DNA of 64,000 nt from Mangrovimonas aestuarii (GTDB lineage Bacteria; Bacteroidota; Bacteroidia; Flavobacteriales; Flavobacteriaceae). Below, piece after piece: positions 1 to 64,000 of this stretch; the first letter of the stretch is position 1, and each line of letters starts with the position of its first letter. A model generated the notes under the pieces. It was given only the letters and a program-made list of their open reading frames with translations. It had not been told where the DNA came from and searched no databases. Position numbers and translations under genes: made by a program. Location of the stretch: assembly GCF_028767185.1 (NCBI RefSeq), contig NZ_JARACK010000005.1:62001-126000 (forward strand), given 5' to 3'.

Positions 1-787
1 TGGAACCTGTGATAGTAGTATCCATTGTTCCTACATACGAAATAGAATTTGCAATTCTGTTTCTATGCTGACGCCTTGCCATTACTACACCACAAGGTAT
101 TGGGCCTCCAAGAAATTTATGTCCAGAAATAGCAATACTATCCACTCCCTCAGAAAAATCAAATTTAGGTTTTGGTTCAACAAAAGGGGCAATGCTTCCC
201 AAGAAAGCAGCATCACAATGGATATAATAGTCCTTGATAGCATACTGACGGATAATACGCTTTATCTCATCAAGCTTATCGACAGCCTCTGTCATTGTTG
301 TTCCTATATTAAGAAAAAATATTGCTGGTTTATCACGACGTAACATCACAGATTGTTCTAAATCCTGATAATCGATTTCACCATTTTCTTGGCTTCGAAT
401 TACAATATTATCGAGTTTAAGCAGATGTAAATTCTTTTTAACACTGTAATGGGTTGACTCACTATAATATACAACTGCATTTGGATAACGCTCTCTAGCC
501 AAATACAAACCATAAAGATTACCTTCGGTACCACCGTTAGTGATGTACCCCCAAACCTCATTTGTATTGGTGGACAATATATCCGCAAAAAATGAAATAC
601 ATTGATTTTCTATATCCTTAGTGTCTATAGCTAATGTTGAAGGTGATTCTGGGTCACCAACATTATTGATACACAGGTCTAAAAATGGTGCAAAGTCGCT
701 AAAGGAAAAATCCTTTGCCAAGGGATAACCCAAAAAACCATTTGTATTGGCTTTAATTCTATTGTAAATAGCTTCTATCTCATTCAT
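1..787 (-). CDS. hdc: histidine decarboxylase, PLP-dependent (C-terminus beyond window)
   Basis: This gene runs off the left edge; 262 codons are visible from an ATG at 787 with no stop before position 1. It looks like a pyridoxal-phosphate (group II) histidine decarboxylase, which turns histidine into histamine. The translation carries the family landmarks NGGTEGN (about residue 90), YYSESTHYSV, HCDAAFLG and SGHKFLGGPIPCG, with K224 as the expected PLP lysine. Bacterial enzymes of this type have roughly 380 residues, so about two thirds is present. Spacing of motifs matches the Morganella-type enzyme from memory; a decarboxylase for another amino acid remains possible. It is transcribed away from an Lrp/AsnC regulator 155 bases off, which is a likely controller. 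Confidence 0.85.
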   Translation of the reverse strand, partial: MNEIEAIYNRIKANTNGFLGYPLAKDFSFSDFAPFLDLCINNVGDPESPSTLAIDTKDIENQCISFFADILSTNTNEVWGYITNGGTEGNLYGLYLARERYPNAVVYYSESTHYSVKKNLHLLKLDNIVIRSQENGEIDYQDLEQSVMLRRDKPAIFFLNIGTTMTEAVDKLDEIKRIIRQYAIKDYYIHCDAAFLGSIAPFVEPKPKFDFSEGVDSIAISGHKFLGGPIPCGVVMARRQHRNRIANSISYVGTMDTTITGS

Positions 788-810
788 AACTAAACTATTA
801 TTTTCTGACG

Positions 811-818
811 CAAAGATA
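811..818 (-). promoter_or_regulatory. -7 promoter element of the histidine decarboxylase gene
   Basis: On the minus strand this reads TATCTTTG, an exact match to the Bacteroidota TAnnTTTG element, ending 24 bases before the ATG. I see no good -33 TTTG at the right distance. Confidence 0.5.
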
Positions 819-825
819 GTACAAC

Positions 826-841
826 AGTATTTTTTAATACT
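826..841. promoter_or_regulatory. inverted repeat, possible Lrp/AsnC operator
   Basis: AGTATT and AATACT form a 6-bp inverted repeat around TTTT, just upstream of the predicted -7 element of the histidine decarboxylase gene and within the gap shared with the Lrp/AsnC gene. The position suits a regulator site. The arms are short and AT-rich, so chance is possible. Confidence 0.3.
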
Positions 842-942
842 AAAAAAGCTTACAATAACAAATTATTACCACAAAATAGGTATTAAAAAGAATTTTATAC
901 TGGAATTTAGTTATATTCATATTGTAATCGAAAATAATTACC

Positions 943-1404
943 ATGATACAATTAGATGATACGGATAGAATATTAATAAATGAACTTCAAAAAGACAGTA
1001 AACAATCCATAAAACAGCTAGCAAAGAAGGTAAACTTATCCATTACGCCAGTTCATGAGCGTTTAAAAAAGATAGAAGCAAGTGGAATAATCCAAAAGTA
1101 TGTGGCCATAGTAAATCCGGAATTGGTAAACAAGAACCTAATTGTTTACTGCCAGGTTACTTTGAGAAAACACCAAGAATCTGATTTCAAAACATTTGAA
1201 AAATATATAGAAACTTTAGATGATATACTTGAGGTATCATACATTGCTGGAAACTACGATTTACTTCTTAAGATTCTTTTAAAGGATATGAAGGAGTATG
1301 AAGAGTTTATATTGAGAAAGATGTCTCAATTGGATATTATTTCAAACGTACAAAGCTCGTTTGTTATTCGACAAATAAAAAACGAAACAAAAATAATCGT
1401 TTAG
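943..1404 (+). CDS. Lrp/AsnC family transcriptional regulator
   Basis: A 153-residue DNA-binding regulator of the feast/famine family. The N-terminal 60 residues form the AsnC winged helix-turn-helix (LDDTDRILINELQ, then LAKKVNLSITPVHERLKKIE). The rest is the RAM ligand-binding domain with the usual VSYIAGNYDLLLKI core. Length is typical. Such proteins sense amino acids and often control a neighbouring gene. Here the divergent neighbour is a histidine decarboxylase, so histidine or another amino acid is a reasonable, unproven effector. The ATG follows an A-rich leader without a Shine-Dalgarno sequence. Confidence 0.9.
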   Translation: MIQLDDTDRILINELQKDSKQSIKQLAKKVNLSITPVHERLKKIEASGIIQKYVAIVNPELVNKNLIVYCQVTLRKHQESDFKTFEKYIETLDDILEVSYIAGNYDLLLKILLKDMKEYEEFILRKMSQLDIISNVQSSFVIRQIKNETKIIV

Positions 1405-1443
1405 AAAGTAGTGAAAATAAAAATAGACCAATCTTAACTCAAA

Positions 1444-1474
1444 TTGTTATTTTGATCAAAAAAAAGTAACTTTA
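1444..1474 (+). promoter_or_regulatory. promoter of the beta/gamma-crystallin gene
   Basis: TTG at 1444-1446 and TAACTTTA at 1467-1474 are 20 bases apart, close to the Bacteroidota -33/-7 arrangement (last base A instead of G). The start codon follows 29 bases later. Confidence 0.4.
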
Positions 1475-1503
1475 TAAAGCTATTAATCAACACCTTAAAA
1501 AAA

Positions 1504-2172
1504 ATGAAACTCAAAATCAGCATTATAGCTTTTCTCTTTATTTCAATATTTTCTTATGGCCAAAGAGGGGTAACTTTATTTAGTGACTGTGATTATAGAG
1601 GAAAAAGAGCAACTTTAAATGAAGGTCACCATAATCTTCATGATTTAGGAGTTGGAAATGATAATTTATCATCAATAGAGATACCTAGAGGGTACTCTAT
1701 TACTCTTTTTTCTGATGAAGATTATAGAGGAAGTAAAAAAACGTATTATGATGATGTTGATTGCTTGAATGGATCTGGATGGAATGACAGAGCATCCAGT
1801 GTTATAGTTAATAGAGAATCTAGTCATCATGGATATAGAGATCATGATAATAGGCACGAAGATCGTGACAGAGACAACTATTATAGCGGAAATAATCATC
1901 ACTCAGATAATGCTGTAACCTTATATAGTGACTGCGATTACAAAGGAAGCCGTTCTACATTGCGAATCGGTGACCACAATATTCATGATTTGGGCATTAA
2001 AAACGACGATCTTTCATCGCTTAGAGTTCCTCGAGGCTATTCAATTACGCTCTACTCTGACGAGAATTTTAGAGGAAGTAGTAAAACATTTTATAATAGT
2101 GTGGACTGCTTATCTCGTTCGGGATGGAATGATAGAACTTCTAGTGTGAGGGTTAATAGGGACAGAAGGTAA
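1504..2172 (+). CDS. secreted protein with two beta/gamma-crystallin domains
   Basis: A 222-residue exported protein. Residues 1-19 are a signal peptide ending at SYG. Two similar domains follow (about 21-100 and 138-217), each with two Greek-key motifs, joined by a linker rich in His, Asp, Arg and Asn. Each domain carries two copies of the calcium-binding signature N/D-N/D-x-x-S/T-S: NDNLSS, NDRASS, NDDLSS and NDRTSS. From what is known of microbial beta/gamma-crystallins, this predicts up to four calcium sites and calcium-dependent folding. The two halves are so alike that a recent internal duplication is likely. Cysteines recur at matching positions in both halves (SDCDY, DVDCL/SVDCL). Its biological role is unknown. 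Confidence 0.85.
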   Translation: MKLKISIIAFLFISIFSYGQRGVTLFSDCDYRGKRATLNEGHHNLHDLGVGNDNLSSIEIPRGYSITLFSDEDYRGSKKTYYDDVDCLNGSGWNDRASSVIVNRESSHHGYRDHDNRHEDRDRDNYYSGNNHHSDNAVTLYSDCDYKGSRSTLRIGDHNIHDLGIKNDDLSSLRVPRGYSITLYSDENFRGSSKTFYNSVDCLSRSGWNDRTSSVRVNRDRR

Positions 2173-2185
2173 GAAGCAAATTTTA

Positions 2186-2707
2186 CTATTTTTCATCATT
2201 TTCAAGTTCTGATAACTGTCCATAATAAGTTATTTGTGAACGTTGAACACTTCTAATGTATACTGTAGCCCACCCCTCATGGCTTACTTGTAGACGAAAG
2301 TTTATTGTGTCACTTTCATTAATTGCTCTAAAGCTTATTGTAATAATTTGCTTTTCGTCATTATAACTTACATTGTAATCATGAACTTCTTGATTGAATT
2401 CTATAGCTCCATTATTTCTATAGCTCCCCCCCACATATCGTTCTCCATAAAAAGGTAAAAAGGCATCAACATTTTTTTCATTCACTCTAATATGGTTAGG
2501 ATTATTAACCATATCTATCAGGCCACCACTCATAGGGGTCGCATTAATAGCCTCAAACATATAGGTGCCAGATTGAATTAACGCTTTTGTGTTTGTGTAC
2601 TCTTTGGTAGCTTCTGCTTTTTTTTGAGCTTTTTTATCTACCTTGTTCTGCCCATAAGACACCATTACTGTGAAACAAAATAAAACGGTGTAAATAATTG
2701 TCTTCAT
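2186..2707 (-). CDS. DUF4251 domain-containing exported protein
   Basis: A 173-residue protein using the ATG at 2707 (MKTIIYTVLF). An in-frame upstream start would add ten residues before the signal peptide, so the internal start is preferred. A signal peptide ends near SYGQ at residue 20. The mature part begins with a lysine-rich stretch and then the DUF4251 pattern (SGTYMFEA, NPNHIRV, DAFLPFYGERY, QVSHEGWATVYI). The family is common in Bacteroidota and has no known function. It converges on the crystallin-domain gene with only 13 bases between the stop codons. Confidence 0.8.
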   Translation of the reverse strand: MKTIIYTVLFCFTVMVSYGQNKVDKKAQKKAEATKEYTNTKALIQSGTYMFEAINATPMSGGLIDMVNNPNHIRVNEKNVDAFLPFYGERYVGGSYRNNGAIEFNQEVHDYNVSYNDEKQIITISFRAINESDTINFRLQVSHEGWATVYIRSVQRSQITYYGQLSELENDEK

Positions 2708-2816
2708 AGCTTTTAAATTTATACATAAAGTTACCAATTATTCAGCAAAAAAACACTTAATTACCACATATCGCTCTAATAGATAGCGAACCATAATGAA
2801 AAACGAAAAAATAGTT

Positions 2817-3491
2817 TTAGATTATCGACTCTCCATTTAAATTTGTTGTTAGCACGCTACTCATATAATCAAAATAAGGGCGGATGGTTTTAAAAGCACC
2901 ATCAATCTTTGATAGAAAATCTGTACTTAAAACTTCCTTATCTGTAAACGATTTTGTGAATATATGCTGTTTTTTCTTGATTAGATCTATTGCTTTATGG
3001 TCGCGGCTAAACCCTTTTGGAGCTGTTTTAACTTCATCTCCTTGAAGGTTACCCCAAACAGATTTAAAAGATGAATTATCCATTATTCCCCGTACTTCAT
3101 CATCATCCATTTCAAACTCTTTACGTATACGTAATAAATCATCTTTGTTAGGTTCCCAAAACCCAGTTGCAATAAACGATTCGTTATTAGGAGCTATATG
3201 TAGATAATACCCTCCTCTAAGTTCAGGTTTTACACGATGGAAAGATCCTCCAAAATGTGTCTTGTATGGCTGTTTATCCTTAGAGAAACGTACATCCCTG
3301 TATATTCGGAACAACTTAAGCTTATCAACGTCATCATGCTGTCTTAATCCCTGTAAAACATCGTTATAAACACCTTTAATATCCTTGTGGACTTTTTCGT
3401 ATTCAGATTTATTATCGTTGAACCAGTCACGGTTATTATTTTCTTTAAGCTTTGCTAAAAAACCTAGGACATTCGGAGAAATTGTACTCAT
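2817..3491 (-). CDS. DUF2461 family protein
   Basis: A 224-residue cytoplasmic protein of the DUF2461 (TIGR02453) family. Diagnostic segments are FLAKLKENNNRDWFNDNK near the N-terminus, RIYRDVRFSKDKQPYKTHFG near residue 65, and GGYYLHIAPNNESFIATGFW. Length agrees with the family. No function is established for it. It lies downstream of truA on the same strand, with a 65-base gap. Confidence 0.85.
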   Translation of the reverse strand: MSTISPNVLGFLAKLKENNNRDWFNDNKSEYEKVHKDIKGVYNDVLQGLRQHDDVDKLKLFRIYRDVRFSKDKQPYKTHFGGSFHRVKPELRGGYYLHIAPNNESFIATGFWEPNKDDLLRIRKEFEMDDDEVRGIMDNSSFKSVWGNLQGDEVKTAPKGFSRDHKAIDLIKKKQHIFTKSFTDKEVLSTDFLSKIDGAFKTIRPYFDYMSSVLTTNLNGESII

Positions 3492-3556
3492 TAGATTGAA
3501 TTGATTAAAAGGTTCAACAAGTTAGTGTTTATATACACAACTACAAAGTCAGTACA

Positions 3557-4339
3557 CTATTCAAACTTTAGTTTGTTGAGCATTAATCCTGAGGCTGGAG
3601 CTATATACTCCATATGCTCATGAACATCAGGTTTTAACGTATGTTCTATAAAATCTAGTGAAATTTCTCCTTTACCTAACTTAATCAAGGCTCCCATCAT
3701 CAAACGAATCTGGTTCCGCATAAACCCTTTTCCCCGTATTGTCATCATATAAGATTCCTCTGGAAAGAAATTCGCTTTGATAAGCCTATTTTCGGTAATC
3801 TCGCACAATTCGATCTCTCTGATATATTCACCGTTATCTGTAGCTTTATAGCAATAGGATTTAAAATGATGTGTTCCCTCGAAGAGCTTAGCTCCCTGTT
3901 TCATAATTTCAATATCAAGAGGATCGAGAATGGTAGTCATCATAGGAGCACAAAAAGGATGACACTTTTGACCATGTGTAAAAATGTAAACGTATTCTTT
4001 TAGCTTGGAACTATTAATGATATTAAACTCGGCATCTACCTCACGAATGCCCAGTGCCCTTATATCCTGTGGTAGATTATAATTAAACCATTCCAAAAAG
4101 GAATTTATATCCTCTATAGGTTCGTAAACAAAAAGCTCGAATGCTGCTTCATGGGCCGAAACCATAGCGTCTGTCCGGCCGGCGCTTAATGACTTAAATT
4201 GTTTTCCCTCTAGAACATAATTCAAGGTTTTATCAATCATTAAATGCAGAGTTTTAAGATTAGGCTGCTTTTGCCAACCATGAAACCTATACCCTAAATA
4301 CTGAATGTTTATTAAGTAGTAGTAACGCTTTTTAACCAC
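3557..4339 (-). CDS. truA: tRNA pseudouridine synthase A
   Basis: A 260-residue enzyme that makes pseudouridine at positions 38-40 of tRNA anticodon stems. The N-terminus YYLINIQYLGYRFHGWQKQP and the catalytic motif SAGRTDAMVSA, containing the active-site aspartate, identify TruA. The C-terminal RGKGFMRNQIRLMMGAL is also typical. It is the first gene of a minus-strand run continuing with DUF2461. Confidence 0.93.
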   Translation of the reverse strand: MVKKRYYYLINIQYLGYRFHGWQKQPNLKTLHLMIDKTLNYVLEGKQFKSLSAGRTDAMVSAHEAAFELFVYEPIEDINSFLEWFNYNLPQDIRALGIREVDAEFNIINSSKLKEYVYIFTHGQKCHPFCAPMMTTILDPLDIEIMKQGAKLFEGTHHFKSYCYKATDNGEYIREIELCEITENRLIKANFFPEESYMMTIRGKGFMRNQIRLMMGALIKLGKGEISLDFIEHTLKPDVHEHMEYIAPASGLMLNKLKFE

Positions 4340-4441
4340 AGAAATTGAAATTAGCTTTTCAGCGGCGAAAAATAAACTTTTTTGAAGGGTATGGCAAATT
4401 TTTCATACATTGTGCATCACTAACTAACCAATCACTCCTTA

Positions 4442-4885
4442 ATGACAATACAATCTATTAACAAACCTCCTGTTTGGTACTGGATAGTGAGCGTTTTAGC
4501 GCTTATCTGGAACCTATTGGGAGTTCACGGCTACATTCAGCAAGCATACAACACGCCAGAATTCAGAGCCATGTACAACGAAGAGCAATTAGTAATAATA
4601 GACAATACACCTGCATGGGCTATGGGAGCTTTTGCAGTAGCCGTATTCACAGCGGTTCTTGGCTGCATTTGTTTGTTACTGAGAAAGAAATGGGCCAAAC
4701 CGTTATTTCTAATTTCATTAATTGCCGTAATTGTTCAAATGAGCAATAACCTTTTTGTTACCAAAAATTATTTTGAGGTTTTTGACTCCTCCTTTGTATT
4801 AAGCATGGTGGTTATGATTCCCATAATTGCTTTATTACTGATATGGCTATCTAATAAAGCCATTGCCAAGCAATGGATTAATTAA
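4442..4885 (+). CDS. four-helix membrane protein of unknown function
   Basis: A 147-residue inner-membrane protein with four predicted transmembrane segments (about 12-30, 58-80, 86-105 and 117-138). There is a hydrophilic loop between the first two (HGYIQQAYNTPEFRAMYNEEQ). I do not recognise a named function, although proteins of this shape occur widely in Flavobacteriaceae. It is monocistronic: truA diverges upstream and a strong terminator follows. Confidence 0.75.
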   Translation: MTIQSINKPPVWYWIVSVLALIWNLLGVHGYIQQAYNTPEFRAMYNEEQLVIIDNTPAWAMGAFAVAVFTAVLGCICLLLRKKWAKPLFLISLIAVIVQMSNNLFVTKNYFEVFDSSFVLSMVVMIPIIALLLIWLSNKAIAKQWIN

Positions 4886-4914
4886 TTAACTAAACAACTA
4901 ACTAACCAAAAACG

Positions 4915-4950
4915 AAAAAGACATCAGGTATTTTACTGATGTCTTTTTTA
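4915..4950 (+). terminator. rho-independent terminator
   Basis: AAAAGACATCAG and CTGATGTCTTTT form a 12-bp perfect stem followed by a T run, 30 bases after the membrane-protein stop codon. Confidence 0.85.
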
Positions 4951-4965
4951 TTTACTGAATAATGT

Positions 4966-4973
4966 TAGTTTTG
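4966..4973 (+). promoter_or_regulatory. -7 promoter element of the symporter operon
   Basis: TAGTTTTG matches TAnnTTTG exactly and ends 28 bases before the symporter ATG, directly after a terminator. No clear -33 element is visible. Confidence 0.5.
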
Positions 4974-5001
4974 TTTTACCAACAAAAACTGAATCTACCT
5001 C

Positions 5002-6726
5002 ATGACGCTTTCTACCTTAGATTGGATAATCATTATATTTTTCCTAATCCTATTTGCCGGTATCGGTATTTACGTTTCCAAAAGGGCTGGAAAAGATAGT
5101 AACGAATTCTTTTTGTCCGGGCGTAATATGCCATGGTGGTTACTTGGTGTTAGTATGGTGGCAACAACTTTTGCAGCAGATACTCCCAACCTTGTTGCTG
5201 GTATTGTAAGACAAGATGGGGTATTTGGAAACTGGATTTGGTGGAGTTTCCTGCTAACGGGAATGCTAACGGTGTTCTTTTATGCCAAATTGTGGCGGAA
5301 AAGTGGTATTACGACCGATCTAGAGTTTTATGAGCTCCGCTATAGTGGAAAATCTGCAGCGTTTTTAAGAGGTTTTAGGGCCATTTACCTTGGTGTATTC
5401 TTTAACATAGTTATTATGGCCAATGTATGTTTGGCAGCTATTAAAATTGGACACGTTATGTTTGGCTTTACAACCTTTCAAACGCTTTTTATTGCTTCAA
5501 TAGTTACTGTAATCTATTCTGCTTTTGGTGGACTTAAAGGGGTGTTATTAACAGACTTTGTACAATTCATTATTGCTATGGTGGGTAGTGTTTGGGCTGC
5601 TGTTTTTATTGTAAATATGCCAGAAATAGGTGGATTGGATAACTTATTTTCTTCCCCTATAGTATCATCAAAAACAATGATGCTGCCTGATTTCAGTAAC
5701 TCAGATATGTTGATTCCTTTATTGATTATTCCTTTAGCTGTTCAATGGTGGAGCGTGTGGTACCCCGGTGCAGAACCAGGTGGCGGTGGTTATATTGCAC
5801 AACGAATGCTAGCTGCAAAAGATGAAAAACATGCTACTTATGCCACATTATTTTTCAATGTAGCACATTATGCAATACGACCTTGGCCATGGATTCTTAT
5901 TGGATTGGCATCATTAGTGATTTTTCCAAACATAGAGAGTTTACAGGCGGCTTTTCCTGACCTTGAAGCCATTTATGTAAAAGACGACCTCTCCTACCCT
6001 GCAATGCTTACCTATCTGCCAGCAGGATTATTGGGAATTGTTATTACTTCGTTAATTGCTGCCTTTATGAGTACCATTTCCACACACTTAAACTGGGGAA
6101 GTTCGTATGTTGTAAACGATGTATATAAACGTTTCGTAAAGCCTAATGCTACTGATAAAGAACAGGTTTTATTGGGAAGAATATCAACAGTAGTAATGAT
6201 GATTTTAGCCGCTCTACTGGCTACTATTTTAGAAGAAGCGCGAGATGCCTTTAACTTAATGCTTCAAGTAGGAGCTGGTACTGGACTATTGTTTATCCTA
6301 CGTTGGTTTTGGCACCGTATTAATCCATATAGTGAAATTACAGCTATGATTGTATCTTTTATTATAGCCATTTTCTTTTTCATTAATGGAAAAATGGAAA
6401 GTCCAATAGTTGAAATGGTTGGTCACCAACAACTGATTTTTGGTGTAGTGGTAACCACCATCTGTTGGATTATAGTTAGCCTAATTACCAAACCAAGTAA
6501 CGACGACACTTTACAATCGTTTAATGCTTTAATTTTTGGAGAAGATTCTAAATTCAAAGGATTTGGAAATAAGATTATGTGCTTTTTTAGTGGTGTAATA
6601 GGTGTTTATTGTGCCTTATTCGCCATTGGAAAGTTTATTTACAAAGATTTTGGCATAGCATTTCTTCTTCTTGGTATTATGGCTATTTGTAGTTTAGTGA
6701 TTATTAAGCTTATCCGAAAAATTTAG
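5002..6726 (+). CDS. sodium:solute symporter (SSS/SLC5 family)
   Basis: A 574-residue inner-membrane transporter with about 14-15 hydrophobic helices. It couples sodium entry to uptake of an unknown solute. Family features are the N-terminal helix followed by EFFLSGRNMPWWLLGVSMVAT, FAADTPNLVAGI, SAFGGLKGVLLTDFVQ and ITSLIAAFMSTISTHLNWGSSY, which contributes to the sodium site in SLC5 proteins. It starts an operon with chrA (8-base gap) and a DUF1853 gene. The substrate cannot be read from sequence. Confidence 0.9.
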   Translation: MTLSTLDWIIIIFFLILFAGIGIYVSKRAGKDSNEFFLSGRNMPWWLLGVSMVATTFAADTPNLVAGIVRQDGVFGNWIWWSFLLTGMLTVFFYAKLWRKSGITTDLEFYELRYSGKSAAFLRGFRAIYLGVFFNIVIMANVCLAAIKIGHVMFGFTTFQTLFIASIVTVIYSAFGGLKGVLLTDFVQFIIAMVGSVWAAVFIVNMPEIGGLDNLFSSPIVSSKTMMLPDFSNSDMLIPLLIIPLAVQWWSVWYPGAEPGGGGYIAQRMLAAKDEKHATYATLFFNVAHYAIRPWPWILIGLASLVIFPNIESLQAAFPDLEAIYVKDDLSYPAMLTYLPAGLLGIVITSLIAAFMSTISTHLNWGSSYVVNDVYKRFVKPNATDKEQVLLGRISTVVMMILAALLATILEEARDAFNLMLQVGAGTGLLFILRWFWHRINPYSEITAMIVSFIIAIFFFINGKMESPIVEMVGHQQLIFGVVVTTICWIIVSLITKPSNDDTLQSFNALIFGEDSKFKGFGNKIMCFFSGVIGVYCALFAIGKFIYKDFGIAFLLLGIMAICSLVIIKLIRKI

Positions 6727-6734
6727 AACATCTC

Positions 6735-7865
6735 ATGAATCGTTCGTGCCAGTTATCAGAAATAGTAAAAGTGTTTTTTAAACTGGGCTGTATTGCCTTT
6801 GGTGGACCTGCTGCGCACATTGCCATGATGGAAGATGAAATTGTGAGCAAACGCAAATGGATGGATCACCAGCACTTTTTGGATCTAATGGGAATAACCA
6901 ATTTAATTCCCGGGCCTAATTCTACCGAAATGACTATGCACTGTGGGCATGAACGCGGTGGAAAACTAGGACTGATTCTAGCAGGTGTGTGTTTTATTTT
7001 TCCTGCTGTTATTATCACTGGACTTCTTGCATGGCTCTACAAAGAATATGGTCAGCTACCAGAAGTTTCTCCTTTTATAAAAGGAATAAAACCTGCTGTT
7101 TTGGCTATTATATTGGGAGCCATAATCAAACTCGGAAAGAAAGCGATAAAAAACATTGAACTAGGTATTCTAGGCGCATTGGTTATAATCATTTGCTTTT
7201 TGGGCGTTAATGAAATCTTGGCGCTCGTAATTTGTGGTATAATAGGAGCTACTTATTTTTACTTGAAGAATAAAACTAAAGGGAACCTCAATTCCATAGT
7301 CCCACTGGTTGGCATGCTCTTTACTAAAAGTAGTGTGACCCAAATAGCTTCCTCAAAAATATTTCTAAGTTTTCTTAAGGTTGGAGCTGTATTGTATGGT
7401 AGTGGATATGTTTTGTTTGCCTATTTAGATGCCGAACTGGTTTCCAAAGGCTTATTGACCCGTCAGGAGTTGATAGATGCTATTGCCGTTGGTCAATTTA
7501 CTCCTGGTCCGGTATTATCGACAGCTACTTTTATTGGTTACCAATTAAATGGACTTTGGGGTGCTGTTGCTGCAACTCTGGGTATTTTTATACCCTCTTT
7601 CCTTTTTGTAATGCTATTAAATCCTTTAATACCCAAAATGAGGCAATCAAAATTATTAGGATATTTTCTAGATTCGGTAAATATTGCAGCAGTTGCGGTG
7701 ATGATTGTTGTTTTGTTTAACATGGGGAAAGACACCTTAGTGAATTGGCAAAGTATGGCTATAGCCACTTTTGGAATGATAGCCTTTTTTGGTCTTAAAA
7801 AAGCAAATAGTATGTCAATTGTTTTAGGTGGTGGTTTACTCGGTTATTTATTACAATTGACATGA
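6735..7865 (+). CDS. chrA: chromate transporter family protein (two CHR domains)
   Basis: A 376-residue membrane protein with two homologous CHR halves. The first half has KLGCIAFGGPAAHIAMMEDE and NLIPGPNSTEM; the second has VGAVLYGSGYVLFAYL and GQFTPGPVLSTATF. ChrA proteins move chromate out of the cell, probably by proton antiport. In many bacteria without chromate stress the natural substrate may be another anion. Its stop overlaps the start of the next gene in an ATGA junction, so the two are probably translationally coupled. Confidence 0.9.
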   Translation: MNRSCQLSEIVKVFFKLGCIAFGGPAAHIAMMEDEIVSKRKWMDHQHFLDLMGITNLIPGPNSTEMTMHCGHERGGKLGLILAGVCFIFPAVIITGLLAWLYKEYGQLPEVSPFIKGIKPAVLAIILGAIIKLGKKAIKNIELGILGALVIIICFLGVNEILALVICGIIGATYFYLKNKTKGNLNSIVPLVGMLFTKSSVTQIASSKIFLSFLKVGAVLYGSGYVLFAYLDAELVSKGLLTRQELIDAIAVGQFTPGPVLSTATFIGYQLNGLWGAVAATLGIFIPSFLFVMLLNPLIPKMRQSKLLGYFLDSVNIAAVAVMIVVLFNMGKDTLVNWQSMAIATFGMIAFFGLKKANSMSIVLGGGLLGYLLQLT

Positions 7866-8686
7866 GTGATGCTGACCAAAAATATAAATCCCTTCAATTA
7901 CAATATCAAGGTTACCTTAACACTCCTATTCTTTGGCATAACTCAGAGTTATATGACATAAGACAATTACAACTATCAAAACAAGCTTCCCACTCTTTTG
8001 CAGGTGTAATGCCAAAGGGATTAAGATTAGGCAAGCGCGTTGAACACTTTGTTTTTCATGAATTAAGCCAATATAAAGAATTTGATATCTTGGCTGAAAA
8101 CATTCAGATACAAGATGGTAAAATAACGGCTGGCGAAATGGACTGTCTGCTTCTAAAAAACGGAAAACCAATTCACCTTGAAATAGTATTTAAATATTAC
8201 TTATATGCACCCTCTGTAGGAGATACAAGCTTAGAACATTGGATAGGCCCAAATAGAAGGGATAGTCTTGTTGAAAAGTTAGAGAAACTGAAGGATAAGC
8301 AATTTCCTTTGCTCTATAAAGACACAACCCTGCCTTATTTACAAAAGTTTCACTTAAATCCAGATAACATTACACAACAGGTTTCATTCAAAGCTCAGTT
8401 ATTTGTTCCCTATGAAGATTACGGAAAGCAATTCGAACTGGTCAACAACGATTGTATATATGGCTTTTATATTTATCGGAAGGATTTAGAGCAGTTTTCG
8501 AAATCAAAATTCTACATTCCAATAAAAGAAGATTGGCTACAAGAACCACAAATTCAAATTGATTGGATGAGCTATACTGTTTTCAAGGAAAAACTAGATA
8601 CATTTTTAGAAACAAAAAACGCTCCGCTGTGCTGGTTAAAACAGCCCAACGGAACGCTTTTAAAATTCTTTGTTGTTTGGTGGTAA
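7862..8686 (+). CDS. DUF1853 family protein
   Basis: A 274-residue soluble protein. The DUF1853 pattern is visible: LRLGKRVEHFVFHEL (about 53-67), then ITAGEMDCLLLKNGKPIHLEIVFKYYL split by short gaps. The E...GE-x-D...H-x-E-x-x-x-K order resembles a PD-(D/E)XK nuclease core, but that is my reading and no activity is established. The start codon overlaps the chrA stop by four bases. Its C-terminal codons appear to double as a transcription terminator, because the convergent SPFH gene ends only two bases away. Confidence 0.8.
   Translation: MSDADQKYKSLQLQYQGYLNTPILWHNSELYDIRQLQLSKQASHSFAGVMPKGLRLGKRVEHFVFHELSQYKEFDILAENIQIQDGKITAGEMDCLLLKNGKPIHLEIVFKYYLYAPSVGDTSLEHWIGPNRRDSLVEKLEKLKDKQFPLLYKDTTLPYLQKFHLNPDNITQQVSFKAQLFVPYEDYGKQFELVNNDCIYGFYIYRKDLEQFSKSKFYIPIKEDWLQEPQIQIDWMSYTVFKEKLDTFLETKNAPLCWLKQPNGTLLKFFVVWW
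8614..8664. terminator. possible bidirectional terminator inside the DUF1853 coding end
   Basis: An A run, then CGCTCCG pairing imperfectly with CGGAACG (one mismatch, one bulge), inner CTGT/ACAG pairing and a following TTTT. It would stop both the symporter operon and the convergent SPFH transcript. It is imperfect and lies in coding sequence, hence modest confidence. Confidence 0.4.
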
Positions 8687-8688
8687 TC

Positions 8689-9504
8689 CTATTGGTTACC
8701 TAGAATGATAGGCATTCCGGAATCTCCAGAACCGATAACTATTACTTTACTATTTTGAGATTCAGATAGTTTTACAGTAGCCTCAATTCCTTTATCCTGA
8801 AGGATTTTATCTGTAAGCGATGCACTTAAAATTTTGTTTGCATCCGCCTTACCTTGAGCTTCAATACGCTGTCTTTGGGCTTCCTTTTGGGCTTTTTCCA
8901 AACGAAACTCATATTCCAAAGACTCCTGTTCTTGTCTAAGCTTGCGCTCAATTGCCTCTTTAATTGTAGATGGAAGGGTTACGTCACGTACCAAAACTTC
9001 ATCCAAAACAATATATTGATTGTCCAATATTTTTTTGGTTTCATCGAATATCTCCTTTTGGATGGCATCACGCTTACTTGAGTACAATTGTTCTGGCGTG
9101 TAACGACCAACTACACTTCGAGCAGCAGATCTGATTGTTGGAAGAATAATTCGGTCTAAATAACCTTCTCCAATTTCCTGGTGGAGTTTACCCAACTCAT
9201 TGTATTGAGGTTTATACCAAGCCGAAGCATCTAATTGGATATCCAAACCATTAGATGATAATACCTTCATTTTTTCAAAAATCTCTTGACGACGTACCTC
9301 ATAGATGTGAACCTTGTTCCAAGGCGCTACAACATGAAACCCCTCTCCTAATGGCGGCTTATCGGTAACTACACCACCTCCAAAAGTTTTATACAAAACG
9401 CCAGCTTCCCCTGATCCAATTGTAACGGCCGATTTTGCTATGATGATGATTATCGCTATTGCTATTATTGCTACTGGTAAAGCGATTTTAGGCAATTTGT
9501 CCAT
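8689..9504 (-). CDS. SPFH/prohibitin-family membrane protein
   Basis: A 271-residue protein anchored by one N-terminal transmembrane helix (about residues 7-26, rich in Ile and Ala), followed by an SPFH (Band 7) domain: GEAGVLYKTFGGGV, then RSAARSVVGRYTPEQLYSS. A charged helical segment (EQESLEYEFRLEKAQKEAQ) is typical of the oligomerising coiled coil of prohibitins. Such proteins organise membrane microdomains and often bind membrane proteases. It lies downstream of the VWA membrane protein, 29 bases away and on the same strand. Confidence 0.88.
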   Translation of the reverse strand: MDKLPKIALPVAIIAIAIIIIIAKSAVTIGSGEAGVLYKTFGGGVVTDKPPLGEGFHVVAPWNKVHIYEVRRQEIFEKMKVLSSNGLDIQLDASAWYKPQYNELGKLHQEIGEGYLDRIILPTIRSAARSVVGRYTPEQLYSSKRDAIQKEIFDETKKILDNQYIVLDEVLVRDVTLPSTIKEAIERKLRQEQESLEYEFRLEKAQKEAQRQRIEAQGKADANKILSASLTDKILQDKGIEATVKLSESQNSKVIVIGSGDSGMPIILGNQ

Positions 9505-9533
9505 AATTAATGTTTGTTTCGTTTAGTTTAAAT

Positions 9534-11567
9534 TTATATTAGTCCGTTATATTTTCTTAAAAACCATTCAAATGCCAAACTCAAGGCAATAATCGCTAAT
9601 AAGTACTTAAAATCTATTAAAGGCACTATTTTGCTTTGCTTTTTCTGAACTGCTACATATCTATCATCATTAAGCAAGTCATCGAAAAGGCTGTTGTAAT
9701 CAGCAATGAAATAGCTTGAACCTTTACTATTTGTAGCGAGGTTCTGCAATTTCGTTACATCTGCATTCAAAAATTGTTGTTCGACATTGAACTCCAGGAT
9801 TGTAAACTGTCCCGATTTTGAGATGTTACTTTTCATTGCACTAACCGTAAAGGTATAATCACCAGCAGGAAGCGTACTTAAATCCACTTGATAGTTGTTA
9901 TGCCTTAAAATAAACGGAAAGGTTCTCTCTGCTTTAGTTTCTTTATTCTGAACCGTGATTTCTATTGGCTCTCTTATATCGAATTCATAGTTTTTATTAA
10001 AATACTGAGCCTTTACAACAACATTGTCACTACCATCGTAAAACGATTGATAATCGATATTTAAACGGCTTTTTCTTGTGTCTGAAGAAAGGTATTGTAC
10101 CAACTTCCCCATAAAATCATCAAACTCTTCAAACGAGTTTGTATTCAAATAACTTTGGGCTCGCCATCTCCAAATACCTTCACCTAGCAAAATAGCTTCT
10201 CGCCTTCTACTGATTTCCATTGTTGCAAGTAATGGCTCTTCGGTAGTAATGCGACCTACTTTTTTATACAATAGACTTTGGTGGGGAACATTAAAGGTTA
10301 CTTCTCCAAAATCAGACTGTATTGGTGGGAAGGATTCAAAGCCCAAGTCATCAACTATAAAAGTTGTGTAATTAGAATTTAAAATCGCTTGATAATCTTC
10401 ATTTTGTCTTGTTTGAATATGGCTGTAAGCTCCAGAAACACTATTTATAAAGTTCCAGTCCGTTTTAGTACCTGTAACTACAAAACGATTCAAATTTTCG
10501 GAATCCAATAAGGAGACTACCTCTGTAAAACTTCGATTTGGCTGGTATAATACAACCATTTGAAAATCTCGGAACCGATCAACAAACTCTTTTGGAGAAA
10601 CAAAACTCACGCTTCGTTGTTCATTGGTTTCAATGCTCTTTTTAATTGCACCCAAATCAGGGTGAACCATAGTAGTAACAATTGCAACTTCCGTTTTTTG
10701 GTCAATTACTTCTACAGCAAAATTCTTGACATTGTTAACAGTATTCTTTTCAGTATTTACCGAAACAACTACCGCCTTATAAGTCCTTACTCCTACCTGA
10801 TTAGCAGGAAGAGTAAAATTGATAATCTGTGAATTGGTTTCTTTAGAGAGCGTAATTGGCTTTGAATACACTACCGATTGTCCTAAAGTAACCTCGAACT
10901 TTGTATTAACGGTTTCATTGCCGCTATAAACAACTATAGCTTCTACAGGAAACTTATTTTTTAAATAAGCATATTTGTTCACATTAAGCTGATCGATCTT
11001 TAAATCGGTATAGGTAACGGTATCGCCTAAAATTACAGGATAGACAGGTTGTTTATAGTCTAGATATGAAAACTGATAATCATTACCAAGGGTCTGGTTT
11101 CCGTCACTTAACAATATCGTTGGAGACGAGTTATTGTTATAAATTTGCCCCAATTGAGTAAACGCTTTACTAATATTACTCTGTTTATCAGTAAAATTTA
11201 AACTATCGTAATCTTCTAATTCGTTTCCAAAAGCATGCCATCGGATATTAAACTTTTCTTCTAAATCCTTATTGGTTTTTAAAGCTTCAACAAGAGATTC
11301 TACATTTGCGGATTGCCCTAAATATTCCACTGAATTGGAGTTATCTATAGTTACAACCAGATTTGGTTTTTCGGTAATGAAAGTATTCTGTTCAAGTTTA
11401 GGATTAATAATGAGCAGGGTAACAGTGAACAAAGACACAAAACGTAAAAATGCAAAAAGCAAGTCTTTATTAGACCTGCTTTTTGTTTTATATCTATATT
11501 GATAATACGCTAAGGTTAGCGCAATCAAAAATGCTATTACAATATAAATTACTGTGGTTGTCTGCAT
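9534..11567 (-). CDS. membrane protein with von Willebrand factor A-like domain
   Basis: A 677-residue envelope protein. Two hydrophobic segments at the N-terminus (about 5-22 and 37-57) precede a VWA-like domain with a MIDAS-type DxSxS motif (TIDNSNS, near residue 77) and a later LLSDGNQT. The long middle part looks like beta-sandwich, and one more helix lies near the C-terminus (about 650-667) before a short basic tail. This layout resembles Bat-type or glutamine-amidotransferase-like VWA membrane proteins of Bacteroidota. No MoxR ATPase is adjacent. It sits three bases after fabG and may be cotranscribed. Function unknown. Confidence 0.75.
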   Translation of the reverse strand: MQTTTVIYIVIAFLIALTLAYYQYRYKTKSRSNKDLLFAFLRFVSLFTVTLLIINPKLEQNTFITEKPNLVVTIDNSNSVEYLGQSANVESLVEALKTNKDLEEKFNIRWHAFGNELEDYDSLNFTDKQSNISKAFTQLGQIYNNNSSPTILLSDGNQTLGNDYQFSYLDYKQPVYPVILGDTVTYTDLKIDQLNVNKYAYLKNKFPVEAIVVYSGNETVNTKFEVTLGQSVVYSKPITLSKETNSQIINFTLPANQVGVRTYKAVVVSVNTEKNTVNNVKNFAVEVIDQKTEVAIVTTMVHPDLGAIKKSIETNEQRSVSFVSPKEFVDRFRDFQMVVLYQPNRSFTEVVSLLDSENLNRFVVTGTKTDWNFINSVSGAYSHIQTRQNEDYQAILNSNYTTFIVDDLGFESFPPIQSDFGEVTFNVPHQSLLYKKVGRITTEEPLLATMEISRRREAILLGEGIWRWRAQSYLNTNSFEEFDDFMGKLVQYLSSDTRKSRLNIDYQSFYDGSDNVVVKAQYFNKNYEFDIREPIEITVQNKETKAERTFPFILRHNNYQVDLSTLPAGDYTFTVSAMKSNISKSGQFTILEFNVEQQFLNADVTKLQNLATNSKGSSYFIADYNSLFDDLLNDDRYVAVQKKQSKIVPLIDFKYLLAIIALSLAFEWFLRKYNGLI

Positions 11568-11570
11568 GTA

Positions 11571-12317
11571 TTAGGTTAACATTCCGCCATCTACATTAAT
11601 GGTTTGCCCAGTAATGTAAGCCGACATATCGCTAGCTAAAAATACACAAACATTTGCAATATCTTCAGGAGTTCCTCCACGTTTTAACGGAATAGCATCT
11701 CTCCATCCTTTTACTGTATCTTCATCTAACTTTGCAGTCATTTCAGTTTCAATGAAACCTGGAGCAATCACGTTGCTACGGATGTTTCTAGAACCTAATT
11801 CCAAAGCTACAGACTTAGAGAAACCAATAATACCAGCTTTAGAAGCCGCATAGTTAGTTTGCCCAGCGTTACCTTTTACTCCAACAACAGAACTCATGTT
11901 AATGATAGATCCTTTGCGTTGCTTAAGCATTGTACGTTGTACAGCCTTAGTCATGTTAAATACAGACTTAAGGTTTACTTCAATTACTTTATCGAAATCC
12001 TCTTCACTGATACGCATTAAAAGATTGTCCTTTGTAATTCCTGCGTTATTGATAAGAATGTCAATGCTTCCAAATTCCTTTACCACATCGTCTGCCAATT
12101 CCTGAGCTTGAGTAAAATCGGCTGCATTACTTTGATATCCTTTGGCTTTAACTCCAAGGGCGATTAATTCTGCCTCTAATTCCTTTGCTGCTTCTACAGA
12201 AGAACTGTATGTAAAAGCTACATTAGCTCCTTGTTGAGCAAATACTTGGGCAATACCTTTCCCGATACCACGGCTAGCACCTGTTATGATAGCTGTTTTT
12301 CCTTCTAGTAATTTCAT
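11571..12317 (-). CDS. fabG: 3-oxoacyl-[acyl-carrier-protein] reductase
   Basis: A 248-residue short-chain dehydrogenase that uses NADPH to reduce 3-oxoacyl-ACP in fatty-acid elongation. It shows the Rossmann motif GASRGIGKG, the NNAG motif, the catalytic Ser and YAASK, and a C-terminal GQTINVDGGM typical of FabG. Length matches the family. It lies downstream of sucD after a terminator and a 215-base gap, so it probably has its own promoter. Confidence 0.93.
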   Translation of the reverse strand: MKLLEGKTAIITGASRGIGKGIAQVFAQQGANVAFTYSSSVEAAKELEAELIALGVKAKGYQSNAADFTQAQELADDVVKEFGSIDILINNAGITKDNLLMRISEEDFDKVIEVNLKSVFNMTKAVQRTMLKQRKGSIINMSSVVGVKGNAGQTNYAASKAGIIGFSKSVALELGSRNIRSNVIAPGFIETEMTAKLDEDTVKGWRDAIPLKRGGTPEDIANVCVFLASDMSAYITGQTINVDGGMLT

Positions 12318-12457
12318 GTGTTATTTTATTGTTTTTCAACATTTAGATGATCCGTCAGATAAGTTTCTTTTGATAAAAGCGAAATTAAACTGATCGATTC
12401 TGTTGAACATCTTGATTAGTTAAGTGTCAAATATAATAATTACAGTTGTCACTGAAT

Positions 12458-12508
12458 GAAAAAACCTTACAAATTTACCAATTGAGAATCGGTAAAATCT
12501 GTAAGGTT
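12458..12508 (-). terminator. terminator downstream of sucD
   Basis: Arms AACCTTACA and TGTAAGGTT enclose a second short paired region. On the minus strand the hairpin is followed by a T run. It sits 25 bases after the sucD stop. Confidence 0.75.
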
Positions 12509-12532
12509 CTCTTATGAATTAAGTTTGTTGTC

Positions 12533-13405
12533 TTATCCTATAACTTCGGCAACTTTTTTACCGATTTCAGCAGGAGAATCTACTACGTGAATTCCACATT
12601 CTCTCATAATAGCTTTTTTAGCTTGAGCAGTATCATCACTTCCTCCAACAATAGCTCCAGCGTGTCCCATTGTACGTCCAGCAGGAGCTGTTTCACCAGC
12701 GATAAAACCTACTACAGGCTTTTTGCTTCCGCTTTCTTTGTACCACTTAGCAGCATCTGCTTCCAATTGACCACCAATTTCTCCAATCATTACCACACAT
12801 TCAGTTTCTGGATCGTTGATCAATAACTCAACAGCTTCTTTAGTAGTTGTACCGATGATAGGGTCACCACCAATTCCAATAGCAGTGGTAATACCTAAAC
12901 CTTGTTTTACAACTTGGTCTGCGGCTTCGTAAGTTAAAGTACCAGATTTAGAAACGATTCCTACTTTTCCTTTCTTGAAAACAAAACCTGGCATAATACC
13001 AACTTTAGCTTCTTCTGGAGTGATTACACCTGGACAGTTAGGACCAATCAAACGACAGTCTTTACCTTTAATGTAATCAGCAGCTTTAATCATATCTGCA
13101 ACTGGAATACCTTCTGTAATAGTAATAATTACTTTAATTCCAGCATCTGCAGCTTCCATAATAGCATCTGCAGCAAAAGCAGGCGGCACGAAGATGATAG
13201 TAGTATCTGCACCAACTTGGTCTACAGCATCTTTTACAGTATTGAATACAGGCTTGTCTAAGTGAGTTTGTCCTCCTTTTCCTGGAGTTACACCACCTAC
13301 AACGTTTGTTCCATATTCAATCATTTGACCAGCGTGGAAAGTACCTTCGCTACCAGTAAACCCTTGTACAATTATTTTTGAATCTTTATTTACTAAAACG
13401 CTCAT
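12533..13405 (-). CDS. sucD: succinyl-CoA synthetase (succinate-CoA ligase) alpha subunit
   Basis: A 290-residue citric-acid-cycle subunit that binds CoA and carries the phosphohistidine. The N-terminal [15 protein letters not shown] and TPGKGG, the GPNCPG motif near residue 123, and GHAGAIVGG near 247 with the phosphorylated histidine are all intact. The beta subunit gene (sucC) is not in the window, which is common in Flavobacteria where the two genes are separated. A terminator on one side and a predicted promoter on the other suggest it is monocistronic. Confidence 0.95.
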
Positions 13406-13432
13406 GTGTGTTGATTTTTTTTGAAAACTTCA

Positions 13433-13440
13433 CAAAAGTA
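13433..13440 (-). promoter_or_regulatory. -7 promoter element of sucD
   Basis: On the minus strand TACTTTTG matches TAnnTTTG exactly, 28 bases before the sucD ATG. Confidence 0.5.
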
Positions 13441-13469
13441 AAGTTTTAACAAGTATATAAAAACATTTT

Positions 13470-13877
13470 TTAGACTTTTATTTCAGAAAAAGAAAGGATG
13501 CTAGACATGCTTTCATCGGCCAATTGGCTAATCTCATGACCTTGATAGAGCTTACCATCCTTAAGTTCCCAAATTGTAATAAAATGAGCTATAGGTTTCT
13601 CATCTTCTCTATCTTCAATAAGATTGGCATAAAGTGTATATCTTGTAGTTACAAAGTTACCATCTTGTAGTAAATGACTAATTTGAAATCTAACCCCTTC
13701 ATATCCTCTACTTATGCTTGAAAAAAACGATTTGATATCTTTTTTTTCCATAATCTTGAATCCTGTGCTACTGCTCCAATGTAATTTACAGTCATCGTGA
13801 AGGAAATCTGATATTTCTTCAATACACTTTGAGAAGTCTGTTTGGTAGAATTGCTTTACAATGTCTTTGGGTGCCAT
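13470..13877 (-). CDS. NTF2-like / SnoaL-like family protein
   Basis: A 135-residue protein with the cone-shaped NTF2 fold pattern: an N-terminal helix (DIVKQFYQTDF), LHDDCKLHWSSSTG, and the strand pair FVTTRYTLYAN / HFITIWELKDGKLYQGHEIS. The fold is used by many enzymes and binding proteins, so no reaction can be assigned. The start codon directly abuts the stop of the second LpxD-like gene, making this the last gene of the lipid A operon. Confidence 0.75.
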   Translation of the reverse strand: MAPKDIVKQFYQTDFSKCIEEISDFLHDDCKLHWSSSTGFKIMEKKDIKSFFSSISRGYEGVRFQISHLLQDGNFVTTRYTLYANLIEDREDEKPIAHFITIWELKDGKLYQGHEISQLADESMSSILSFSEIKV

Positions 13878-14813
13878 CTATTTTTCTTTTAAACGTTCAA
13901 CAATACTAGGTATTTGTCGGATATAAGCATACTCTTTTAACATTTCCTTAAACTCCTTGGCTGGCGATCCGAAATAAGATTTCCCCCCTTCTAAGGTTTT
14001 GCTTATTCCTGATTGGGCAAACAACTCTGCTCCTTTTCCTATTGTCAAACCGCTTTTAATTCCTACTTGTCCCCAAATCGTTACGCCATCTTCTATCACT
14101 ACACACCCTGCTATACCAACTTGCGAAGCAATAAGGCATTTTTTCCCGATTAAGGTATCGTGGCCAATCTGAATTTGGTTATCGAGCTTAGAGCCCTCTC
14201 CTATAGTAGTATCGCCTGTAACGCCACGGTCTATAGTACAACCTGCTCCAATATCAACATTATCCTCAATAATAACACGACCTCCCGAAAGTAATCTGTC
14301 ATACCCTTCTGGACGTTTCTTGTAGTAGAAAGCATTAGCTCCAAGAACACAACCTGAATGAATGGTTACATTGTCACCAATGATGATATCATCGTAAATA
14401 GTAACATTGGGATGAATCACACAGTTTTCGCCAATAATCACATTGTTTCCAATAAAACAATTAGGCTGAATTACCGTGTTCTCCCCTATTTTAGCTGAAT
14501 CAGATACAGATGCATTTGCAGCTACAAATGGTTTAAACTTAGCTGTAAGCTTATTAAAATCCCTGAATGGATCATCACTAATCAATAAAGCTTTCCCTTC
14601 TGGACAATCAACTTCTTTATTGATAAGAACAATTGTTGCTGCTGAGTTTAAAGCTTTATCGTAATATTTTGGATGGTCCACAAATACGATATCTCCAGGT
14701 TCTACCACATGAATTTCGTTCATGCCCAAGACCTCAAAATTAGGATCGCCAACAAAAGTACAGCCAATTAAATCGGCTATTTGCTGTAACGAATGGGGTT
14801 TAGGAAACTTCAC
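13878..14813 (-). CDS. second LpxD-like acyltransferase (left-handed beta helix)
   Basis: A 311-residue paralogue of LpxD. It has an N-terminal UDP-binding-like domain ([15 protein letters not shown]), then a hexapeptide-repeat beta helix from about residue 100. Conserved LpxD segments are present: [14 protein letters not shown] and [13 protein letters not shown] with the putative catalytic histidine. Flavobacteria commonly carry two LpxD homologues, and which N-acylations each performs is not established. It lies four bases downstream of efp. The first, longer LpxD is four genes upstream in the same operon. It could act on lipid A or on another acylated sugar. Confidence 0.85.
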
Positions 14814-14817
14814 TTTA

Positions 14818-15384
14818 TTATTCCTTAATACGTTCCTTGTACGAACCTTTTTCTGTCTCTACTTTAATCTTGTCTCCTTCATTGATAAACAAAGGGACCA
14901 TTACAGTAGCACCAGTTTCAACAGTAGCTGGTTTTGTTGCATTTGTAGCAGTATTACCCTTTACTCCTGGCTCAGTATGTGTAACTTCTAAAATTACACT
15001 AGCAGGCATCTCTACAGATAATGGCATATTGTCCTCTGTATTGATTAATACAGTAACAACTTCACCTTCCTTCAAAAGATCCGGAGCATCCAATACTGCT
15101 TTTTGAAGTTCAATTTGTGAGTAATCATCCGTATTCATAAAGTGAAATGTTTGACCTTCGTTATATAAATACTGGAATTTATGGGTTTCTACACGTACTT
15201 CTTCGATTTTATGACCTGCAGAAAAAGTATTATCAATAACCTTTCCTGTTGTAACGCTTTTAAGCTTTGTTCTCACGAAAGCTGGACCTTTTCCTGGTTT
15301 TACGTGTAAAAATTCAACAATTTTAAAAATGTCGTGATTGTAACGAATACACAATCCGTTTCTAATATCTGAAGTACTTGCCAT
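14818..15384 (-). CDS. efp: translation elongation factor P
   Basis: A 188-residue protein that relieves ribosome stalling at proline runs. The first KOW-like domain carries the loop [15 protein letters not shown], whose lysine is the usual modification site. The C-terminal domain ends in [14 protein letters not shown], matching EF-P. It is embedded between lpxA (5 bases upstream) and the second lpxD (4 bases downstream), a conserved Flavobacterial arrangement that ties expression to envelope synthesis. Confidence 0.95.
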
Positions 15385-15389
15385 AATAT

Positions 15390-16175
15390 TTAGTTTGATT
15401 TAAAGTATCCTTTCATGATTCCTCGTTGAGAATCTCGGATAAATTGTAAAATTTCGTCTCGTTCTGAAGTAGCCTCCATTTCAGCTTCGATAATTTCTGC
15501 TGCTTGGGAGTTGTTATAGCTCTTTTGATATAGGATTCTGTATATATCCTGAATTTCACGGATTTTATCTGTTGAGAAACCTCGTCTTCTTAATCCAACT
15601 GAATTAATTCCAACATACGATAAAGGCTCTCGCGCAGCCTTAACAAAAGGAGGCACATCTTTACGAACCAAAGACCCTCCTGTAACAAAAGCATGGTTGC
15701 CAATAGATACAAATTGATGTACTGCAGCCATACCTGCTAACACAACATAATCCCCTACGTTTATATGTCCTGCCAAAGTACTGTTGTTTGAAAAAATACA
15801 GTTATTACCAACAATACAGTCATGAGCAATGTGGCAATATGCCATGATTAAACAGTTATCACCCACAACAGTTTTCATTCTGTCTGTAGTCCCTCTGTTG
15901 ATGGTAACACATTCTCTTATGGTTACATTATCTCCAATCTCTACAGTGGTATCTTCATCATTGTATTTTAAATCCTGAGGAACGGCCGATATAACAGCTC
16001 CTGGGAAGATATTACAATTTTTACCAATTCTGGCTCCTTCCATAATGGTAACATTGCTTCCTATCCAAGATCCTTCTCCGATTACAACATTATTATGGAT
16101 GGTAGCAAAAGGTTCTATTACAACGTTCTTAGCTATTTTTGCTCCTGGATGAACGTATGCTAAAGGTTGATTCAT
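15390..16175 (-). CDS. lpxA: UDP-N-acetylglucosamine O-acyltransferase
   Basis: A 261-residue cytoplasmic enzyme for the first step of lipid A synthesis, transferring a 3-hydroxyacyl chain from ACP to UDP-GlcNAc. A left-handed beta helix of hexapeptide repeats runs from about residue 8 to 190. The catalytic histidine is in AYCHIAHDC, and the helical C-terminus (RGFSTDKIREIQDIYR) is typical. It starts one base after the lpxC-fabZ stop. Confidence 0.95.
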   Translation of the reverse strand: MNQPLAYVHPGAKIAKNVVIEPFATIHNNVVIGEGSWIGSNVTIMEGARIGKNCNIFPGAVISAVPQDLKYNDEDTTVEIGDNVTIRECVTINRGTTDRMKTVVGDNCLIMAYCHIAHDCIVGNNCIFSNNSTLAGHINVGDYVVLAGMAAVHQFVSIGNHAFVTGGSLVRKDVPPFVKAAREPLSYVGINSVGLRRRGFSTDKIREIQDIYRILYQKSYNNSQAAEIIEAEMEATSERDEILQFIRDSQRGIMKGYFKSN

Positions 16176-16176
16176 C

Positions 16177-17583
16177 TTACTTTACTTTAGAAATTTGGGC
16201 CATTAATTCTGCCTCTGCACATAATTTACCATTGGCATATGCATAACCTTGCATATGGCAAATACCACGACGAATTGGCGCTATAAGGTCACATTTAAAT
16301 ATAAGCGTGTCTCCTGGGACTACCTTTTGTTTGAACTTCACTTTATCTATTTTCATAAAGTAAGTTAGATAGTTTTCTGGATCAGGAACCGTACTTAACA
16401 CTAATATCCCTCCTGTTTGAGCCATAGCCTCAACAATTAGAACACCTGGCATTACAGGTGCACCAGGGAAGTGTCCTGCGAAAAACGGCTCGTTCATTGT
16501 TACGTTTTTGATACCAAGAACATGAGAATCACTTATTTCAAAAACCTTATCCAATAACAAGAACGGCTGTCTGTGCGGTAACATAGCCATAATTTGATTC
16601 ACATCCATTAAAGGCTCTTGATTCAAATCTACACTTGGTACATTATTACGACGCTCATTCTTAATTATTTTACAAAGCTTTTTAGCAAATTGGGTGTTCA
16701 CAAAGTGACCTGGTTTATTTGCTATTACCTTACCTCTAATTCGGGTTCTAACTAATGCTAAATCACCTATAACATCTAGTAACTTGTGTCTTGCAGCTTC
16801 GTTTGGATGATGAAGAGTAAGGTTATCTAAAATTCCATTTGGCTTAACAGCAATAGCATCTTTGTTAAAGGCTACCTTAAGTTTTTCAATTGTATCTTGG
16901 GAAATCTCTTTATCTACGTAAACAATGGCATTGTTTAGGTCTCCTCCTTTTATTAAACCATGTTCCAATAACATTTCAATTTCATGAAGAAAGCTGAATG
17001 TACGTGAATCTGAAATCTCGTCCTTGAAGTCTGAAACGTGTTTTAAAGTGGCATTTTGCGTACCTAATACTTTGGTTCCAAAATCTACCATAGTAGTAAC
17101 CTGATATTCATCTGAAGGCATTACAAGAATTTCGCTTCCAGAATCTTCATCGGCATATGAAATCACATCTGTAACGACATATTCTTCCCTAAACGCGTCT
17201 TGTTCAATTATGCCTACCGATTCCAAGGCTTCCACAAAAAATTTAGAAGAACCATCCATTATTGGAGGCTCTGAAGCATCTAATTCAATAATAACGTTAT
17301 CAATATCCAAACCTACCAAGGCAGCTAATACGTGCTCTGAAGTTTGAATAGATACTCCGTTTTTCTCCAGACAGGTTCCTCTTTGTGTATTTGTTACATA
17401 CACTGCGTCAGCTTCAATAATAGGAGCTCCCTCCAAATCAACACGTTTAAAAGCAAAACCTGTATTTTCTGGTGCAGGAGTAAATGTTAAGTTAACATCT
17501 TTTCCAGTGTGTAAACCAACACCTTTAAGCGATACAGCCTCTTTAATAGTTCGCTGTTTGACTTCAGTATTAACTATTGCCAT
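16177..17583 (-). CDS. lpxC/fabZ: bifunctional LpxC deacetylase / FabZ dehydratase
   Basis: A 468-residue fusion. Residues 1 to about 310 are LpxC, the zinc deacetylase that commits UDP-3-O-acyl-GlcNAc to lipid [10 protein letters not shown] and [12 protein letters not shown] supply the zinc ligands. Residues from about 320 are FabZ, the 3-hydroxyacyl-ACP dehydratase, with [13 protein letters not shown] and [19 protein letters not shown] containing the catalytic His and Glu. Fusion is known in Bacteroidota and places two enzymes that compete for 3-hydroxyacyl-ACP in one chain. The start overlaps the end of lpxD by 14 bases, implying translational coupling. Confidence 0.95.
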
Positions 17584-18598
17584 CTATTTTTTTTTCTATT
17601 TCGATTATATTTTTCACAATTTTCGGCAAGTTCTTAAAGTAAACGTAAGACTTATTATAGTCGCCATAAGACAATGCAGGAGATCCTTGTAGCACTTCAT
17701 TATCTTTAATATTACGTCCTATTCCAGACTGTGCCTGTATTTTTACGTTATTACCAATAGTAATATGCCCAACAATACCTACTTGCCCTCCAATTTGGCA
17801 GTTTTCTCCAATCTTAGTAGAACCTGCAACCCCTGTTTGAGCAGCAATAACAGTATTTTTACCTATTTCTACGTTATGGGCTATTTGAATTTGATTGTCG
17901 AGTTTTACCCCTCGTCGTATAATTGTAGAGCCCAAGGTTGCTCGATCAATTGTTGTTCCTGCTCCTACATCTACATTATCCTCAAGAATAACATTTCCTG
18001 TCTGTGGTACTTTAGAATATTCTCCATGCTCATTAGGAACAAATCCAAAACCATCAGCACCAATAATAGCACCAGAATTAATAACACAAGATTCACCAAT
18101 CACACAATCAGAATATACCTTGGCACCAGCAAAAAGCACAGAATTATCACCAATACTTACATTGTCACCTAAATATACATTTGGGAAAATCTTCACATTA
18201 TTCCCTATCATTACATTTTCACCTATATAACTAAAGGCTCCAACGTAAATTTGTTCACCATACTGAGCTGTTTCAGAAATAAAAGATGGCTGTTCAATTC
18301 CTTGCTTATTAAGCTTTACCAAATTGTAATATTCCAGCAATTTGGAAAATGATTTATAAGCATCTTCAACCTTAATAAGAGTTGTATTAAGAGTATTTTC
18401 AGGCTCAAAACTTTTATTAACGATTGTAATCGATGCTTTAGTAGAGTAAATAAATGGCTGGTACTTTGGATTTGCCAAAAAAGTAAGTGATCCTTCTGTA
18501 CCCTCCTCAATTTTTGAAAGTTTAGATACTTCTACTTCAGGATTCCCAACGATATCGCCTTCAAGAATCCCAGCTATTTGTTGTGCTGTAAATTTCAT
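17570..18598 (-). CDS. lpxD: UDP-3-O-(3-hydroxyacyl)glucosamine N-acyltransferase
   Basis: A 342-residue enzyme adding the second (N-linked) acyl chain in lipid A synthesis. The N-terminal uridine-binding domain ([16 protein letters not shown]) is followed by a long hexapeptide beta helix with [17 protein letters not shown] and [13 protein letters not shown], holding the catalytic histidine. It is the canonical LpxD compared with the shorter paralogue downstream. It begins 24 bases after the HD phosphohydrolase gene, so transcription may enter from there. Confidence 0.93.
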
Positions 18599-18622
18599 TC
18601 TTGCAAAAATAGGAAAAATGAA

Positions 18623-19843
18623 TTAAACTTTATCCTTAGGATAACATATATAATATTTAGTAACGGGTTTAGAAAGTGCCTTGATATTTAACTGATCGGA
18701 AGCTTTAACAATATCCTCTATCTTACCCGATTTGTTCAAAATATTAATATTTTGCTTCTTTTGCTCATAAGCTTGGTTGGATATTTCCCCAGTGAAAACA
18801 AAATAGGAAGCCTCATCTTCAGTAATATTAAACTCACAAACTAATTCCTCCATATGCTTATTGAATGTACTATCTTTTATTTTTTTCTTCTTAATTCTGA
18901 TTTTCAACAGATCACGATTAACAATCATTTGACACAAATTACTCAACACAAAGTCATCATGGTATTGCCACTCTTTCATTGCGGAAATGATATCGTAATC
19001 ATCCAAATGAGAAAATGTATTTAGTACATTTTCGTCAAAATTTTCATTGTTTATTTTATTCTTTAAGAAAAAACCTAAAGCTTTGCTCGTCGTTAAAACT
19101 TCGCCTGATTGAGTTAAAGCTTTTGCCCTCATCAACACTCTTATAAGTAACTGCTCTGCCACTACGCCTGTTTTGTGCAAATACACCTGCCAGTACATAA
19201 AGCGACGAGCTACCAAAAATTTCTCTACAGAATAAACACCTTTCTCTTCAACTACCAATTCATCATCTACAACATTAAGCATAGTGATTAATCGTTCACT
19301 ATTTATGTTTCCTTCTGCAACACCTGTATAAAAGCTATCCCTTTTTAGGTAATCGGAACGATCCATATCCAACTGACTTGATATTAACTGACATAGAAAC
19401 CTTCTTTGATGCTCTCCTTTAAAAATTCGGATTGCAAGTGTTAATTTCCCGTTAAACTCTTTATTTAGCTGTTCCATAAACAATAAAGAGATTTGTTCGT
19501 GAGAGACACTCTCAACAATACTATGCTCCATAGCATGTGAAAAAGGGCCATGACCTATATCATGCAACAAAATAGCAACATAAAGCGCTGTTTCCTCTTC
19601 ACCTGAAATAGCTACACCTTTAAACCTCAATACATTAACAGATTTCTGCATTAAATGCATACACCCTATAGCATGATGGAATCTTGTATGATGCGCACCA
19701 GGATAAACCAAATACGACATACCCATTTGGGTTATGCGTCTTAATCGTTGAAAATACCGGTGCTCAATTAAATCAAAAATGAAAGGATTGGGAATAGTAA
19801 TAAATCCGTAAATTGGGTCGTTTAATATTTTTAGCTTGTTCAA
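18623..19843 (-). CDS. HD-domain phosphohydrolase (dNTPase-like)
   Basis: A 406-residue cytoplasmic protein. Its HD metal site is intact: HHTRFHHAIGCMHLM, then ILLHDIGHGPFSHAMEH, and DMDRSDYLKRDS further on. This arrangement matches HD proteins related to SAMHD1 and dGTPases that cleave nucleotides, but the substrate here is unknown. The C-terminal 150 residues are helical and less conserved. It is divergent from porX, with 38 bases between the start codons, and it leads into the lipid A operon. Confidence 0.87.
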   Translation of the reverse strand: MNKLKILNDPIYGFITIPNPFIFDLIEHRYFQRLRRITQMGMSYLVYPGAHHTRFHHAIGCMHLMQKSVNVLRFKGVAISGEEETALYVAILLHDIGHGPFSHAMEHSIVESVSHEQISLLFMEQLNKEFNGKLTLAIRIFKGEHQRRFLCQLISSQLDMDRSDYLKRDSFYTGVAEGNINSERLITMLNVVDDELVVEEKGVYSVEKFLVARRFMYWQVYLHKTGVVAEQLLIRVLMRAKALTQSGEVLTTSKALGFFLKNKINNENFDENVLNTFSHLDDYDIISAMKEWQYHDDFVLSNLCQMIVNRDLLKIRIKKKKIKDSTFNKHMEELVCEFNITEDEASYFVFTGEISNQAYEQKKQNINILNKSGKIEDIVKASDQLNIKALSKPVTKYYICYPKDKV

Positions 19844-19868
19844 GGCGGAAATCTATATTAATTTATCA

Positions 19869-19876
19869 CAAATATA
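19869..19876 (-). promoter_or_regulatory. -7 promoter element of the HD gene and lipid A operon
   Basis: On the minus strand TATATTTG matches TAnnTTTG exactly and ends 26 bases before the HD-protein ATG, in the short porX-HD gap. Confidence 0.5.
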
Positions 19877-19881
19877 CATAT

Positions 19882-21435
19882 ATGAACAACATCAATATAT
19901 TATGGGTAGACGATGAAATTGACTTATTGAAACCCCATATCCTTTTTTTAGAAAAGAAAAACTACAATGTTACTACCTGCCACAGTGGCACTGAGGCACT
20001 CGAAGCCTTAGAAACATCGAATTTTGACATTGTATTCCTTGATGAGAACATGCCAGGTTTAACAGGTTTGGAAACCTTGAATGAAATAAAGGAAAAACGA
20101 GATGCATTACCTGTAGTTATGATTACTAAAAGTGAAGAAGAGTACATTATGGAAGAAGCTATAGGAAACAAAATAGCCGATTATCTCATAAAGCCTGTTA
20201 ATCCAAACCAAATATTACTAAGCTTAAAAAAAAATCTTGACCACTCAAGATTAGTTTCCGAAAAGACTACTTCCAACTACCAACAGGAGTTTAGAAAAAT
20301 TGCTATGGATTTGGCTATGGTAAACTCTTTTGAAGAATGGGTTAATTTATATCAAAAGCTAATTTATTGGGAAATACAGCTAGAAGACATAGAAGATGTA
20401 GGAATGATTGAAATACTGGAATCTCAAAAAACGGAAGCAAATACTCAATTTGGAAAGTTTATTGATAAAACTTACGCCAAATGGTTTGAATCCAATACCC
20501 CTACCCCAACCATGTCCCATACACTCTTTAGAGACCTAGTATTACCAGAAATAAGCGAAGATCAACCTACACTTTTTGTTGTTATAGATAACTTGCGATA
20601 CGATCAATGGAAAGCTTTCGAACCTATTGTAAACAACTACTATAAAAAAGAAAAAGAAATAGCCTACTCTAGCATTTTACCTACTGCAACTCAATACGCG
20701 CGAAATGCAATATTCTCTGGGTTGATGCCTTCAGATATGGAAAAGTTACATCCAAACCTATGGAAGAACGATCCTGATGAAGGCGGTAAAAACCTTTATG
20801 AAGCTGAATTTCTTAATGCCCAACTAAAACGTTTAGGCAGAACGGACCTAAAATGTGAATATCATAAAATATCCAACTTAAAATCTGGAAAGAAATTAGT
20901 TGACAACATTAAAAAATTAAAAGAAAACAATCTCTCAGTTGTGGTTTATAATTTTGTTGATATGCTTTCACATTCCAAAACAGAAATGGAGGTTGTTAAA
21001 GAACTGGCTTCTAATGATAAAGCATATAGGTCCCTAACCGTTAGTTGGTTTAAAAACTCACCTCTATTGGAGCTAATTCAAAAAGCTCAACAATTAGGTT
21101 TCAAACTTATCATTACGACCGACCACGGCACCATAAATGTAAAAAACCCTTCTAAAGTTATAGGAGACAGAGATACAAGCTTGAATTTAAGGTATAAAAC
21201 AGGGAGAAGTCTTACTTATGACAATAAGGATGTTTTAGAGGCTAAATCCCCTGAAAAGCTCCATTTACCGTCATTAACAATGAGTAGCTCGTTTATATTT
21301 GCCAAAGGAGACCTGTTTTTTGCATACCCCAACAATTACAACCATTATGTAAGTTATTACAGGAATACTTATCAACACGGTGGGGTTTCTTTGGAGGAAA
21401 TGATCATACCATTTGCGGTATTTAACCCTAAATAA
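19882..21435 (+). CDS. porX: PorX, response regulator with PglZ/alkaline-phosphatase-like domain (type IX secretion)
   Basis: A 517-residue protein. The ATG at 19882 (MNNINILWVDD) is preferred because 23 extra residues from an earlier in-frame start have no receiver-domain sequence. Residues 1-120 form a receiver with acidic D10/D11, phospho-acceptor D54 (FLDENMPG), T82 and K104. A helical segment follows, then an alkaline-phosphatase-superfamily (PglZ-type) domain: VVIDNLRYDQW, LPTATQYARN, TTDHGT and QHGGVSLEEM. In Porphyromonas and Flavobacterium, PorX with histidine kinase PorY and sigma factor SigP controls type IX secretion genes. Its place beside an HD gene and lpxD is typical for Flavobacteria. 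Confidence 0.93.
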   Translation: MNNINILWVDDEIDLLKPHILFLEKKNYNVTTCHSGTEALEALETSNFDIVFLDENMPGLTGLETLNEIKEKRDALPVVMITKSEEEYIMEEAIGNKIADYLIKPVNPNQILLSLKKNLDHSRLVSEKTTSNYQQEFRKIAMDLAMVNSFEEWVNLYQKLIYWEIQLEDIEDVGMIEILESQKTEANTQFGKFIDKTYAKWFESNTPTPTMSHTLFRDLVLPEISEDQPTLFVVIDNLRYDQWKAFEPIVNNYYKKEKEIAYSSILPTATQYARNAIFSGLMPSDMEKLHPNLWKNDPDEGGKNLYEAEFLNAQLKRLGRTDLKCEYHKISNLKSGKKLVDNIKKLKENNLSVVVYNFVDMLSHSKTEMEVVKELASNDKAYRSLTVSWFKNSPLLELIQKAQQLGFKLIITTDHGTINVKNPSKVIGDRDTSLNLRYKTGRSLTYDNKDVLEAKSPEKLHLPSLTMSSSFIFAKGDLFFAYPNNYNHYVSYYRNTYQHGGVSLEEMIIPFAVFNPK

Positions 21436-21458
21436 ACCGCTATCTGAAATTAACAAAA

Positions 21459-21503
21459 AAACCATTGGGATTATAAGATTAATGCTTATAATTGCAATTG
21501 GTT
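21459..21503. other. strong hairpin between porX and tsaE
   Basis: Imperfect inverted repeat with loop ATTAATG; the inner stem ATTATAAG/CTTATAAT is perfect and AACCA/TTGGTT closes the base. Only the minus strand has a T run after it (seven T), so as a terminator it would face leftward, although no minus-strand gene ends here. It may instead be a 3' end structure of porX mRNA. Confidence 0.5.
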
Positions 21504-21520
21504 CCTGTCACAATTAACTA

Positions 21521-21943
21521 ATGAAATACACTCTCAAAGAGATTGATAAGGCTGTAAAATACATATTGGATAATGCTAAATCCAAGACATTGCTTTTTTA
21601 TGGAGATATGGGAGTCGGAAAAACAACTCTCATTAAAGCTTTAGTAAAAGCCTTAGGTAGTAATGACGAAGTAACCAGCCCTACTTTTTCAATAGTAAAT
21701 GAATATATTGGTAAAAGAGGCGCTATTTTCCATTTTGATTTTTACAGGATTGAAGATGAAGAGGAGGCCTACAACTTTGGAATAGAAGATTATTTAAGTT
21801 CAGATGGATGGCTTTTAATGGAATGGCCCAAAAAAATAGAAAATTTACTTCCGTTAGGTGCAGATGAAATTACTATTAGTTTGGATAATGACGGAAATAG
21901 ACTTTTGGAATTCAATACTAAAATAATAGACAATAATCAATAA
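21521..21943 (+). CDS. tsaE: tRNA threonylcarbamoyladenosine biosynthesis ATPase TsaE
   Basis: A 140-residue ATPase that works with TsaB and TsaD to make the t6A modification at tRNA position 37. The Walker A motif GDMGVGKTTLIKAL is at residues 28-41, followed by VTSPTFSIVNEY and the FHFDFYRIED motif, all diagnostic. Length is typical. The gene follows porX at a distance of 85 bases containing a strong hairpin. Confidence 0.95.
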   Translation: MKYTLKEIDKAVKYILDNAKSKTLLFYGDMGVGKTTLIKALVKALGSNDEVTSPTFSIVNEYIGKRGAIFHFDFYRIEDEEEAYNFGIEDYLSSDGWLLMEWPKKIENLLPLGADEITISLDNDGNRLLEFNTKIIDNNQ

Positions 21944-21989
21944 CAATATTAAGCTGTACAAACGATCTTTTTCATCGAATTAAAACTAG

Positions 21990-22011
21990 AGTTACGGTAA
22001 AAACCGTAACT
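21990..22011. repeat. perfect 9-bp inverted repeat upstream of the small peptide gene
   Basis: AGTTACGGT, loop AAAA, ACCGTAACT. There is no T run after it on the plus strand, so it is not a standard terminator. It lies 71 bases upstream of the predicted -7 element of the peptide gene and could be an operator or an mRNA-stabilising structure after tsaE. Confidence 0.5.
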
Positions 22012-22081
22012 AAAACTGGAAAAACCCATTGTTTTAACATTTTTTTAACATTTTACAGTGTTTTTCAGTTTTCTCTTTAGT

Positions 22082-22089
22082 TACTTTTG
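22082..22089 (+). promoter_or_regulatory. -7 promoter element of the small peptide gene
   Basis: TACTTTTG matches TAnnTTTG exactly, 32 bases before the ATG. The -33 region is T-rich without a clear TTTG. Confidence 0.45.
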
Positions 22090-22121
22090 GGATGTATTAA
22101 TTAATTAAATCCCTTAAAATC

Positions 22122-22265
22122 ATGAAAACTAAAAAGTATTTAATCGCATTTGCGATATTCGGAGGAATGTTGTTTACAGCTCAAGCTACAAATATTATCG
22201 ACTTAGATGGACAACAAACCACACAAATCGAAAAATCTAAGATTAAAGTACCAACACATGGATAA
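22122..22265 (+). CDS. 47-residue exported peptide
   Basis: A short ORF with a clear signal peptide: MKTKKYLIAFAIFGG, a hydrophobic core and a cleavage site at TAQA (residues 19-22). The mature product would be only about 25 polar residues (TNIIDLDGQQ onwards), with no cysteine. Support for it being real: a predicted promoter, an A-rich leader, a classical signal sequence, and an 8-base overlap of its end with the next gene, suggesting coupling. I recognise no family. It might be a secreted peptide or a leader controlling the downstream membrane protein. Confidence 0.6.
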   Translation: MKTKKYLIAFAIFGGMLFTAQATNIIDLDGQQTTQIEKSKIKVPTHG

Positions 22266-22749
22266 AAAGAGTTTAGTTATTGGTAGCATTATTGCTACTT
22301 CAATAGCTTTAACTCCTTATTTATTCTACTTATATGAAAGTGTCCCTGACCAACAGGTTTGGGACACTTTTTTATTTACTTATGAGAGTAATTTTTATGG
22401 AAGCGCACTTACTGTAGCTTGGACATTAATGAATAAGATAGTTCCGTTATTCCTAATATTCATTTGGTTCTTTACTTGTAGGCATTGGTGGTATCATGTT
22501 CTAATAATCCCTATATCTATGTTTTGCTTCCAAATTTTCACTGTATTAAATGATGATGTAAAATACATAGACAGTAACCAAATCCTTTATCTAATACCAA
22601 TAATGGCGGTAATAATACCAACCATTTATTTGATACGGGCTCAAATATTCAACACTGTGAACGATATAGACAAGTCATTACAGGAACTTGAAGATGAATT
22701 CAAAATAAAGCCTAAAGGTATATTTGGCAAACTCAAAGAATACTTTTAA
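22258..22749 (+). CDS. membrane protein of unknown function
   Basis: A 163-residue inner-membrane protein starting at ATG 22258 (MDKKSLVIGS). A longer reading from 22207 lies inside the peptide gene and adds only polar residues. Hydrophobic helices are at about 6-24, 46-65, 75-95 and 108-128, followed by a charged cytoplasmic tail with an acidic helix (DIDKSLQELEDEF) and a basic end. The start overlaps the last codons of the exported-peptide gene, so the two are probably one unit. No known family recognised; a terminator follows directly. Confidence 0.7.
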   Translation: MDKKSLVIGSIIATSIALTPYLFYLYESVPDQQVWDTFLFTYESNFYGSALTVAWTLMNKIVPLFLIFIWFFTCRHWWYHVLIIPISMFCFQIFTVLNDDVKYIDSNQILYLIPIMAVIIPTIYLIRAQIFNTVNDIDKSLQELEDEFKIKPKGIFGKLKEYF

Positions 22750-22773
22750 TAAAAAGTACGTTATTTATATTTA

Positions 22774-22802
22774 AATCCAGGCAATTGCCTGGATTTTTTT
22801 TT
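22774..22802 (+). terminator. rho-independent terminator
   Basis: A perfect 20-base palindrome (ATCCAGGCAATTGCCTGGAT) followed by a run of T, 25 bases after the membrane-protein stop. Confidence 0.85.
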
Positions 22803-22826
22803 GAATTGCATTGATGCGTTGAACTC

Positions 22827-23879
22827 TTAATACATCATAAAAGCAGCTAAGCCAACTATAGTAGCAGCTAATGGTAATACTATCATTAAAAACAAAAATG
22901 TGGCTACTCCGCTTTTTATAAAACATACTATATAGCCTTGACCATAAAACTTTTTAATTGCAAAAAATAAATATGCGAAAACGGAAAGAATAATAATCCA
23001 TTCTAACCAACCAGGGATATCCCAAACAAAATTTACAAGGAGTAAAACACTAAAAACTGTAAATAAGAAGGCAAAGTAATAGAAACTAAAAACTAAATGA
23101 TACGCAAACCTTCCTTTTCTGTAAAACAATAACTTTAGAATTAAGGCAAAAATTGGCAACAATACAAAAAGTGCTATAGGAATACTATCATAAAACGCTT
23201 GTAAAATAGCTCCACCGCTTCTCTGCTTATAGAACTTCAGCATTTGGGAAAACAGTTTTCTCTGAAAAGCCCCCGCTCCCTCCGTCATTCCCATAGCTTT
23301 GAATATTTCTTTTTCATCAGCATTTATAGCTATCAGTGAATCTACCTTAGATTGATCAAAACCAAAATCAATATTATCTTTTTGAACTGTATCGCCATGA
23401 ACCCCCAATGAATCCAAATCACTCAAATCTAACCCTATAAGCTCATTATCCTTTTGATTGACAGTGAACCTAACATTTCCTTTATTATCCAAACTATCCA
23501 TATTAATACTTCCGTGAATGGAATCGAAAACCGTAGTTCGTTTAAGAACTTCATCGACCGCCATTCGCTGATCTCGAACTTTAAAGGAAAACAAAAAGAA
23601 AAACACCACCGATACAAACAAATAAAACTGGGCTGGATGTAAATAGAGCATTCGTTTACCCTGAACAAACTGTTTTGCAACATAACCTGGTTTGGTCATT
23701 AACGGAATAAAACTCTTAAAGAAACGAGCGTCTATAGAAAAGTAATTATGAATCGTATTATAAAACAACACCCCTAAGGTGAGATCTTCTTTATTTTTTT
23801 GTCCGCAGTTAGGACAAAATTTATATGAAGAATCAATTAAATTTTCACAGTTTTTACAGTTAATCTTTTGGTTATTCAT
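22827..23879 (-). CDS. DUF3667 domain-containing membrane protein
   Basis: A 350-residue protein. The N-terminus is a zinc ribbon (CKNCENLID ... CPNCGQK, two CxxC pairs). It is followed by the DUF3667 signature (YFSIDARFFKSFIPLMTKPGY, read in parts, then LYLHPAQFYLFVSVVFFFLFS). A polar middle region of about 120 residues lies between the first helix and a C-terminal block of four or five hydrophobic helices. The family is widespread in Bacteroidota and has no defined function. It is monocistronic, divergent from the secreted basic protein gene. Confidence 0.83.
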   Translation of the reverse strand: MNNQKINCKNCENLIDSSYKFCPNCGQKNKEDLTLGVLFYNTIHNYFSIDARFFKSFIPLMTKPGYVAKQFVQGKRMLYLHPAQFYLFVSVVFFFLFSFKVRDQRMAVDEVLKRTTVFDSIHGSINMDSLDNKGNVRFTVNQKDNELIGLDLSDLDSLGVHGDTVQKDNIDFGFDQSKVDSLIAINADEKEIFKAMGMTEGAGAFQRKLFSQMLKFYKQRSGGAILQAFYDSIPIALFVLLPIFALILKLLFYRKGRFAYHLVFSFYYFAFLFTVFSVLLLVNFVWDIPGWLEWIIILSVFAYLFFAIKKFYGQGYIVCFIKSGVATFLFLMIVLPLAATIVGLAAFMMY

Positions 23880-24022
23880 TCTGCTAAGGTTAGTGCTTTA
23901 TAAAAATATAAAAAAACAGCACTGAAAACAATCTCTAAAATAACACTGAAAATCAAAGGGTTAATTTTATGGCATGCTAGTTGATTATCCATAAACATGT
24001 TCAACCCCTAAAACAAGAAATT

Positions 24023-25042
24023 ATGAAAAAGATAATATTATTTTACTTATGCACAATAATTATAACTTCGTCATTAGTAGCTGCTAATTTGGATGATAGC
24101 AAAAACAATACTTTTTCAAATAGCATTAGGGGGTACGGCAACTCATTCATCTTTATAGAACAAGGTGTTGAATTTGCCATATTTCCAGACGGGCAATTTG
24201 ATTTTTACATGCAGAGTTATGGACCTCAAGTGAGTGTTAATGTAAACACTTCCAACTCTTATTTCAGTTTCAACACAGGTTATGATTATGGTGCATACAT
24301 TCAGTACGATGAATTTGGTGCTGTTATTCAGGTAGAGCATATTCCAATATATTACGATTATTATGGTAGAGTTAGAAGAATTGGTAATGTATTCATCAAT
24401 TACAATTCGTTTGGTTACATATCACAAATAGGCGGCCTTTACGTCCATTATACTCCTAAAAGAATATTTAGCCACTGTTCTGGCTATATAAACAGTTATA
24501 ATCCCTATTATGTTTATAGATCATGGCATGCTCATTATAAAATTCCTTCGCCTAACTACTGCGTTGTATATACTCAACCATATAGACGTTATTACACACC
24601 TGTTAGATATAGATATAATGGTCCTTACCACAATAACTACCGTAGAGAAACTGCAGTAGCCAATAGACGAGGTAATAGAGTGACAAGAAACAGAAGCTAT
24701 GCTTCGGCCCCAAACCATAGTAGAGAGACTACGAGAAGTAGCAATATTAGTTCTAGAAACAATTCCAGCAGACAACAAACGACAACAAACACTCGAAACG
24801 TTAATAATACTAGAACAGTAAACAAAAATAGATCAACAAGAAATAACAGTAATGATATAAGAAATTCAAATTCTCACAAAAAAAGTAAAGTTTACAAAAA
24901 ACCAAATGACAGAAATTCCCGTACATATGTTAAAAGAAATACTTCTCATTCTGGTAGTTCCATAGCATCTAATACATCTAGACGTAATAATAAAACAACT
25001 GTAATTAGGGCAACAAAAAACAATGGAAAATCCAGAGAATAA
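24023..25042 (+). CDS. secreted protein with a long basic low-complexity tail
   Basis: A 339-residue protein from ATG 24023 (MKKIILFYLCT); an upstream TTG in frame adds no signal-like sequence. Residues 1-20 are a signal peptide. Residues 40-200 are rich in Tyr, Phe and Gly with recurring short strand-like patterns (GVEFAIFPDGQFDFYM, FNTGYDYGAYIQYDEFG), rather like an autonomous beta-sheet domain. The last 130 residues are almost only Arg, Asn, Ser, Thr and Lys, giving a strong positive charge. No family recognised with confidence. The tail could bind nucleic acid or acidic polysaccharide. Confidence 0.7.
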   Translation: MKKIILFYLCTIIITSSLVAANLDDSKNNTFSNSIRGYGNSFIFIEQGVEFAIFPDGQFDFYMQSYGPQVSVNVNTSNSYFSFNTGYDYGAYIQYDEFGAVIQVEHIPIYYDYYGRVRRIGNVFINYNSFGYISQIGGLYVHYTPKRIFSHCSGYINSYNPYYVYRSWHAHYKIPSPNYCVVYTQPYRRYYTPVRYRYNGPYHNNYRRETAVANRRGNRVTRNRSYASAPNHSRETTRSSNISSRNNSSRQQTTTNTRNVNNTRTVNKNRSTRNNSNDIRNSNSHKKSKVYKKPNDRNSRTYVKRNTSHSGSSIASNTSRRNNKTTVIRATKNNGKSRE

Positions 25043-25069
25043 AGTTTTTTGGTTGGTTAGTTGGAAAGC

Positions 25070-25106
25070 CCTGTGTCTTTATGTATTTTATAAGCACAGG
25101 ATTTTC
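25070..25106 (+). terminator. terminator after the basic secreted protein
   Basis: CCTGTG and CACAGG, extended by CTTTAT/ATAAG, form a hairpin followed by ATTTTCTCTTT. The T run is interrupted. Confidence 0.6.
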
Positions 25107-25113
25107 TCTTTCA

Positions 25114-26568
25114 TTACCTTTTAAGAAAACTATTTATCAACTCAGTAATATCTTCTGAAAATTTCAACTTATATACAACAACCACAAATAGCAAGCTGAA
25201 CAATGTTGACTTAAACGCAATATTAATCATCGGATGAAAGTTGAAATCCCAAAAATAAAATACTGCAAAAACACCAATAATAAGAAGTACAACCTTGAAG
25301 GTATTCAATGTAAATGGTTGCATTTTAAATTTTTCCCACACAAAAATCACTTTTATCGCATTATAAAGAAATATCGAAATAAAAGTAGCAATGGCAGCAC
25401 CATCAATTCCAAATTTCGGAATGAACATCATATTTAAAATTATTGTCATTATTGCCAAAAGGACACCAAAAATCAAAACCACCCGATAATAATCACTATT
25501 GAATAAAATCGCATTATTATTCCCAATCAAAGTATCCAGAAGTTTTGTTAACCCAATAACAAAAACTACAAAGAGACCACCGCTGAAAGAATCAGGAATT
25601 AACTCGTAAAGTTCCTTTACATTAAGGACAATCAACAGAAAGATAAGTCCGCTTACAATAAAGAGATTAAGAGCACTCTTTTTATAAAGATCCACTAAAG
25701 CTGTTTTATTTCTTTCATTTAAATATTGTGCCGTCAGTGGATTCATAATTTGATTCATAGAACGCATAGGAACACCAATTACGGTCGCTATATAAATTGC
25801 AACACCATAATACGCCACATTCTCTATGGATGCAACATGGCCTATCATAAACTTATCAATCTCCAAAATAACATTGGCTATCGATCCTGCAATTATTATT
25901 AATCCTGAATATTTTATTATTGAGATTAAAGCTTTAGTATACAGCAACTTAAAAACAGGAGGCTTCAATTTATAAGCATACAATTTCATGATAATGGTAC
26001 GCAAAACATACACCCCCATGATTGCATAAACTAATTGATCTGGTGTTAGATAATTTAAATAAAGGGCTATCAAAAGTAGGCTAATCAAAATCCTATGAAA
26101 GACCTCTTTCATAAAATTACCAAACACACTACGTAACTGTACTTTCGCCCATGCATAAAATACTTCAAAGTATGCTAAAGCTATTGCACTTACATAAATC
26201 AACCAAGTATAATCCTTGACCATTGAATTTTCCTTAGCTAACCATTCACCAATACTATTGTAAGCAAAACTTCCTATTAATCCAAAAGGAATGATTACCA
26301 GCAAAGGCAAAAACACCATTAGTGTTAAAAACTTCCCTCGATCCGCATCGGCTTCAAATGATGTATAGAATTTAATTATGGTATTATGAATTCCAAATGC
26401 CATTAAGGGCATTAAAATATTTGCCGTAGACAGTATATACATTATCAACCCAAAATATTCATCACTAAGAAAATTAGTAAATAAAAACAGTGTATTTATG
26501 GCGCCAATACCGAAGCCAACATAAGTGATAATGGCATTTTTTATGGATTGCTTAATAACTATACCCAC
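25114..26568 (-). CDS. polysaccharide flippase-like protein (MATE/Wzx-type)
   Basis: A 484-residue inner-membrane protein with about 12-14 helices. It has the pattern of oligosaccharide flippases: IVIKQSIKNAIITYVGFGIGA at the start, then a helix rich in small residues, and GIDGAAIATFIS near residue 395. Such proteins flip lipid-linked sugar units for O-antigen or exopolysaccharide. The gene overlaps the upstream glycosyltransferase gene by 10 bases and ends the YfhO-glycosyltransferase-flippase operon. Confidence 0.83.
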   Translation of the reverse strand: MGIVIKQSIKNAIITYVGFGIGAINTLFLFTNFLSDEYFGLIMYILSTANILMPLMAFGIHNTIIKFYTSFEADADRGKFLTLMVFLPLLVIIPFGLIGSFAYNSIGEWLAKENSMVKDYTWLIYVSAIALAYFEVFYAWAKVQLRSVFGNFMKEVFHRILISLLLIALYLNYLTPDQLVYAIMGVYVLRTIIMKLYAYKLKPPVFKLLYTKALISIIKYSGLIIIAGSIANVILEIDKFMIGHVASIENVAYYGVAIYIATVIGVPMRSMNQIMNPLTAQYLNERNKTALVDLYKKSALNLFIVSGLIFLLIVLNVKELYELIPDSFSGGLFVVFVIGLTKLLDTLIGNNNAILFNSDYYRVVLIFGVLLAIMTIILNMMFIPKFGIDGAAIATFISIFLYNAIKVIFVWEKFKMQPFTLNTFKVVLLIIGVFAVFYFWDFNFHPMINIAFKSTLFSLLFVVVVYKLKFSEDITELINSFLKR

Positions 26569-27845
26569 GGCATGATATTTACTAAATCCTTTGTCAATGC
26601 TCTCCTACTGTACTTTTGCACACCTATTGGATAGGTTTCCAACTCTCCCTTTTTAAAAGCATGATAATACTCTAAAACCTTCAATTTTAAAGCATCATAA
26701 TCATTATATAGGAAATAAGCTCCTGTATTTGTATACTTAAGAATCCCCTCAACATCACTTCCCTTTGGTCCCAATGCAAGTATTGGTCTGTGTGAAGCCA
26801 TATATTCAAACAGCTTTCCTGGGATAATATGCTGATGATCTTTAGAATCTATTTCTAATAGCAATAAAACCTGAGATTGTCTCTGATATTTTATTGCTTC
26901 TGAATGATTTACATAGCCAAATTCATTCAGGCAATCCATCAATCCATAAGATTTTAAGGTTTGAATTACATCATTGCTTACGGCTCCAACTAAATTTATT
27001 TCAAGATCAGTTGAAAATGAAACATCTTCTTTTCTCAAGTCACTTAAAACACGCCATAAAATCTCAGGGTTACGCTTTGAAAGTAAAGACCCAATGTGCG
27101 CCAATGAAAATTTAGAATCACGATTAATTTCACCAACCTTTTCAACATCATAACCATTAGTGATTACAGAAATAGGCTTACTTGTTTTAGCCTCAAACTC
27201 CCTCTTAGTGACTGAGCTCGTTACAATGACTCTATCTGCAGAATTAAGGACTTCCTTTTCTAAACGCAGATGTTTTTCTGCTGAAGCTTTAGTAAGCTTT
27301 AGCTCTTTATGATATCCAATGGTTGTCCACGGATCACGAAAATCGGCTATCCAGTGAATTCCTAATCGTTTCTTTAACCCAAGCCCAATAAGATGGACAC
27401 TATGAGGTGGTCCAGTTGTAATTATAGCATCGACTTGGTGCTGATTCAAATAATCAGTTAAAAACTTAACAGAAGGATTAATCCATCCAATACGAGCATC
27501 TGGAATAAAAAAATTGCCTCGAATGAATAACATCAGTTTTTCTACGAAACTTTGTTTTTTATCCTCACTGATGATCCCTTTACTAATGGTTTTAGTTTTC
27601 TTAGAAGAAAAAAGCCCTGCTAAACCATAAGGTTCTTTAATTGGACGTTTAATCACCTCTAAGCCTTTAGGTATTTCATCAACCAGACTTTCGTCCAATA
27701 AAGGAAAATTTGCATTTTCAGGAACGCAAACAATTGGATTTACATTGAATTCAGGCAGATATTTAACAAATTTCAGCCAGCGCTGAACACCAGGCCCTCC
27801 AGCTGGGGGCCAATAATAGGCGATAATGAGAATGTTTTTTTGCAC
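26559..27845 (-). CDS. glycosyltransferase (GT-B fold, GT4-like)
   Basis: A 428-residue enzyme. The N-terminal ILIIAYYWPPAGGPGVQRW and the DFRDPW segment near residue 170 are typical of a Flavobacterial glycosyltransferase group. The C-terminal half holds the nucleotide-sugar site (LAHIGSLLSKRNP, then PGKLFEYMASHRPILALGP). It starts with GTG at 27845, sharing one base with the YfhO stop (TAGTG), and overlaps the flippase gene by 10 bases, so all three are coupled. The sugar and acceptor are unknown. Confidence 0.88.
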   Translation of the reverse strand: MQKNILIIAYYWPPAGGPGVQRWLKFVKYLPEFNVNPIVCVPENANFPLLDESLVDEIPKGLEVIKRPIKEPYGLAGLFSSKKTKTISKGIISEDKKQSFVEKLMLFIRGNFFIPDARIGWINPSVKFLTDYLNQHQVDAIITTGPPHSVHLIGLGLKKRLGIHWIADFRDPWTTIGYHKELKLTKASAEKHLRLEKEVLNSADRVIVTSSVTKREFEAKTSKPISVITNGYDVEKVGEINRDSKFSLAHIGSLLSKRNPEILWRVLSDLRKEDVSFSTDLEINLVGAVSNDVIQTLKSYGLMDCLNEFGYVNHSEAIKYQRQSQVLLLLEIDSKDHQHIIPGKLFEYMASHRPILALGPKGSDVEGILKYTNTGAYFLYNDYDALKLKVLEYYHAFKKGELETYPIGVQKYSRRALTKDLVNIMPWV

Positions 27846-30271
27846 TAAGGCTTGGCTTTTGATTTAAACATTAAAAACACACACCCGATTCCTAAAAGAA
27901 CAAATATAGCAGTACTTGCTAACGCAAGTGTACTTCCAGTTTGCACAACTTTAGCTTCAAACTTAAACTCTATTTCATGTTTGCCTTTAGGTACTTCCAT
28001 TCCTCTAAGTACATAATCCACACGATAATGATCTACTGGGTTTCCGTCTAAATAAGCCTGCCAACCTTGACCGTAATAGTTCTCAGAAAACACAACAAAC
28101 GCATCATTCAAACTATTAAAGTTATACTTTAAATAGTTAGGCTTATATATGGTCAAATCAATAGTTGAAGAAGAATCTACTTTAAATTTAGTGTTTTCTA
28201 TATTCTTGGTTTTATCACCTCTAAAAACAACTGCGCTACGTTTAGTTTGAAGTGTATCTAAAGCCAATAACTCTTCATTTGCTGATGTCACCTCAATTAC
28301 ATTTTCTACTAACCATGCATTACCATTAGCTTCTTCGTTAACATATGGAAAGACAGTTCCATCCTCTTCTTGAGCTATGATGTATTTTGTGTTTAGCATA
28401 TTCAAGACTTCTATTTTGTTCTTGGAAATATAGAAATCATTTAATTCATTAAAACGCCTCATTTTAGCCGCATGATACCCGCCTAGAGAATTATGAAAAT
28501 AAGACGCCCTAGCCGCTCCTGAAGTTAGATCGAGTACTCTGAAATGTGTCGTATCCTTTTGAATTTGTATATCAGCAGCATTAGCTTGGTAAGGCTTATT
28601 CATTTGAATAGAAGGAACAAAATCATCATTATTTACATAACGTCGGTCTACGCCTATCAAATCGATACAGATTAAAACACCAAGCCCTATAATTGTCCAT
28701 TCACTTTTTAATTTGTTTCTTAAGTATCCAAAAATCAACCCAGCTGCGAACAAAACAAATGCCAATGTACGTATGGTATCACTTGTAAACATACTTTGTC
28801 TATCGGCTCTTAGAGCTTCGATAAACATTGGTCCATAAGCCTGACGGTAATAACCATCGTTGCCACCTACAAAATCAAAAAGAGCTGATTTAAGCACCAA
28901 AAACAATAATGCCACCCCTCCTGTTATAATAGTGCTCCATTTAAGAGCATTAATTTTATTTGATTCTGATGTTTCCTTACTGAATAGTTTCACCAACCCC
29001 ATGACTGCTAGTACTGGAATACACAATTCCAGAATTACCTGAATGGAACTCACTGCCCTAAACTTATTGTACATAGGGAAGTAATCAATAAACAAATCAG
29101 TTAAAAAACCTAGATTCTTACCGTACGACAACAATAATGATAAAATTGTTCCTGCTACAAGCCACTGTTTCGTTCTTCCTTTTACAAGGAAAAGAGCTAG
29201 CACAAACAGAAACAGTACTACTGCACCTATGTAAGCAGGAGCTTCAACAATGGGCTGATTCCCCCAATATGTTGGCGTTTGCTTAGCATACTCTTTAGCC
29301 TGTACTGGAGGTACTCCCTGTTTTAGATAAAATTGGTACGTTTCAGAATCTTTCCCAACATCCTCATGGTTTCCACCACCAGTAAATCTAGGAATAAACA
29401 AGTTTAGTGACTCAACAATACCATAACTGTATTCAGTAATATAATCTCGACTTAAGCCATTTGTTACATCTTTAAGGCTGCCATCTGAATTAATAGTAAG
29501 CTCACTTTTCCCTCTGGTACTTTCCTTTACATATTCTTGGGTAGCCATAATGTTTGTAGCGTTCATCCCAAGTGCCAAAACCACTGCAACTATTAATACA
29601 CCTACACTCTTAAAGAAGTGATTTAATTCTTTCTTTTTATAAGCATCGATCAAATAAACTATCCCCAAAACAATTACCAGAAGCAACAAGTAGTAAGTCA
29701 TTTGGAAGTGATTAGCGCATAGCTCTAATCCCATAGCAATAGCTGTAACTAAAAACCCAAGCAAATAACGTTTTTGAAATACCAAGAGAATTCCACTTAT
29801 AACCAAAGGCATATATGCAATAGCATGTGCCTTGGCATTGTGCCCAACCCCTAAGATAATTATTAAGTATGTAGAAAACCCAAAGGCTACAGCTCCCAAC
29901 GCAGACAACTTAAAATTTACCTTTAAGGTCAGCATCAATAAATAAAACCCTAAAAGATACAGAAACAGATAGTCTGCAGGGCGTGGTAAAAACCTTAACG
30001 CTAGGTCTAATTTCTTAATATAATTATGTGGATATTTTGCCCCTAATTGGTAAGTTGGCATTCCTCCAAAAGCGCTATTTGTCCAATAGGTTTCCTCTCC
30101 AGTGTCAACCCTAAAATCGGTTTGCTGTTTGGACATTCCAATATATTGAACTATATCGCTTTGGAAAATAGATTCCCCTTGAAGTACGGGGCTAAAATAG
30201 GCTAATGAAATAAAAACAAAACCTACTAGTACAAGTAGGTGCGGTAGTATTCTTTTAAATGAAAACTGCAT
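27845..30271 (-). CDS. YfhO family membrane protein
   Basis: An 808-residue protein with about 13 transmembrane helices and a large exported C-terminal region, typical of YfhO (a GT-C-like family linked to glycosylation of wall or lipid-linked polymers). Visible marks are an exported loop after the first helix (FQSDIVQYIGM, WTNSAFGGMPTYQLG), DRRYVNNDDF before the soluble domain, and a final helix with a basic tail (FKSKAKP). It is the first gene of the operon with the glycosyltransferase and flippase, so surface polysaccharide assembly is the likely role. Confidence 0.83.
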   Translation of the reverse strand: MQFSFKRILPHLLVLVGFVFISLAYFSPVLQGESIFQSDIVQYIGMSKQQTDFRVDTGEETYWTNSAFGGMPTYQLGAKYPHNYIKKLDLALRFLPRPADYLFLYLLGFYLLMLTLKVNFKLSALGAVAFGFSTYLIIILGVGHNAKAHAIAYMPLVISGILLVFQKRYLLGFLVTAIAMGLELCANHFQMTYYLLLLVIVLGIVYLIDAYKKKELNHFFKSVGVLIVAVVLALGMNATNIMATQEYVKESTRGKSELTINSDGSLKDVTNGLSRDYITEYSYGIVESLNLFIPRFTGGGNHEDVGKDSETYQFYLKQGVPPVQAKEYAKQTPTYWGNQPIVEAPAYIGAVVLFLFVLALFLVKGRTKQWLVAGTILSLLLSYGKNLGFLTDLFIDYFPMYNKFRAVSSIQVILELCIPVLAVMGLVKLFSKETSESNKINALKWSTIITGGVALLFLVLKSALFDFVGGNDGYYRQAYGPMFIEALRADRQSMFTSDTIRTLAFVLFAAGLIFGYLRNKLKSEWTIIGLGVLICIDLIGVDRRYVNNDDFVPSIQMNKPYQANAADIQIQKDTTHFRVLDLTSGAARASYFHNSLGGYHAAKMRRFNELNDFYISKNKIEVLNMLNTKYIIAQEEDGTVFPYVNEEANGNAWLVENVIEVTSANEELLALDTLQTKRSAVVFRGDKTKNIENTKFKVDSSSTIDLTIYKPNYLKYNFNSLNDAFVVFSENYYGQGWQAYLDGNPVDHYRVDYVLRGMEVPKGKHEIEFKFEAKVVQTGSTLALASTAIFVLLGIGCVFLMFKSKAKP

Positions 30272-30300
30272 GAAAATGTTTTACGAAATGAATGCGAAAA

Positions 30301-30585
30301 TTAGTCAATTTCTTCGTAATCTACATATTCCCCTACATTTTTATTTGACGATTTGCTGTTGGGCATCTTATCTATTGTCACTTCACCCTCATTGCTATTA
30401 TTCTGAGATTGGTGTTGTTGGTATTGCTGCTGAAACTGCTGCCCAAACTTCTCTCCCGCTTTATTAATAACATATCGAGCCAATACGGGAGCAAACAATC
30501 TGGCTAAAATTTTCACCAAAAAATAAATTGCTAAAACTATTAATATGGTTCTTGCTAAACCTTGTACCGATGCGTATTGTAGCAT
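30301..30585 (-). CDS. DUF4834 family small membrane protein
   Basis: A 94-residue protein with one N-terminal helix (about 10-35), then KFGQQFQQQYQQHQSQ, a Gln-rich segment, and an acidic end (YVDYEEID). This matches the DUF4834 family of Bacteroidota, which has no known function. The stop lies 29 bases before the YfhO start, so it may be the first gene of that operon. Confidence 0.78.
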   Translation of the reverse strand: MLQYASVQGLARTILIVLAIYFLVKILARLFAPVLARYVINKAGEKFGQQFQQQYQQHQSQNNSNEGEVTIDKMPNSKSSNKNVGEYVDYEEID

Positions 30586-30601
30586 GAAAATTTGTTTTAG
30601 A

Positions 30602-30609
30602 CAAAATTA
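30602..30609 (-). promoter_or_regulatory. -7 promoter element upstream of the DUF4834 gene
   Basis: On the minus strand TAATTTTG matches TAnnTTTG exactly, 16 bases before the ATG, giving a very short leader. Confidence 0.4.
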
Positions 30610-30745
30610 CGATTCTCGTCTCTTAAAAAAGACTGATTAATTATAAAAAATATATAAAATCAATATATTTGAATTTCCTTTTGGGCTTAACCCTATTGAG
30701 TGATTTACACCAATAGTTACCCAGCTAACAACCATAACTTGAATT

Positions 30746-31720
30746 ATGAAGCTATCCACTAAATTATTGCAACTGGCCTTCCTCCTGTTTTGCACTATAT
30801 CATATGGACAATATACCGATGTTATAAACTCAAACAGACCAGGTGTTTCTAGAAGTGCATATTCTGTAGGAACAAATGTCATTCAAGGTGAGTTTGGGGC
30901 CAAGTATCTTAAAGAAGAACATACTCCGCTTGAAAGAGAAGTTAAAGGTTTTGGATTGGATTTTGCACTTCGCTACGGATTGTTATTCGAGCAACTGGAA
31001 ATTATCGTTGAAGGAAATTATCAAAATGATACAGAAACGATTTATAGTTCGTCAATACCATTCGAAAACGACCGTTCTAATTTTAGACATTTTCTTATAG
31101 GTGCTAAATATTTGGTTTATGACCCTTACAAGGGGCTTGAAGACAAAAAACCAAACTTGTACAGCTGGAATGCCAACCACAGTTTTCATTGGAAAGATTT
31201 AATTCCTGCCATCAGCCTTTATGCCGGGGCTAATTTCGATTCAAAAAACAATCCATACACTGCAGCAGGCATTGAAGGTTTTAGCCCAACAATTATGTTA
31301 GCCACCCAAAACAATTTTCCTAGTGGATGGGTTTTTGTTATGAACCTCGTAATGGATAGAATTGGAACAGACCAATCTGACTTCCAGTATATTTTCACAC
31401 TTACCAAAGCGTTTAGCGCAAAATGGGTAGCGTTTGGAGAAACCCAAGGTATTAAAAGCGATTTTTATGCCGATAATTTATTTCGTCTAGGAGGTGCCTA
31501 CCTATGGAATAGAAACCTACAATTGGACACTTCTCTTACGTTCAATACAAAGGACACACCATCTGTTTTCAACGTAGGTCTAGGCGTGTCATACCGTTTA
31601 GATTTTCATAAAGATAAAGTAGATAATAATACTTCGGCCGACCAAGAAGCTAAGCGTCGCGCCAATAAACAACGTGGAAGCGGTACAGAGCCACAACCAC
31701 AGAGAAACACAGATTTTTAA
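30746..31720 (+). CDS. outer-membrane protein, phenol-degradation MetA-like family
   Basis: A 324-residue exported protein with a signal peptide ending at SYG (residue 21). It starts with the pattern TDVINSNRPGVSRSAYSVG, then alternating beta strands typical of an outer-membrane barrel (GEFGAKY, FALRYGLLF, HFLIGAKYLVYD, GVSYRLDF). The C-terminal 40 residues are polar (QEAKRRANKQRGSG). It resembles the transporter family around PF13557 (Phenol_MetA_deg), although no substrate follows from that. It is followed 29 bases later by an acyltransferase-like gene. Confidence 0.7.
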   Translation: MKLSTKLLQLAFLLFCTISYGQYTDVINSNRPGVSRSAYSVGTNVIQGEFGAKYLKEEHTPLEREVKGFGLDFALRYGLLFEQLEIIVEGNYQNDTETIYSSSIPFENDRSNFRHFLIGAKYLVYDPYKGLEDKKPNLYSWNANHSFHWKDLIPAISLYAGANFDSKNNPYTAAGIEGFSPTIMLATQNNFPSGWVFVMNLVMDRIGTDQSDFQYIFTLTKAFSAKWVAFGETQGIKSDFYADNLFRLGGAYLWNRNLQLDTSLTFNTKDTPSVFNVGLGVSYRLDFHKDKVDNNTSADQEAKRRANKQRGSGTEPQPQRNTDF

Positions 31721-31749
31721 CGCTAAAAGATTAATGTAGAGATTGTTTC

Positions 31750-32865
31750 ATGATCACCATTAAAAAAGTAAACACAAAAAAAGAGCTTAAAGCTTTTGTT
31801 AAATTCCAATTTGAACTTTATAAAAACAATAAATACTGGGTGCCACCAATTATTAAGGATGAAATTGATAGTTTCGATCCAGATATCAACCCAGTATTTA
31901 AACACGCAGAAGCTACCTTTTATTTAGCTTATAAGAACAATAAAATAGTTGGCCGTATTGCCGCTATTATTAATTGGACCGAAGTTAAGGCTCAAGAACC
32001 AAAGGTGCGTTTTGGTTGGTTTGATGTTATAGACGACATTGAAGTTACCAAAGCTCTTCTCGATAAAGTTATAGAACACGGTCATGCTCATAATTTAGAA
32101 TTCATTGAAGGCCCTATGGGCTTTTCTAATCTTGACAAAGTGGGCGTGCTAACTGAAGGGTATGATCAATTAAGTACTATGATTACCTGGTATAACTACC
32201 CATATTATGTCACTCACTTAGAAAAGTTGGGTTATGTAAAGCAAAAGGAATTCATTGAGGGCTATTTTGACGTAGATCAGGTTAAACCTGAAGTATACAA
32301 AAAAATGGTGCCATTAATTTCCAAGCGTTACGGCATTAGACCGTTAAACTTTACAAGTACAGATGAAGTTATTCCGTATGTGGATAAGATGTTCGATCTG
32401 TTTAACGAAACTTATGCCAAACTTGCTTCTTTTGTCCCTATTTCTAATGACCAAAAGGCCTATTTCAAAAAGAAGTACATCCCTATGGTAAATCCAGAAT
32501 ATATCAAGTTTGTTTTGGATGAAGATGATAATATCATTGCTTTTTCGATAGTGTTGCCTTCTTTTTCAAAAGCGTTGCAAAAAGCAAACGGAAAACTATT
32601 TCCTTTTGGATTCTATCACTTGTTAAAAGCAAAAAAACACAGCGATGAAGCTGTTTTTTACCTTATTGGTATAAGACCAGAGTATCAAAACAAAGGGGTA
32701 ACTGCATTAATTTTTAACGAATATTACAAATCGTTCAAGAAAAGTGGGGTTAAACGCTGCATACGCACTCCAGAATTAGACGAAAATATGGCAATCCATC
32801 AATTATGGAAAAACTTTAACTCGCCTATCACTAAAAGAAGGAGAACCTATAAGAAATCCATTTAA
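31750..32865 (+). CDS. GNAT-fold acyltransferase-like protein
   Basis: A 371-residue protein conserved in Bacteroidota. The C-terminal part holds a GNAT-like acetyl-CoA segment (FYLIGIRPEYQNKGVTALIF, read in parts). The N-terminal part (VKFQFELYKNNKYWVPP, ATFYLAYKNNKIVGRIAAI) looks like a first, degenerate GNAT half. FIEGPMGFSN and IRTPELDENMAIHQLW are family marks. Some databases label relatives as GTP cyclohydrolase, which the sequence does not support. Substrate unknown. Confidence 0.7.
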   Translation: MITIKKVNTKKELKAFVKFQFELYKNNKYWVPPIIKDEIDSFDPDINPVFKHAEATFYLAYKNNKIVGRIAAIINWTEVKAQEPKVRFGWFDVIDDIEVTKALLDKVIEHGHAHNLEFIEGPMGFSNLDKVGVLTEGYDQLSTMITWYNYPYYVTHLEKLGYVKQKEFIEGYFDVDQVKPEVYKKMVPLISKRYGIRPLNFTSTDEVIPYVDKMFDLFNETYAKLASFVPISNDQKAYFKKKYIPMVNPEYIKFVLDEDDNIIAFSIVLPSFSKALQKANGKLFPFGFYHLLKAKKHSDEAVFYLIGIRPEYQNKGVTALIFNEYYKSFKKSGVKRCIRTPELDENMAIHQLWKNFNSPITKRRRTYKKSI

Positions 32866-32875
32866 ACAAAAACAT

Positions 32876-32907
32876 AAAAAAACCCACTTAAAAAAAGTGG
32901 GTTTTTA
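32876..32907. terminator. bidirectional terminator
   Basis: AACCCACT and AGTGGGTT flanked by A and T runs, between the convergent acyltransferase and SPT-like genes. Confidence 0.85.
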
Positions 32908-32927
32908 ATTTTATATCTTACTAATGT

Positions 32928-34187
32928 TTACTCTCCCATTGCAGCAGCAACTGCAGCAGATAAACGCTTATAAGTTCCATTTTCCAAACGTTCACGGATA
33001 GCTGAGAATGCGTCCAGAGTTTCATTAATATCTTCCATTGTGTGAGTAGCAGTAGGAATCATTCTTAACAAGATCAATCCTTTTGGAATTACAGGATACA
33101 CAACGATAGAACAGAAAATTCCGAAATTCTCACGTAAATCCTTAACCAAAGCCATCGCTTCAGGAATACTACCTTTTAAGTAAACTGGAGTCACACAACT
33201 TTGAGTTGTTCCTAAATCGAATCCACGATCTCTTAAACCAGATTGTAATGCATTTACATTTTCCCAAAGCTTGTTTTTAATCTCAGGCATTGTACGCAAC
33301 ATTTCCAAACGTTTTAATGCTCCAACAACCAATTGCATTTGCAATGATTTAGCAAACATTTGAGAACGTAGATTATATTTTAAATAGTCGATAATTTCTT
33401 TATCTCCAGCAATAAAAGCACCAGTACTGGCTAATGATTTAGCAAAAGTCGCAAAGTAAACATCAATTTTATCTTGTACTCCTTGCTCCTCACCTGCTCC
33501 AGCACCAGTTTTACCTAATGTACCAAAACCGTGAGCATCATCAACCAATAAACGGAAGTTAAATTTCTCCTTAAGAGCAACAATCTCCTTTAAACAACCT
33601 TGCTCACCACGCATACCGAATACACCTTCAGAAATCACTAAGATTCCTCCACCAGTTTGCTCAGCCATTTTAGTAGCACGCTCCAAGTTTTTTTCTAAAC
33701 TATCTACATCATTGTGTTTGTAAGTAAAACGCTTACCCATGTGCAAACGCACACCGTCAATAATACAAGCATGAGCATCTACATCGTATACGATAATATC
33801 ATCTTTAGAAACCAAAGCATCAATAGTAGATACCATTCCTTGGTAACCAAAGTTCAATAAATAAGCTGCTTCCTTACTAACAAAATCAGCTAATTCATCT
33901 TGTAACTTTTCATGAAGATCAGTATGACCAGACATCATCCTCGCTCCCATTGGGTATGCAGACCCATATTGTTGAGCAGCCTCTGCATCTACCTTACGTA
34001 CTTCAGGGTGGTTTGCTAAACCTAAGTAATCATTGATACTCCAGGTAATAACATCTTTTCCTTGAAACTTCATTCTATTAGAGATTTGACCTTCTAATTT
34101 AGGAAACACAAAATACCCCTCAGCCTGAGAAGCCCACTTTCCTAAAGGTCCTTTATCTCTGTATATCTTTTCAAATAAATCTTTCAT
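32928..34187 (-). CDS. alpha-oxoamine synthase (serine palmitoyltransferase-like), probable cysteate acyltransferase
   Basis: A 419-residue fold-type I PLP enzyme of the alpha-oxoamine synthase family. It shows NDYLGLANHPEV, YPMGARMMSGHTDLHE, VDDAHGFGTLGKTG and FATFAKSLAS, with the PLP lysine. Relatives join an acyl thioester to an amino acid with loss of CO2: serine in sphingolipids, glycine in KBL. In Flavobacterium johnsoniae a homologue acts on cysteate to make capnine, a sulfonolipid needed for efficient gliding. The upstream gene is a cysteine-synthase-like protein that could supply cysteate. The assignment to cysteate is inference; serine palmitoyltransferase is the alternative. Confidence 0.8.
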   Translation of the reverse strand: MKDLFEKIYRDKGPLGKWASQAEGYFVFPKLEGQISNRMKFQGKDVITWSINDYLGLANHPEVRKVDAEAAQQYGSAYPMGARMMSGHTDLHEKLQDELADFVSKEAAYLLNFGYQGMVSTIDALVSKDDIIVYDVDAHACIIDGVRLHMGKRFTYKHNDVDSLEKNLERATKMAEQTGGGILVISEGVFGMRGEQGCLKEIVALKEKFNFRLLVDDAHGFGTLGKTGAGAGEEQGVQDKIDVYFATFAKSLASTGAFIAGDKEIIDYLKYNLRSQMFAKSLQMQLVVGALKRLEMLRTMPEIKNKLWENVNALQSGLRDRGFDLGTTQSCVTPVYLKGSIPEAMALVKDLRENFGIFCSIVVYPVIPKGLILLRMIPTATHTMEDINETLDAFSAIRERLENGTYKRLSAAVAAAMGE

Positions 34188-34215
34188 GTAAGTTATTATT
34201 CTTTTTAATTTGATG

Positions 34216-34223
34216 CAAAATTA
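34216..34223 (-). promoter_or_regulatory. -7 promoter element of the SPT-like gene
   Basis: On the minus strand TAATTTTG matches TAnnTTTG exactly, 28 bases before the ATG. It lies downstream of a terminator, so this gene has its own promoter. Confidence 0.5.
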
Positions 34224-34271
34224 TACAAATATCTTAATTAACATAATGCTTTAACGTACTATTATTAACAA

Positions 34272-34310
34272 CAAAAAGAGGATTTACGTTATTAAAACGT
34301 AAAGCCTCTT
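34272..34310 (-). terminator. terminator after the cysteine-synthase-like gene
   Basis: AAGAGG/CCTCTT plus TTTACGTT/AACGTAAA form a long hairpin; the minus strand has a run of five T after it. It sits 22 bases past the stop codon. Confidence 0.75.
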
Positions 34311-34331
34311 CCTGAACATTAGAGTTTTTAA

Positions 34332-35375
34332 TTACTCGTTAATATACTGAATACGCTCTGCTGCTTCTGCATTAACTGTATCGAAGAAGCCTTGGTCACT
34401 CATCCATTCGTCACTATAAATTTTACTCATATATCGTGAACCATGATCTGGAAAAACAACGACTACTAAATCATCCTTACCAAAACGGCCAGCCTCATTA
34501 AGCTGTTTTATCGCCTGCATGGCAGCACCAGAGGTGTAGCCAACAAACAAACCTTCTGTTTTAGCTATATGCCTAGCTGTATGAGCACTTTCTTCATCAC
34601 TAACTTTTACAAATTCATCAATCATGTCAAAATCAGTAGCTGAAGGAATCAAGTTTTTACCTAAACCCTCAATTCGGTATGGGTATATTTCTTTTTCGTC
34701 GAACTCTCTTGTTTCGTGATACTTTTTAATAACTGATCCAAAAGCATCTACACCTATTACTTTGATATTAGGATTTTGCTCCTTTAAGTATTTAGCCGTA
34801 CCAGAAATAGTTCCTCCTGTTCCACTACAAGCTACCAAATGAGTAATTTTACCTTCGGTTTGTTTCCAAATCTCTGGTCCGGTTGAATTGTAGTGAGCAT
34901 CTATATTTAATTGATTGAAGTACTGATTGATATAAACAGACCCTTTAATCTCATCATGCAATCTTTTGGCTACCTGATAATACGATCTTGGATCATCAGC
35001 GCTTACATGTGCAGGACATACATATACTTTAGCACCCATTGTCTTCAACATATCAATCTTATCTGCCGAAGACTTCGAGCTTACCGCCAAAATACAGTCA
35101 TAACCTTTAATAATACTAACCATAGCAATACTAAAACCTGTATTTCCAGAAGTCGTTTCTATGATTGTGTCACCAGGTTTTATAATACCCTGCCTTTCGG
35201 CTTGTTCTATTATGTAAAGTGCTATTCTGTCTTTGGAAGAGTGTCCCGGATTAAAGGCTTCTACTTTTGCATAATAGTTGCCATTGAAGGGAGCTGTAAT
35301 TTTGTTTAGTTTGATTAGGGGCGTATTTCCCACTAAATCTAATATGTTATCAAAAACTTGATTGTTATGTCCCAT
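34332..35375 (-). CDS. cysteine synthase-like PLP enzyme, possible cysteate synthase
   Basis: A 347-residue fold-type II PLP enzyme related to O-acetylserine sulfhydrylase and cystathionine beta-synthase. It shows [39 protein letters not shown] and [19 protein letters not shown]. The PLP-lysine region reads NPGHSSKDR instead of the usual NPGGSVKDR, which suggests a changed substrate pocket. It is next to the SPT-like enzyme. In capnine synthesis, cysteate is made from a serine derivative and sulfite by an enzyme of this class. That role is inferred; ordinary cysteine or cystathionine synthesis is the alternative. Confidence 0.8.
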
Positions 35376-35427
35376 AAGTGTTTTTTAGAGGTACTTACTT
35401 CTATAGATAAAAGTAACTAAAACCTTG

Positions 35428-35460
35428 CAAAAATAATGATTTTTTTTAATTAGCTATCAA
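35428..35460 (-). promoter_or_regulatory. promoter of the cysteine-synthase-like gene
   Basis: On the minus strand TATTTTTG (35428-35435) matches TAnnTTTG exactly, with a TTG at 35458-35460, 22 bases upstream. The leader would be about 50 bases. Confidence 0.4.
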
Positions 35461-37510
35461 TTCCTTCCAAATCTAGCAAAAAGGCATACTCCATGGCCAC
35501 CTCTTTAAGGCTCTCAAAACGCCCAGATGCTCCGCCATGCCCTGAATCCATATCTATATGAAATAATAGCTTATTTGTATCTGTTTTAAATTCCCTGAGC
35601 TTAGCTACCCACTTTGCAGGTTCCCAATATTGCACCTGAGAATCGTGTAGCCCCGTCGTAACTAACATGTTAGGGTATGGTCCGCTTCTAACGTTGTCAT
35701 ACGGAGAATACATCAGAATATAATCGTAATATTCCTTATCATTTGGATTACCCCACTCGTCATACTCTCCTGTGGTTAATGGTATGGTATCGTCCAACAT
35801 TGTTGTCACTACGTCAACAAAGGGAACAGCAGCAATAATACCATTGTAAAGCTCAGGACTTAAATTAGCTACAACCCCCATTAAAAGCCCTCCTGCAGAT
35901 CCTCCGTAGGCATACAAATGTTCTGCCGATGTATATTTTTGATTAATTAGATACTTCGAACAATCAATATAATCGGTGAAAGTATTCATCTTTTCCAACA
36001 ACTTACCTTTCTCATACCAATCACGACCCAAATATTCTCCGCCTCGTATATGAGCTATGGCATAAATAAATCCCCTATCGAGTAAACTAAGTCTAATACT
36101 GGAAAAATAGGGATCTATAGTCGACCCATAAGATCCATAGGCATAAAGAAACAACGGTGCAGTACCATCTAATTTCACTCCTTTTCTATAAACCAATGAA
36201 ATTGGTACTTTAACACCATCTGCAGCTGTTGCCCAAATACGCTCAGAAGTGTAATTATTCTTATCGAACTTCCCTCCAAGAACTTCCTGTTCCTTCTTAA
36301 CGTCTTTTGTTTTGGTCTTAAAATTATAGTCAATAACCGAACTTGGAGTAGTTAAAGAGTTATAACTAAATCGCAACACATCACTGTTAAACTCAGGGTT
36401 ATTTCCAGTATAAGCTGTATAAGTTTCACTTTCAAATGGCAGGTAATAATCTTCATTACCGTCCCAACTCATAATGCGGATTTTATTCAAACCATTTTCG
36501 CGTTCACTAACTACAAGATAATTCTTGAAAATTTCAATATCTTCTAACAAAACATCCTGTCTATGCGGTAAAACTTCCTCCCAAAATTCTTTAGAAGTTT
36601 GTTTTTCTGATGTTTTAAGCAACTTAAAATTAACTGCCTTATCCTTATTTGTTAAAATATAAAAATGGTCTTCAAAATGAGCAATAGAATATTCATGCTC
36701 TCTTTCACGCTCCTGAAAAACTGTAAATTTACCATCAGGTGTATTGGCATTCAAAAAACGATATTCTGTTGTTAAAGTACTCGAAGAACCTATTACAATA
36801 TACTTTCTTGATTTTGTTTTATAAACAAAAGAATTAAAAGTATCATCCTTTTCATGAAAAACTAAAACATCGTCTTTGGCATCAGTTGCTAAACGATGTT
36901 TAAAAATTTTATGTGAGCGTAAAGTTACTCTATCCTTCTTAGTGTAAAATAGCGTTTTATTATCGTTCGCCCACGTTGTGCTCCCTGTTGTATTAACTAT
37001 TTTATCTGGGTAAACCTCACCGGTAGCAAGGTGCTTGATGTAAATAGTATACTGTCTTCTACTAACTGTATCAACTGCAAAACTAGCCAATGTATTATCT
37101 GGACTAACCGAGATTCCGCCCAGTTTGAAATAAGAATGACCCTTGGCCATTTCATTACAATCAAACATAATTTCCTCTTCAGCATCTAAACTACCTTTCT
37201 TTCTTGAATAAATAGGATAATCTTTTCCTTTTTCATACCGGGTAATATACCAGTATCCATTCAACAAATACGGCACAGAAGTATCATCCTCCTTGATACG
37301 TCCTTTCATCTCCTCAAAAAGCGACTTTTGTAATTCTTCTGTATGTTTCAAACAAGACTTCGTATACTCGTTCTCTTCATTAAGGTAGTCTATCACCTCT
37401 TGATTCTGCCTATCATTCAACCAATAGTAATTGTCTATGCGTTCATGATCATGAACACGTAATACTTTTGGTTTTTTATCCGCCTTTGGTATTTGAGTCA
37501 AAGTTTTCAA
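35450..37510 (-). CDS. S9A-family serine peptidase (oligopeptidase B-like)
   Basis: A 686-residue cytoplasmic peptidase. The N-terminal domain is a seven-bladed beta-propeller (from about 75 to 410). The C-terminal alpha/beta hydrolase holds the nucleophile in YGGSAGGLLMG, the aspartate in GLHDSQVQYWEP and the histidine in SGHGGASGR. There is no signal peptide. RGGEYLGRDWY is characteristic of S9A. Oligopeptidase B cuts short peptides after basic residues, but specificity here is unproven. Confidence 0.92.
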   Translation of the reverse strand: MKTLTQIPKADKKPKVLRVHDHERIDNYYWLNDRQNQEVIDYLNEENEYTKSCLKHTEELQKSLFEEMKGRIKEDDTSVPYLLNGYWYITRYEKGKDYPIYSRKKGSLDAEEEIMFDCNEMAKGHSYFKLGGISVSPDNTLASFAVDTVSRRQYTIYIKHLATGEVYPDKIVNTTGSTTWANDNKTLFYTKKDRVTLRSHKIFKHRLATDAKDDVLVFHEKDDTFNSFVYKTKSRKYIVIGSSSTLTTEYRFLNANTPDGKFTVFQEREREHEYSIAHFEDHFYILTNKDKAVNFKLLKTSEKQTSKEFWEEVLPHRQDVLLEDIEIFKNYLVVSERENGLNKIRIMSWDGNEDYYLPFESETYTAYTGNNPEFNSDVLRFSYNSLTTPSSVIDYNFKTKTKDVKKEQEVLGGKFDKNNYTSERIWATAADGVKVPISLVYRKGVKLDGTAPLFLYAYGSYGSTIDPYFSSIRLSLLDRGFIYAIAHIRGGEYLGRDWYEKGKLLEKMNTFTDYIDCSKYLINQKYTSAEHLYAYGGSAGGLLMGVVANLSPELYNGIIAAVPFVDVVTTMLDDTIPLTTGEYDEWGNPNDKEYYDYILMYSPYDNVRSGPYPNMLVTTGLHDSQVQYWEPAKWVAKLREFKTDTNKLLFHIDMDSGHGGASGRFESLKEVAMEYAFLLDLEGIDS

Positions 37511-37546
37511 GAATATTGATTGTTTAAAATTGAATTAAATGCCGTC

Positions 37547-37554
37547 AAAAGTAT
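37547..37554 (-). promoter_or_regulatory. -7 promoter element of the S9A peptidase gene
   Basis: On the minus strand TACTTTTG matches TAnnTTTG exactly, 36 bases before the ATG. It lies back to back with the ybaB element 9 bases away. Confidence 0.5.
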
Positions 37555-37563
37555 AAAATTAAA

Positions 37564-37571
37564 TAGTTTTG
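37564..37571 (+). promoter_or_regulatory. -7 promoter element of ybaB
   Basis: TAGTTTTG matches TAnnTTTG exactly, 25 bases before the ybaB ATG. The two divergent promoters are nearly face to face. Confidence 0.5.
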
Positions 37572-37596
37572 TACCGAATCATTAAAACCTAAAATT

Positions 37597-37920
37597 ATGT
37601 TTGGAGATATTATGGGCATGATGGGTAAGATTAAAGAAACCCAACAAAAAGTAGAAGAAACAAAAAAACGTCTTGATACCGTAATTATTGATGAAAAAAG
37701 CAACGATGGTTTATTGGAAGTCAGCTTAACTGCCAACCGACAAATCAGATCAATCAACATCAGTGACGAACTTTTAGAAGATAAAGAGCAACTTGAAGAT
37801 TACTTAATTCTTACATTAAATAAAGCAATTGCAAGAGCAACTCAAGTAAACGAAACTGAAATTGCTGCCGTAGCTAAGGAGGGAATGCCGAACATCCCAG
37901 GAATGGATATGTTTAAGTAA
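37597..37920 (+). CDS. YbaB/EbfC family nucleoid-associated protein
   Basis: A 107-residue dimeric DNA-binding protein. It shows [19 protein letters not shown] (N-terminal coiled helix), [15 protein letters not shown] and a helical C-terminus ending with [11 protein letters not shown]. Length and pattern match YbaB, although the usual recR neighbour is absent. In this context it is a single gene divergent from the S9A peptidase. Confidence 0.88.
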
Positions 37921-37956
37921 GCTGACTCTGGACGATAGATACAAGAAGACAAAAAG

Positions 37957-37985
37957 AGAAGCTCATGATGCTTCTTTTTTGTTTT
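37957..37985 (+). terminator. terminator after ybaB
   Basis: AGAAGC and GCTTCT enclose TCATGAT, followed by a T run that reaches the end of the convergent threonine aldolase gene. Confidence 0.6.
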
Positions 37986-39004
37986 TACAAACCACTCAAA
38001 ACATCCATAAATTGTTGATGTTGTTCATCTGTATAGTCTAAATGAGTAACCACACGCCATTTTCCCTGCCCCATATTGCTTATTCTTATCTTATTATCAT
38101 CCAGCATTTTTAAAAAGGCTTGTTGATTATAATTGCTATCGAGATTGAAAATAACTATATTGGTTTCAACAGGATCAATATGAGCTACAAATGGAAGTTT
38201 TTTTAAAGCTTCAGCAATGTCTTTAGCCTTGCCATGATCTTCTGCCAAACGAACAATATGATTATCCAATGCATATAGTCCGGCTGCAGCTAAGAATCCT
38301 ACCTGTCGCATTCCTCCTCCCAAGATTTTTCTAACCCTGATAGCACCTTCCATAATATCTTCGTTCCCCACTAAAACAGATCCTACAGGGCATCCCAATC
38401 CCTTACTTAGACAAACAGAAACAGTATCAAACAACTCCCCATACTGCTTAGCACTTTCAGCATTAGCCACCAGAGCGTTCCATAATCTCGCACCATCCAA
38501 ATGATACCCTAAACCATGTTTTTCACAAATAGTTTTCAGGGCTTTAAGTTCATTCAAATCCCAACAAGCGCCACCACCTTTATTTGTAGTATTTTCAACT
38601 GCAATTAAACTCGTCAATGGACTATGGTAAAAATCAGGTGAATTAATAGCTTCTTCAGCCTGCATAGCCGTAAACATACCTCGATTACCATCTATTAACC
38701 TGCAAGACACACCACTGTTAAACGAAGCTCCTCCTCCCTCATAATTGAAAATATGTGCATATTTATCACATATTACCTGTTCTCCAGGGTTTGTATGAAG
38801 CTTTATGGCTGTTTGATTAGCCATAGTTCCACTAGGAAAAAAAAGAGCTTTTGGCTTTCCGAACATTTTTGCGATTCTCTTTTCTAGAATGTTTACCGTT
38901 TCATCTTCTTTATAAACATCATCACCTACTTTAGCTTGCATCATCGCTTCCAACATTCCTTTTGTTGGCTTGGTTATGGTATCACTCCTTAAATCTATTA
39001 TCAT
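37985..39004 (-). CDS. ltaE: low-specificity L-threonine aldolase
   Basis: A 339-residue fold-type I PLP enzyme that splits threonine (and allo-threonine) into glycine and acetaldehyde. It begins with LRSDTITKPTKGMLEAM and contains VGDDVYKEDETVN, FFPSGTMANQTAI, YHLDGARLWNA and CLSKGLGCPVGSVL, with the PLP lysine. Length matches the family. It is transcribed away from prfB. Confidence 0.93.
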   Translation of the reverse strand: MIIDLRSDTITKPTKGMLEAMMQAKVGDDVYKEDETVNILEKRIAKMFGKPKALFFPSGTMANQTAIKLHTNPGEQVICDKYAHIFNYEGGGASFNSGVSCRLIDGNRGMFTAMQAEEAINSPDFYHSPLTSLIAVENTTNKGGGACWDLNELKALKTICEKHGLGYHLDGARLWNALVANAESAKQYGELFDTVSVCLSKGLGCPVGSVLVGNEDIMEGAIRVRKILGGGMRQVGFLAAAGLYALDNHIVRLAEDHGKAKDIAEALKKLPFVAHIDPVETNIVIFNLDSNYNQQAFLKMLDDNKIRISNMGQGKWRVVTHLDYTDEQHQQFMDVLSGL

Positions 39005-39033
39005 GTCAAACGATTTTAAAGCCCTAAATTATG

Positions 39034-39047
39034 GAAACAATTGTTTC
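39034..39047. repeat. 14-bp perfect palindrome between ltaE and prfB
   Basis: GAAACAATTGTTTC, 20 bases before the predicted prfB -7 element and 30 bases upstream of the ltaE ATG. It could be a regulator site; it may equally be chance in AT-rich DNA. Confidence 0.35.
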
Positions 39048-39066
39048 ATTCGCGGTCTTTATATGC

Positions 39067-39074
39067 TATTTTTG
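39067..39074 (+). promoter_or_regulatory. -7 promoter element of prfB
   Basis: TATTTTTG matches TAnnTTTG exactly, 16 bases before the prfB ATG. A TTG lies 23 bases upstream (39041-39043), inside the palindrome. Confidence 0.45.
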
Positions 39075-39090
39075 CTAAAAATTACACTTT

Positions 39091-40198
39091 ATGATAACTA
39101 CAGATCAAGTAAAAGATCTTATTGAACGCCTTGGTGCGTTAAGGAGGTATCTTTGACGTAGATGCTAAAACCATCGAAATTCAAAACGAAGAAGAAAAAA
39201 CCTTTGCTCCCGATTTTTGGAACGACTCTAAGGCTGCTGAAATAGTTATGCGAAGTCTACGTGAAAAGAAAAAATGGGTAGACGATTACAAAACGGCCAA
39301 AAACTTTATTGATGAGCTTGAAATTCTCTACGATTTTTACAAAGAAGGAGATGCAGAAGCAGAAGAAATTGAAGAGCATTATAAAAAAACCATAGTTTTT
39401 GTTGAGGACCTTGAGTTTAGAAATATGCTTTCTGATGAAGGTGACAACATGAGTGCTGTTCTACAGATTACTGCAGGTGCCGGTGGTACAGAAAGCTGTG
39501 ATTGGGCCAGTATGCTTATGCGTATGTACCTAATGTATGCTGAAAAAAACGGATACAAAGTCAAGGAACTTAATTACCAAGAAGGGGATGTTGCCGGTAT
39601 AAAAACCGTAACATTGGAAATACAAGGCGACTTTGCTTTTGGCTGGCTAAAAGGTGAAAATGGTGTGCATCGCTTGGTGCGTATCTCCCCTTTTGATAGT
39701 AATGCGAAACGTCATACTAGTTTTGCCTCCGTATACGTTTATCCTTTGGTTGATGATACTATTGAAATTGAAATCAACCCTGCCGACATTGAAATCACAA
39801 CGGCTCGATCAAGCGGTGCTGGGGGGCAGAATGTAAACAAAGTAGAAACCAAGGTACAATTAACCCATAAACCAACAGGCATTCAAATTTCATGTTCAGA
39901 GACACGCTCACAACATGATAACCGTGAACGCGCCATGCAAATGCTTCGCTCTCAGCTTTATGAAATAGAGTTAAAAAAGCAGCAGGAAGCTCGAGACGAT
40001 ATTGAAGCTGGGAAAATGAAAATTGAATGGGGAAGCCAAATAAGGAATTACGTTATGCACCCTTACAAACTTGTAAAAGATGTAAGAACAAGTCATGAAT
40101 CAGCAAATGTTGATGGGGTTATGGACGGTGGAATTGAAGAATTCCTGAAGGCATACCTCATGATGATGGGACAAAAAGAAACAGAAAACACCTTATAA
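39091..40198 (+). CDS. prfB: peptide chain release factor 2, with programmed +1 frameshift
   Basis: The gene starts at ATG 39091 and reads 21 codons to CTT TGA C (39151-39157). The in-frame UGA is bypassed by a +1 shift, giving 368 residues, the normal RF2 length. The shift site has the classical parts: slippery CTT, UGA then C, and an internal Shine-Dalgarno-like AAGGAGGT three bases before CTT. RF2 limits its own synthesis this way. SPF near VRISPFD (stop-codon recognition) and GAGGQNVNK (peptide release) are present. A reading from ATG 39248 would miss about 50 residues and is not the true start. arsC follows by 11 bases. Confidence 0.96.
39141..39157 (+). promoter_or_regulatory. programmed frameshift signal of prfB
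   Basis: AAGGAGGTATCTTTGAC: Shine-Dalgarno-like stimulator, slippery CTT and UGA-C. It is notable because ribosomes of Flavobacteria largely ignore Shine-Dalgarno sequences for initiation. Confidence 0.93.
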
Positions 40199-40209
40199 AA
40201 TAAAGTAAG

Positions 40210-40551
40210 ATGATTACCATATATCACAATCCACGTTGCAGTAAATCACGTCAAGGATTAAGTATTTTAGAAGAATCGGGGAAAGAGTTCGAAATTGTGA
40301 AGTATTTAGACTCTCAATTGGACGTTAATGAATTAAGCAACATTATTGAACAACTTGACATTAAACCAATAGACTTAGTTAGAAAAAACGAGACTATTTG
40401 GAAAGAGAACTATAAAGGGAAAGATTTAAGCGACCAAGAAGTAATTACTGCTATGGTTGAAAATCCAAAACTTATTGAAAGGCCTATTGTAGTAAACAAA
40501 GGAAAAGCCGTAATAGGAAGACCGCCAGAAAAAATAAATAGTATTATATAA
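40210..40551 (+). CDS. arsC: arsenate reductase (ArsC family, thioredoxin fold)
   Basis: A 113-residue protein that reduces arsenate to arsenite using glutaredoxin. It shows YHNPRCSKSRQGLSIL with the catalytic cysteine, LVRKNE near residue 59 and ERPIVVNKGKAVIGRPPE. This matches the glutaredoxin-linked ArsC group, whose members also include Spx-like regulators. There is no arsenic operon around it, only prfB 11 bases upstream, so it may work in general redox metabolism. Confidence 0.85.
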   Translation: MITIYHNPRCSKSRQGLSILEESGKEFEIVKYLDSQLDVNELSNIIEQLDIKPIDLVRKNETIWKENYKGKDLSDQEVITAMVENPKLIERPIVVNKGKAVIGRPPEKINSII

Positions 40552-40552
40552 C

Positions 40553-40580
40553 AAAAAAGCTCCTAATTGGAGCTTTTTAT
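40553..40580 (+). terminator. terminator after arsC
   Basis: AAAAGCTCC, loop TAATT, GGAGCTTTTT; two bases past the stop codon. Confidence 0.85.
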
Positions 40581-40626
40581 TTAACTATGGAAAATTAAAC
40601 ATTTAATTCACCAAGTAAGTCTTGTA

Positions 40627-40926
40627 TTATATGTTATATTTTAGGTTCCCTCCACCTCCTTCATTGTAAGGAGGCGCATCTAATAATTCCGGGTTGCCAA
40701 TGGCAGGCGCAAAAACAACAGTTTCTTCTGGCGGCCCTTGATTAGGCATTTTCCTTCCAAAGAATACAATAACATTATTCGCACCCTTTTCTTCCATTTC
40801 AGAAAGATAGTTTATAAGCCTTTTAATATCAAATGTCACTGATGTCAGATTATGACCTCCTCCAAGCCAATTATTAGTTAAGTCTCTAGCTTCTTGTTTC
40901 GTTATTTTACTTCCATATTGTCCCAT
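40627..40926 (-). CDS. hypothetical protein, 99 residues
   Basis: A small soluble protein without signal peptide or membrane helix. The N-terminus QYGSKITKQEARDLTNNWL is helical. The middle (DIKRLINYLSEMEEKGANNVIVFFGRK) looks like helix then strand. The end is rich in Gly, Pro and Asn (PPYNEGGGGNLKYN). I do not recognise a family. It is supported as real by a terminator upstream on the other strand, a coherent reading frame and an ATG with an A/T-rich leader. Confidence 0.6.
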   Translation of the reverse strand: MGQYGSKITKQEARDLTNNWLGGGHNLTSVTFDIKRLINYLSEMEEKGANNVIVFFGRKMPNQGPPEETVVFAPAIGNPELLDAPPYNEGGGGNLKYNI

Positions 40927-41109
40927 TGGTTTAGAAATTATTGATTAAACATGGTAAAGATATAAAACTATTCCTACGCATACCCTAATGTGTTGTATTA
41001 CAAAAAAATAAGTCCTAAAATATTCAAAAACAAAAAGAGGAATTTCACAGTAAACCCCACACCACATCTATTTAACAAAGCTTTAACCAAGAAGGAATAA
41101 ACCATCCTC

Positions 41110-41117
41110 TATTTTTG
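41110..41117 (+). promoter_or_regulatory. -7 promoter element of the outer-membrane receptor gene
   Basis: TATTTTTG matches TAnnTTTG exactly, 23 bases before the ATG; no -33 match. Confidence 0.4.
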
Positions 41118-41140
41118 GCGTCTCACTTGAAAAAAATTGC

Positions 41141-43612
41141 ATGAACCTAAAACAACTAACTCTACTCGCTTTATTAATCTGTAGCTTATCTTCATGGGCA
41201 CAGAAACAAGTCACGGTATCAGGAACCGTACTAGATAAAGAAACCAATCAACCTCTTGAATATGCTACCATAGCATTTTTCAATAAAAAAGAAAATAAAA
41301 CTACCACAGGATCTATTACAGATGAAAATGGTAAGTTTAATATCAAGGTTCCAATGGGTCTCTACGATATTTCTGTGGAATATATATCTTTTAAAACATT
41401 AAAACTCCCTAATATTTCTCTTCAAAAGGATTATGAAATGGGAGCCGTTAAACTGGAAATAGACTTAGCGTCGCTTGATGAAGTTGAAATTGTTGCCGAA
41501 AGAACCACTGTAGACATCAGACTCGACAAGAAAATATATAACATTGGTAAAGACCTCACCACCCAAGGTGCTTCGGTAACAGACGCCTTGGCCAACGTAC
41601 CTTCTGTGAATGTTGATGTGGAAGGAGCTATAAGTCTCCGAGGAAATGAAAACGTACGTATATTGATAAATGGAAAACCTTCCGCGATGGCTGGTTTTGG
41701 AGATACTAATTTATTACAACAAATTCCTGCAGAAGCTATTGAACGAATTGAAGTAATTACTAGTCCATCTGCTCGTTACGATGCTGAGGGTACCGCTGGA
41801 ATACTTAATATTGTTCTAAAAAAAGAAAAAACTTTAGGGTTTAACGGATCAATATCCCTAAACACAGGAATTCCTGACAATCACTCTGCTACTGTAAACC
41901 TTAACCTTAGAACTGACAAATTCAATATTTTTAATACCACCGGATTATACTACAGAAAATTTTTAGGTAATGCTCACTTTGATAATCGATATTTTGGAGA
42001 AACTGTGACTGTTGACAGAACAATTGAAGATCGTGATTATGACAGGTTAAGGACTGGTATCAATACAAATTTTGGAATGGAATATTACCTAACTGAAAAA
42101 TCTTCAATCACAGGAAGTATTTTTGGGCGTTGGGGAGACGATGAAGATATTACAACTAATAAAACTGAAGCTTATTTTGAGGATGAGTATTTAGGAGTAA
42201 CTCCTAGAAACCAAACTGAAAAAGAAAAAGACAACAGTTATCAGACTTCTTTAAATTATATCAACAATTTCAACAATGAAGGCCATAAATTAACTGCAGA
42301 CTTTCAGTTTTCATACGACTTAGAAGATAGACCAACTATAATTAGTTCCATTCCAAACGAACCCGGTTTTGAAAATCAAATCCTCCCAATCGAGAAAATT
42401 TTCGAAACAGAAAAGCAAACTGAATACCTTATTCAAGCCGATTATGTTCGCCCAATGGGAGATGCTCAATTTGAAGCTGGTTTTAGAGGAAACTACGAAA
42501 GAGAGGTTACCGATTACAATTTGGATACTTTAAACATTAACACAAACGAATATTTACCCTATACTGACCTCAATAATATATTTACCTATGATGAGAATAT
42601 TACAGCCGTATATTCACAATACGGAAATAAAATCGGTAAATTCTCTTTCTTGTTAGGGTTAAGATTGGAAAATACAAACCTTAAAGGACAATTGGATTAC
42701 AGTGATGATGCCGATTTTGCTATTGATGTTGTATCTGATTTTGACAAAAACTACTTAGGTCTTTTCCCTACTGCAAACTTGATTTACGAATTAGGTGAAG
42801 AAGAAAACATTTCATTAGGATATAATAGACGTATTAACCGTCCTCGTGGATGGTATATAAATCCTTTTCCTTCAAGGTCAAGTAACACCAATGTTTGGCA
42901 AGGAAATCCTAATCTAAACCCTGCTTATGCTAATGCTTTTGACTTAGGCTATTTAAAACAATGGAAAAAAATCACACTATCTACTTCAGTTTATTTTCAG
43001 CATGAAACCAATTCATTTGAAAGAATTCAAGAAGGAACTGGTGTGTTCAATGCCAATGATGTTGAAATTATTAGAACAATTCCTATAAACCTTTCGACAA
43101 ACAACCGCTACGGTGGTGAGTTCAGCTTAATGTACAACCCTACAAAGAAATTAAGGTTTAATGGTAGCTTCAACTTATTTAGATCTGAAACCGACGGAGA
43201 ATTTAACGGTGTGGATTATGGAGCTGAAAACACAAGTTGGTTTGGTAGATTCAGCTCTAAAGTAACGCTTCCCGCTTCTGTACAATGGCAGACTTCAGCA
43301 TTCTACTCAGGCCCACAAAAAAATGCAATAACAGAATCTGAGGGAATATTCAGCATGAATATGGCGTTTAGTAAAGATATAATTAAAGACAAAGGAACCT
43401 TATCTTTAAATGTCAGCGATTTGTTTAACACACGAAAGAGACAATCCTATACTTTAACAGATGACTTTTCGTCTGATAGTGAATTCCAATGGAGACAACG
43501 TCAATTTACTCTATCATTTATATACCGCTTCAACCAGCCTAAAAATGGTAAGGGACGTCGTGATAGACAAAACAATGGAGGAGGTAACGGAGATGACATG
43601 GACTTCGGATAA
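41141..43612 (+). CDS. outer-membrane beta-barrel protein (TonB-dependent receptor-like)
   Basis: An 823-residue exported protein with a signal peptide (1-20, ending SSWAQ). Next is a CarboxypepD_reg-like domain (VSGTVLDKETNQPLEYATIAF, read in parts; about 24-105), then a plug-like domain (DALANVPSVNVDVEGAISLRG; RILINGKPSAM; IERIEVITSPSARYDAEGTAG). A long barrel runs to the end with the last strand FTLSFIYRF. This is the outer membrane beta-barrel family of Bacteroidota (OMP_b-brl_3). No SusD-like partner is adjacent, so the ligand is unknown. The last 30 residues are Gly/Arg/Asn-rich. Confidence 0.85.
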   Translation: MNLKQLTLLALLICSLSSWAQKQVTVSGTVLDKETNQPLEYATIAFFNKKENKTTTGSITDENGKFNIKVPMGLYDISVEYISFKTLKLPNISLQKDYEMGAVKLEIDLASLDEVEIVAERTTVDIRLDKKIYNIGKDLTTQGASVTDALANVPSVNVDVEGAISLRGNENVRILINGKPSAMAGFGDTNLLQQIPAEAIERIEVITSPSARYDAEGTAGILNIVLKKEKTLGFNGSISLNTGIPDNHSATVNLNLRTDKFNIFNTTGLYYRKFLGNAHFDNRYFGETVTVDRTIEDRDYDRLRTGINTNFGMEYYLTEKSSITGSIFGRWGDDEDITTNKTEAYFEDEYLGVTPRNQTEKEKDNSYQTSLNYINNFNNEGHKLTADFQFSYDLEDRPTIISSIPNEPGFENQILPIEKIFETEKQTEYLIQADYVRPMGDAQFEAGFRGNYEREVTDYNLDTLNINTNEYLPYTDLNNIFTYDENITAVYSQYGNKIGKFSFLLGLRLENTNLKGQLDYSDDADFAIDVVSDFDKNYLGLFPTANLIYELGEEENISLGYNRRINRPRGWYINPFPSRSSNTNVWQGNPNLNPAYANAFDLGYLKQWKKITLSTSVYFQHETNSFERIQEGTGVFNANDVEIIRTIPINLSTNNRYGGEFSLMYNPTKKLRFNGSFNLFRSETDGEFNGVDYGAENTSWFGRFSSKVTLPASVQWQTSAFYSGPQKNAITESEGIFSMNMAFSKDIIKDKGTLSLNVSDLFNTRKRQSYTLTDDFSSDSEFQWRQRQFTLSFIYRFNQPKNGKGRRDRQNNGGGNGDDMDFG

Positions 43613-43643
43613 AATTAAACCTTATTCCAACAAGTATAAAAAG

Positions 43644-43676
43644 GGAAACCGTTATTGGTTTCCGTTTTTATTTTTT
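43644..43676 (+). terminator. terminator after the outer-membrane receptor gene
   Basis: GGAAACC, loop GTTATT, GGTTTCC, then a T-rich run. Confidence 0.8.
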
Positions 43677-43725
43677 AAAATTATTCCTTTAGAAATCCAA
43701 TTGAATAATAAACTTATAAAACAAA

Positions 43726-43752
43726 AAAAGGAAGCTATAATAGCTTCCTTTT
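43726..43752. terminator. bidirectional terminator
   Basis: Perfect 12-bp stem AAAAGGAAGCTA / TAGCTTCCTTTT with a 3-base loop. It terminates the 58-residue minus-strand gene starting at 43949. Confidence 0.8.
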
Positions 43753-43772
43753 GTATATAATGAAATTTAGAA

Positions 43773-43949
43773 TTAAGCCTGCTGACGCTTTGCTTTACGC
43801 TCTTCACGCATTTCCTTAAATCTTTCAATTAGTGCTCCACCTATCCAATAAGGAACAACAAAAGTTAACAAGAAAATCATTAACCAAAATCCGATGGTTA
43901 AAATGGTTAAAAACGCTAAAAATCCTAAATATTGATCAAATTCAAACAT
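43773..43949 (-). CDS. small membrane protein, 58 residues
   Basis: A short gene from ATG 43949. The product begins MFEFDQYLGFLAFL and has one long hydrophobic segment (about 8-37), possibly two helices broken by a turn. It ends with a strongly basic and acidic helical tail (LIERFKEMREERKAKRQQ). A bidirectional terminator lies 20 bases after the stop. The transmembrane-plus-charged-tail layout is coherent, so I consider it a real gene. No function recognised. Confidence 0.65.
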   Translation of the reverse strand: MFEFDQYLGFLAFLTILTIGFWLMIFLLTFVVPYWIGGALIERFKEMREERKAKRQQA

Positions 43950-44179
43950 GATTGGTAATTGCTTTTATTACTGCCGTCAAAGATAATGCAATACTTTCTG
44001 TTATACAACACCTAAATTAAGATTTGTTAACAACTAGAATTTACGGTATTCCTTCTCCATCCTTACACTTTAAAAATAAACAGATTAACAAATCGTGAGT
44101 ATTAAGGCTGATTAGAAAAACAATGAATATTTCATTTTAAAAAGGCTATCTAATGATTTTTTAAGACCCCTAAAAACAT

Positions 44180-44187
44180 TAAATTTG
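44180..44187 (+). promoter_or_regulatory. -7 promoter element of fumC
   Basis: TAAATTTG matches TAnnTTTG exactly, 23 bases before the ATG. Confidence 0.5.
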
Positions 44188-44210
44188 CTCTCCTTTAAAA
44201 AAAACACTAT

Positions 44211-45608
44211 ATGGACTATAGAATAGAAAAAGACACTATGGGCGACGTTAAAGTTCCTGCAGATAAATTGTGGGGAGCTCAAACCGAACGTTCAAGAAAT
44301 AACTTTAAAATAGGAGCTCCTGCTTCTATGCCTTTAGAAGTAGTTTACGGTTTTGCTTACTTAAAAAAGGCCGCTGCTTATACTAACTGTGAATTAGGTG
44401 TTTTACCAGTTGAAAAACGTGACTTAATTGCACAAGTTTGTGATGAAATTCTTGAAGGAAAGCACGACGACCAGTTTCCTTTGGTTATCTGGCAAACAGG
44501 TTCTGGAACACAAAGTAACATGAACGTTAACGAAGTGGTTGCCAACCGTGCTCATCAACTAGCCGGTAAAACCATAGGTGAAGGAGAAAAAACCATCCAA
44601 CCTAACGACGATGTAAACAAATCGCAATCATCTAACGATACATTCCCTACAGGAATGCATATTGCTGCTTATAAAAAAGTAGTTGAAGTGACCATTCCAG
44701 GAGTAATGCAGCTTAGAGATAGATTACACAAAAAAGCTCAGGAATTTAAAGATGTAGTTAAAATTGGGCGTACACATTTGATGGACGCTACACCTTTAAC
44801 TTTAGGTCAGGAATTTTCTGGTTATGTTTCTCAATTAGACCATGGTTTAAAAGCCTTGAAAAACACTTTACCTCATTTAAGTGAGTTGGCTCTTGGAGGT
44901 ACTGCTGTAGGTACTGGATTGAACACACCTAACGGATACGACAAGCTTGTGGCTGAGTACATCGCTAAGTTTACAGAGCTACCATTTATTACTGCTGAAA
45001 ATAAATTTGAGGCACTTGCTGCCCACGATGCTATTGTAGAAACTCACGGTGCATTAAAGCAATTGGCGGTAGCGCTTAACAAAATCGCTAACGATATCCG
45101 TATGATGGCTTCTGGTCCTCGTAGTGGTATTGGAGAGATTATTATTCCAGCCAACGAACCAGGTAGTTCTATTATGCCAGGAAAAGTAAACCCAACTCAA
45201 TGTGAAGCGCTTACTATGGTATGTGCTCAAGTTATGGGTAACGATGTTGCTGTAACTGTTGGAGGAACTCAAGGTCACTACGAACTTAACGTGTTCAAGC
45301 CAATGATGGCCGCTAACCTGTTACAATCTGCTCAATTGATTGGTGACGCCTGTGTTAGTTTTGAAGAAAACTGTGCAATAGGAATCGAACCGAATCATGG
45401 AGTTATCAAACAATTATTGAACAACTCATTAATGTTGGTTACGGCTTTAAATACTAAAATTGGTTACTACAAAGCGGCAGAAATAGCAAATGCAGCTCAC
45501 GAAAACGGAACAACCCTTAAAGAAGAAGCTATTCGATTGGGTTATGTAACAGCCGAACAATATGACGAGTGGGTAAAACCAGAAGATATGGTTGGCGGCT
45601 TGAAATAA
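44211..45608 (+). CDS. fumC: class II fumarate hydratase
   Basis: A 465-residue homotetrameric enzyme converting fumarate and malate in the citric acid cycle. It shows [41 protein letters not shown] and the superfamily signature [15 protein letters not shown]. There is no iron-sulfur cluster (class II). Length fits. A terminator follows, so it is a single gene. Codon use appears biased as in highly expressed genes. Confidence 0.95.
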
Positions 45609-45640
45609 GCGATTTAAAACTTACTTGATTATATATTTCA

Positions 45641-45672
45641 AAAAGCGCCATCTTGTTTAGTTGGCGCTTTTG
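45641..45672 (+). terminator. terminator after fumC
   Basis: AAAAGCGCCA and TGGCGCTTTT form a 10-bp stem with an 11-base loop. Confidence 0.85.
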
Positions 45673-45704
45673 TGTTGAATATTTAAACTTAAAACAATTT
45701 TATT

Positions 45705-46940
45705 TTGTCACTACTTATAACCAACATAAAACAGCTCATACAAATAAGGGAAAACAATGTAAGAGTACTTAGTGGAGAAGAAATGAAAACCCTTCCCTAT
45801 ATTGAAAATGCCTTCTTGCGAATTGAAAACGATACCATTGTAGATTATGGAAGGATGGAGGAGCTTACCAATCAATCGGCAAACGAAGTGATCGATGCAT
45901 CTGGTAAAATAGTCCTGCCAACCTGGTGCGATTCCCATACACACATTGTTTATGCTGGAAACCGTGAACAGGAATTTGTAGATCGTATAAACGGATTATC
46001 GTATGAAGAGATAGCCAATCGTGGTGGTGGTATTTTGAATTCTGCTGAAAAACTTCAGAATACTTCAGAAGATGATTTATATGAGCAATCCATAGGACGA
46101 GTAAAAGCGGTTATGAAAATGGGAACAGGCGCTTTGGAGATAAAATCCGGGTACGGCCTTACCACTGAAGCCGAATTAAAAATGCTCCGTGTAATCAAAC
46201 GAATAAAAGAGAATTTCAATATTCCTGTAAAAGCAACATTTTTAGGTGCCCATGCTGTTCCAAAGGAATTCAAAAATGACAAATCTGCATATATAAAGCA
46301 CATCATTGAAGATATGCTACCTAAAGTAGCTGAAGAAAACCTTGCCAATTATATTGATGTGTTTTGCGAAAAAGGGTATTTCGACCTAGAAGATACAGCA
46401 GCTATCATGGAAGCTGGTGCTCAATATGGACTGATACCTAAAATTCACGTAAACCAATTTAATGCCTTCGGAGGAATTGCATTAGGGGTAAAGCATAATG
46501 CCTTATCTGTTGATCATTTGGAAGAATTGAACGCTAATGATATAGAAGCCTTAAAAGGAAGTAACACAATTTCAGTAGCTCTTCCCTCCTGCTCTTACTT
46601 TTTAAGCATTCCATACACACCAGGAAGACAACTTATAGATGCTGGATTACCTTTAGCATTAGCAACAGACTATAACCCAGGATCTACCCCTAGCGGAAAC
46701 ATGAATTTTGTAGTAAGCACCGCTTGTATAAAGATGAAGCTAACACCAGAGGAAGCAATTAACGCAGCTACCTTAAATGGAGCATATGCAATGGGACTTA
46801 GTGATACTTACGGAAGTATTACAAAAGGAAAAAAAGCAAATGTTATAATTACTAAAGAAATACCTAGTTACAACTTCTTACCTTATGCTTTTGGAGATAA
46901 CCACTTAGAAAAAGTTATCATCAACGGTGAAATTATATAA
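45705..46940 (+). CDS. hutI: imidazolonepropionase
   Basis: A 411-residue amidohydrolase for the third step of histidine degradation (imidazolone-5-propionate to formimidoylglutamate). Metal and substrate segments are visible: DSHTHIVYAGNREQEF, ALEIKSGYGL, FLGAHAVP, VNQFNAFGG, VDHLEELN and LATDYNPGS. The start codon is TTG: the first ATG lies at codon 27, after the conserved N-terminal strands (LLITNIKQLIQIRE), so TTG is needed for a complete enzyme. The product starts MSLLITN. The next hut gene (hutG-like) is 1.1 kb downstream on the same strand. Confidence 0.93.
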   Translation: MSLLITNIKQLIQIRENNVRVLSGEEMKTLPYIENAFLRIENDTIVDYGRMEELTNQSANEVIDASGKIVLPTWCDSHTHIVYAGNREQEFVDRINGLSYEEIANRGGGILNSAEKLQNTSEDDLYEQSIGRVKAVMKMGTGALEIKSGYGLTTEAELKMLRVIKRIKENFNIPVKATFLGAHAVPKEFKNDKSAYIKHIIEDMLPKVAEENLANYIDVFCEKGYFDLEDTAAIMEAGAQYGLIPKIHVNQFNAFGGIALGVKHNALSVDHLEELNANDIEALKGSNTISVALPSCSYFLSIPYTPGRQLIDAGLPLALATDYNPGSTPSGNMNFVVSTACIKMKLTPEEAINAATLNGAYAMGLSDTYGSITKGKKANVIITKEIPSYNFLPYAFGDNHLEKVIINGEII

Positions 46941-46944
46941 TATA

Positions 46945-46977
46945 AAAACCCCGTAAGTTTTATGCTTACGGGGTTTT
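46945..46977. terminator. bidirectional terminator
   Basis: AAAACCCCGTAAG and CTTACGGGGTTTT, a perfect 13-bp stem with a 7-base loop, between hutI and the convergent coiled-coil protein gene. Confidence 0.88.
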
Positions 46978-47017
46978 AGTTGTGATAATTTATTCTTATT
47001 TAATCTATCAATTTGGC

Positions 47018-47899
47018 TTACTTCAATGTGAATTCGGAAGTTGATACCAAATGCTTTTCATTAAAAACGTTTACAATGTAACGTCCTTTCTCAAACTCTT
47101 CTGCCTGTGTAGTAACGAATTCACAAACATTGAGATTTGCATTCTCATAGTTAAACTTGCTAATGACACTATAATTTAAAGTCTCTTCATCAAAAGCAAC
47201 CTGTTCATTAGCACCTAAAATATTATTCTTTGGATCAATAACTTGAACGTAGAGTTCCTGCTCACCAGCTTGAACCAAATTATTTTTTGCTACGGTAAAA
47301 CATACACGGATCTTATCTGAACGACGTGCACGCTCTGTAGGCACCAATTTTCCAGACGATCTTTCAATAACGCCAAAACCTTTTAACCCAACTGTTCCTA
47401 AAACAGCTGCATTCTCCATGACTTCTGCCAAAGCTGTATTTTGTACCAATAATGAATCGTTAAACATTTTCTGGTTTTCAAGATTCATATTGGTACTATC
47501 CAAGGTAGCTGCCAAATATGAATTTTCTATTTTAAGAGTCTCGTTTTCATCTAGCAAAGCATTCATCTCTTTCTGTAACGAAATGTATTTTTGTTTATAT
47601 TTCCATAAACTTTGAACGTTATTTTCGGAAATTTTCAAAGAATCTATAAGTCCTTGAATTCTTGATTGGGCCTCTTCAAGTTTCGCATTTTTTATTTCGT
47701 TATCATCATTTGCCTTCTTTAATTGATCATAAGAATTAGTTAAGTCTTTTAAAATCAATTCTTTTTCAGCAACTAATTTAGCTTCATTTTTCTTCTTTTC
47801 GTTATAAAGAGAAGTGGTATAAAAGGTCACTCCTAAAAATAAAGCCAAGGCTATACCTAAACCTACTTTTAAACCTGTGTTGCTTTTACTGTTTTCCAT
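47018..47899 (-). CDS. membrane-anchored coiled-coil protein of unknown function
   Basis: A 293-residue protein with one N-terminal transmembrane helix (about 10-30). A long coiled coil (about 33-165, rich in Lys, Glu, Leu and Asn) and a C-terminal beta-rich domain of about 120 residues (IRVCFTVAKNNLVQAGEQELYVQVIDP) follow. The orientation suggests a periplasmic domain. I recognise the general layout in many Flavobacteria but no named function. It sits on the minus strand between two histidine-degradation genes and does not appear to belong to them. Confidence 0.75.
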   Translation of the reverse strand: MENSKSNTGLKVGLGIALALFLGVTFYTTSLYNEKKKNEAKLVAEKELILKDLTNSYDQLKKANDDNEIKNAKLEEAQSRIQGLIDSLKISENNVQSLWKYKQKYISLQKEMNALLDENETLKIENSYLAATLDSTNMNLENQKMFNDSLLVQNTALAEVMENAAVLGTVGLKGFGVIERSSGKLVPTERARRSDKIRVCFTVAKNNLVQAGEQELYVQVIDPKNNILGANEQVAFDEETLNYSVISKFNYENANLNVCEFVTTQAEEFEKGRYIVNVFNEKHLVSTSEFTLK

Positions 47900-48029
47900 A
47901 ATTACTAGTTTTAAATATTCCGTTTTTTAGAGATTGAGTTAATTATTAATTTTACATATAAATAGCTACATTTTAAAAATGTAACAGAACTAAATAATGT
48001 ACTTTTAAACTAAAATTATTAAATAATAA

Positions 48030-49049
48030 ATGGATAATCTTGTATTACTTACCAATAGCAACTTAAAAGCCTTAATCAACAAACGTCCCGGTGAAACTAA
48101 ATTTGGGGAACAAGTAAAAACATTATCCAATGTCACAAATATATACGAACAACTTGTAGGTTTAGATGTCGACTATGTTATCGTAGGGTTGCCTGAAGAT
48201 GTAGGCGTTTTCTCAAACCTCGGAAAAACAGGGACTTCGACTGCCTGGGAAGCATGTCTTAAAGTTTTGTTAAATATTCAAAATAATCATTTAACACATG
48301 CTGAAAAAGTTCTAATTCTCGGCCATATAAATTTTGAAAAATACCTTAAAAAAATTGGAGAACTTGACGCAAACAAGAAAAAAGATCTTCAAAAAGCCAG
48401 AAAACTTGTTGAAAAAATAGATAAACAGGTAAGTCACCTAATATATCAAATTGTAAAGGCTGGTAAAATTCCAATTATTGTTGGTGGAGGCCACAATAAT
48501 TCTTATGGAAATATCAAAGGAGCATCATTAGCTCTAAATAGCCCAATTAATGCGATTAATTTTGATGCCCATACAGATTTTCGTGCTGAAGAAGGCCGCC
48601 ATAGTGGAAATGGCTTCTCATATGCATATGCTGAAGGTTTTTTAAAGCAATACTTTATGTTTGGACTTCATGAAAACTATACCTCCCAGACCATTTTTAA
48701 AACATTAGACAAAGTCAAAGCCATTGCTTACAATACTTTTGAGGCTATCAAAGTACGTGAAGAACTAAAATTCAATTCAGAACTAAGCCGAGGTCTTGAC
48801 CATGTATGTAATGCTCCCTTCGGCCTTGAACTAGATTGCGATGCTATTATTAATGTACCTAGCAGTGCTATGACTCCAAGTGGATTTAGCTCAACCAAGG
48901 CTAGACAGTTTGTCCATTTTATGGGCAAACATCCAAACGTAAAATACTTTCATATTTGTGAAGCAGCCCCAACATTAGATACTTCAAGCCAAGTTGGCAA
49001 ACTCATAACATATTTAATAACCGATTTTATCAGAGCTCATGAAAATTAA
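48030..49049 (+). CDS. hutG: formimidoylglutamase-like ureohydrolase (arginase/agmatinase family)
   Basis: A 339-residue enzyme of the manganese ureohydrolase family. The metal ligands are intact: GGGHNNSYG, NFDAHTDFR and LDCDAI. Because hutI lies one gene upstream, the likely reaction is hydrolysis of formimidoylglutamate in histidine breakdown. Specificity cannot be proven from motifs, and agmatinase or arginase activity is the alternative. The last 11 bases overlap the next GNAT gene, implying coupling. Confidence 0.8.
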   Translation: MDNLVLLTNSNLKALINKRPGETKFGEQVKTLSNVTNIYEQLVGLDVDYVIVGLPEDVGVFSNLGKTGTSTAWEACLKVLLNIQNNHLTHAEKVLILGHINFEKYLKKIGELDANKKKDLQKARKLVEKIDKQVSHLIYQIVKAGKIPIIVGGGHNNSYGNIKGASLALNSPINAINFDAHTDFRAEEGRHSGNGFSYAYAEGFLKQYFMFGLHENYTSQTIFKTLDKVKAIAYNTFEAIKVREELKFNSELSRGLDHVCNAPFGLELDCDAIINVPSSAMTPSGFSSTKARQFVHFMGKHPNVKYFHICEAAPTLDTSSQVGKLITYLITDFIRAHEN

Positions 49050-49506
49050 AATTTTACCTTATAAAAGTGATTTTGCCCAGGATTTTTACGATTTGAACAT
49101 TGAATGGCTAGAAAGCTATTTTCATGTAGAACCATTTGATAAAGAAATTTTAAGCCATCCTGATAAACATATTATTAGTAAAGGCGGTCACATTTTTTTT
49201 GCCGAGTATAACGGAGAAATTGTTGGAACGGTTGCTTTAATGCCAACCAATAAAATTGGAATTCTTGAGCTTACAAAAATGGCGGTAGCTCCAAAGCATC
49301 GTGGACTAAACATAGGTCAACAATTAATGCAGTATTCTATAGATTTTTCAAGAGATAAAGGATACAGTTCTCTTTTACTATATTCAAATACCAAACTAAA
49401 AAATGCCATATACATTTATCGTAAATACGGGTTCGTTGAAGAACCAATCGAAACTCATTCACCATATGTAAGAGGTAACATTAAAATGAGGTTGAGTTTA
49501 AAATAG
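49039..49506 (+). CDS. GNAT family N-acetyltransferase
   Basis: A 155-residue acetyltransferase. It shows the acetyl-CoA motif ELTKMAVAPKHRGLNIGQQLMQYS (in parts) and the following SLLLYSNTKLKNAIYIYRKYGF. The N-terminal half has a strand-rich start and the segment ISKGGHIFFAEYNGEIVGTVAL. It overlaps the hutG-like gene by 11 bases, which hints at a shared pathway. Substrate unknown. Confidence 0.88.
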   Translation: MKIKILPYKSDFAQDFYDLNIEWLESYFHVEPFDKEILSHPDKHIISKGGHIFFAEYNGEIVGTVALMPTNKIGILELTKMAVAPKHRGLNIGQQLMQYSIDFSRDKGYSSLLLYSNTKLKNAIYIYRKYGFVEEPIETHSPYVRGNIKMRLSLK

Positions 49507-49553
49507 CTTTTTGTAAATCACTAACTTAGTATATCATCAAATAAAAATTTATC

Positions 49554-50345
49554 ATGAGACGACTACTAAGTTTTATTATCATTTCTTCCATAATTTGTTT
49601 TAGCTGCAAACAAAATAAAAACTCCTTAGGTAAACTTGAGGACAAATCCACTAATAATTATGTAATAGCTCAAGATTCTGATTTAAAAATTTTTCCAATT
49701 AACCATGCCACTATGGTTTTAGAGAAAGGAGACGATGTTATTTACATAGATCCTGTAGGTGGAACCGAAGCCTTTTCAGGACAGAAACGTCCAACATTAG
49801 TATTGATAACTGACATACATGGTGATCATTATGATTTAGAGACACTTAAAGCCTTAAGCCTCGAAAATATTCCAATAATGGTGCCACAAGCAGTTGCTGA
49901 TCTTATACCTTCAAATTTTTCAGAAAACATTATAGTCATGAATAATGATGATATTAAAAAGATTCATGACAAATTTGAAATTACTGCAATACCAATGTAC
50001 AACTTAAGAGAAGAAGCTTTAAAGTTTCATTCTAAAGGTCGTGGTAATGGCTATTTGATTCACTTGAAAGGACAAAACATATACATTTCTGGAGATACCG
50101 AAGATATTCCTGAAATGCGCCGACTAAAAGATGTAGACATTGCTTTTGTTTGTATGAACCTACCCTATACAATGACGGTCAATTCGGCTGCAGATGCTGT
50201 ATTGGAATTTAAACCAAAAGTTGTTTACCCATATCATTACAGAGGAGCTGATGGTTTAAGTGATGTTAATACATTTAGAGATATTGTCAATAATAACAAT
50301 AAAGACATCAAAGTTTTTCTATTAGACTGGTATTCAAAAAAATAA
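49554..50345 (+). CDS. lipoprotein of the metallo-beta-lactamase fold
   Basis: A 263-residue predicted lipoprotein. A short signal sequence ends at FSC18, fitting a lipobox. The MBL domain (about 50-255) has DIHGDHYDLETL with the zinc motif HxDHxxD-like, ISGDTEDIPEM and the last ligand in YPYHYRG. It resembles the UlaG/L-ascorbate-6-phosphate lactonase-like branch often seen in Bacteroidota. Zinc ligands seem complete, but the substrate is unknown. It is the last of a run with hutG-like and GNAT genes. Confidence 0.85.
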   Translation: MRRLLSFIIISSIICFSCKQNKNSLGKLEDKSTNNYVIAQDSDLKIFPINHATMVLEKGDDVIYIDPVGGTEAFSGQKRPTLVLITDIHGDHYDLETLKALSLENIPIMVPQAVADLIPSNFSENIIVMNNDDIKKIHDKFEITAIPMYNLREEALKFHSKGRGNGYLIHLKGQNIYISGDTEDIPEMRRLKDVDIAFVCMNLPYTMTVNSAADAVLEFKPKVVYPYHYRGADGLSDVNTFRDIVNNNNKDIKVFLLDWYSKK

Positions 50346-50357
50346 TACAGTTTTTTC

Positions 50358-50387
50358 TTGCATAACAATTGCGAAACTGTATCTTTA
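50358..50387 (+). promoter_or_regulatory. promoter of the 75-residue membrane protein gene
   Basis: TTG (50358-50360) and TATCTTTA (50380-50387) are 19 bases apart, the preferred -33/-7 spacing; only the final base differs from TAnnTTTG. The ATG follows 30 bases later. Confidence 0.45.
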
Positions 50388-50417
50388 AATTGTTATTAAC
50401 ATTTAAAATCCCCCCAA

Positions 50418-50645
50418 ATGCTAACTGTTAAACCCCATCCTGCTGTGAAGGATATTGATGCCATCACCACAATGCTTATCATTTCAATAGTCTTTTTATT
50501 AATCTTGCTTATTTCGGGAGCTATTAAAACATACAAGCTCAAAGTAGAAAACAATCGTATAAGTAATTTACACTCTCTGGATGGCTTTGAAAAAGAAAAA
50601 CACCCAGATTTAGGAAGCAACCACATGTATGAGAAAAAATCATAA
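50418..50645 (+). CDS. small membrane protein, 75 residues
   Basis: A short protein with a polar N-terminus (MLTVKPHPAVKDIDAI), one hydrophobic helix (about 17-37) and a charged, soluble tail (YKLKVENNRISNLHSLDG). The predicted promoter upstream and terminator downstream support it as a real gene. It is preferred over the antisense frame in the same place, which has no promoter. Function unknown. Confidence 0.6.
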   Translation: MLTVKPHPAVKDIDAITTMLIISIVFLLILLISGAIKTYKLKVENNRISNLHSLDGFEKEKHPDLGSNHMYEKKS

Positions 50646-50678
50646 AAAATGCCGGGTAAATTTCCCGGCATTTTTTTT
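50644..50678. terminator. bidirectional terminator
   Basis: AAATGCCGGG and CCCGGCATTT with loop TAAATTT, flanked by A and T runs, between the 75-residue protein gene and convergent ettA. Confidence 0.9.
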
Positions 50679-50682
50679 AACT

Positions 50683-52374
50683 CTATCGAACAAGCTTTTT
50701 ATACTTAATTCGTTTAGGCATTAAATCACCTCCCAAACGCTTTTTCTTGTTTTCTTCATAATCACTAAAACTACCTTCAAAGAAATATACTTGCGAATCT
50801 CCTTCAAAAGCTAGAATATGGGTACAAATCCTATCTAGGAACCAACGGTCGTGAGAAATAACAACAGCACATCCAGCAAAGTTTTCCAAACCTTCTTCCA
50901 AAGCTCTCAATGTATTTACATCAAGATCATTTGTTGGCTCATCCAAAAGTAAAACGTTCCCCTCTTCCTTAAGTGTCATAGCTAAGTGTAAACGGTTACG
51001 CTCACCACCAGACAACAAATTAACCTTTTTGTTCTGTTCACTTCCAGAAAAATTAAAACGACTTAAATAAGCACGTGAATTTACCTGGCGTCCACCCATC
51101 ATAATTAACTCCTGCTCATCACTGAAGTTTTGCCAAATGGTTTTTTCTGGATCTATATTAGAATGTGATTGATCTACATAAGCAATCTTGGCCGTCTCTC
51201 CTACTTTAAATTCTCCTTTATCTGGATTTTCCTCTCCCATAATCATTCTGAAAATAGTGGTCTTACCTGCTCCGTTAGGCCCAATAACACCAACAATTCC
51301 AGCTTGAGGTAGTTTAAAATTCAAATCCTCATAAAGCAACTTGTCATCATAAGCTTTGCTTACACCTACAGCTTCAATAACATTTGTTCCCAAACGAGGT
51401 CCATTAGGGATATAGATTTCCAGGTTTTCGTCGAGTTGTTTTTGATCTTGGCTCATTAATTTATCGTAATTGTTCAAACGGGCTTTTTGTTTTGCCTGAC
51501 GTCCTTTTGGTGCCATTCTTACCCATTCCAACTCACGCTCTAATGTCTTTTGTCTCTTGCTCGCTTGCTTTTGCTCTAAAGCCATACGTTTAGACTTTTG
51601 ATCTAACCAAGATGAGTAATTTCCTTTCCACGGAATACCTTCACCTCTATCCAACTCTAATATCCAACCCGCTACATTATCCAAAAAATAACGGTCGTGG
51701 GTTACAGCAATTACAGTTCCTTTATATTGTGCTAAGTGATGCTCTAACCAATGTACCGACTCGGCATCTAAGTGGTTTGTAGGTTCATCCAACAATAACA
51801 CGTCTGGTTCCTGAAGCAATAAACGACACAATGCTACACGACGACGCTCACCACCTGAGAGAACACCAATCTTCTTATCTGGATCTGGAGTTCTTAAAGC
51901 ATCCATAGCAATTTCAAGTTTGGTATCTAATTCCCAAGCATTACTAGCGTCAATTTTATCTTGAAGTACGGCCTGACGATCCATTAACTTCTGCATTTTA
52001 TCTGGATCTGAATAAACTTCTTCAAGACCAAACATATCGTTTATTTTGTTGTATTCATCAAGAATAGCTACTGTTTCTGCTGCACCTTCCTTAACAACTT
52101 CCAGCACGGTCTTATTGTCATCCAGTTTTGGTTCCTGTTCAAGATACCCAACAGTATAATCTTGAGAAAATACTACATCACCTTGATAGTTTTTATCAAC
52201 ACCTGCGATGATTTTCAATAATGTGGATTTACCTGAACCATTAAGTCCCAAAATCCCAATCTTAGCTCCATAGAAGAAGCTCAAATAAATGTTTTTAAGA
52301 ACTGGAGTATTAGCACCTTGAAAGGTTTTTGTTACTCCAGACATTGAAAAAATAACTTTCTTGTCGTCGCTCAT
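50683..52374 (-). CDS. ettA: energy-dependent translational throttle protein (ABC-F)
   Basis: A 563-residue cytoplasmic ABC-F ATPase with two ABC domains and no membrane part. Walker A motifs are GLNGSGKST and GPNGAGKTT; signatures are LSGGERRRV and LSGGERNRL. The linker (RQAKQKARLNNYDKL) is the arm that reaches the ribosomal P site. EttA binds the E site and controls the first elongation steps according to ATP/ADP ratio. The start overlaps the stop of the small CAL67264-type gene by one base (TAATG), so translation is probably coupled. Confidence 0.93.
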   Translation of the reverse strand: MSDDKKVIFSMSGVTKTFQGANTPVLKNIYLSFFYGAKIGILGLNGSGKSTLLKIIAGVDKNYQGDVVFSQDYTVGYLEQEPKLDDNKTVLEVVKEGAAETVAILDEYNKINDMFGLEEVYSDPDKMQKLMDRQAVLQDKIDASNAWELDTKLEIAMDALRTPDPDKKIGVLSGGERRRVALCRLLLQEPDVLLLDEPTNHLDAESVHWLEHHLAQYKGTVIAVTHDRYFLDNVAGWILELDRGEGIPWKGNYSSWLDQKSKRMALEQKQASKRQKTLERELEWVRMAPKGRQAKQKARLNNYDKLMSQDQKQLDENLEIYIPNGPRLGTNVIEAVGVSKAYDDKLLYEDLNFKLPQAGIVGVIGPNGAGKTTIFRMIMGEENPDKGEFKVGETAKIAYVDQSHSNIDPEKTIWQNFSDEQELIMMGGRQVNSRAYLSRFNFSGSEQNKKVNLLSGGERNRLHLAMTLKEEGNVLLLDEPTNDLDVNTLRALEEGLENFAGCAVVISHDRWFLDRICTHILAFEGDSQVYFFEGSFSDYEENKKKRLGGDLMPKRIKYKKLVR

Positions 52375-52556
52375 TATACACGTCCTTTTAATGCGTTAAA
52401 CACCCATGCATTTGCAAAGAAGCCAATACCAACTGCTCCAAATCCCCAACCGGCAACATCATCATACACAAAAGCTCCCAAAGCAATTAAACCGATACCT
52501 GATAATATCATAATGAATGTGGCCCATGCCAGTACTGTATTCTTGTTCATTGCCAT
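52374..52556 (-). CDS. CAL67264-family small membrane protein
   Basis: A 60-residue protein with two hydrophobic helices (about 8-27 and 33-52). It matches the Flavobacterial family named after CAL67264, typically found right before ettA. It lies one base from ettA in a TAATG junction. A second ATG two codons downstream could also serve. Function is unknown, but the conserved pairing with ettA is worth noting. Confidence 0.78.
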   Translation of the reverse strand: MAMNKNTVLAWATFIMILSGIGLIALGAFVYDDVAGWGFGAVGIGFFANAWVFNALKGRV

Positions 52557-52659
52557 AACACTGTTTCTTTTACCTACTTAGTTTATTGAATTTCAATAGG
52601 TTTAAGTGGTTTTATTTCCTTTTTTATATTGAAGCACAAATATCGAACATTTATATAAA

Positions 52660-52682
52660 AAAAGCACCACAAAGGTGCTTTT
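52660..52682 (-). terminator. terminator after the pirin gene
   Basis: AAAAGCACC, loop ACAAA, GGTGCTTTT, with seven consecutive A before the stem on the plus strand (T run on the minus strand). Confidence 0.8.
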
Positions 52683-52711
52683 ATGTTTAATTAGTCATTA
52701 TCAGTATTTTG

Positions 52712-53437
52712 CTATAAAATTAGCATAGGAACTTCAATGAACAATATTTGTGAATCCCCTTTAGCTTGAATATTAAAACTCTCTGCATCCCAAACTCCAA
52801 TGGCATCTCGTTTTTTTAAATCCTGGTTGTCAACAGTAATATTCCCATCAATGACCATAACATAAACGCCATGATTTTTCGATTTGATTTGATAATCATA
52901 ATCGCTGTCTTTACTTAAATTGATTCTAGATAAAATGGCATCCTGATGAATCCTCAAACTCCCGTTATGGCCATCATCCATACTACTCACCAAAACCTGT
53001 AATTGGTTATCTCTTTCATTGATTTCAAATGCTTTCTGATCATATCTTGGCTCAACACCTTGCTTATCTGGGATAATCCAGATTTGAAATAGCTTTAAAC
53101 TCTCATCACGAGATCCATTGATTTCCGAATGATAAACTCCTGTTCCAGCTGACATGACCTGCACTTCTCCTGGCTTTACCTCTTGCCAAGCATTATGCAT
53201 ACTATCTCTATGTTTTAATACTCCTTGCAATGGTACAGTGATTATTTCCATATTTTCATGAGGATGTTCCCCAAACCCCATATTTGGAGCAATCGTATCA
53301 TCATTCAATACACGTAATGCTCCAAAGTGTATCTTTGATGGATTAAAATAGCCCGCAAAACTAAACGAATGGTTGGCCTTAAGCCAGCCATGATCTGCAT
53401 GACCTCTGTCTTCTGCTTTATGTATAATGGTTTTCAT
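52712..53437 (-). CDS. pirin family protein
   Basis: A 241-residue bicupin. The N-terminal cupin carries the metal site in GFGEHPHENMEI, plus HRDSM and YHSEIN. Bacterial pirins are cofactor-like proteins; some have quercetinase activity. It is the last gene of a four-gene operon with a MarR regulator (6 bases upstream), a GNAT protein and an FMN reductase, suggesting a redox or quinone-like stress response. Confidence 0.93.
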   Translation of the reverse strand: MKTIIHKAEDRGHADHGWLKANHSFSFAGYFNPSKIHFGALRVLNDDTIAPNMGFGEHPHENMEIITVPLQGVLKHRDSMHNAWQEVKPGEVQVMSAGTGVYHSEINGSRDESLKLFQIWIIPDKQGVEPRYDQKAFEINERDNQLQVLVSSMDDGHNGSLRIHQDAILSRINLSKDSDYDYQIKSKNHGVYVMVIDGNITVDNQDLKKRDAIGVWDAESFNIQAKGDSQILFIEVPMLIL

Positions 53438-53443
53438 TTAAAT

Positions 53444-53893
53444 CTAATTTTTAAAATTTCTAATCTTGTCTAGTAAGACACTTAATATTTCGGCTTCCTT
53501 TTCAGAAATCCCATTTATACTTTCTTCTAATTGATCAATATCTATTTCCTTTAACAACTCCTTTCCTTTAGATGTAATTTCAACGTACACAACCCTTCTA
53601 TCATCCTCACAGCGCTCCCTAACTATTAATCCTTTATCACAAAGCTTGTCCATTAAACGAGTGGCATTTGGCGAGCGCTCTATCATCCTTTCCTTTACAG
53701 TTTGAACTTTTAAACGATTCCCTGCCCCTCTTAAAATCCTTAAAATGTTATACTGTTGAGGTGAAATATTATAAGGCTTGAAAAACTCTGTTTCTATATT
53801 TTCAAGCCAAGAGACTGTATACTTTAAATTAATGAATGCTTCAACATACTTGTTCCTAAAACTTGTGTTTAACTCCTCGTCTATTCGCTTCAT
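53444..53893 (-). CDS. MarR family transcriptional regulator
   Basis: A 149-residue winged-helix repressor. PQQYNILRILRG, RMIERSPNATRLMDKLCDKGLI and the wing CEDDRRVVYVEIT are typical. A perfect inverted repeat lies on the promoter of its own operon, so autorepression is likely, with release by an aromatic, phenolic or oxidant signal. Two neighbouring cysteines are absent from the helix-turn-helix, so a simple thiol switch is not obvious. Confidence 0.93.
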   Translation of the reverse strand: MKRIDEELNTSFRNKYVEAFINLKYTVSWLENIETEFFKPYNISPQQYNILRILRGAGNRLKVQTVKERMIERSPNATRLMDKLCDKGLIVRERCEDDRRVVYVEITSKGKELLKEIDIDQLEESINGISEKEAEILSVLLDKIRNFKN

Positions 53894-53908
53894 GGCATAA
53901 ATTTTAGT

Positions 53909-54190
53909 TTATATAAGTCGATCCCTGTACTCCGGCTTCTTATTAAAAGCTGCTTTAGTAAAAGGGCAAAGTGGGATTGCTTTAATATTGTTTTCCCTCA
54001 TATAATCCACTAAAAATTCTAGAAGCTGATAACCCACTCCTTGGCCTCGAATTTCATCTCCTACTTCGGTATGCTCTATTATTATCTTTTCGGGTCCAGA
54101 AATAGAATAAACCATCTCTGCTAATAGTTCTTTATTTCGTTCTATAAACACAGCTCCCTTCTTCCCATATTGCTTATGCTTAATTTCCAT
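53909..54190 (-). CDS. GNAT family acetyltransferase (YjdJ-like)
   Basis: A 93-residue minimal acetyltransferase. It begins with IERNKELLAEMVYSI and carries the acetyl-CoA loop EIRGQGVGYQLLEFLVDYM, and ends with PLCPFTKAAFNKKPEY, matching the short YjdJ/COG2388 type. It sits 2 bases after the FMN reductase gene and 15 before marR, in the middle of the operon. Substrate unknown. Confidence 0.9.
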   Translation of the reverse strand: MEIKHKQYGKKGAVFIERNKELLAEMVYSISGPEKIIIEHTEVGDEIRGQGVGYQLLEFLVDYMRENNIKAIPLCPFTKAAFNKKPEYRDRLI

Positions 54191-54192
54191 AA

Positions 54193-54723
54193 CTATATAG
54201 CCTCTTTAAATGTTTCAATTGATATCTTTAATGCAGTGTTTAATTCTTTATCAATAATTTTACCTCCTTTAAAATTCTCATTAAAAGAGGGAAGACAAAA
54301 TTCTGCAACTATATTACCTCCCATATACGGGAATCGGTTTTTAGCTATTTGCAACACACTGGCCCCGCCTCGGCGTCCGGGAGAGGTTGCCATCAAGAGC
54401 ATAGGAATTTCATTCCATAATTTACCATCGATACGAGACATCCAGTCAAAAATGTTTTTAAACGCAGTAGTATATGCTCCATTGTGCTCTGCTAGCGACA
54501 GAATAATTCCATCTGCGCTTTGTATTTCTTTGAGAAAACGATAAGCATTATCTGGAATTCCTTTTTCATTTTGAAGATCAACACCAAAAAGGGGCAATTC
54601 ATAGTCGTTAAGATCCAGTAGTTTTACCTGTCCTATGTTTACAAATTGGCCTGCATAGTTTACCAACTGTTTATTGATTGAATTTTTGCTAATGCTTCCT
54701 GCAAAAGAGACTATACTTTTCAT
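54193..54723 (-). CDS. NADPH-dependent FMN reductase-like protein
   Basis: A 176-residue flavodoxin-fold oxidoreductase from ATG 54723 (MKSIVSFAGSIS); an upstream TTG would add two residues and is less likely. GSISKNSINKQLV is the FMN-phosphate loop, and SLAEHNGAYTTAFKNIFDWMSR and ATSPGRRGGASVLQ are family features. Such enzymes reduce flavins or quinones and protect from electrophiles. It is the first gene of the MarR-pirin operon. Confidence 0.9.
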   Translation of the reverse strand: MKSIVSFAGSISKNSINKQLVNYAGQFVNIGQVKLLDLNDYELPLFGVDLQNEKGIPDNAYRFLKEIQSADGIILSLAEHNGAYTTAFKNIFDWMSRIDGKLWNEIPMLLMATSPGRRGGASVLQIAKNRFPYMGGNIVAEFCLPSFNENFKGGKIIDKELNTALKISIETFKEAI

Positions 54724-54745
54724 AATCAAAACCTTATGTTATCTT

Positions 54746-54776
54746 CAAAAATAACACAAATAAATTTATTTTCCAA
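54746..54776 (-). promoter_or_regulatory. promoter of the FMN reductase-GNAT-marR-pirin operon
   Basis: On the minus strand TTG (54774-54776) and TATTTTTG (54746-54753, exact TAnnTTTG) are separated by 20 bases, an almost ideal -33/-7 pair. The leader would be about 20 bases. Confidence 0.6.
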
Positions 54777-54787
54777 GGAAAATAAAT
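54764..54787. promoter_or_regulatory. MarR operator candidate
   Basis: A perfect 11-bp inverted repeat (ATTTATTTTCC, AA, GGAAAATAAAT). It covers the predicted -33 element of the MarR operon, so bound repressor would block RNA polymerase. Confidence 0.65.
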
Positions 54788-54862
54788 CCATGAAAATTAA
54801 TTCGTATGAAATTTCCTTTTAACTTGGTGGGAAAATATTATTTTAGCACTTTATTAACATAA

Positions 54863-54877
54863 TAAACTAAACTAAAC
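54863..54877 (+). repeat. three tandem TAAAC units in a leader
   Basis: TAAAC repeated three times directly before TAA and the ATG of the lipoprotein protease gene. An A-rich leader of this kind suits initiation without Shine-Dalgarno; no further function is evident. Confidence 0.6.
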
Positions 54878-54880
54878 TAA

Positions 54881-56401
54881 ATGAAAAAACATCTACGCTT
54901 TATTAGTCTTGCACTAATAGTGCCCATTATGTTGACCAGTTGTGCAACTATCCTTAATGGTAAACAACAAAAGGTTAGAATTCACACTCACTCCAGTGAC
55001 TCAAAAGTTTTTGTTAATGGTGAAGAAGCCGGAACAGGAAAAACGGTTACAACTAAATTGCCAAGGGATGGTAGAGTTCAACAAGTGAAAATTGAACGTG
55101 AGGGGTATAAAGACATTTATGAGATATATCACCAAACAAATATATCTCCACTTCACTATCTTAGTTGGGGCTTTGTAATCATGTACTACATTCCTGCGTT
55201 GGATGCAGCATCATCGAAAACACGTGATTACAAAAGGGATTTGTATGTAAAGAAAAAAGACCAAAGTATCACCAATCGTGGAGAAAACGAAAAATACGTT
55301 TATGTAAAACACACTGCTTTTGACGTTGATGAAGAAGACTTCAAATTCAACTTAGTTAAAAAGAAGCATTTCAAAAAGAAGAAAACCAAGAAGTATAAGG
55401 AAATAGAGACTAATGATGAAAAAATAGAATTTGATAATTCAATTTTTACCAGCACTTTAAACGACATATTGGTAAAATATCATTATACAGACACGACTGG
55501 TACGATTTTAAAGAAACGTGGTAACTCTAAGTATATCAACGCTACTATTGAGAAGATTGAATTCAAAAAAATCTATGACAGATTGGGTAAGTTCACTCCA
55601 AGATATCTAATGTCCGATGTAACCATTAAATGGGAGTTGACTGATATTTACGAACAAGTACAATATGAAAAATCCGTAAAAGGAACTTCTGGTGATTTTA
55701 AATTTACGGAAGATGTTGCTTTAAGCTGTCTTAACGATGCAATTACCGCTTCGTTTTTAGATTTTATTGATGATAAAAAAGTTAGAGATCTATTGGACAA
55801 AGGTAATGATGAGGAAATTAAATTTGAATACATAGCTCTTACAAAAGGAAAAGCTCCTAAAACAATAGAGGAAGCTATGGGATCGAGCGTAACCATTAAA
55901 ACAGATTTAGGACACGGAAGTGGGCTTGCTGTAAGTACTGATGGATATATAGTTACAAACCTTCACGTTGTTGCCAATGCTGAGAAGGTTGAAGTTATTA
56001 CTAATCAAGGAGAGACTTTAAAAGCTACTGTTGTTAGACAAAATGGAGATAAAGACTTAGCCCTTTTAAAGATTGAACACAACTTTAATAACACGTTTAC
56101 CTTAACTTCTGAAAAAAATTATTCAATTGGTCAGGAGATTTACGCTATCGGAACTCCTAAATCTATAGAGTTAGGTCAATCGTTAAGTAGAGGTATTATC
56201 TCTGGAATTAGAACAAACGAAGGAGAAAACTATATCCAAACAGATGCTAGTGTTAATGGTGGAAACAGTGGTGGACCATTAATTGGAAAATCTGGTGAAC
56301 TTATTGGTGTTGTTAATGCTAAACTTCAAGGATTTGGAGTTGAAGGTATTGGATTTGTAATTCCTGCTTGGGAAATAGAAAAAGCACTATTCCTAAAATA
56401 A
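54881..56401 (+). CDS. lipoprotein with PEGA-like domain and trypsin-like protease domain
   Basis: A 506-residue envelope protein. A signal sequence ends at LTSC21 (lipobox), then a PEGA-like domain (about 30-85; KVFVNGEEAGTGKTVTTKLP). A hydrophobic segment near 90-108 follows, then a lysine-rich stretch (about 145-180) and an uncharacterised domain. At about 335-506 lies a trypsin/DegP-like protease domain without PDZ: H362 in TNLHVV, D392 in DKDLALL, S463 in GGNSGGPL. The triad is complete, so the enzyme is probably active. It may anchor in the outer membrane for quality control. The fusion is unusual in my experience. Confidence 0.8.
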   Translation: MKKHLRFISLALIVPIMLTSCATILNGKQQKVRIHTHSSDSKVFVNGEEAGTGKTVTTKLPRDGRVQQVKIEREGYKDIYEIYHQTNISPLHYLSWGFVIMYYIPALDAASSKTRDYKRDLYVKKKDQSITNRGENEKYVYVKHTAFDVDEEDFKFNLVKKKHFKKKKTKKYKEIETNDEKIEFDNSIFTSTLNDILVKYHYTDTTGTILKKRGNSKYINATIEKIEFKKIYDRLGKFTPRYLMSDVTIKWELTDIYEQVQYEKSVKGTSGDFKFTEDVALSCLNDAITASFLDFIDDKKVRDLLDKGNDEEIKFEYIALTKGKAPKTIEEAMGSSVTIKTDLGHGSGLAVSTDGYIVTNLHVVANAEKVEVITNQGETLKATVVRQNGDKDLALLKIEHNFNNTFTLTSEKNYSIGQEIYAIGTPKSIELGQSLSRGIISGIRTNEGENYIQTDASVNGGNSGGPLIGKSGELIGVVNAKLQGFGVEGIGFVIPAWEIEKALFLK

Positions 56402-56421
56402 GAATATAAGTTTCAATAATA

Positions 56422-56452
56422 AAAAAAGGACGGATAATTCCGTCCTTTTTTT
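56422..56452. terminator. bidirectional terminator
   Basis: GGACGGA, loop TAAT, TCCGTCC with A and T runs, 20 bases past the protease stop. It also ends directly beside the possible C-terminal gene remnant on the minus strand. Confidence 0.85.
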
Positions 56453-56525
56453 ATTTAACTACTCTCGTTTTTTTATAAGTTTTACCTCCTACCCACTTAA
56501 GCTCTATAAAAGAACCCTTGTCTAA
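56451..56525 (-). pseudogene. possible C-terminal remnant of a lost gene
   Basis: A short minus-strand frame ends with a stop next to a bidirectional terminator and reads protein-like (GSFIELKWVGG, then KTYKKTRVVK). A stop lies just upstream, so only about 24 codons are open. It may be the tail of a deleted gene, but a chance frame cannot be excluded at this length. Confidence 0.25.
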
Positions 56526-56570
56526 TTTTTATAAACTTTCGTACATTAGCGGCTATCAAAAAAAACAGCT

Positions 56571-58199
56571 ATGGATATCAACTTCAACAAAAACGAAGAC
56601 TACAACAAACTCCTACTTTCAGATTTAAAAAAACGCCTAGCCGAGGTTAAACTTGGGGGTGGAAAAAAGCGAATTGAAAAATTGCACAGTAAGGGTAAAA
56701 TGACAGCACGTGAACGGATTGCCTACTTACTTGATGATGACAGTAAGAGTATAGAAATTGGAGCATTTGCAGGCGAAGAGATGTATCAAGAACATGGTGG
56801 GTGCCCTTCTGGAGGTGTAGTAGTTAAGATTGGACATATTCAAGGAAAACAATGTATTGTTGTTGCCAACGATGCCACCGTAAAGGCTGGCGCTTGGTTC
56901 CCGATTACAGGTAAAAAGAATCTACGGGCACAAGAAATTGCAATGGAAAACCGCTTACCTATTATTTACTTAGTAGATAGTGCTGGGGTTTATTTACCTA
57001 TGCAGGACGAAATATTTCCAGATAAGGAGCACTTTGGTCGTATCTTCAGAAATAATGCTGTGATGAGTAGTAAGGGTATTACACAAATTGCAGCTGTTAT
57101 GGGGAGCTGTGTAGCAGGTGGGGCATATTTACCTATTATGAGTGATGAGGCATTAATTGTTGACAAAACTGGAAGTATTTTCCTTGCTGGTAGTTATTTG
57201 GTAAAAGCTGCTATTGGCGAAACAATAGATAACGAAACTTTGGGTGGGGCCACAACACATTGTGAAATTTCTGGGGTGACAGATTACAAATCCAAGGACG
57301 ATAAAGATGCTCTGGATACCATTAAAAATATAGTAGGTAAAATAGGTGATTTTGAAAAAGCTGGTTACAATAGAATAGATTCTGCCAAACCAATAGATAA
57401 CCCTGAAGACATTTACGGCATTTTACCTAAGAGTCGAGCTGATCAATACGATATGTACGAAATCATAAAACGTTTGGTAGACAACAGTGAATTTGATGAA
57501 TACAAAGCTGGATATGGTCAAACCCTAATAACCTGTTACGCTCGAATTGATGGATGGGCTGTGGGCATTATAGCCAACCAACGTAAAATAGTAAAAAATA
57601 AAAAGGGAGAAATGCAATTTGGAGGCGTTATCTATAGTGATTCTGCCGATAAGGCCACACGCTTTATTGCCAATTGCAACCAGAAGAAAATACCTTTGAT
57701 TTTTCTTCAAGATGTAACGGGATTTATGGTGGGTAGTAAAAGTGAACATGGTGGAATTATTAAGGATGGAGCCAAAATGGTTAATGCTGTAAGCAATTCT
57801 GTAGTTCCTAAATTTACTATTGTAGTGGGTAACAGTTATGGCGCTGGAAACTACGCTATGTGTGGAAAAGCCTACGACCCGAGACTTATTGCTGCATGGC
57901 CAAGTGCAGAGCTTGCAGTAATGAGCGGTAATAGTGCTGCCAAAGTGTTATTGCAAATTGAAACTGCAGCCCTTAAAGCTAAAGGGGAAACCATTACTGA
58001 AGAAAAAGAAACCGAATTATTCAATAAAATTAAATCACGCTACGACCACCAAGTATCTCCATATTACGCTGCGGCAAGATTATGGACAGATGGTATTATT
58101 GACCCATTATCAACAAGAAAATGGATTTCAATGGGGATAGAAGCTGCCAACCATGCCCCAATTGAAAAACCATTTAATCTAGGTGTATTACAGGTATAA
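56571..58199 (+). CDS. acyl-CoA carboxylase carboxyltransferase (beta) subunit
   Basis: A 542-residue carboxyltransferase of the propionyl-/methylcrotonyl-CoA carboxylase type. It has MTARERIAYLLDD, YLVDSAGVYLP, QIAAVMGSCVAGGAYLPIM, FLQDVTGFMVGSKSEHGGI and NSYGAGNYAMCG, the crotonase-fold oxyanion loops. The exact acyl-CoA cannot be fixed. Methylcrotonyl-CoA (leucine breakdown) is suggested by the pattern SAGVYLPMQ. No biotin-carboxylase gene is adjacent, which means the partner subunit lies elsewhere. Confidence 0.9.
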   Translation: MDINFNKNEDYNKLLLSDLKKRLAEVKLGGGKKRIEKLHSKGKMTARERIAYLLDDDSKSIEIGAFAGEEMYQEHGGCPSGGVVVKIGHIQGKQCIVVANDATVKAGAWFPITGKKNLRAQEIAMENRLPIIYLVDSAGVYLPMQDEIFPDKEHFGRIFRNNAVMSSKGITQIAAVMGSCVAGGAYLPIMSDEALIVDKTGSIFLAGSYLVKAAIGETIDNETLGGATTHCEISGVTDYKSKDDKDALDTIKNIVGKIGDFEKAGYNRIDSAKPIDNPEDIYGILPKSRADQYDMYEIIKRLVDNSEFDEYKAGYGQTLITCYARIDGWAVGIIANQRKIVKNKKGEMQFGGVIYSDSADKATRFIANCNQKKIPLIFLQDVTGFMVGSKSEHGGIIKDGAKMVNAVSNSVVPKFTIVVGNSYGAGNYAMCGKAYDPRLIAAWPSAELAVMSGNSAAKVLLQIETAALKAKGETITEEKETELFNKIKSRYDHQVSPYYAAARLWTDGIIDPLSTRKWISMGIEAANHAPIEKPFNLGVLQV

Positions 58200-58253
58200 T
58201 TTGTCATGCTAAGCATTTTTTTGTACCTTAAAGTATTAAAAATCAATACTATT

Positions 58254-58676
58254 ATGGGAACAATCAAAACGCTTAACAAATGGGCCAACGCCCATACCTA
58301 TGTACCATTAGACCTTTTGCGTATTGCTTTGGGAATATTTTTGTTCATCAAAGGTATTAGTTTTATGGCTAATAGCCAGATATTGATTGACCTTATAAAA
58401 CCGCTCCAAAACTGGACAGGTAGTATGATGGCCATTCATTATGTAGCTCCTGCTCACTTTATTGGTGGATTACTTATTACTTTTGGATTGCTTACCAGAT
58501 GGGCTGTAATTGCACAACTACCAATTTTACTTGGAGCCATTATAGTTAATTTGGTTGGAGAAATGAACACAGGTAACTTTCTTATGGCACTATCAGTTTT
58601 TGCCATATGTATTTTCTTTTTGGTCTATGGTTCTGGTAAACACTCCGCAGATTATTATTTGAAGATGCAACAATAA
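58254..58676 (+). CDS. DoxX family membrane protein
   Basis: A 140-residue inner-membrane protein from ATG 58254 (MGTIKTLNKWAN); a longer in-frame start at 58206 would place 16 hydrophobic residues before the conserved N-terminus. Four helices are predicted, with LDLLRIALGIFLFIKG, HFIGGLLITFGLLTRW and a final helix. The DoxX fold appears in quinone-linked or oxidant-responsive proteins. No function can be assigned here. A terminator follows. Confidence 0.83.
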   Translation: MGTIKTLNKWANAHTYVPLDLLRIALGIFLFIKGISFMANSQILIDLIKPLQNWTGSMMAIHYVAPAHFIGGLLITFGLLTRWAVIAQLPILLGAIIVNLVGEMNTGNFLMALSVFAICIFFLVYGSGKHSADYYLKMQQ

Positions 58677-58680
58677 ATTA

Positions 58681-58706
58681 AAAAGAGCGGCTTGGCCGCT
58701 CTTTTT
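58681..58706. terminator. bidirectional terminator
   Basis: AAAAGAGCGGC, loop TTG, GCCGCTCTTTTT, between doxX-like and the convergent alcohol dehydrogenase gene. Confidence 0.88.
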
Positions 58707-58732
58707 AATTTAAAGATTAATGGAAAATGCTT

Positions 58733-59785
58733 TTACAACTTCAAAGAAGCCATGTCTATTACAAAACGATACTTGACATCTGATTTTACAACACGATCAT
58801 AAGCCTCATTAATATCCTGCATGTTAATCAATTCTGTATCGGGTAAAATATTATGTTTACCACAGAAGTCAAGCATTTCTTGGGTTTCTTTTATACCTCC
58901 TATTAAAGATCCGGCAATTCGTTTTCTTCCCAAGATTAATCCACCTCCATGAAAAGGATTAAGCGGTTCTACAGCTCCTACTAATACCATTGAAGCATCT
59001 CGCTTTAATAGAGCTATATATGGATCCATATCATGTGCTACAGGTATTGTGTTAAGAATAAAATCAAACGTGCCTTTATGCTCTTGTAACTCTTCCTCAT
59101 TTTTAGAAATAAGTACTTCGTGTGCTCCTAAATCCTTTGCGTCTTTAGCTTTTTTGGGAGAAGTAGTTATCATAACAACGTGAGCTCCTAATGCATTGGC
59201 AAACTTAACCCCCATGTGCCCAAGACCTCCAAGACCAACAACACCTACCTTATCCCCTTTTTTAACATTCCAATGTTGCAATGGTGACCAAGTGGTAATC
59301 CCTGCACATAATAGTGGGGCTACCATTTTTTCATCAAGGTTTTCCGGAATATTTAAAACAAAAGCTTCATCAACCACAATTAAAGTTGAATATCCTCCAT
59401 AGGTTCGTGTCCCTAAGTGTTTATCTTCACTATTATAAGTAAAGGTTGCTCCATTTTCACAAAACTGTTCAAGGTGATCTTCGCAAGAATCACAATTACG
59501 GCAAGAATCAACCATACATCCTACACCAACTAAATCGCCTGCCTTAAATTTACTTACATCATTACCAGTTGCTACCACTCGGCCAATAATTTCATGTCCA
59601 GGAACTACTGGATATACAGATCCTTTCCAGTCGTTCCTTGCTGTATGTATATCGCTATGGCATACACCACAATAAGTAATTTCAATCTTTACGTCATTTG
59701 GGCCAACTTCTCTACGAATAATATCTAAGGGCTTTAAGTCTGTATCAGCACTTATAGCACCATAGGCTTTTACTTGCTCACTCAT
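58733..59785 (-). CDS. zinc-dependent NAD(P) alcohol dehydrogenase (YahK/CAD-like)
   Basis: A 350-residue medium-chain dehydrogenase. Catalytic zinc ligands are in CGVCHSDIHTARNDW, PGHEIIGRV and the later CAGITTWSP; the structural zinc is in CMVDSCRNCDSCEDHLEQFC. The coenzyme motif is VGLGGLGHMGVK. This matches the cinnamyl-alcohol/YahK branch of broad-specificity, NADPH-linked aldehyde reductases. The physiological aldehyde is unknown. It is monocistronic. Confidence 0.93.
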   Translation of the reverse strand: MSEQVKAYGAISADTDLKPLDIIRREVGPNDVKIEITYCGVCHSDIHTARNDWKGSVYPVVPGHEIIGRVVATGNDVSKFKAGDLVGVGCMVDSCRNCDSCEDHLEQFCENGATFTYNSEDKHLGTRTYGGYSTLIVVDEAFVLNIPENLDEKMVAPLLCAGITTWSPLQHWNVKKGDKVGVVGLGGLGHMGVKFANALGAHVVMITTSPKKAKDAKDLGAHEVLISKNEEELQEHKGTFDFILNTIPVAHDMDPYIALLKRDASMVLVGAVEPLNPFHGGGLILGRKRIAGSLIGGIKETQEMLDFCGKHNILPDTELINMQDINEAYDRVVKSDVKYRFVIDMASLKL

Positions 59786-59869
59786 TTGCTTTTATTTAAT
59801 GGTATTCTATGTTAAAAATAGCCTAATAAAGTTACAAGAAAAGTATGTTACTTTTGTTAAGTTTTCAAC

Positions 59870-59907
59870 AAAAAAAAAGAGCTAGTGTAATCCAGCTCTT
59901 TTTTTAT
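59870..59907 (-). terminator. terminator after the EF-hand gene
   Basis: AGAGCT and AGCTCT with a 10-base loop; long A run before and T run after, so it could work in both directions. Confidence 0.8.
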
Positions 59908-59927
59908 AGTTAGTTTATAATGCATGT

Positions 59928-60233
59928 TTAATAGCCAGCTTCCTTATCCTCTTTTTCTTTCATTTTTTCTTTCTTGTAAGCAACAAACTCGTTTACAGTA
60001 ATACGTCCATCATTATCACCATCTGCTTCATCAAAATGTTGACTCCAATAGTCTGCATGATCTCCAGCTGCCAATTCAGCCTTGTCTAAAGCTCCATCGG
60101 CATTAACATCCAATGATTTGAACTTGTCTTCCAAAGAAGCTACGTCTGCTTTCATCTTATCTTGTGCAAAAGCTCCTGCACAAAAAAGAAAAGCTGCTAC
60201 TAACATTGTTGTTTTAAAAACATTTGAATTCAT
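59928..60233 (-). CDS. secreted EF-hand calcium-binding protein
   Basis: A 101-residue exported protein. The signal peptide is residues 1-23 (ending AFAQ). Two EF-hand loops follow: DVNADGALDKAEL (about 41-53) and DEADGDNDGRITVNEF (about 68-83), with the canonical D-x-D/N-x-D-G spacing. The C-terminus is a charged helix. It may buffer or sense calcium outside the cytoplasm. It is monocistronic. Confidence 0.85.
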   Translation of the reverse strand: MNSNVFKTTMLVAAFLFCAGAFAQDKMKADVASLEDKFKSLDVNADGALDKAELAAGDHADYWSQHFDEADGDNDGRITVNEFVAYKKEKMKEKEDKEAGY

Positions 60234-60652
60234 AATCTAAAAAGTTTTTAAGGTTAATTTAAATTTTCACCATTTTTAATGGTTATTAAATATACGAGCA
60301 GCCATGAGGCTTAGACTTTGACTTAACAAGGGATTAACAACTCATTAATAGTCATTTACCCCTAACCGTTGTAGTAGTAATTAATTAATATAACGTAGTT
60401 AACTACAGTAAATTCAAACATGGTTGGTCATTGAAAGTTATATAATTGTATATGCACGTTATAACCCTTTATATCCTAAACAAGATTTCTCACACACAAA
60501 CATCAACTTTTTTTAAGCCTTGAAAACATTGAATATTAATCATTGTAATATCTATCTTTCATTTATATTAACTCAAAAAGACTTAAGCCAATTGTATCTC
60601 AAAATTTCTTTATTTTGCACCCTTGTAATAAATCAAACAACCACTTATCCCC
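60234..60652. other. 419-base gap between EF-hand gene and topB
   Basis: No ORF or RNA gene recognised. It holds the divergent promoters of the EF-hand gene and topB. A 12-bp palindrome GTAGTTAACTAC is at 60395-60406, and a -7-like TATTTTG at 60611-60617 is one base short of TAnnTTTG. Confidence 0.6.
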
Positions 60653-62983
60653 ATGAAAGTTTGCATTGCCGAAAAGCCTAGTGTGGCCCGCGAAATTGCC
60701 ATAGTCCTTGGAGCGAATACCAAGCGTGATGGTTATTTTGAAGGTAATGGCTATGCTGTCACATATACTTTTGGGCATTTATGTAGTTTATTTGAACCTA
60801 AGGATTATAAACCATATTGGAAAAGTTGGGATTTAAATAACCTCCCAATGCTACCAGATAAATTTCAGACCAAGGTGGTAAATGATTCTGGAATAAAAAA
60901 ACAATTCAACATTGTAAAAAAATTGTTTGAACAAGCCGAAGTGGTCATAAACTGTGGCGATGCCGGTCAAGAAGGAGAACTTATTCAACGATGGGTTATC
61001 AATCAAGCTGGATATACTGGTAAAATTGAACGTTTATGGATATCGTCGTTAACTACTGAAGCCATTAAAGAAGGCTTTGACAATCTACGTCCTTCAGCTA
61101 ATTATGATAACCTTTTTTATGCTGGATTTTCCCGAGCGATAGGTGATTGGTTATTAGGTATTAATGCTACAAGGCTTTATACCGTAAAACATGGTGGATA
61201 CAAACAGGTTTTATCCATAGGTCGTGTTCAAACTCCAACACTAGCTATGGTTGTTGAACGCTACAAAGAAATTGAAAACTTTAAGCCACAACCCTACTGG
61301 GAACTACAAACCATTTACCGTGACACGCGTTTTAGTTATGAGGATGGACGATTCTTTAAAAAAGAAGATGGTGAAATTCTAGCAAATACGGTTAAGGAGC
61401 ATCCTTTTGAAATTGTTTCGATTAGTAAGAAAAAAGGGAAAGAATATGCACCAAAGTTATTTGATCTGACAGGCTTGCAGGTTCATTGTAATAATAAATT
61501 TGGTTACTCCGCAGATGAAACCTTAAAAATCGTTCAACGATTGTATGAGCAGAAAGCGGTTACCTACCCTCGTGTAGATACTACTTTTCTTCCTTCGGAC
61601 ATATACCCTAAAGTACCAGGTATACTGGGCCAATTAACACCTTATAGAGAATTGACATTACCTTTGTTGGATAAGAAAATTAAAAAGTCTTCGAAAGTAT
61701 TCAATGATAAAAAGGTGACTGATCACCATGCCATTATCCCAACTGGCATTCAAATTAATATGCCCGAAAACCACCGTTTGGTTTACGATAGCATTGTTAG
61801 GCGGTTCATAGCCGTTTTTTATGACGATTGTGAAGTTTCCAATACCACAGTATTAGGGCAAGCTGGAGAAGTCCCTTTTAAAACTACCGGTAAGGAAATA
61901 TTAAAACCAGGATGGCGTATCGTATTTCAAACAGAAAATAAAGATAAAAACGAAGGTAATATCCTCCCATCTTTTACTAAAGGTGAAAGCGGTCCCCATG
62001 AACCTGCTTTTTTAGAAAAAGAAACCAAACCACCTAGACAATTTACAGAAGCATCTCTCTTGCGTGCTATGGAAACTGCAGGTAAACAAGTGGATGACGA
62101 TGATATGCGGGAACTCATGAAAGAAAATGGTATTGGTAGACCATCAACGCGAGCAAGCATTATCGAGACACTTTTTAAGCGTAAATACATAATAAGAAAC
62201 AAAAAACAAATCCTCCCTACCCCTACGGGAATTCAACTGATTGATACGATTCAAAATGAACTTTTGAAATCTGCAGAACTCACGGGTCGTTGGGAAAAAC
62301 AATTAAAGGATATTGAAAAAGGAGAATGCCATGCGGCTACTTTCATAAACAATATGAAGCGCATGGTAGACCGATTGGTTTATGAAGTTCGAAGTGAAAC
62401 GGTAAAAGCCAATATTAGTTACGCGAACCATTCCCCTAAAAAAAACACAACGCAAAATAAAACTAACACAAAAAAAACAGAAGGCATAGATAAACAAACC
62501 TGTCCTAAATGTGAAGAAGGCTCTTTACTTAAAGGTAAATCGGCTTATGGGTGTAGTGCTTTTAGAAGTGGGTGTGATTTTGTGCTTCCATTTAAATTCA
62601 AGAATAAGAAAATATCCGAAAAACAATTAATCAGACTTCTTGAAAAAGGCAGCACTGTTACTCTAAAAGGGTTTAATACCGATTCCGGTAAAATTGATGG
62701 TTCAATACATTTCGATGAAAAATTCAATTTGATTCTGAAACAAAAATCGGAAAGTGTGAAAACAAAACCTTCTTCCAAAGAAAATCAATCAACCAACGAT
62801 CAATTAACCTGTCCTAAATGCAAGAAAGGAATAGTTGTTAAAGGAAAAACTGCATACGGATGTAGTGCGTATAAAGATGGTTGCAATTTTATGGTTAGCT
62901 TTGACCAAATCAGACAACAAGCTAACGGAGAAGTCCTTACCAAAGATTTGGTATACGAAATATTAAAATCTGGTCACCCCTAA
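60653..62983 (+). CDS. topB: DNA topoisomerase III (type IA)
   Basis: A 776-residue enzyme that decatenates or relaxes DNA. The Toprim domain is at the N-terminus (IAEKPSVAREIA, DAGQEGELIQRW). The type IA core follows with SIGRVQTPTLAM and YPRVDTTFLP, containing the active-site tyrosine; IGRPSTRASIIE is the usual later motif. The C-terminus has two zinc-ribbon-like modules (CPKCEEG ... CSAFRSGC and CPKCKKG ... CSAYKDGC). Its stop overlaps the next start (TAATG). Confidence 0.93.
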   Translation: MKVCIAEKPSVAREIAIVLGANTKRDGYFEGNGYAVTYTFGHLCSLFEPKDYKPYWKSWDLNNLPMLPDKFQTKVVNDSGIKKQFNIVKKLFEQAEVVINCGDAGQEGELIQRWVINQAGYTGKIERLWISSLTTEAIKEGFDNLRPSANYDNLFYAGFSRAIGDWLLGINATRLYTVKHGGYKQVLSIGRVQTPTLAMVVERYKEIENFKPQPYWELQTIYRDTRFSYEDGRFFKKEDGEILANTVKEHPFEIVSISKKKGKEYAPKLFDLTGLQVHCNNKFGYSADETLKIVQRLYEQKAVTYPRVDTTFLPSDIYPKVPGILGQLTPYRELTLPLLDKKIKKSSKVFNDKKVTDHHAIIPTGIQINMPENHRLVYDSIVRRFIAVFYDDCEVSNTTVLGQAGEVPFKTTGKEILKPGWRIVFQTENKDKNEGNILPSFTKGESGPHEPAFLEKETKPPRQFTEASLLRAMETAGKQVDDDDMRELMKENGIGRPSTRASIIETLFKRKYIIRNKKQILPTPTGIQLIDTIQNELLKSAELTGRWEKQLKDIEKGECHAATFINNMKRMVDRLVYEVRSETVKANISYANHSPKKNTTQNKTNTKKTEGIDKQTCPKCEEGSLLKGKSAYGCSAFRSGCDFVLPFKFKNKKISEKQLIRLLEKGSTVTLKGFNTDSGKIDGSIHFDEKFNLILKQKSESVKTKPSSKENQSTNDQLTCPKCKKGIVVKGKTAYGCSAYKDGCNFMVSFDQIRQQANGEVLTKDLVYEILKSGHP

Positions 62984-63549
62984 TGTCTCATCTCTTTAAA
63001 CTTTACAAGCCTTACGGTTATCTCAGTCAGTTTGTAAATAATCAAAACAAAAGACGTAATAAAAAACTTTTGGGAGAGCTTTATGATTTTCCCAATGGCA
63101 CTATGGCCATTGGACGATTGGACGAAAAATCGGAAGGCTTATTATTACTTACTACTGATGGTAAAATGAGCGAACATATACGAAGCTCGAAAGTAGAAAA
63201 GGAATATTATGTAATGGTTGACGGCATCATCACAGAAGACGTGATTAATCAACTCTGCCGAGGAGTAAATATAGGGATTAACGGAAAAAACTACACCACC
63301 AAACCATGCAAAGCTCAATTGATTGAAGGCCATCCCAAACAGATTCCTGAAAGATTTGTTAGAGATGAAAAACATGGCCCTACCTCTTGGTTAAGTATTA
63401 TATTAACTGAAGGTAAGTTTCATCAGGTAAGGAAAATGACCGCTGCAGTTGGATTTCCCACTTTGCGGTTGGTAAGAGTACGTATTGGTGAATTTCATTT
63501 TGACGATTTAGAAGTTGGTGGCGTAAAATCTATTGATTTACAGGTTTAA
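62983..63549 (+). CDS. RNA pseudouridine synthase (RsuA/RluE family)
   Basis: A 188-residue enzyme with no S4 domain. GRLDEKSEGLLLLTTDG carries the catalytic aspartate, and EGKFHQVRKMTAAVGFPTLRL is typical. Length and features resemble RluE, which modifies 23S rRNA. The start shares one base with the topB stop in TAATG, so the pair is likely coupled, a curious pairing of DNA and rRNA enzymes. Confidence 0.88.
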   Translation: MSHLFKLYKPYGYLSQFVNNQNKRRNKKLLGELYDFPNGTMAIGRLDEKSEGLLLLTTDGKMSEHIRSSKVEKEYYVMVDGIITEDVINQLCRGVNIGINGKNYTTKPCKAQLIEGHPKQIPERFVRDEKHGPTSWLSIILTEGKFHQVRKMTAAVGFPTLRLVRVRIGEFHFDDLEVGGVKSIDLQV

Positions 63550-63643
63550 ATCTTATTTTTTAACTAACCGTCAAATAGCTTACAGCCTATAATTACTAAA
63601 AAACATAAGATTTTAAAAGAGACAACAACTGCCCAAAAATAAA

Positions 63644-64000
63644 CTACTCTTTAACGACAATTACCGTAGCTTTCACTCCAGTAGATAAATTCCATCTATT
63701 GGCTGAAATAACATTTCCATTATCGTCTATTACTTGAAACTCTGCTGTATTTGGACCAGATTCTCCCTGGTTTAATGCTAAGAAATCAATTTTATTAAAA
63801 CCACTTTTAAGATCTAGCTTGAAACCTCTAAAATCAGGCATAAGTAAAACATTAGGATGTATAATCTCATCATTGACCAACACTTGAATCCTATCACCAT
63901 CTGGATACTCATGATCACGATAAACAATATTAACAAATACTGAACGACTTCTTACATCTCCGAAATATTGATTGGTAGTACTACCCATAGCTCCACGCTC
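63644..64000 (-). CDS. C-terminus of a beta-rich protein (N-terminus beyond window)
   Basis: A minus-strand frame of 118 visible codons that stays open to the right edge (ERGAMG precedes the first internal Met). The visible part is polar with strand-like patterns (RDHEYPDGDRIQVLVND, FRGFKLDLKSGFNKIDFLAL) and ends in ATVIVVKE. It looks like an extracellular beta domain, possibly of a larger secreted protein. Choosing the internal ATG 63988 as start would cut a conserved-looking frame, so it is treated as partial. Family not recognised. Confidence 0.65.
   Translation of the reverse strand, partial: ERGAMGSTTNQYFGDVRSRSVFVNIVYRDHEYPDGDRIQVLVNDEIIHPNVLLMPDFRGFKLDLKSGFNKIDFLALNQGESGPNTAEFQVIDDNGNVISANRWNLSTGVKATVIVVKE

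Follow-up and report, generated by a model that had tools for sequence, protein, structure and literature searches.

The window analysed here is a stretch of 64,000 nucleotides (positions 62,001–126,000 of contig NZ_JARACK010000005.1) from Mangrovimonas aestuarii, whose genome assembly (2.95 Mb, 15 contigs) is 99.94% complete. Two neighbouring open reading frames were confirmed on its minus strand, at 32928–34187 and 34332–35375, with an intergenic gap of 144 bases between them. The genes and signals of the locus, with the gene names that are argued for below, are the following:

31750–32865, plus strand: tandem-GNAT acyltransferase gene, convergent with capB; candidate capnine or 3-ketocapnine N-acyltransferase (predicted)
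32878–32906, both strands: terminator-like hairpin between capB and the GNAT gene (12 pairs; minus-strand fold z −4.70)
32928–34187, minus strand: capB, putative cysteate fatty acyltransferase, an alpha-oxoamine synthase of SulA/CFAT type (419 aa; assigned from identities, Lys 280 and clade)
34260–34330, minus strand: terminator-like structure in the capA–capB gap, a hairpin with T-rich tail (RNA folding energy −21.7 kcal/mol, z −6.37)
34332–35375, minus strand: capA, putative cysteate synthase, a PLP enzyme of fold-type II (347 aa; assigned from the NF053679 match and the CapA clade)
35450–37510, minus strand: prolyl-oligopeptidase family gene directly upstream of capA (PF02897/PF00326); a conserved neighbour with no known role in the pathway

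None of 200 shuffled sequences folded as well as the hairpin at 34260–34330. Because this terminator-like structure lies between capA and capB, the adjacency of the two genes is no proof of a single transcript, and they may be separate transcription units. A promoter consensus scan returned matches at chance level (25 found, 24.3 expected). The pattern TTG-N17-23-TAnnTTTG, which we take to be of the Bacteroidota promoter type, has a match at 35460, before capA, and occurs 20 times in the window, against 9.8 on average over 30 single-base shuffles. This match points weakly to a promoter before capA.

As the sequence-only reading had noticed, an alpha-oxoamine synthase adjoins a PLP enzyme of fold-type II: the product of 32928–34187 matches PF00155 with 133 bits, and that of 34332–35375 matches PF00291 with 269 bits. 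The latter protein scores 656.4 bits with NF053679 (CysteaSynCapA, an NCBIfam equivalog model), above the curated cut-off of 600, and among the 25 families listed it stays under the cut-offs of the cysteine- and cystathionine-synthase models (TIGR01139, 273.5 against 350.95; TIGR01138, 256.2 against 394.2; TIGR01137, 398.8 against 510.25). A tree of 21 rows puts it among the 12 members of a CapA clade (support 99/99), outside which eight paralogues and cystathionine beta-synthase 7xrq are found. The nearest solved chain, 9k2p, which is 65.5% identical and is not named as a cysteate synthase, lies inside the clade. The genome also encodes a paralogue of cysteine/cystathionine-synthase type (L075, 55.2% identical), which reaches 468.9 bits with NF053679 and is placed outside the CapA clade. 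Six positions (S82, F153, A211, I235, K240 and N241) do not vary among the 12 CapA rows and carry other residues in the remaining nine. By its sequence, the product of 34332–35375 is thereby identified as a cysteate synthase of the CapA type.

The motif NPGHSSKDR, to which the same reading had drawn attention, is indeed present in this protein, but its histidine is not diagnostic of CapA. Apart from 9k2p, the CapA rows of the tree contain NPGHS in nine cases out of 11, NPGLS in one (Psychroflexus) and NPGQS in one (G037), and NPGHSIKDR was read in two of the eight non-CapA paralogues (G007 and G037). The histidine was thus rejected as proof of CapA.

The product of 32928–34187 is 73.3% identical over its whole length (718 bits) to 28eh, which is named as a cysteate-C-fatty acyltransferase, and 60.0% identical (576 bits) to SulA of Alistipes finegoldii (alfi_1224; 7u7h), while its identity to serine palmitoyltransferase (SPT) 3a2b is 34.6% (254 bits). 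In the tree, it falls together with 7u7h and 28eh into a clade with 100/100 support, separate from 12 SPTs. It also shares the active-site lysine of SulA: the position equivalent to SulA residue 281 is residue 280 here (RSQMFAKSLQM), and it is occupied by Lys in 17 of 17 CapB-type rows, three fusion proteins among them, and by Ala in 12 of 12 SPT rows. These features characterize the protein, at the level of sequence, as a cysteate fatty acyltransferase of the CapB/SulA type.

The distribution of the two genes was studied across 296 genomes that sample the phylum evenly, 30 of which belong to the family of M. aestuarii (hereafter, the host family). CapB (E ≤ 1e-100) is found in 108 genomes of the sample, and NF053679 is matched over its cut-off in 30, which are exactly the 30 of the host family, all with CapB. 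In 12 of these, capA lies directly upstream of capB. In a related genus (g2), both genes are present in 17 of 17 genomes and adjacent in none, and they are likewise apart in G088. A CapA-type gene scoring under the cut-off stands directly before capB in six genomes of a second family (540–552 bits) and in one of a third (508 bits), a group of seven set by eye and partly by this very adjacency. The tree included three of the seven (G095, G281 and G037), all of which joined the CapA clade. Among 80 loci selected by CapB similarity to Psychroflexus curvus, and so not an even sample, 79 have capA as the neighbour of capB and 78 have the oligopeptidase gene upstream of capA. Among these named loci, Mangrovimonas sp. 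TPBH4 has the nearest CapB, with 95% identity, and its GNAT is 82% identical. We also considered whether sphingolipid and sulfonolipid genes exclude each other, and dropped this argument beyond the host family, since 45 of the 108 CapB genomes (hand tally) have an SPT-type match (E ≤ 1e-113) as well.

Family membership of both proteins, the diagnostic lysine of CapB and the conserved linkage are what this analysis provides, and on these grounds we consider it very probable that 34332–35375 and 32928–34187 are the capA–capB pair of the sulfonolipid (capnine) pathway. This high confidence applies to the pair only, the GNAT step being graded separately. The substrates of these particular CapA and CapB proteins are predicted from their families, as is sulfonolipid production by the cell. 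The proposal of a probable capnine pathway pair, made earlier from the sequence, was thus borne out by the passed CapA equivalog model and by a CapB that carries the SulA-specific lysine within the SulA clade.

According to the reactions given in excerpts of two papers (PMC10191378, PMC11211663), CapA would sulfonate O-phospho-L-serine to L-cysteate, and CapB would form 3-ketocapnine from cysteate and the acyl-ACP or acyl-CoA thioester of a fatty acid, in a condensation that releases CO2. A short-chain dehydrogenase (SDR) encoded elsewhere in the genome would reduce 3-ketocapnine to capnine, and an N-acyltransferase, for which the tandem-GNAT gene at 31750–32865 is a candidate, would complete the sulfonolipid. 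Seven of the 16 SDR-type matches in the genome were scanned with NCBIfam, and no CapC was identified among these seven; the best candidate, L015, scores 268 bits with the 3-ketodihydrosphingosine reductase model, which has a cut-off of 400. PF00155 has 14 matches in the genome, three of them identified as alpha-oxoamine synthases: CapB itself, a BioF-like paralogue and a glycine C-acetyltransferase that exceeds the cut-off of its model. No SPT match was found at E ≤ 1e-113.

Both enzymes have described counterparts. CapA, CapB and CapC were described for Capnocytophaga (Liu et al. 2022, as cited in the available text of the review PMC10191378). The first two belong to the same enzyme families as the proteins of the window, where the CapA equivalog model is passed; the differences, known by description, are seen only in species and sequence, and no CapC is assigned in M. 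aestuarii. Alistipes, in the account of the same review excerpt, has a homologue of an archaeal cysteate synthase instead of CapA, whereas the window has CapA. Cys and CFAT of Chryseobacterium gleum and Fjoh_2419 of Flavobacterium johnsoniae are of the enzyme types seen here, a likeness drawn from descriptions in parts of PMC11211663, PMC9304779 and PMC12045153, and deletion of Fjoh_2419 abolished sulfonolipid in its host (PMC9304779, excerpt). CapB-type enzymes are known from several genera (excerpts of PMC10191378, PMC11211663 and PMC9304779). For sulfobacin B, the available part of PMC11211663 describes a four-step route from phosphoserine, with enzymes given for steps 1–3.

Two other readings of the pair have to be weighed. 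CapA and CapB share their superfamilies with cysteine synthase and SPT, and the top NCBIfam match of CapB is in fact the SPT model NF047600, so that the alpha-oxoamine synthase might be an SPT for ordinary sphingolipids that lies by chance next to an ordinary cysteine synthase. That match, however, amounts to 306.3 bits, far below the cut-off of 640, and the trees, which bear directly on the placement that had been named beforehand as decisive against the capnine pathway, contradict this reading: neither protein groups with the sampled SPTs or cysteine/cystathionine-synthase paralogues. With the Lys/Ala position, the CapA equivalog score, the capA–capB linkage seen in three families, and L075 as a separate cysteine/cystathionine-synthase type enzyme of the genome also standing against it, its probability is close to negligible. 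Cysteate has other known fates besides lipid. The pair could thus make cysteate for a non-lipid use, such as taurine or an osmolyte, with a CapB product other than capnine. This is very unlikely, since the CapB-type enzymes assayed in the literature convert cysteate to 3-ketocapnine or its analogue (excerpts of PMC9304779 and PMC11211663), and the diagnostic residue is present here.

A candidate for the last step of the pathway is the GNAT gene. It is separated from capB by 62 bases and converges with it, and therefore does not form one operon with capB. The AlphaFold model of its product (pLDDT 91.5) has a predicted tandem GNAT fold, with a Z of 23.2 to 7q3a (303 residues, 3.5 Å) and of about 15 to N-myristoyltransferases; the fold that the model has in common with solved structures reveals no substrate. 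The structure-match list for the model contained no bacterial ceramide synthase, which excludes nothing. With the family profile, the protein scores 528 bits over its full length, as follows by construction from a profile that includes it and its relatives.

More informative is the company that this family keeps. A strict SPT match (E ≤ 1e-150) was obtained in 36 genomes, 31 of which have a GNAT-family gene directly downstream of that SPT on the same strand; of the other five, G070 has an SPT–GNAT pair at its second SPT, and no family member adjoins SPT in G043, G247, G230 and G238. In three genomes (G128, G164 and G208), the two are fused into one protein of 795–830 aa, in which the SPT part carries Ala at the diagnostic position and the GNAT part is full-length, the C-termini matching the family profile with 385–400 bits over positions 2–371. 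The fused GNATs are only 24–25% identical to the GNAT of the window, and the clade of the latter is linked to an SPT neighbour through one genome, G033, the other SPT-adjacent or fused copies being on other branches. These arrangements indicate that the GNAT family most likely N-acylates the long-chain bases made by SPT. The working of the Spt–CerS–CerR route to ceramide in Caulobacter is similar, as it combines an alpha-oxoamine synthase with an N-acyltransferase (excerpts of PMC11087976 and PMC11324152). The family of the window's GNAT, which pairs with SPT in Bacteroidota, is likened to Caulobacter CerS (CC_1154) by arrangement, not by sequence.

The 30 sampled genomes of the host family all have CapB and gave no SPT match, and the GNAT may therefore well act there on capnine or 3-ketocapnine. 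We give an even chance to the proposal that the GNAT of the window N-acylates one of these two compounds, and that the family serves the whole of Bacteroidota, for ceramide where its gene stands behind SPT or is fused with it, and for sulfonolipid where CapB is the sole long-chain-base synthase found. That it supplies the missing fourth step of the capnine pathway is an equally balanced suggestion. In the openly licensed PMC literature, which was covered in part, no enzyme was found named as an N-acyltransferase for sulfonolipids or for the ceramide of Bacteroidota.

A third clade of the GNAT family is consistent with such a division of labour. Within the class to which the window belongs, and once families f1 and f2 are set aside for having GNATs of the window's clade, it is present in 28 of 34 CapB genomes and in none of three without CapB; one of the 28 (G178) has a long branch and an unsure placement. 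Seven of these genomes also have SPT, and in none of them is the member of the third clade the one that adjoins SPT. The pattern suggests that a different GNAT branch may be used for capnine in other lineages. As the GNAT of the window lies outside the third clade, the clade supports the idea about the family and not the window's gene directly.

The rival view holds that the gene at 31750–32865 is unrelated to the pathway, acylates another amine and stands beside capB only as part of a conserved block. A GNAT family match was found in 29 of the 30 host-family genomes, and in 22 of the 30 it converges with capB at less than 1 kb; this proximity says little alone, given that conservation in related genomes extends to a block of about ten genes around capA–capB. 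Co-occurrence is uninformative too, the family (E ≤ 1e-10) being nearly universal in the phylum (285 of 296 genomes). Of the 287 genomes that have SPT or CapB, 281 contain it, as do four of the nine that have neither (hand tally), a comparison that adds little for the same reason and because four of the five GNAT-less genomes among the nine are of one family; one genome with neither, G016, has only a partial weak match. A hand tally outside the host family gave close GNAT relatives (E ≤ 1e-76) in 16 of the 78 genomes that have CapB, compared with 21 of the 188 that lack it. Around such relatives, 16 regions were picked by hand; 15 are not near CapB, and in most of the regions the neighbours look unrelated to lipids.

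Genomes that keep capA and capB with no GNAT found bear on the same view. Psychroflexus curvus (G053) is one of them. The GNAT profile search, which covered 18 of the 28 loci without a local GNAT (from the 80 CapB loci), found none in six of 17 further CapB genomes, namely Mesonia mobilis, Gramella jeungdoensis, Salegentibacter lacus and three MAGs (Gillisia, Aquimarina and Flavobacteriaceae), and located a GNAT elsewhere in the genome in the other 11, Kordia and Dokdonia among them. In the phylum sample, G041 has CapB and no GNAT, and two more CapB genomes (G064 and G158) have only partial weak matches. The GNAT-less capAB genomes are evidence against a necessary role of GNAT, and an obligate partnership with CapB was rejected on the weak co-occurrence outside the host family (16 of 78 versus 21 of 188) and on Psychroflexus curvus. 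Against the rival view stand the place of the family as the downstream partner of SPT, fused to it in three cases, by which its general task is very probably on long-chain bases, and the host family itself, in which no SPT was found for the GNAT to serve. An unrelated GNAT is thus a real possibility, at somewhat below an even chance.

The GNAT family is a concrete candidate both for the closing N-acylation of the capnine route and for that of ceramide in Bacteroidota. The lineages that have lost it naturally represent a built-in control: CapB-positive lineages without GNAT (Psychroflexus, Mesonia, Gramella and Salegentibacter) would hold either free capnine or a replacement enzyme.

The capA–capB pair adds one more flavobacterium to a pathway already described. 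The genome of M. aestuarii contains the gliding-associated genes sprA (2719 bits) and gldJ (944 bits), and parts of a gliding machinery thus exist in it. The title of the study on Fjoh_2419 reportedly ties the sulfonolipid gene to efficient gliding. Sulfonolipids serve gliding, as stated in an excerpt of PMC10191378, and with sprA and gldJ present, a link between sulfonolipids and gliding is plausible in M. aestuarii. Beyond this organism, sulfonolipids have been tied to gliding, choanoflagellate development and host inflammation (excerpts of PMC9304779, PMC10191378 and PMC11211663).

Both SPT (serine palmitoyltransferase) and CapB, the cysteate fatty acyltransferase, occur as parts of larger proteins. 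In three fusions of 1108–1143 aa, a CapB-type synthase shares one chain with a fatty acyl-AMP ligase (FAAL) and an acyl carrier domain, and the diagnostic lysine (SulA position 281, alanine in SPT) is present in the CapB-type part of all three:

L055, 2145-5576: FAAL-carrier-CapB fusion
L056, 5571-8897: FAAL-carrier-CapB fusion
L057, 3472-6852: FAAL-carrier-CapB fusion

It is possible that each is a single-chain 3-ketocapnine synthase supplying its own acyl group. SPT is joined to a GNAT, of the family that includes the window's predicted capnine/3-ketocapnine N-acyltransferase, in proteins of 795–830 aa, which are spread over two families and are candidate bifunctional ceramide-forming enzymes:

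L292, 2351-4813: SPT-GNAT fusion
L293, 2091-4583: SPT-GNAT fusion
L294, 1703-4090: SPT-GNAT fusion

SPT-type matches (E <= 1e-113) were also found in 45 of the 108 CapB genomes among the 296 genomes of the phylum sample (hand tally), which runs against a remark in a review (PMC10191378) that sphingolipids and sulfonolipids are perhaps mutually exclusive in Bacteroidota. One internal stop codon each was observed in the following CapB matches:

G064, C11, 882216-883436
G214, C1, 107652-108896
G211, C1, 161518-162747

Genome G077 contains, about 4 to 9 kb from capB, a row of genes for a beta-ketoacyl synthase, a FabA-like dehydratase, a short-chain dehydrogenase, a window-clade GNAT and a glycosyltransferase:

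L282, 5866-10746, one strand: five-gene row

The prolyl-oligopeptidase family gene of the window (35450-37510), which has no evident tie to lipids, has a counterpart upstream of the cysteate synthase gene capA in 78 of 80 loci chosen by CapB similarity.

The profile search found no GNAT family member in the capA-capB-positive Psychroflexus curvus (G053/L129), Mesonia mobilis (L131), Gramella jeungdoensis (L132) and Salegentibacter lacus (L149); these four may hold free capnine.
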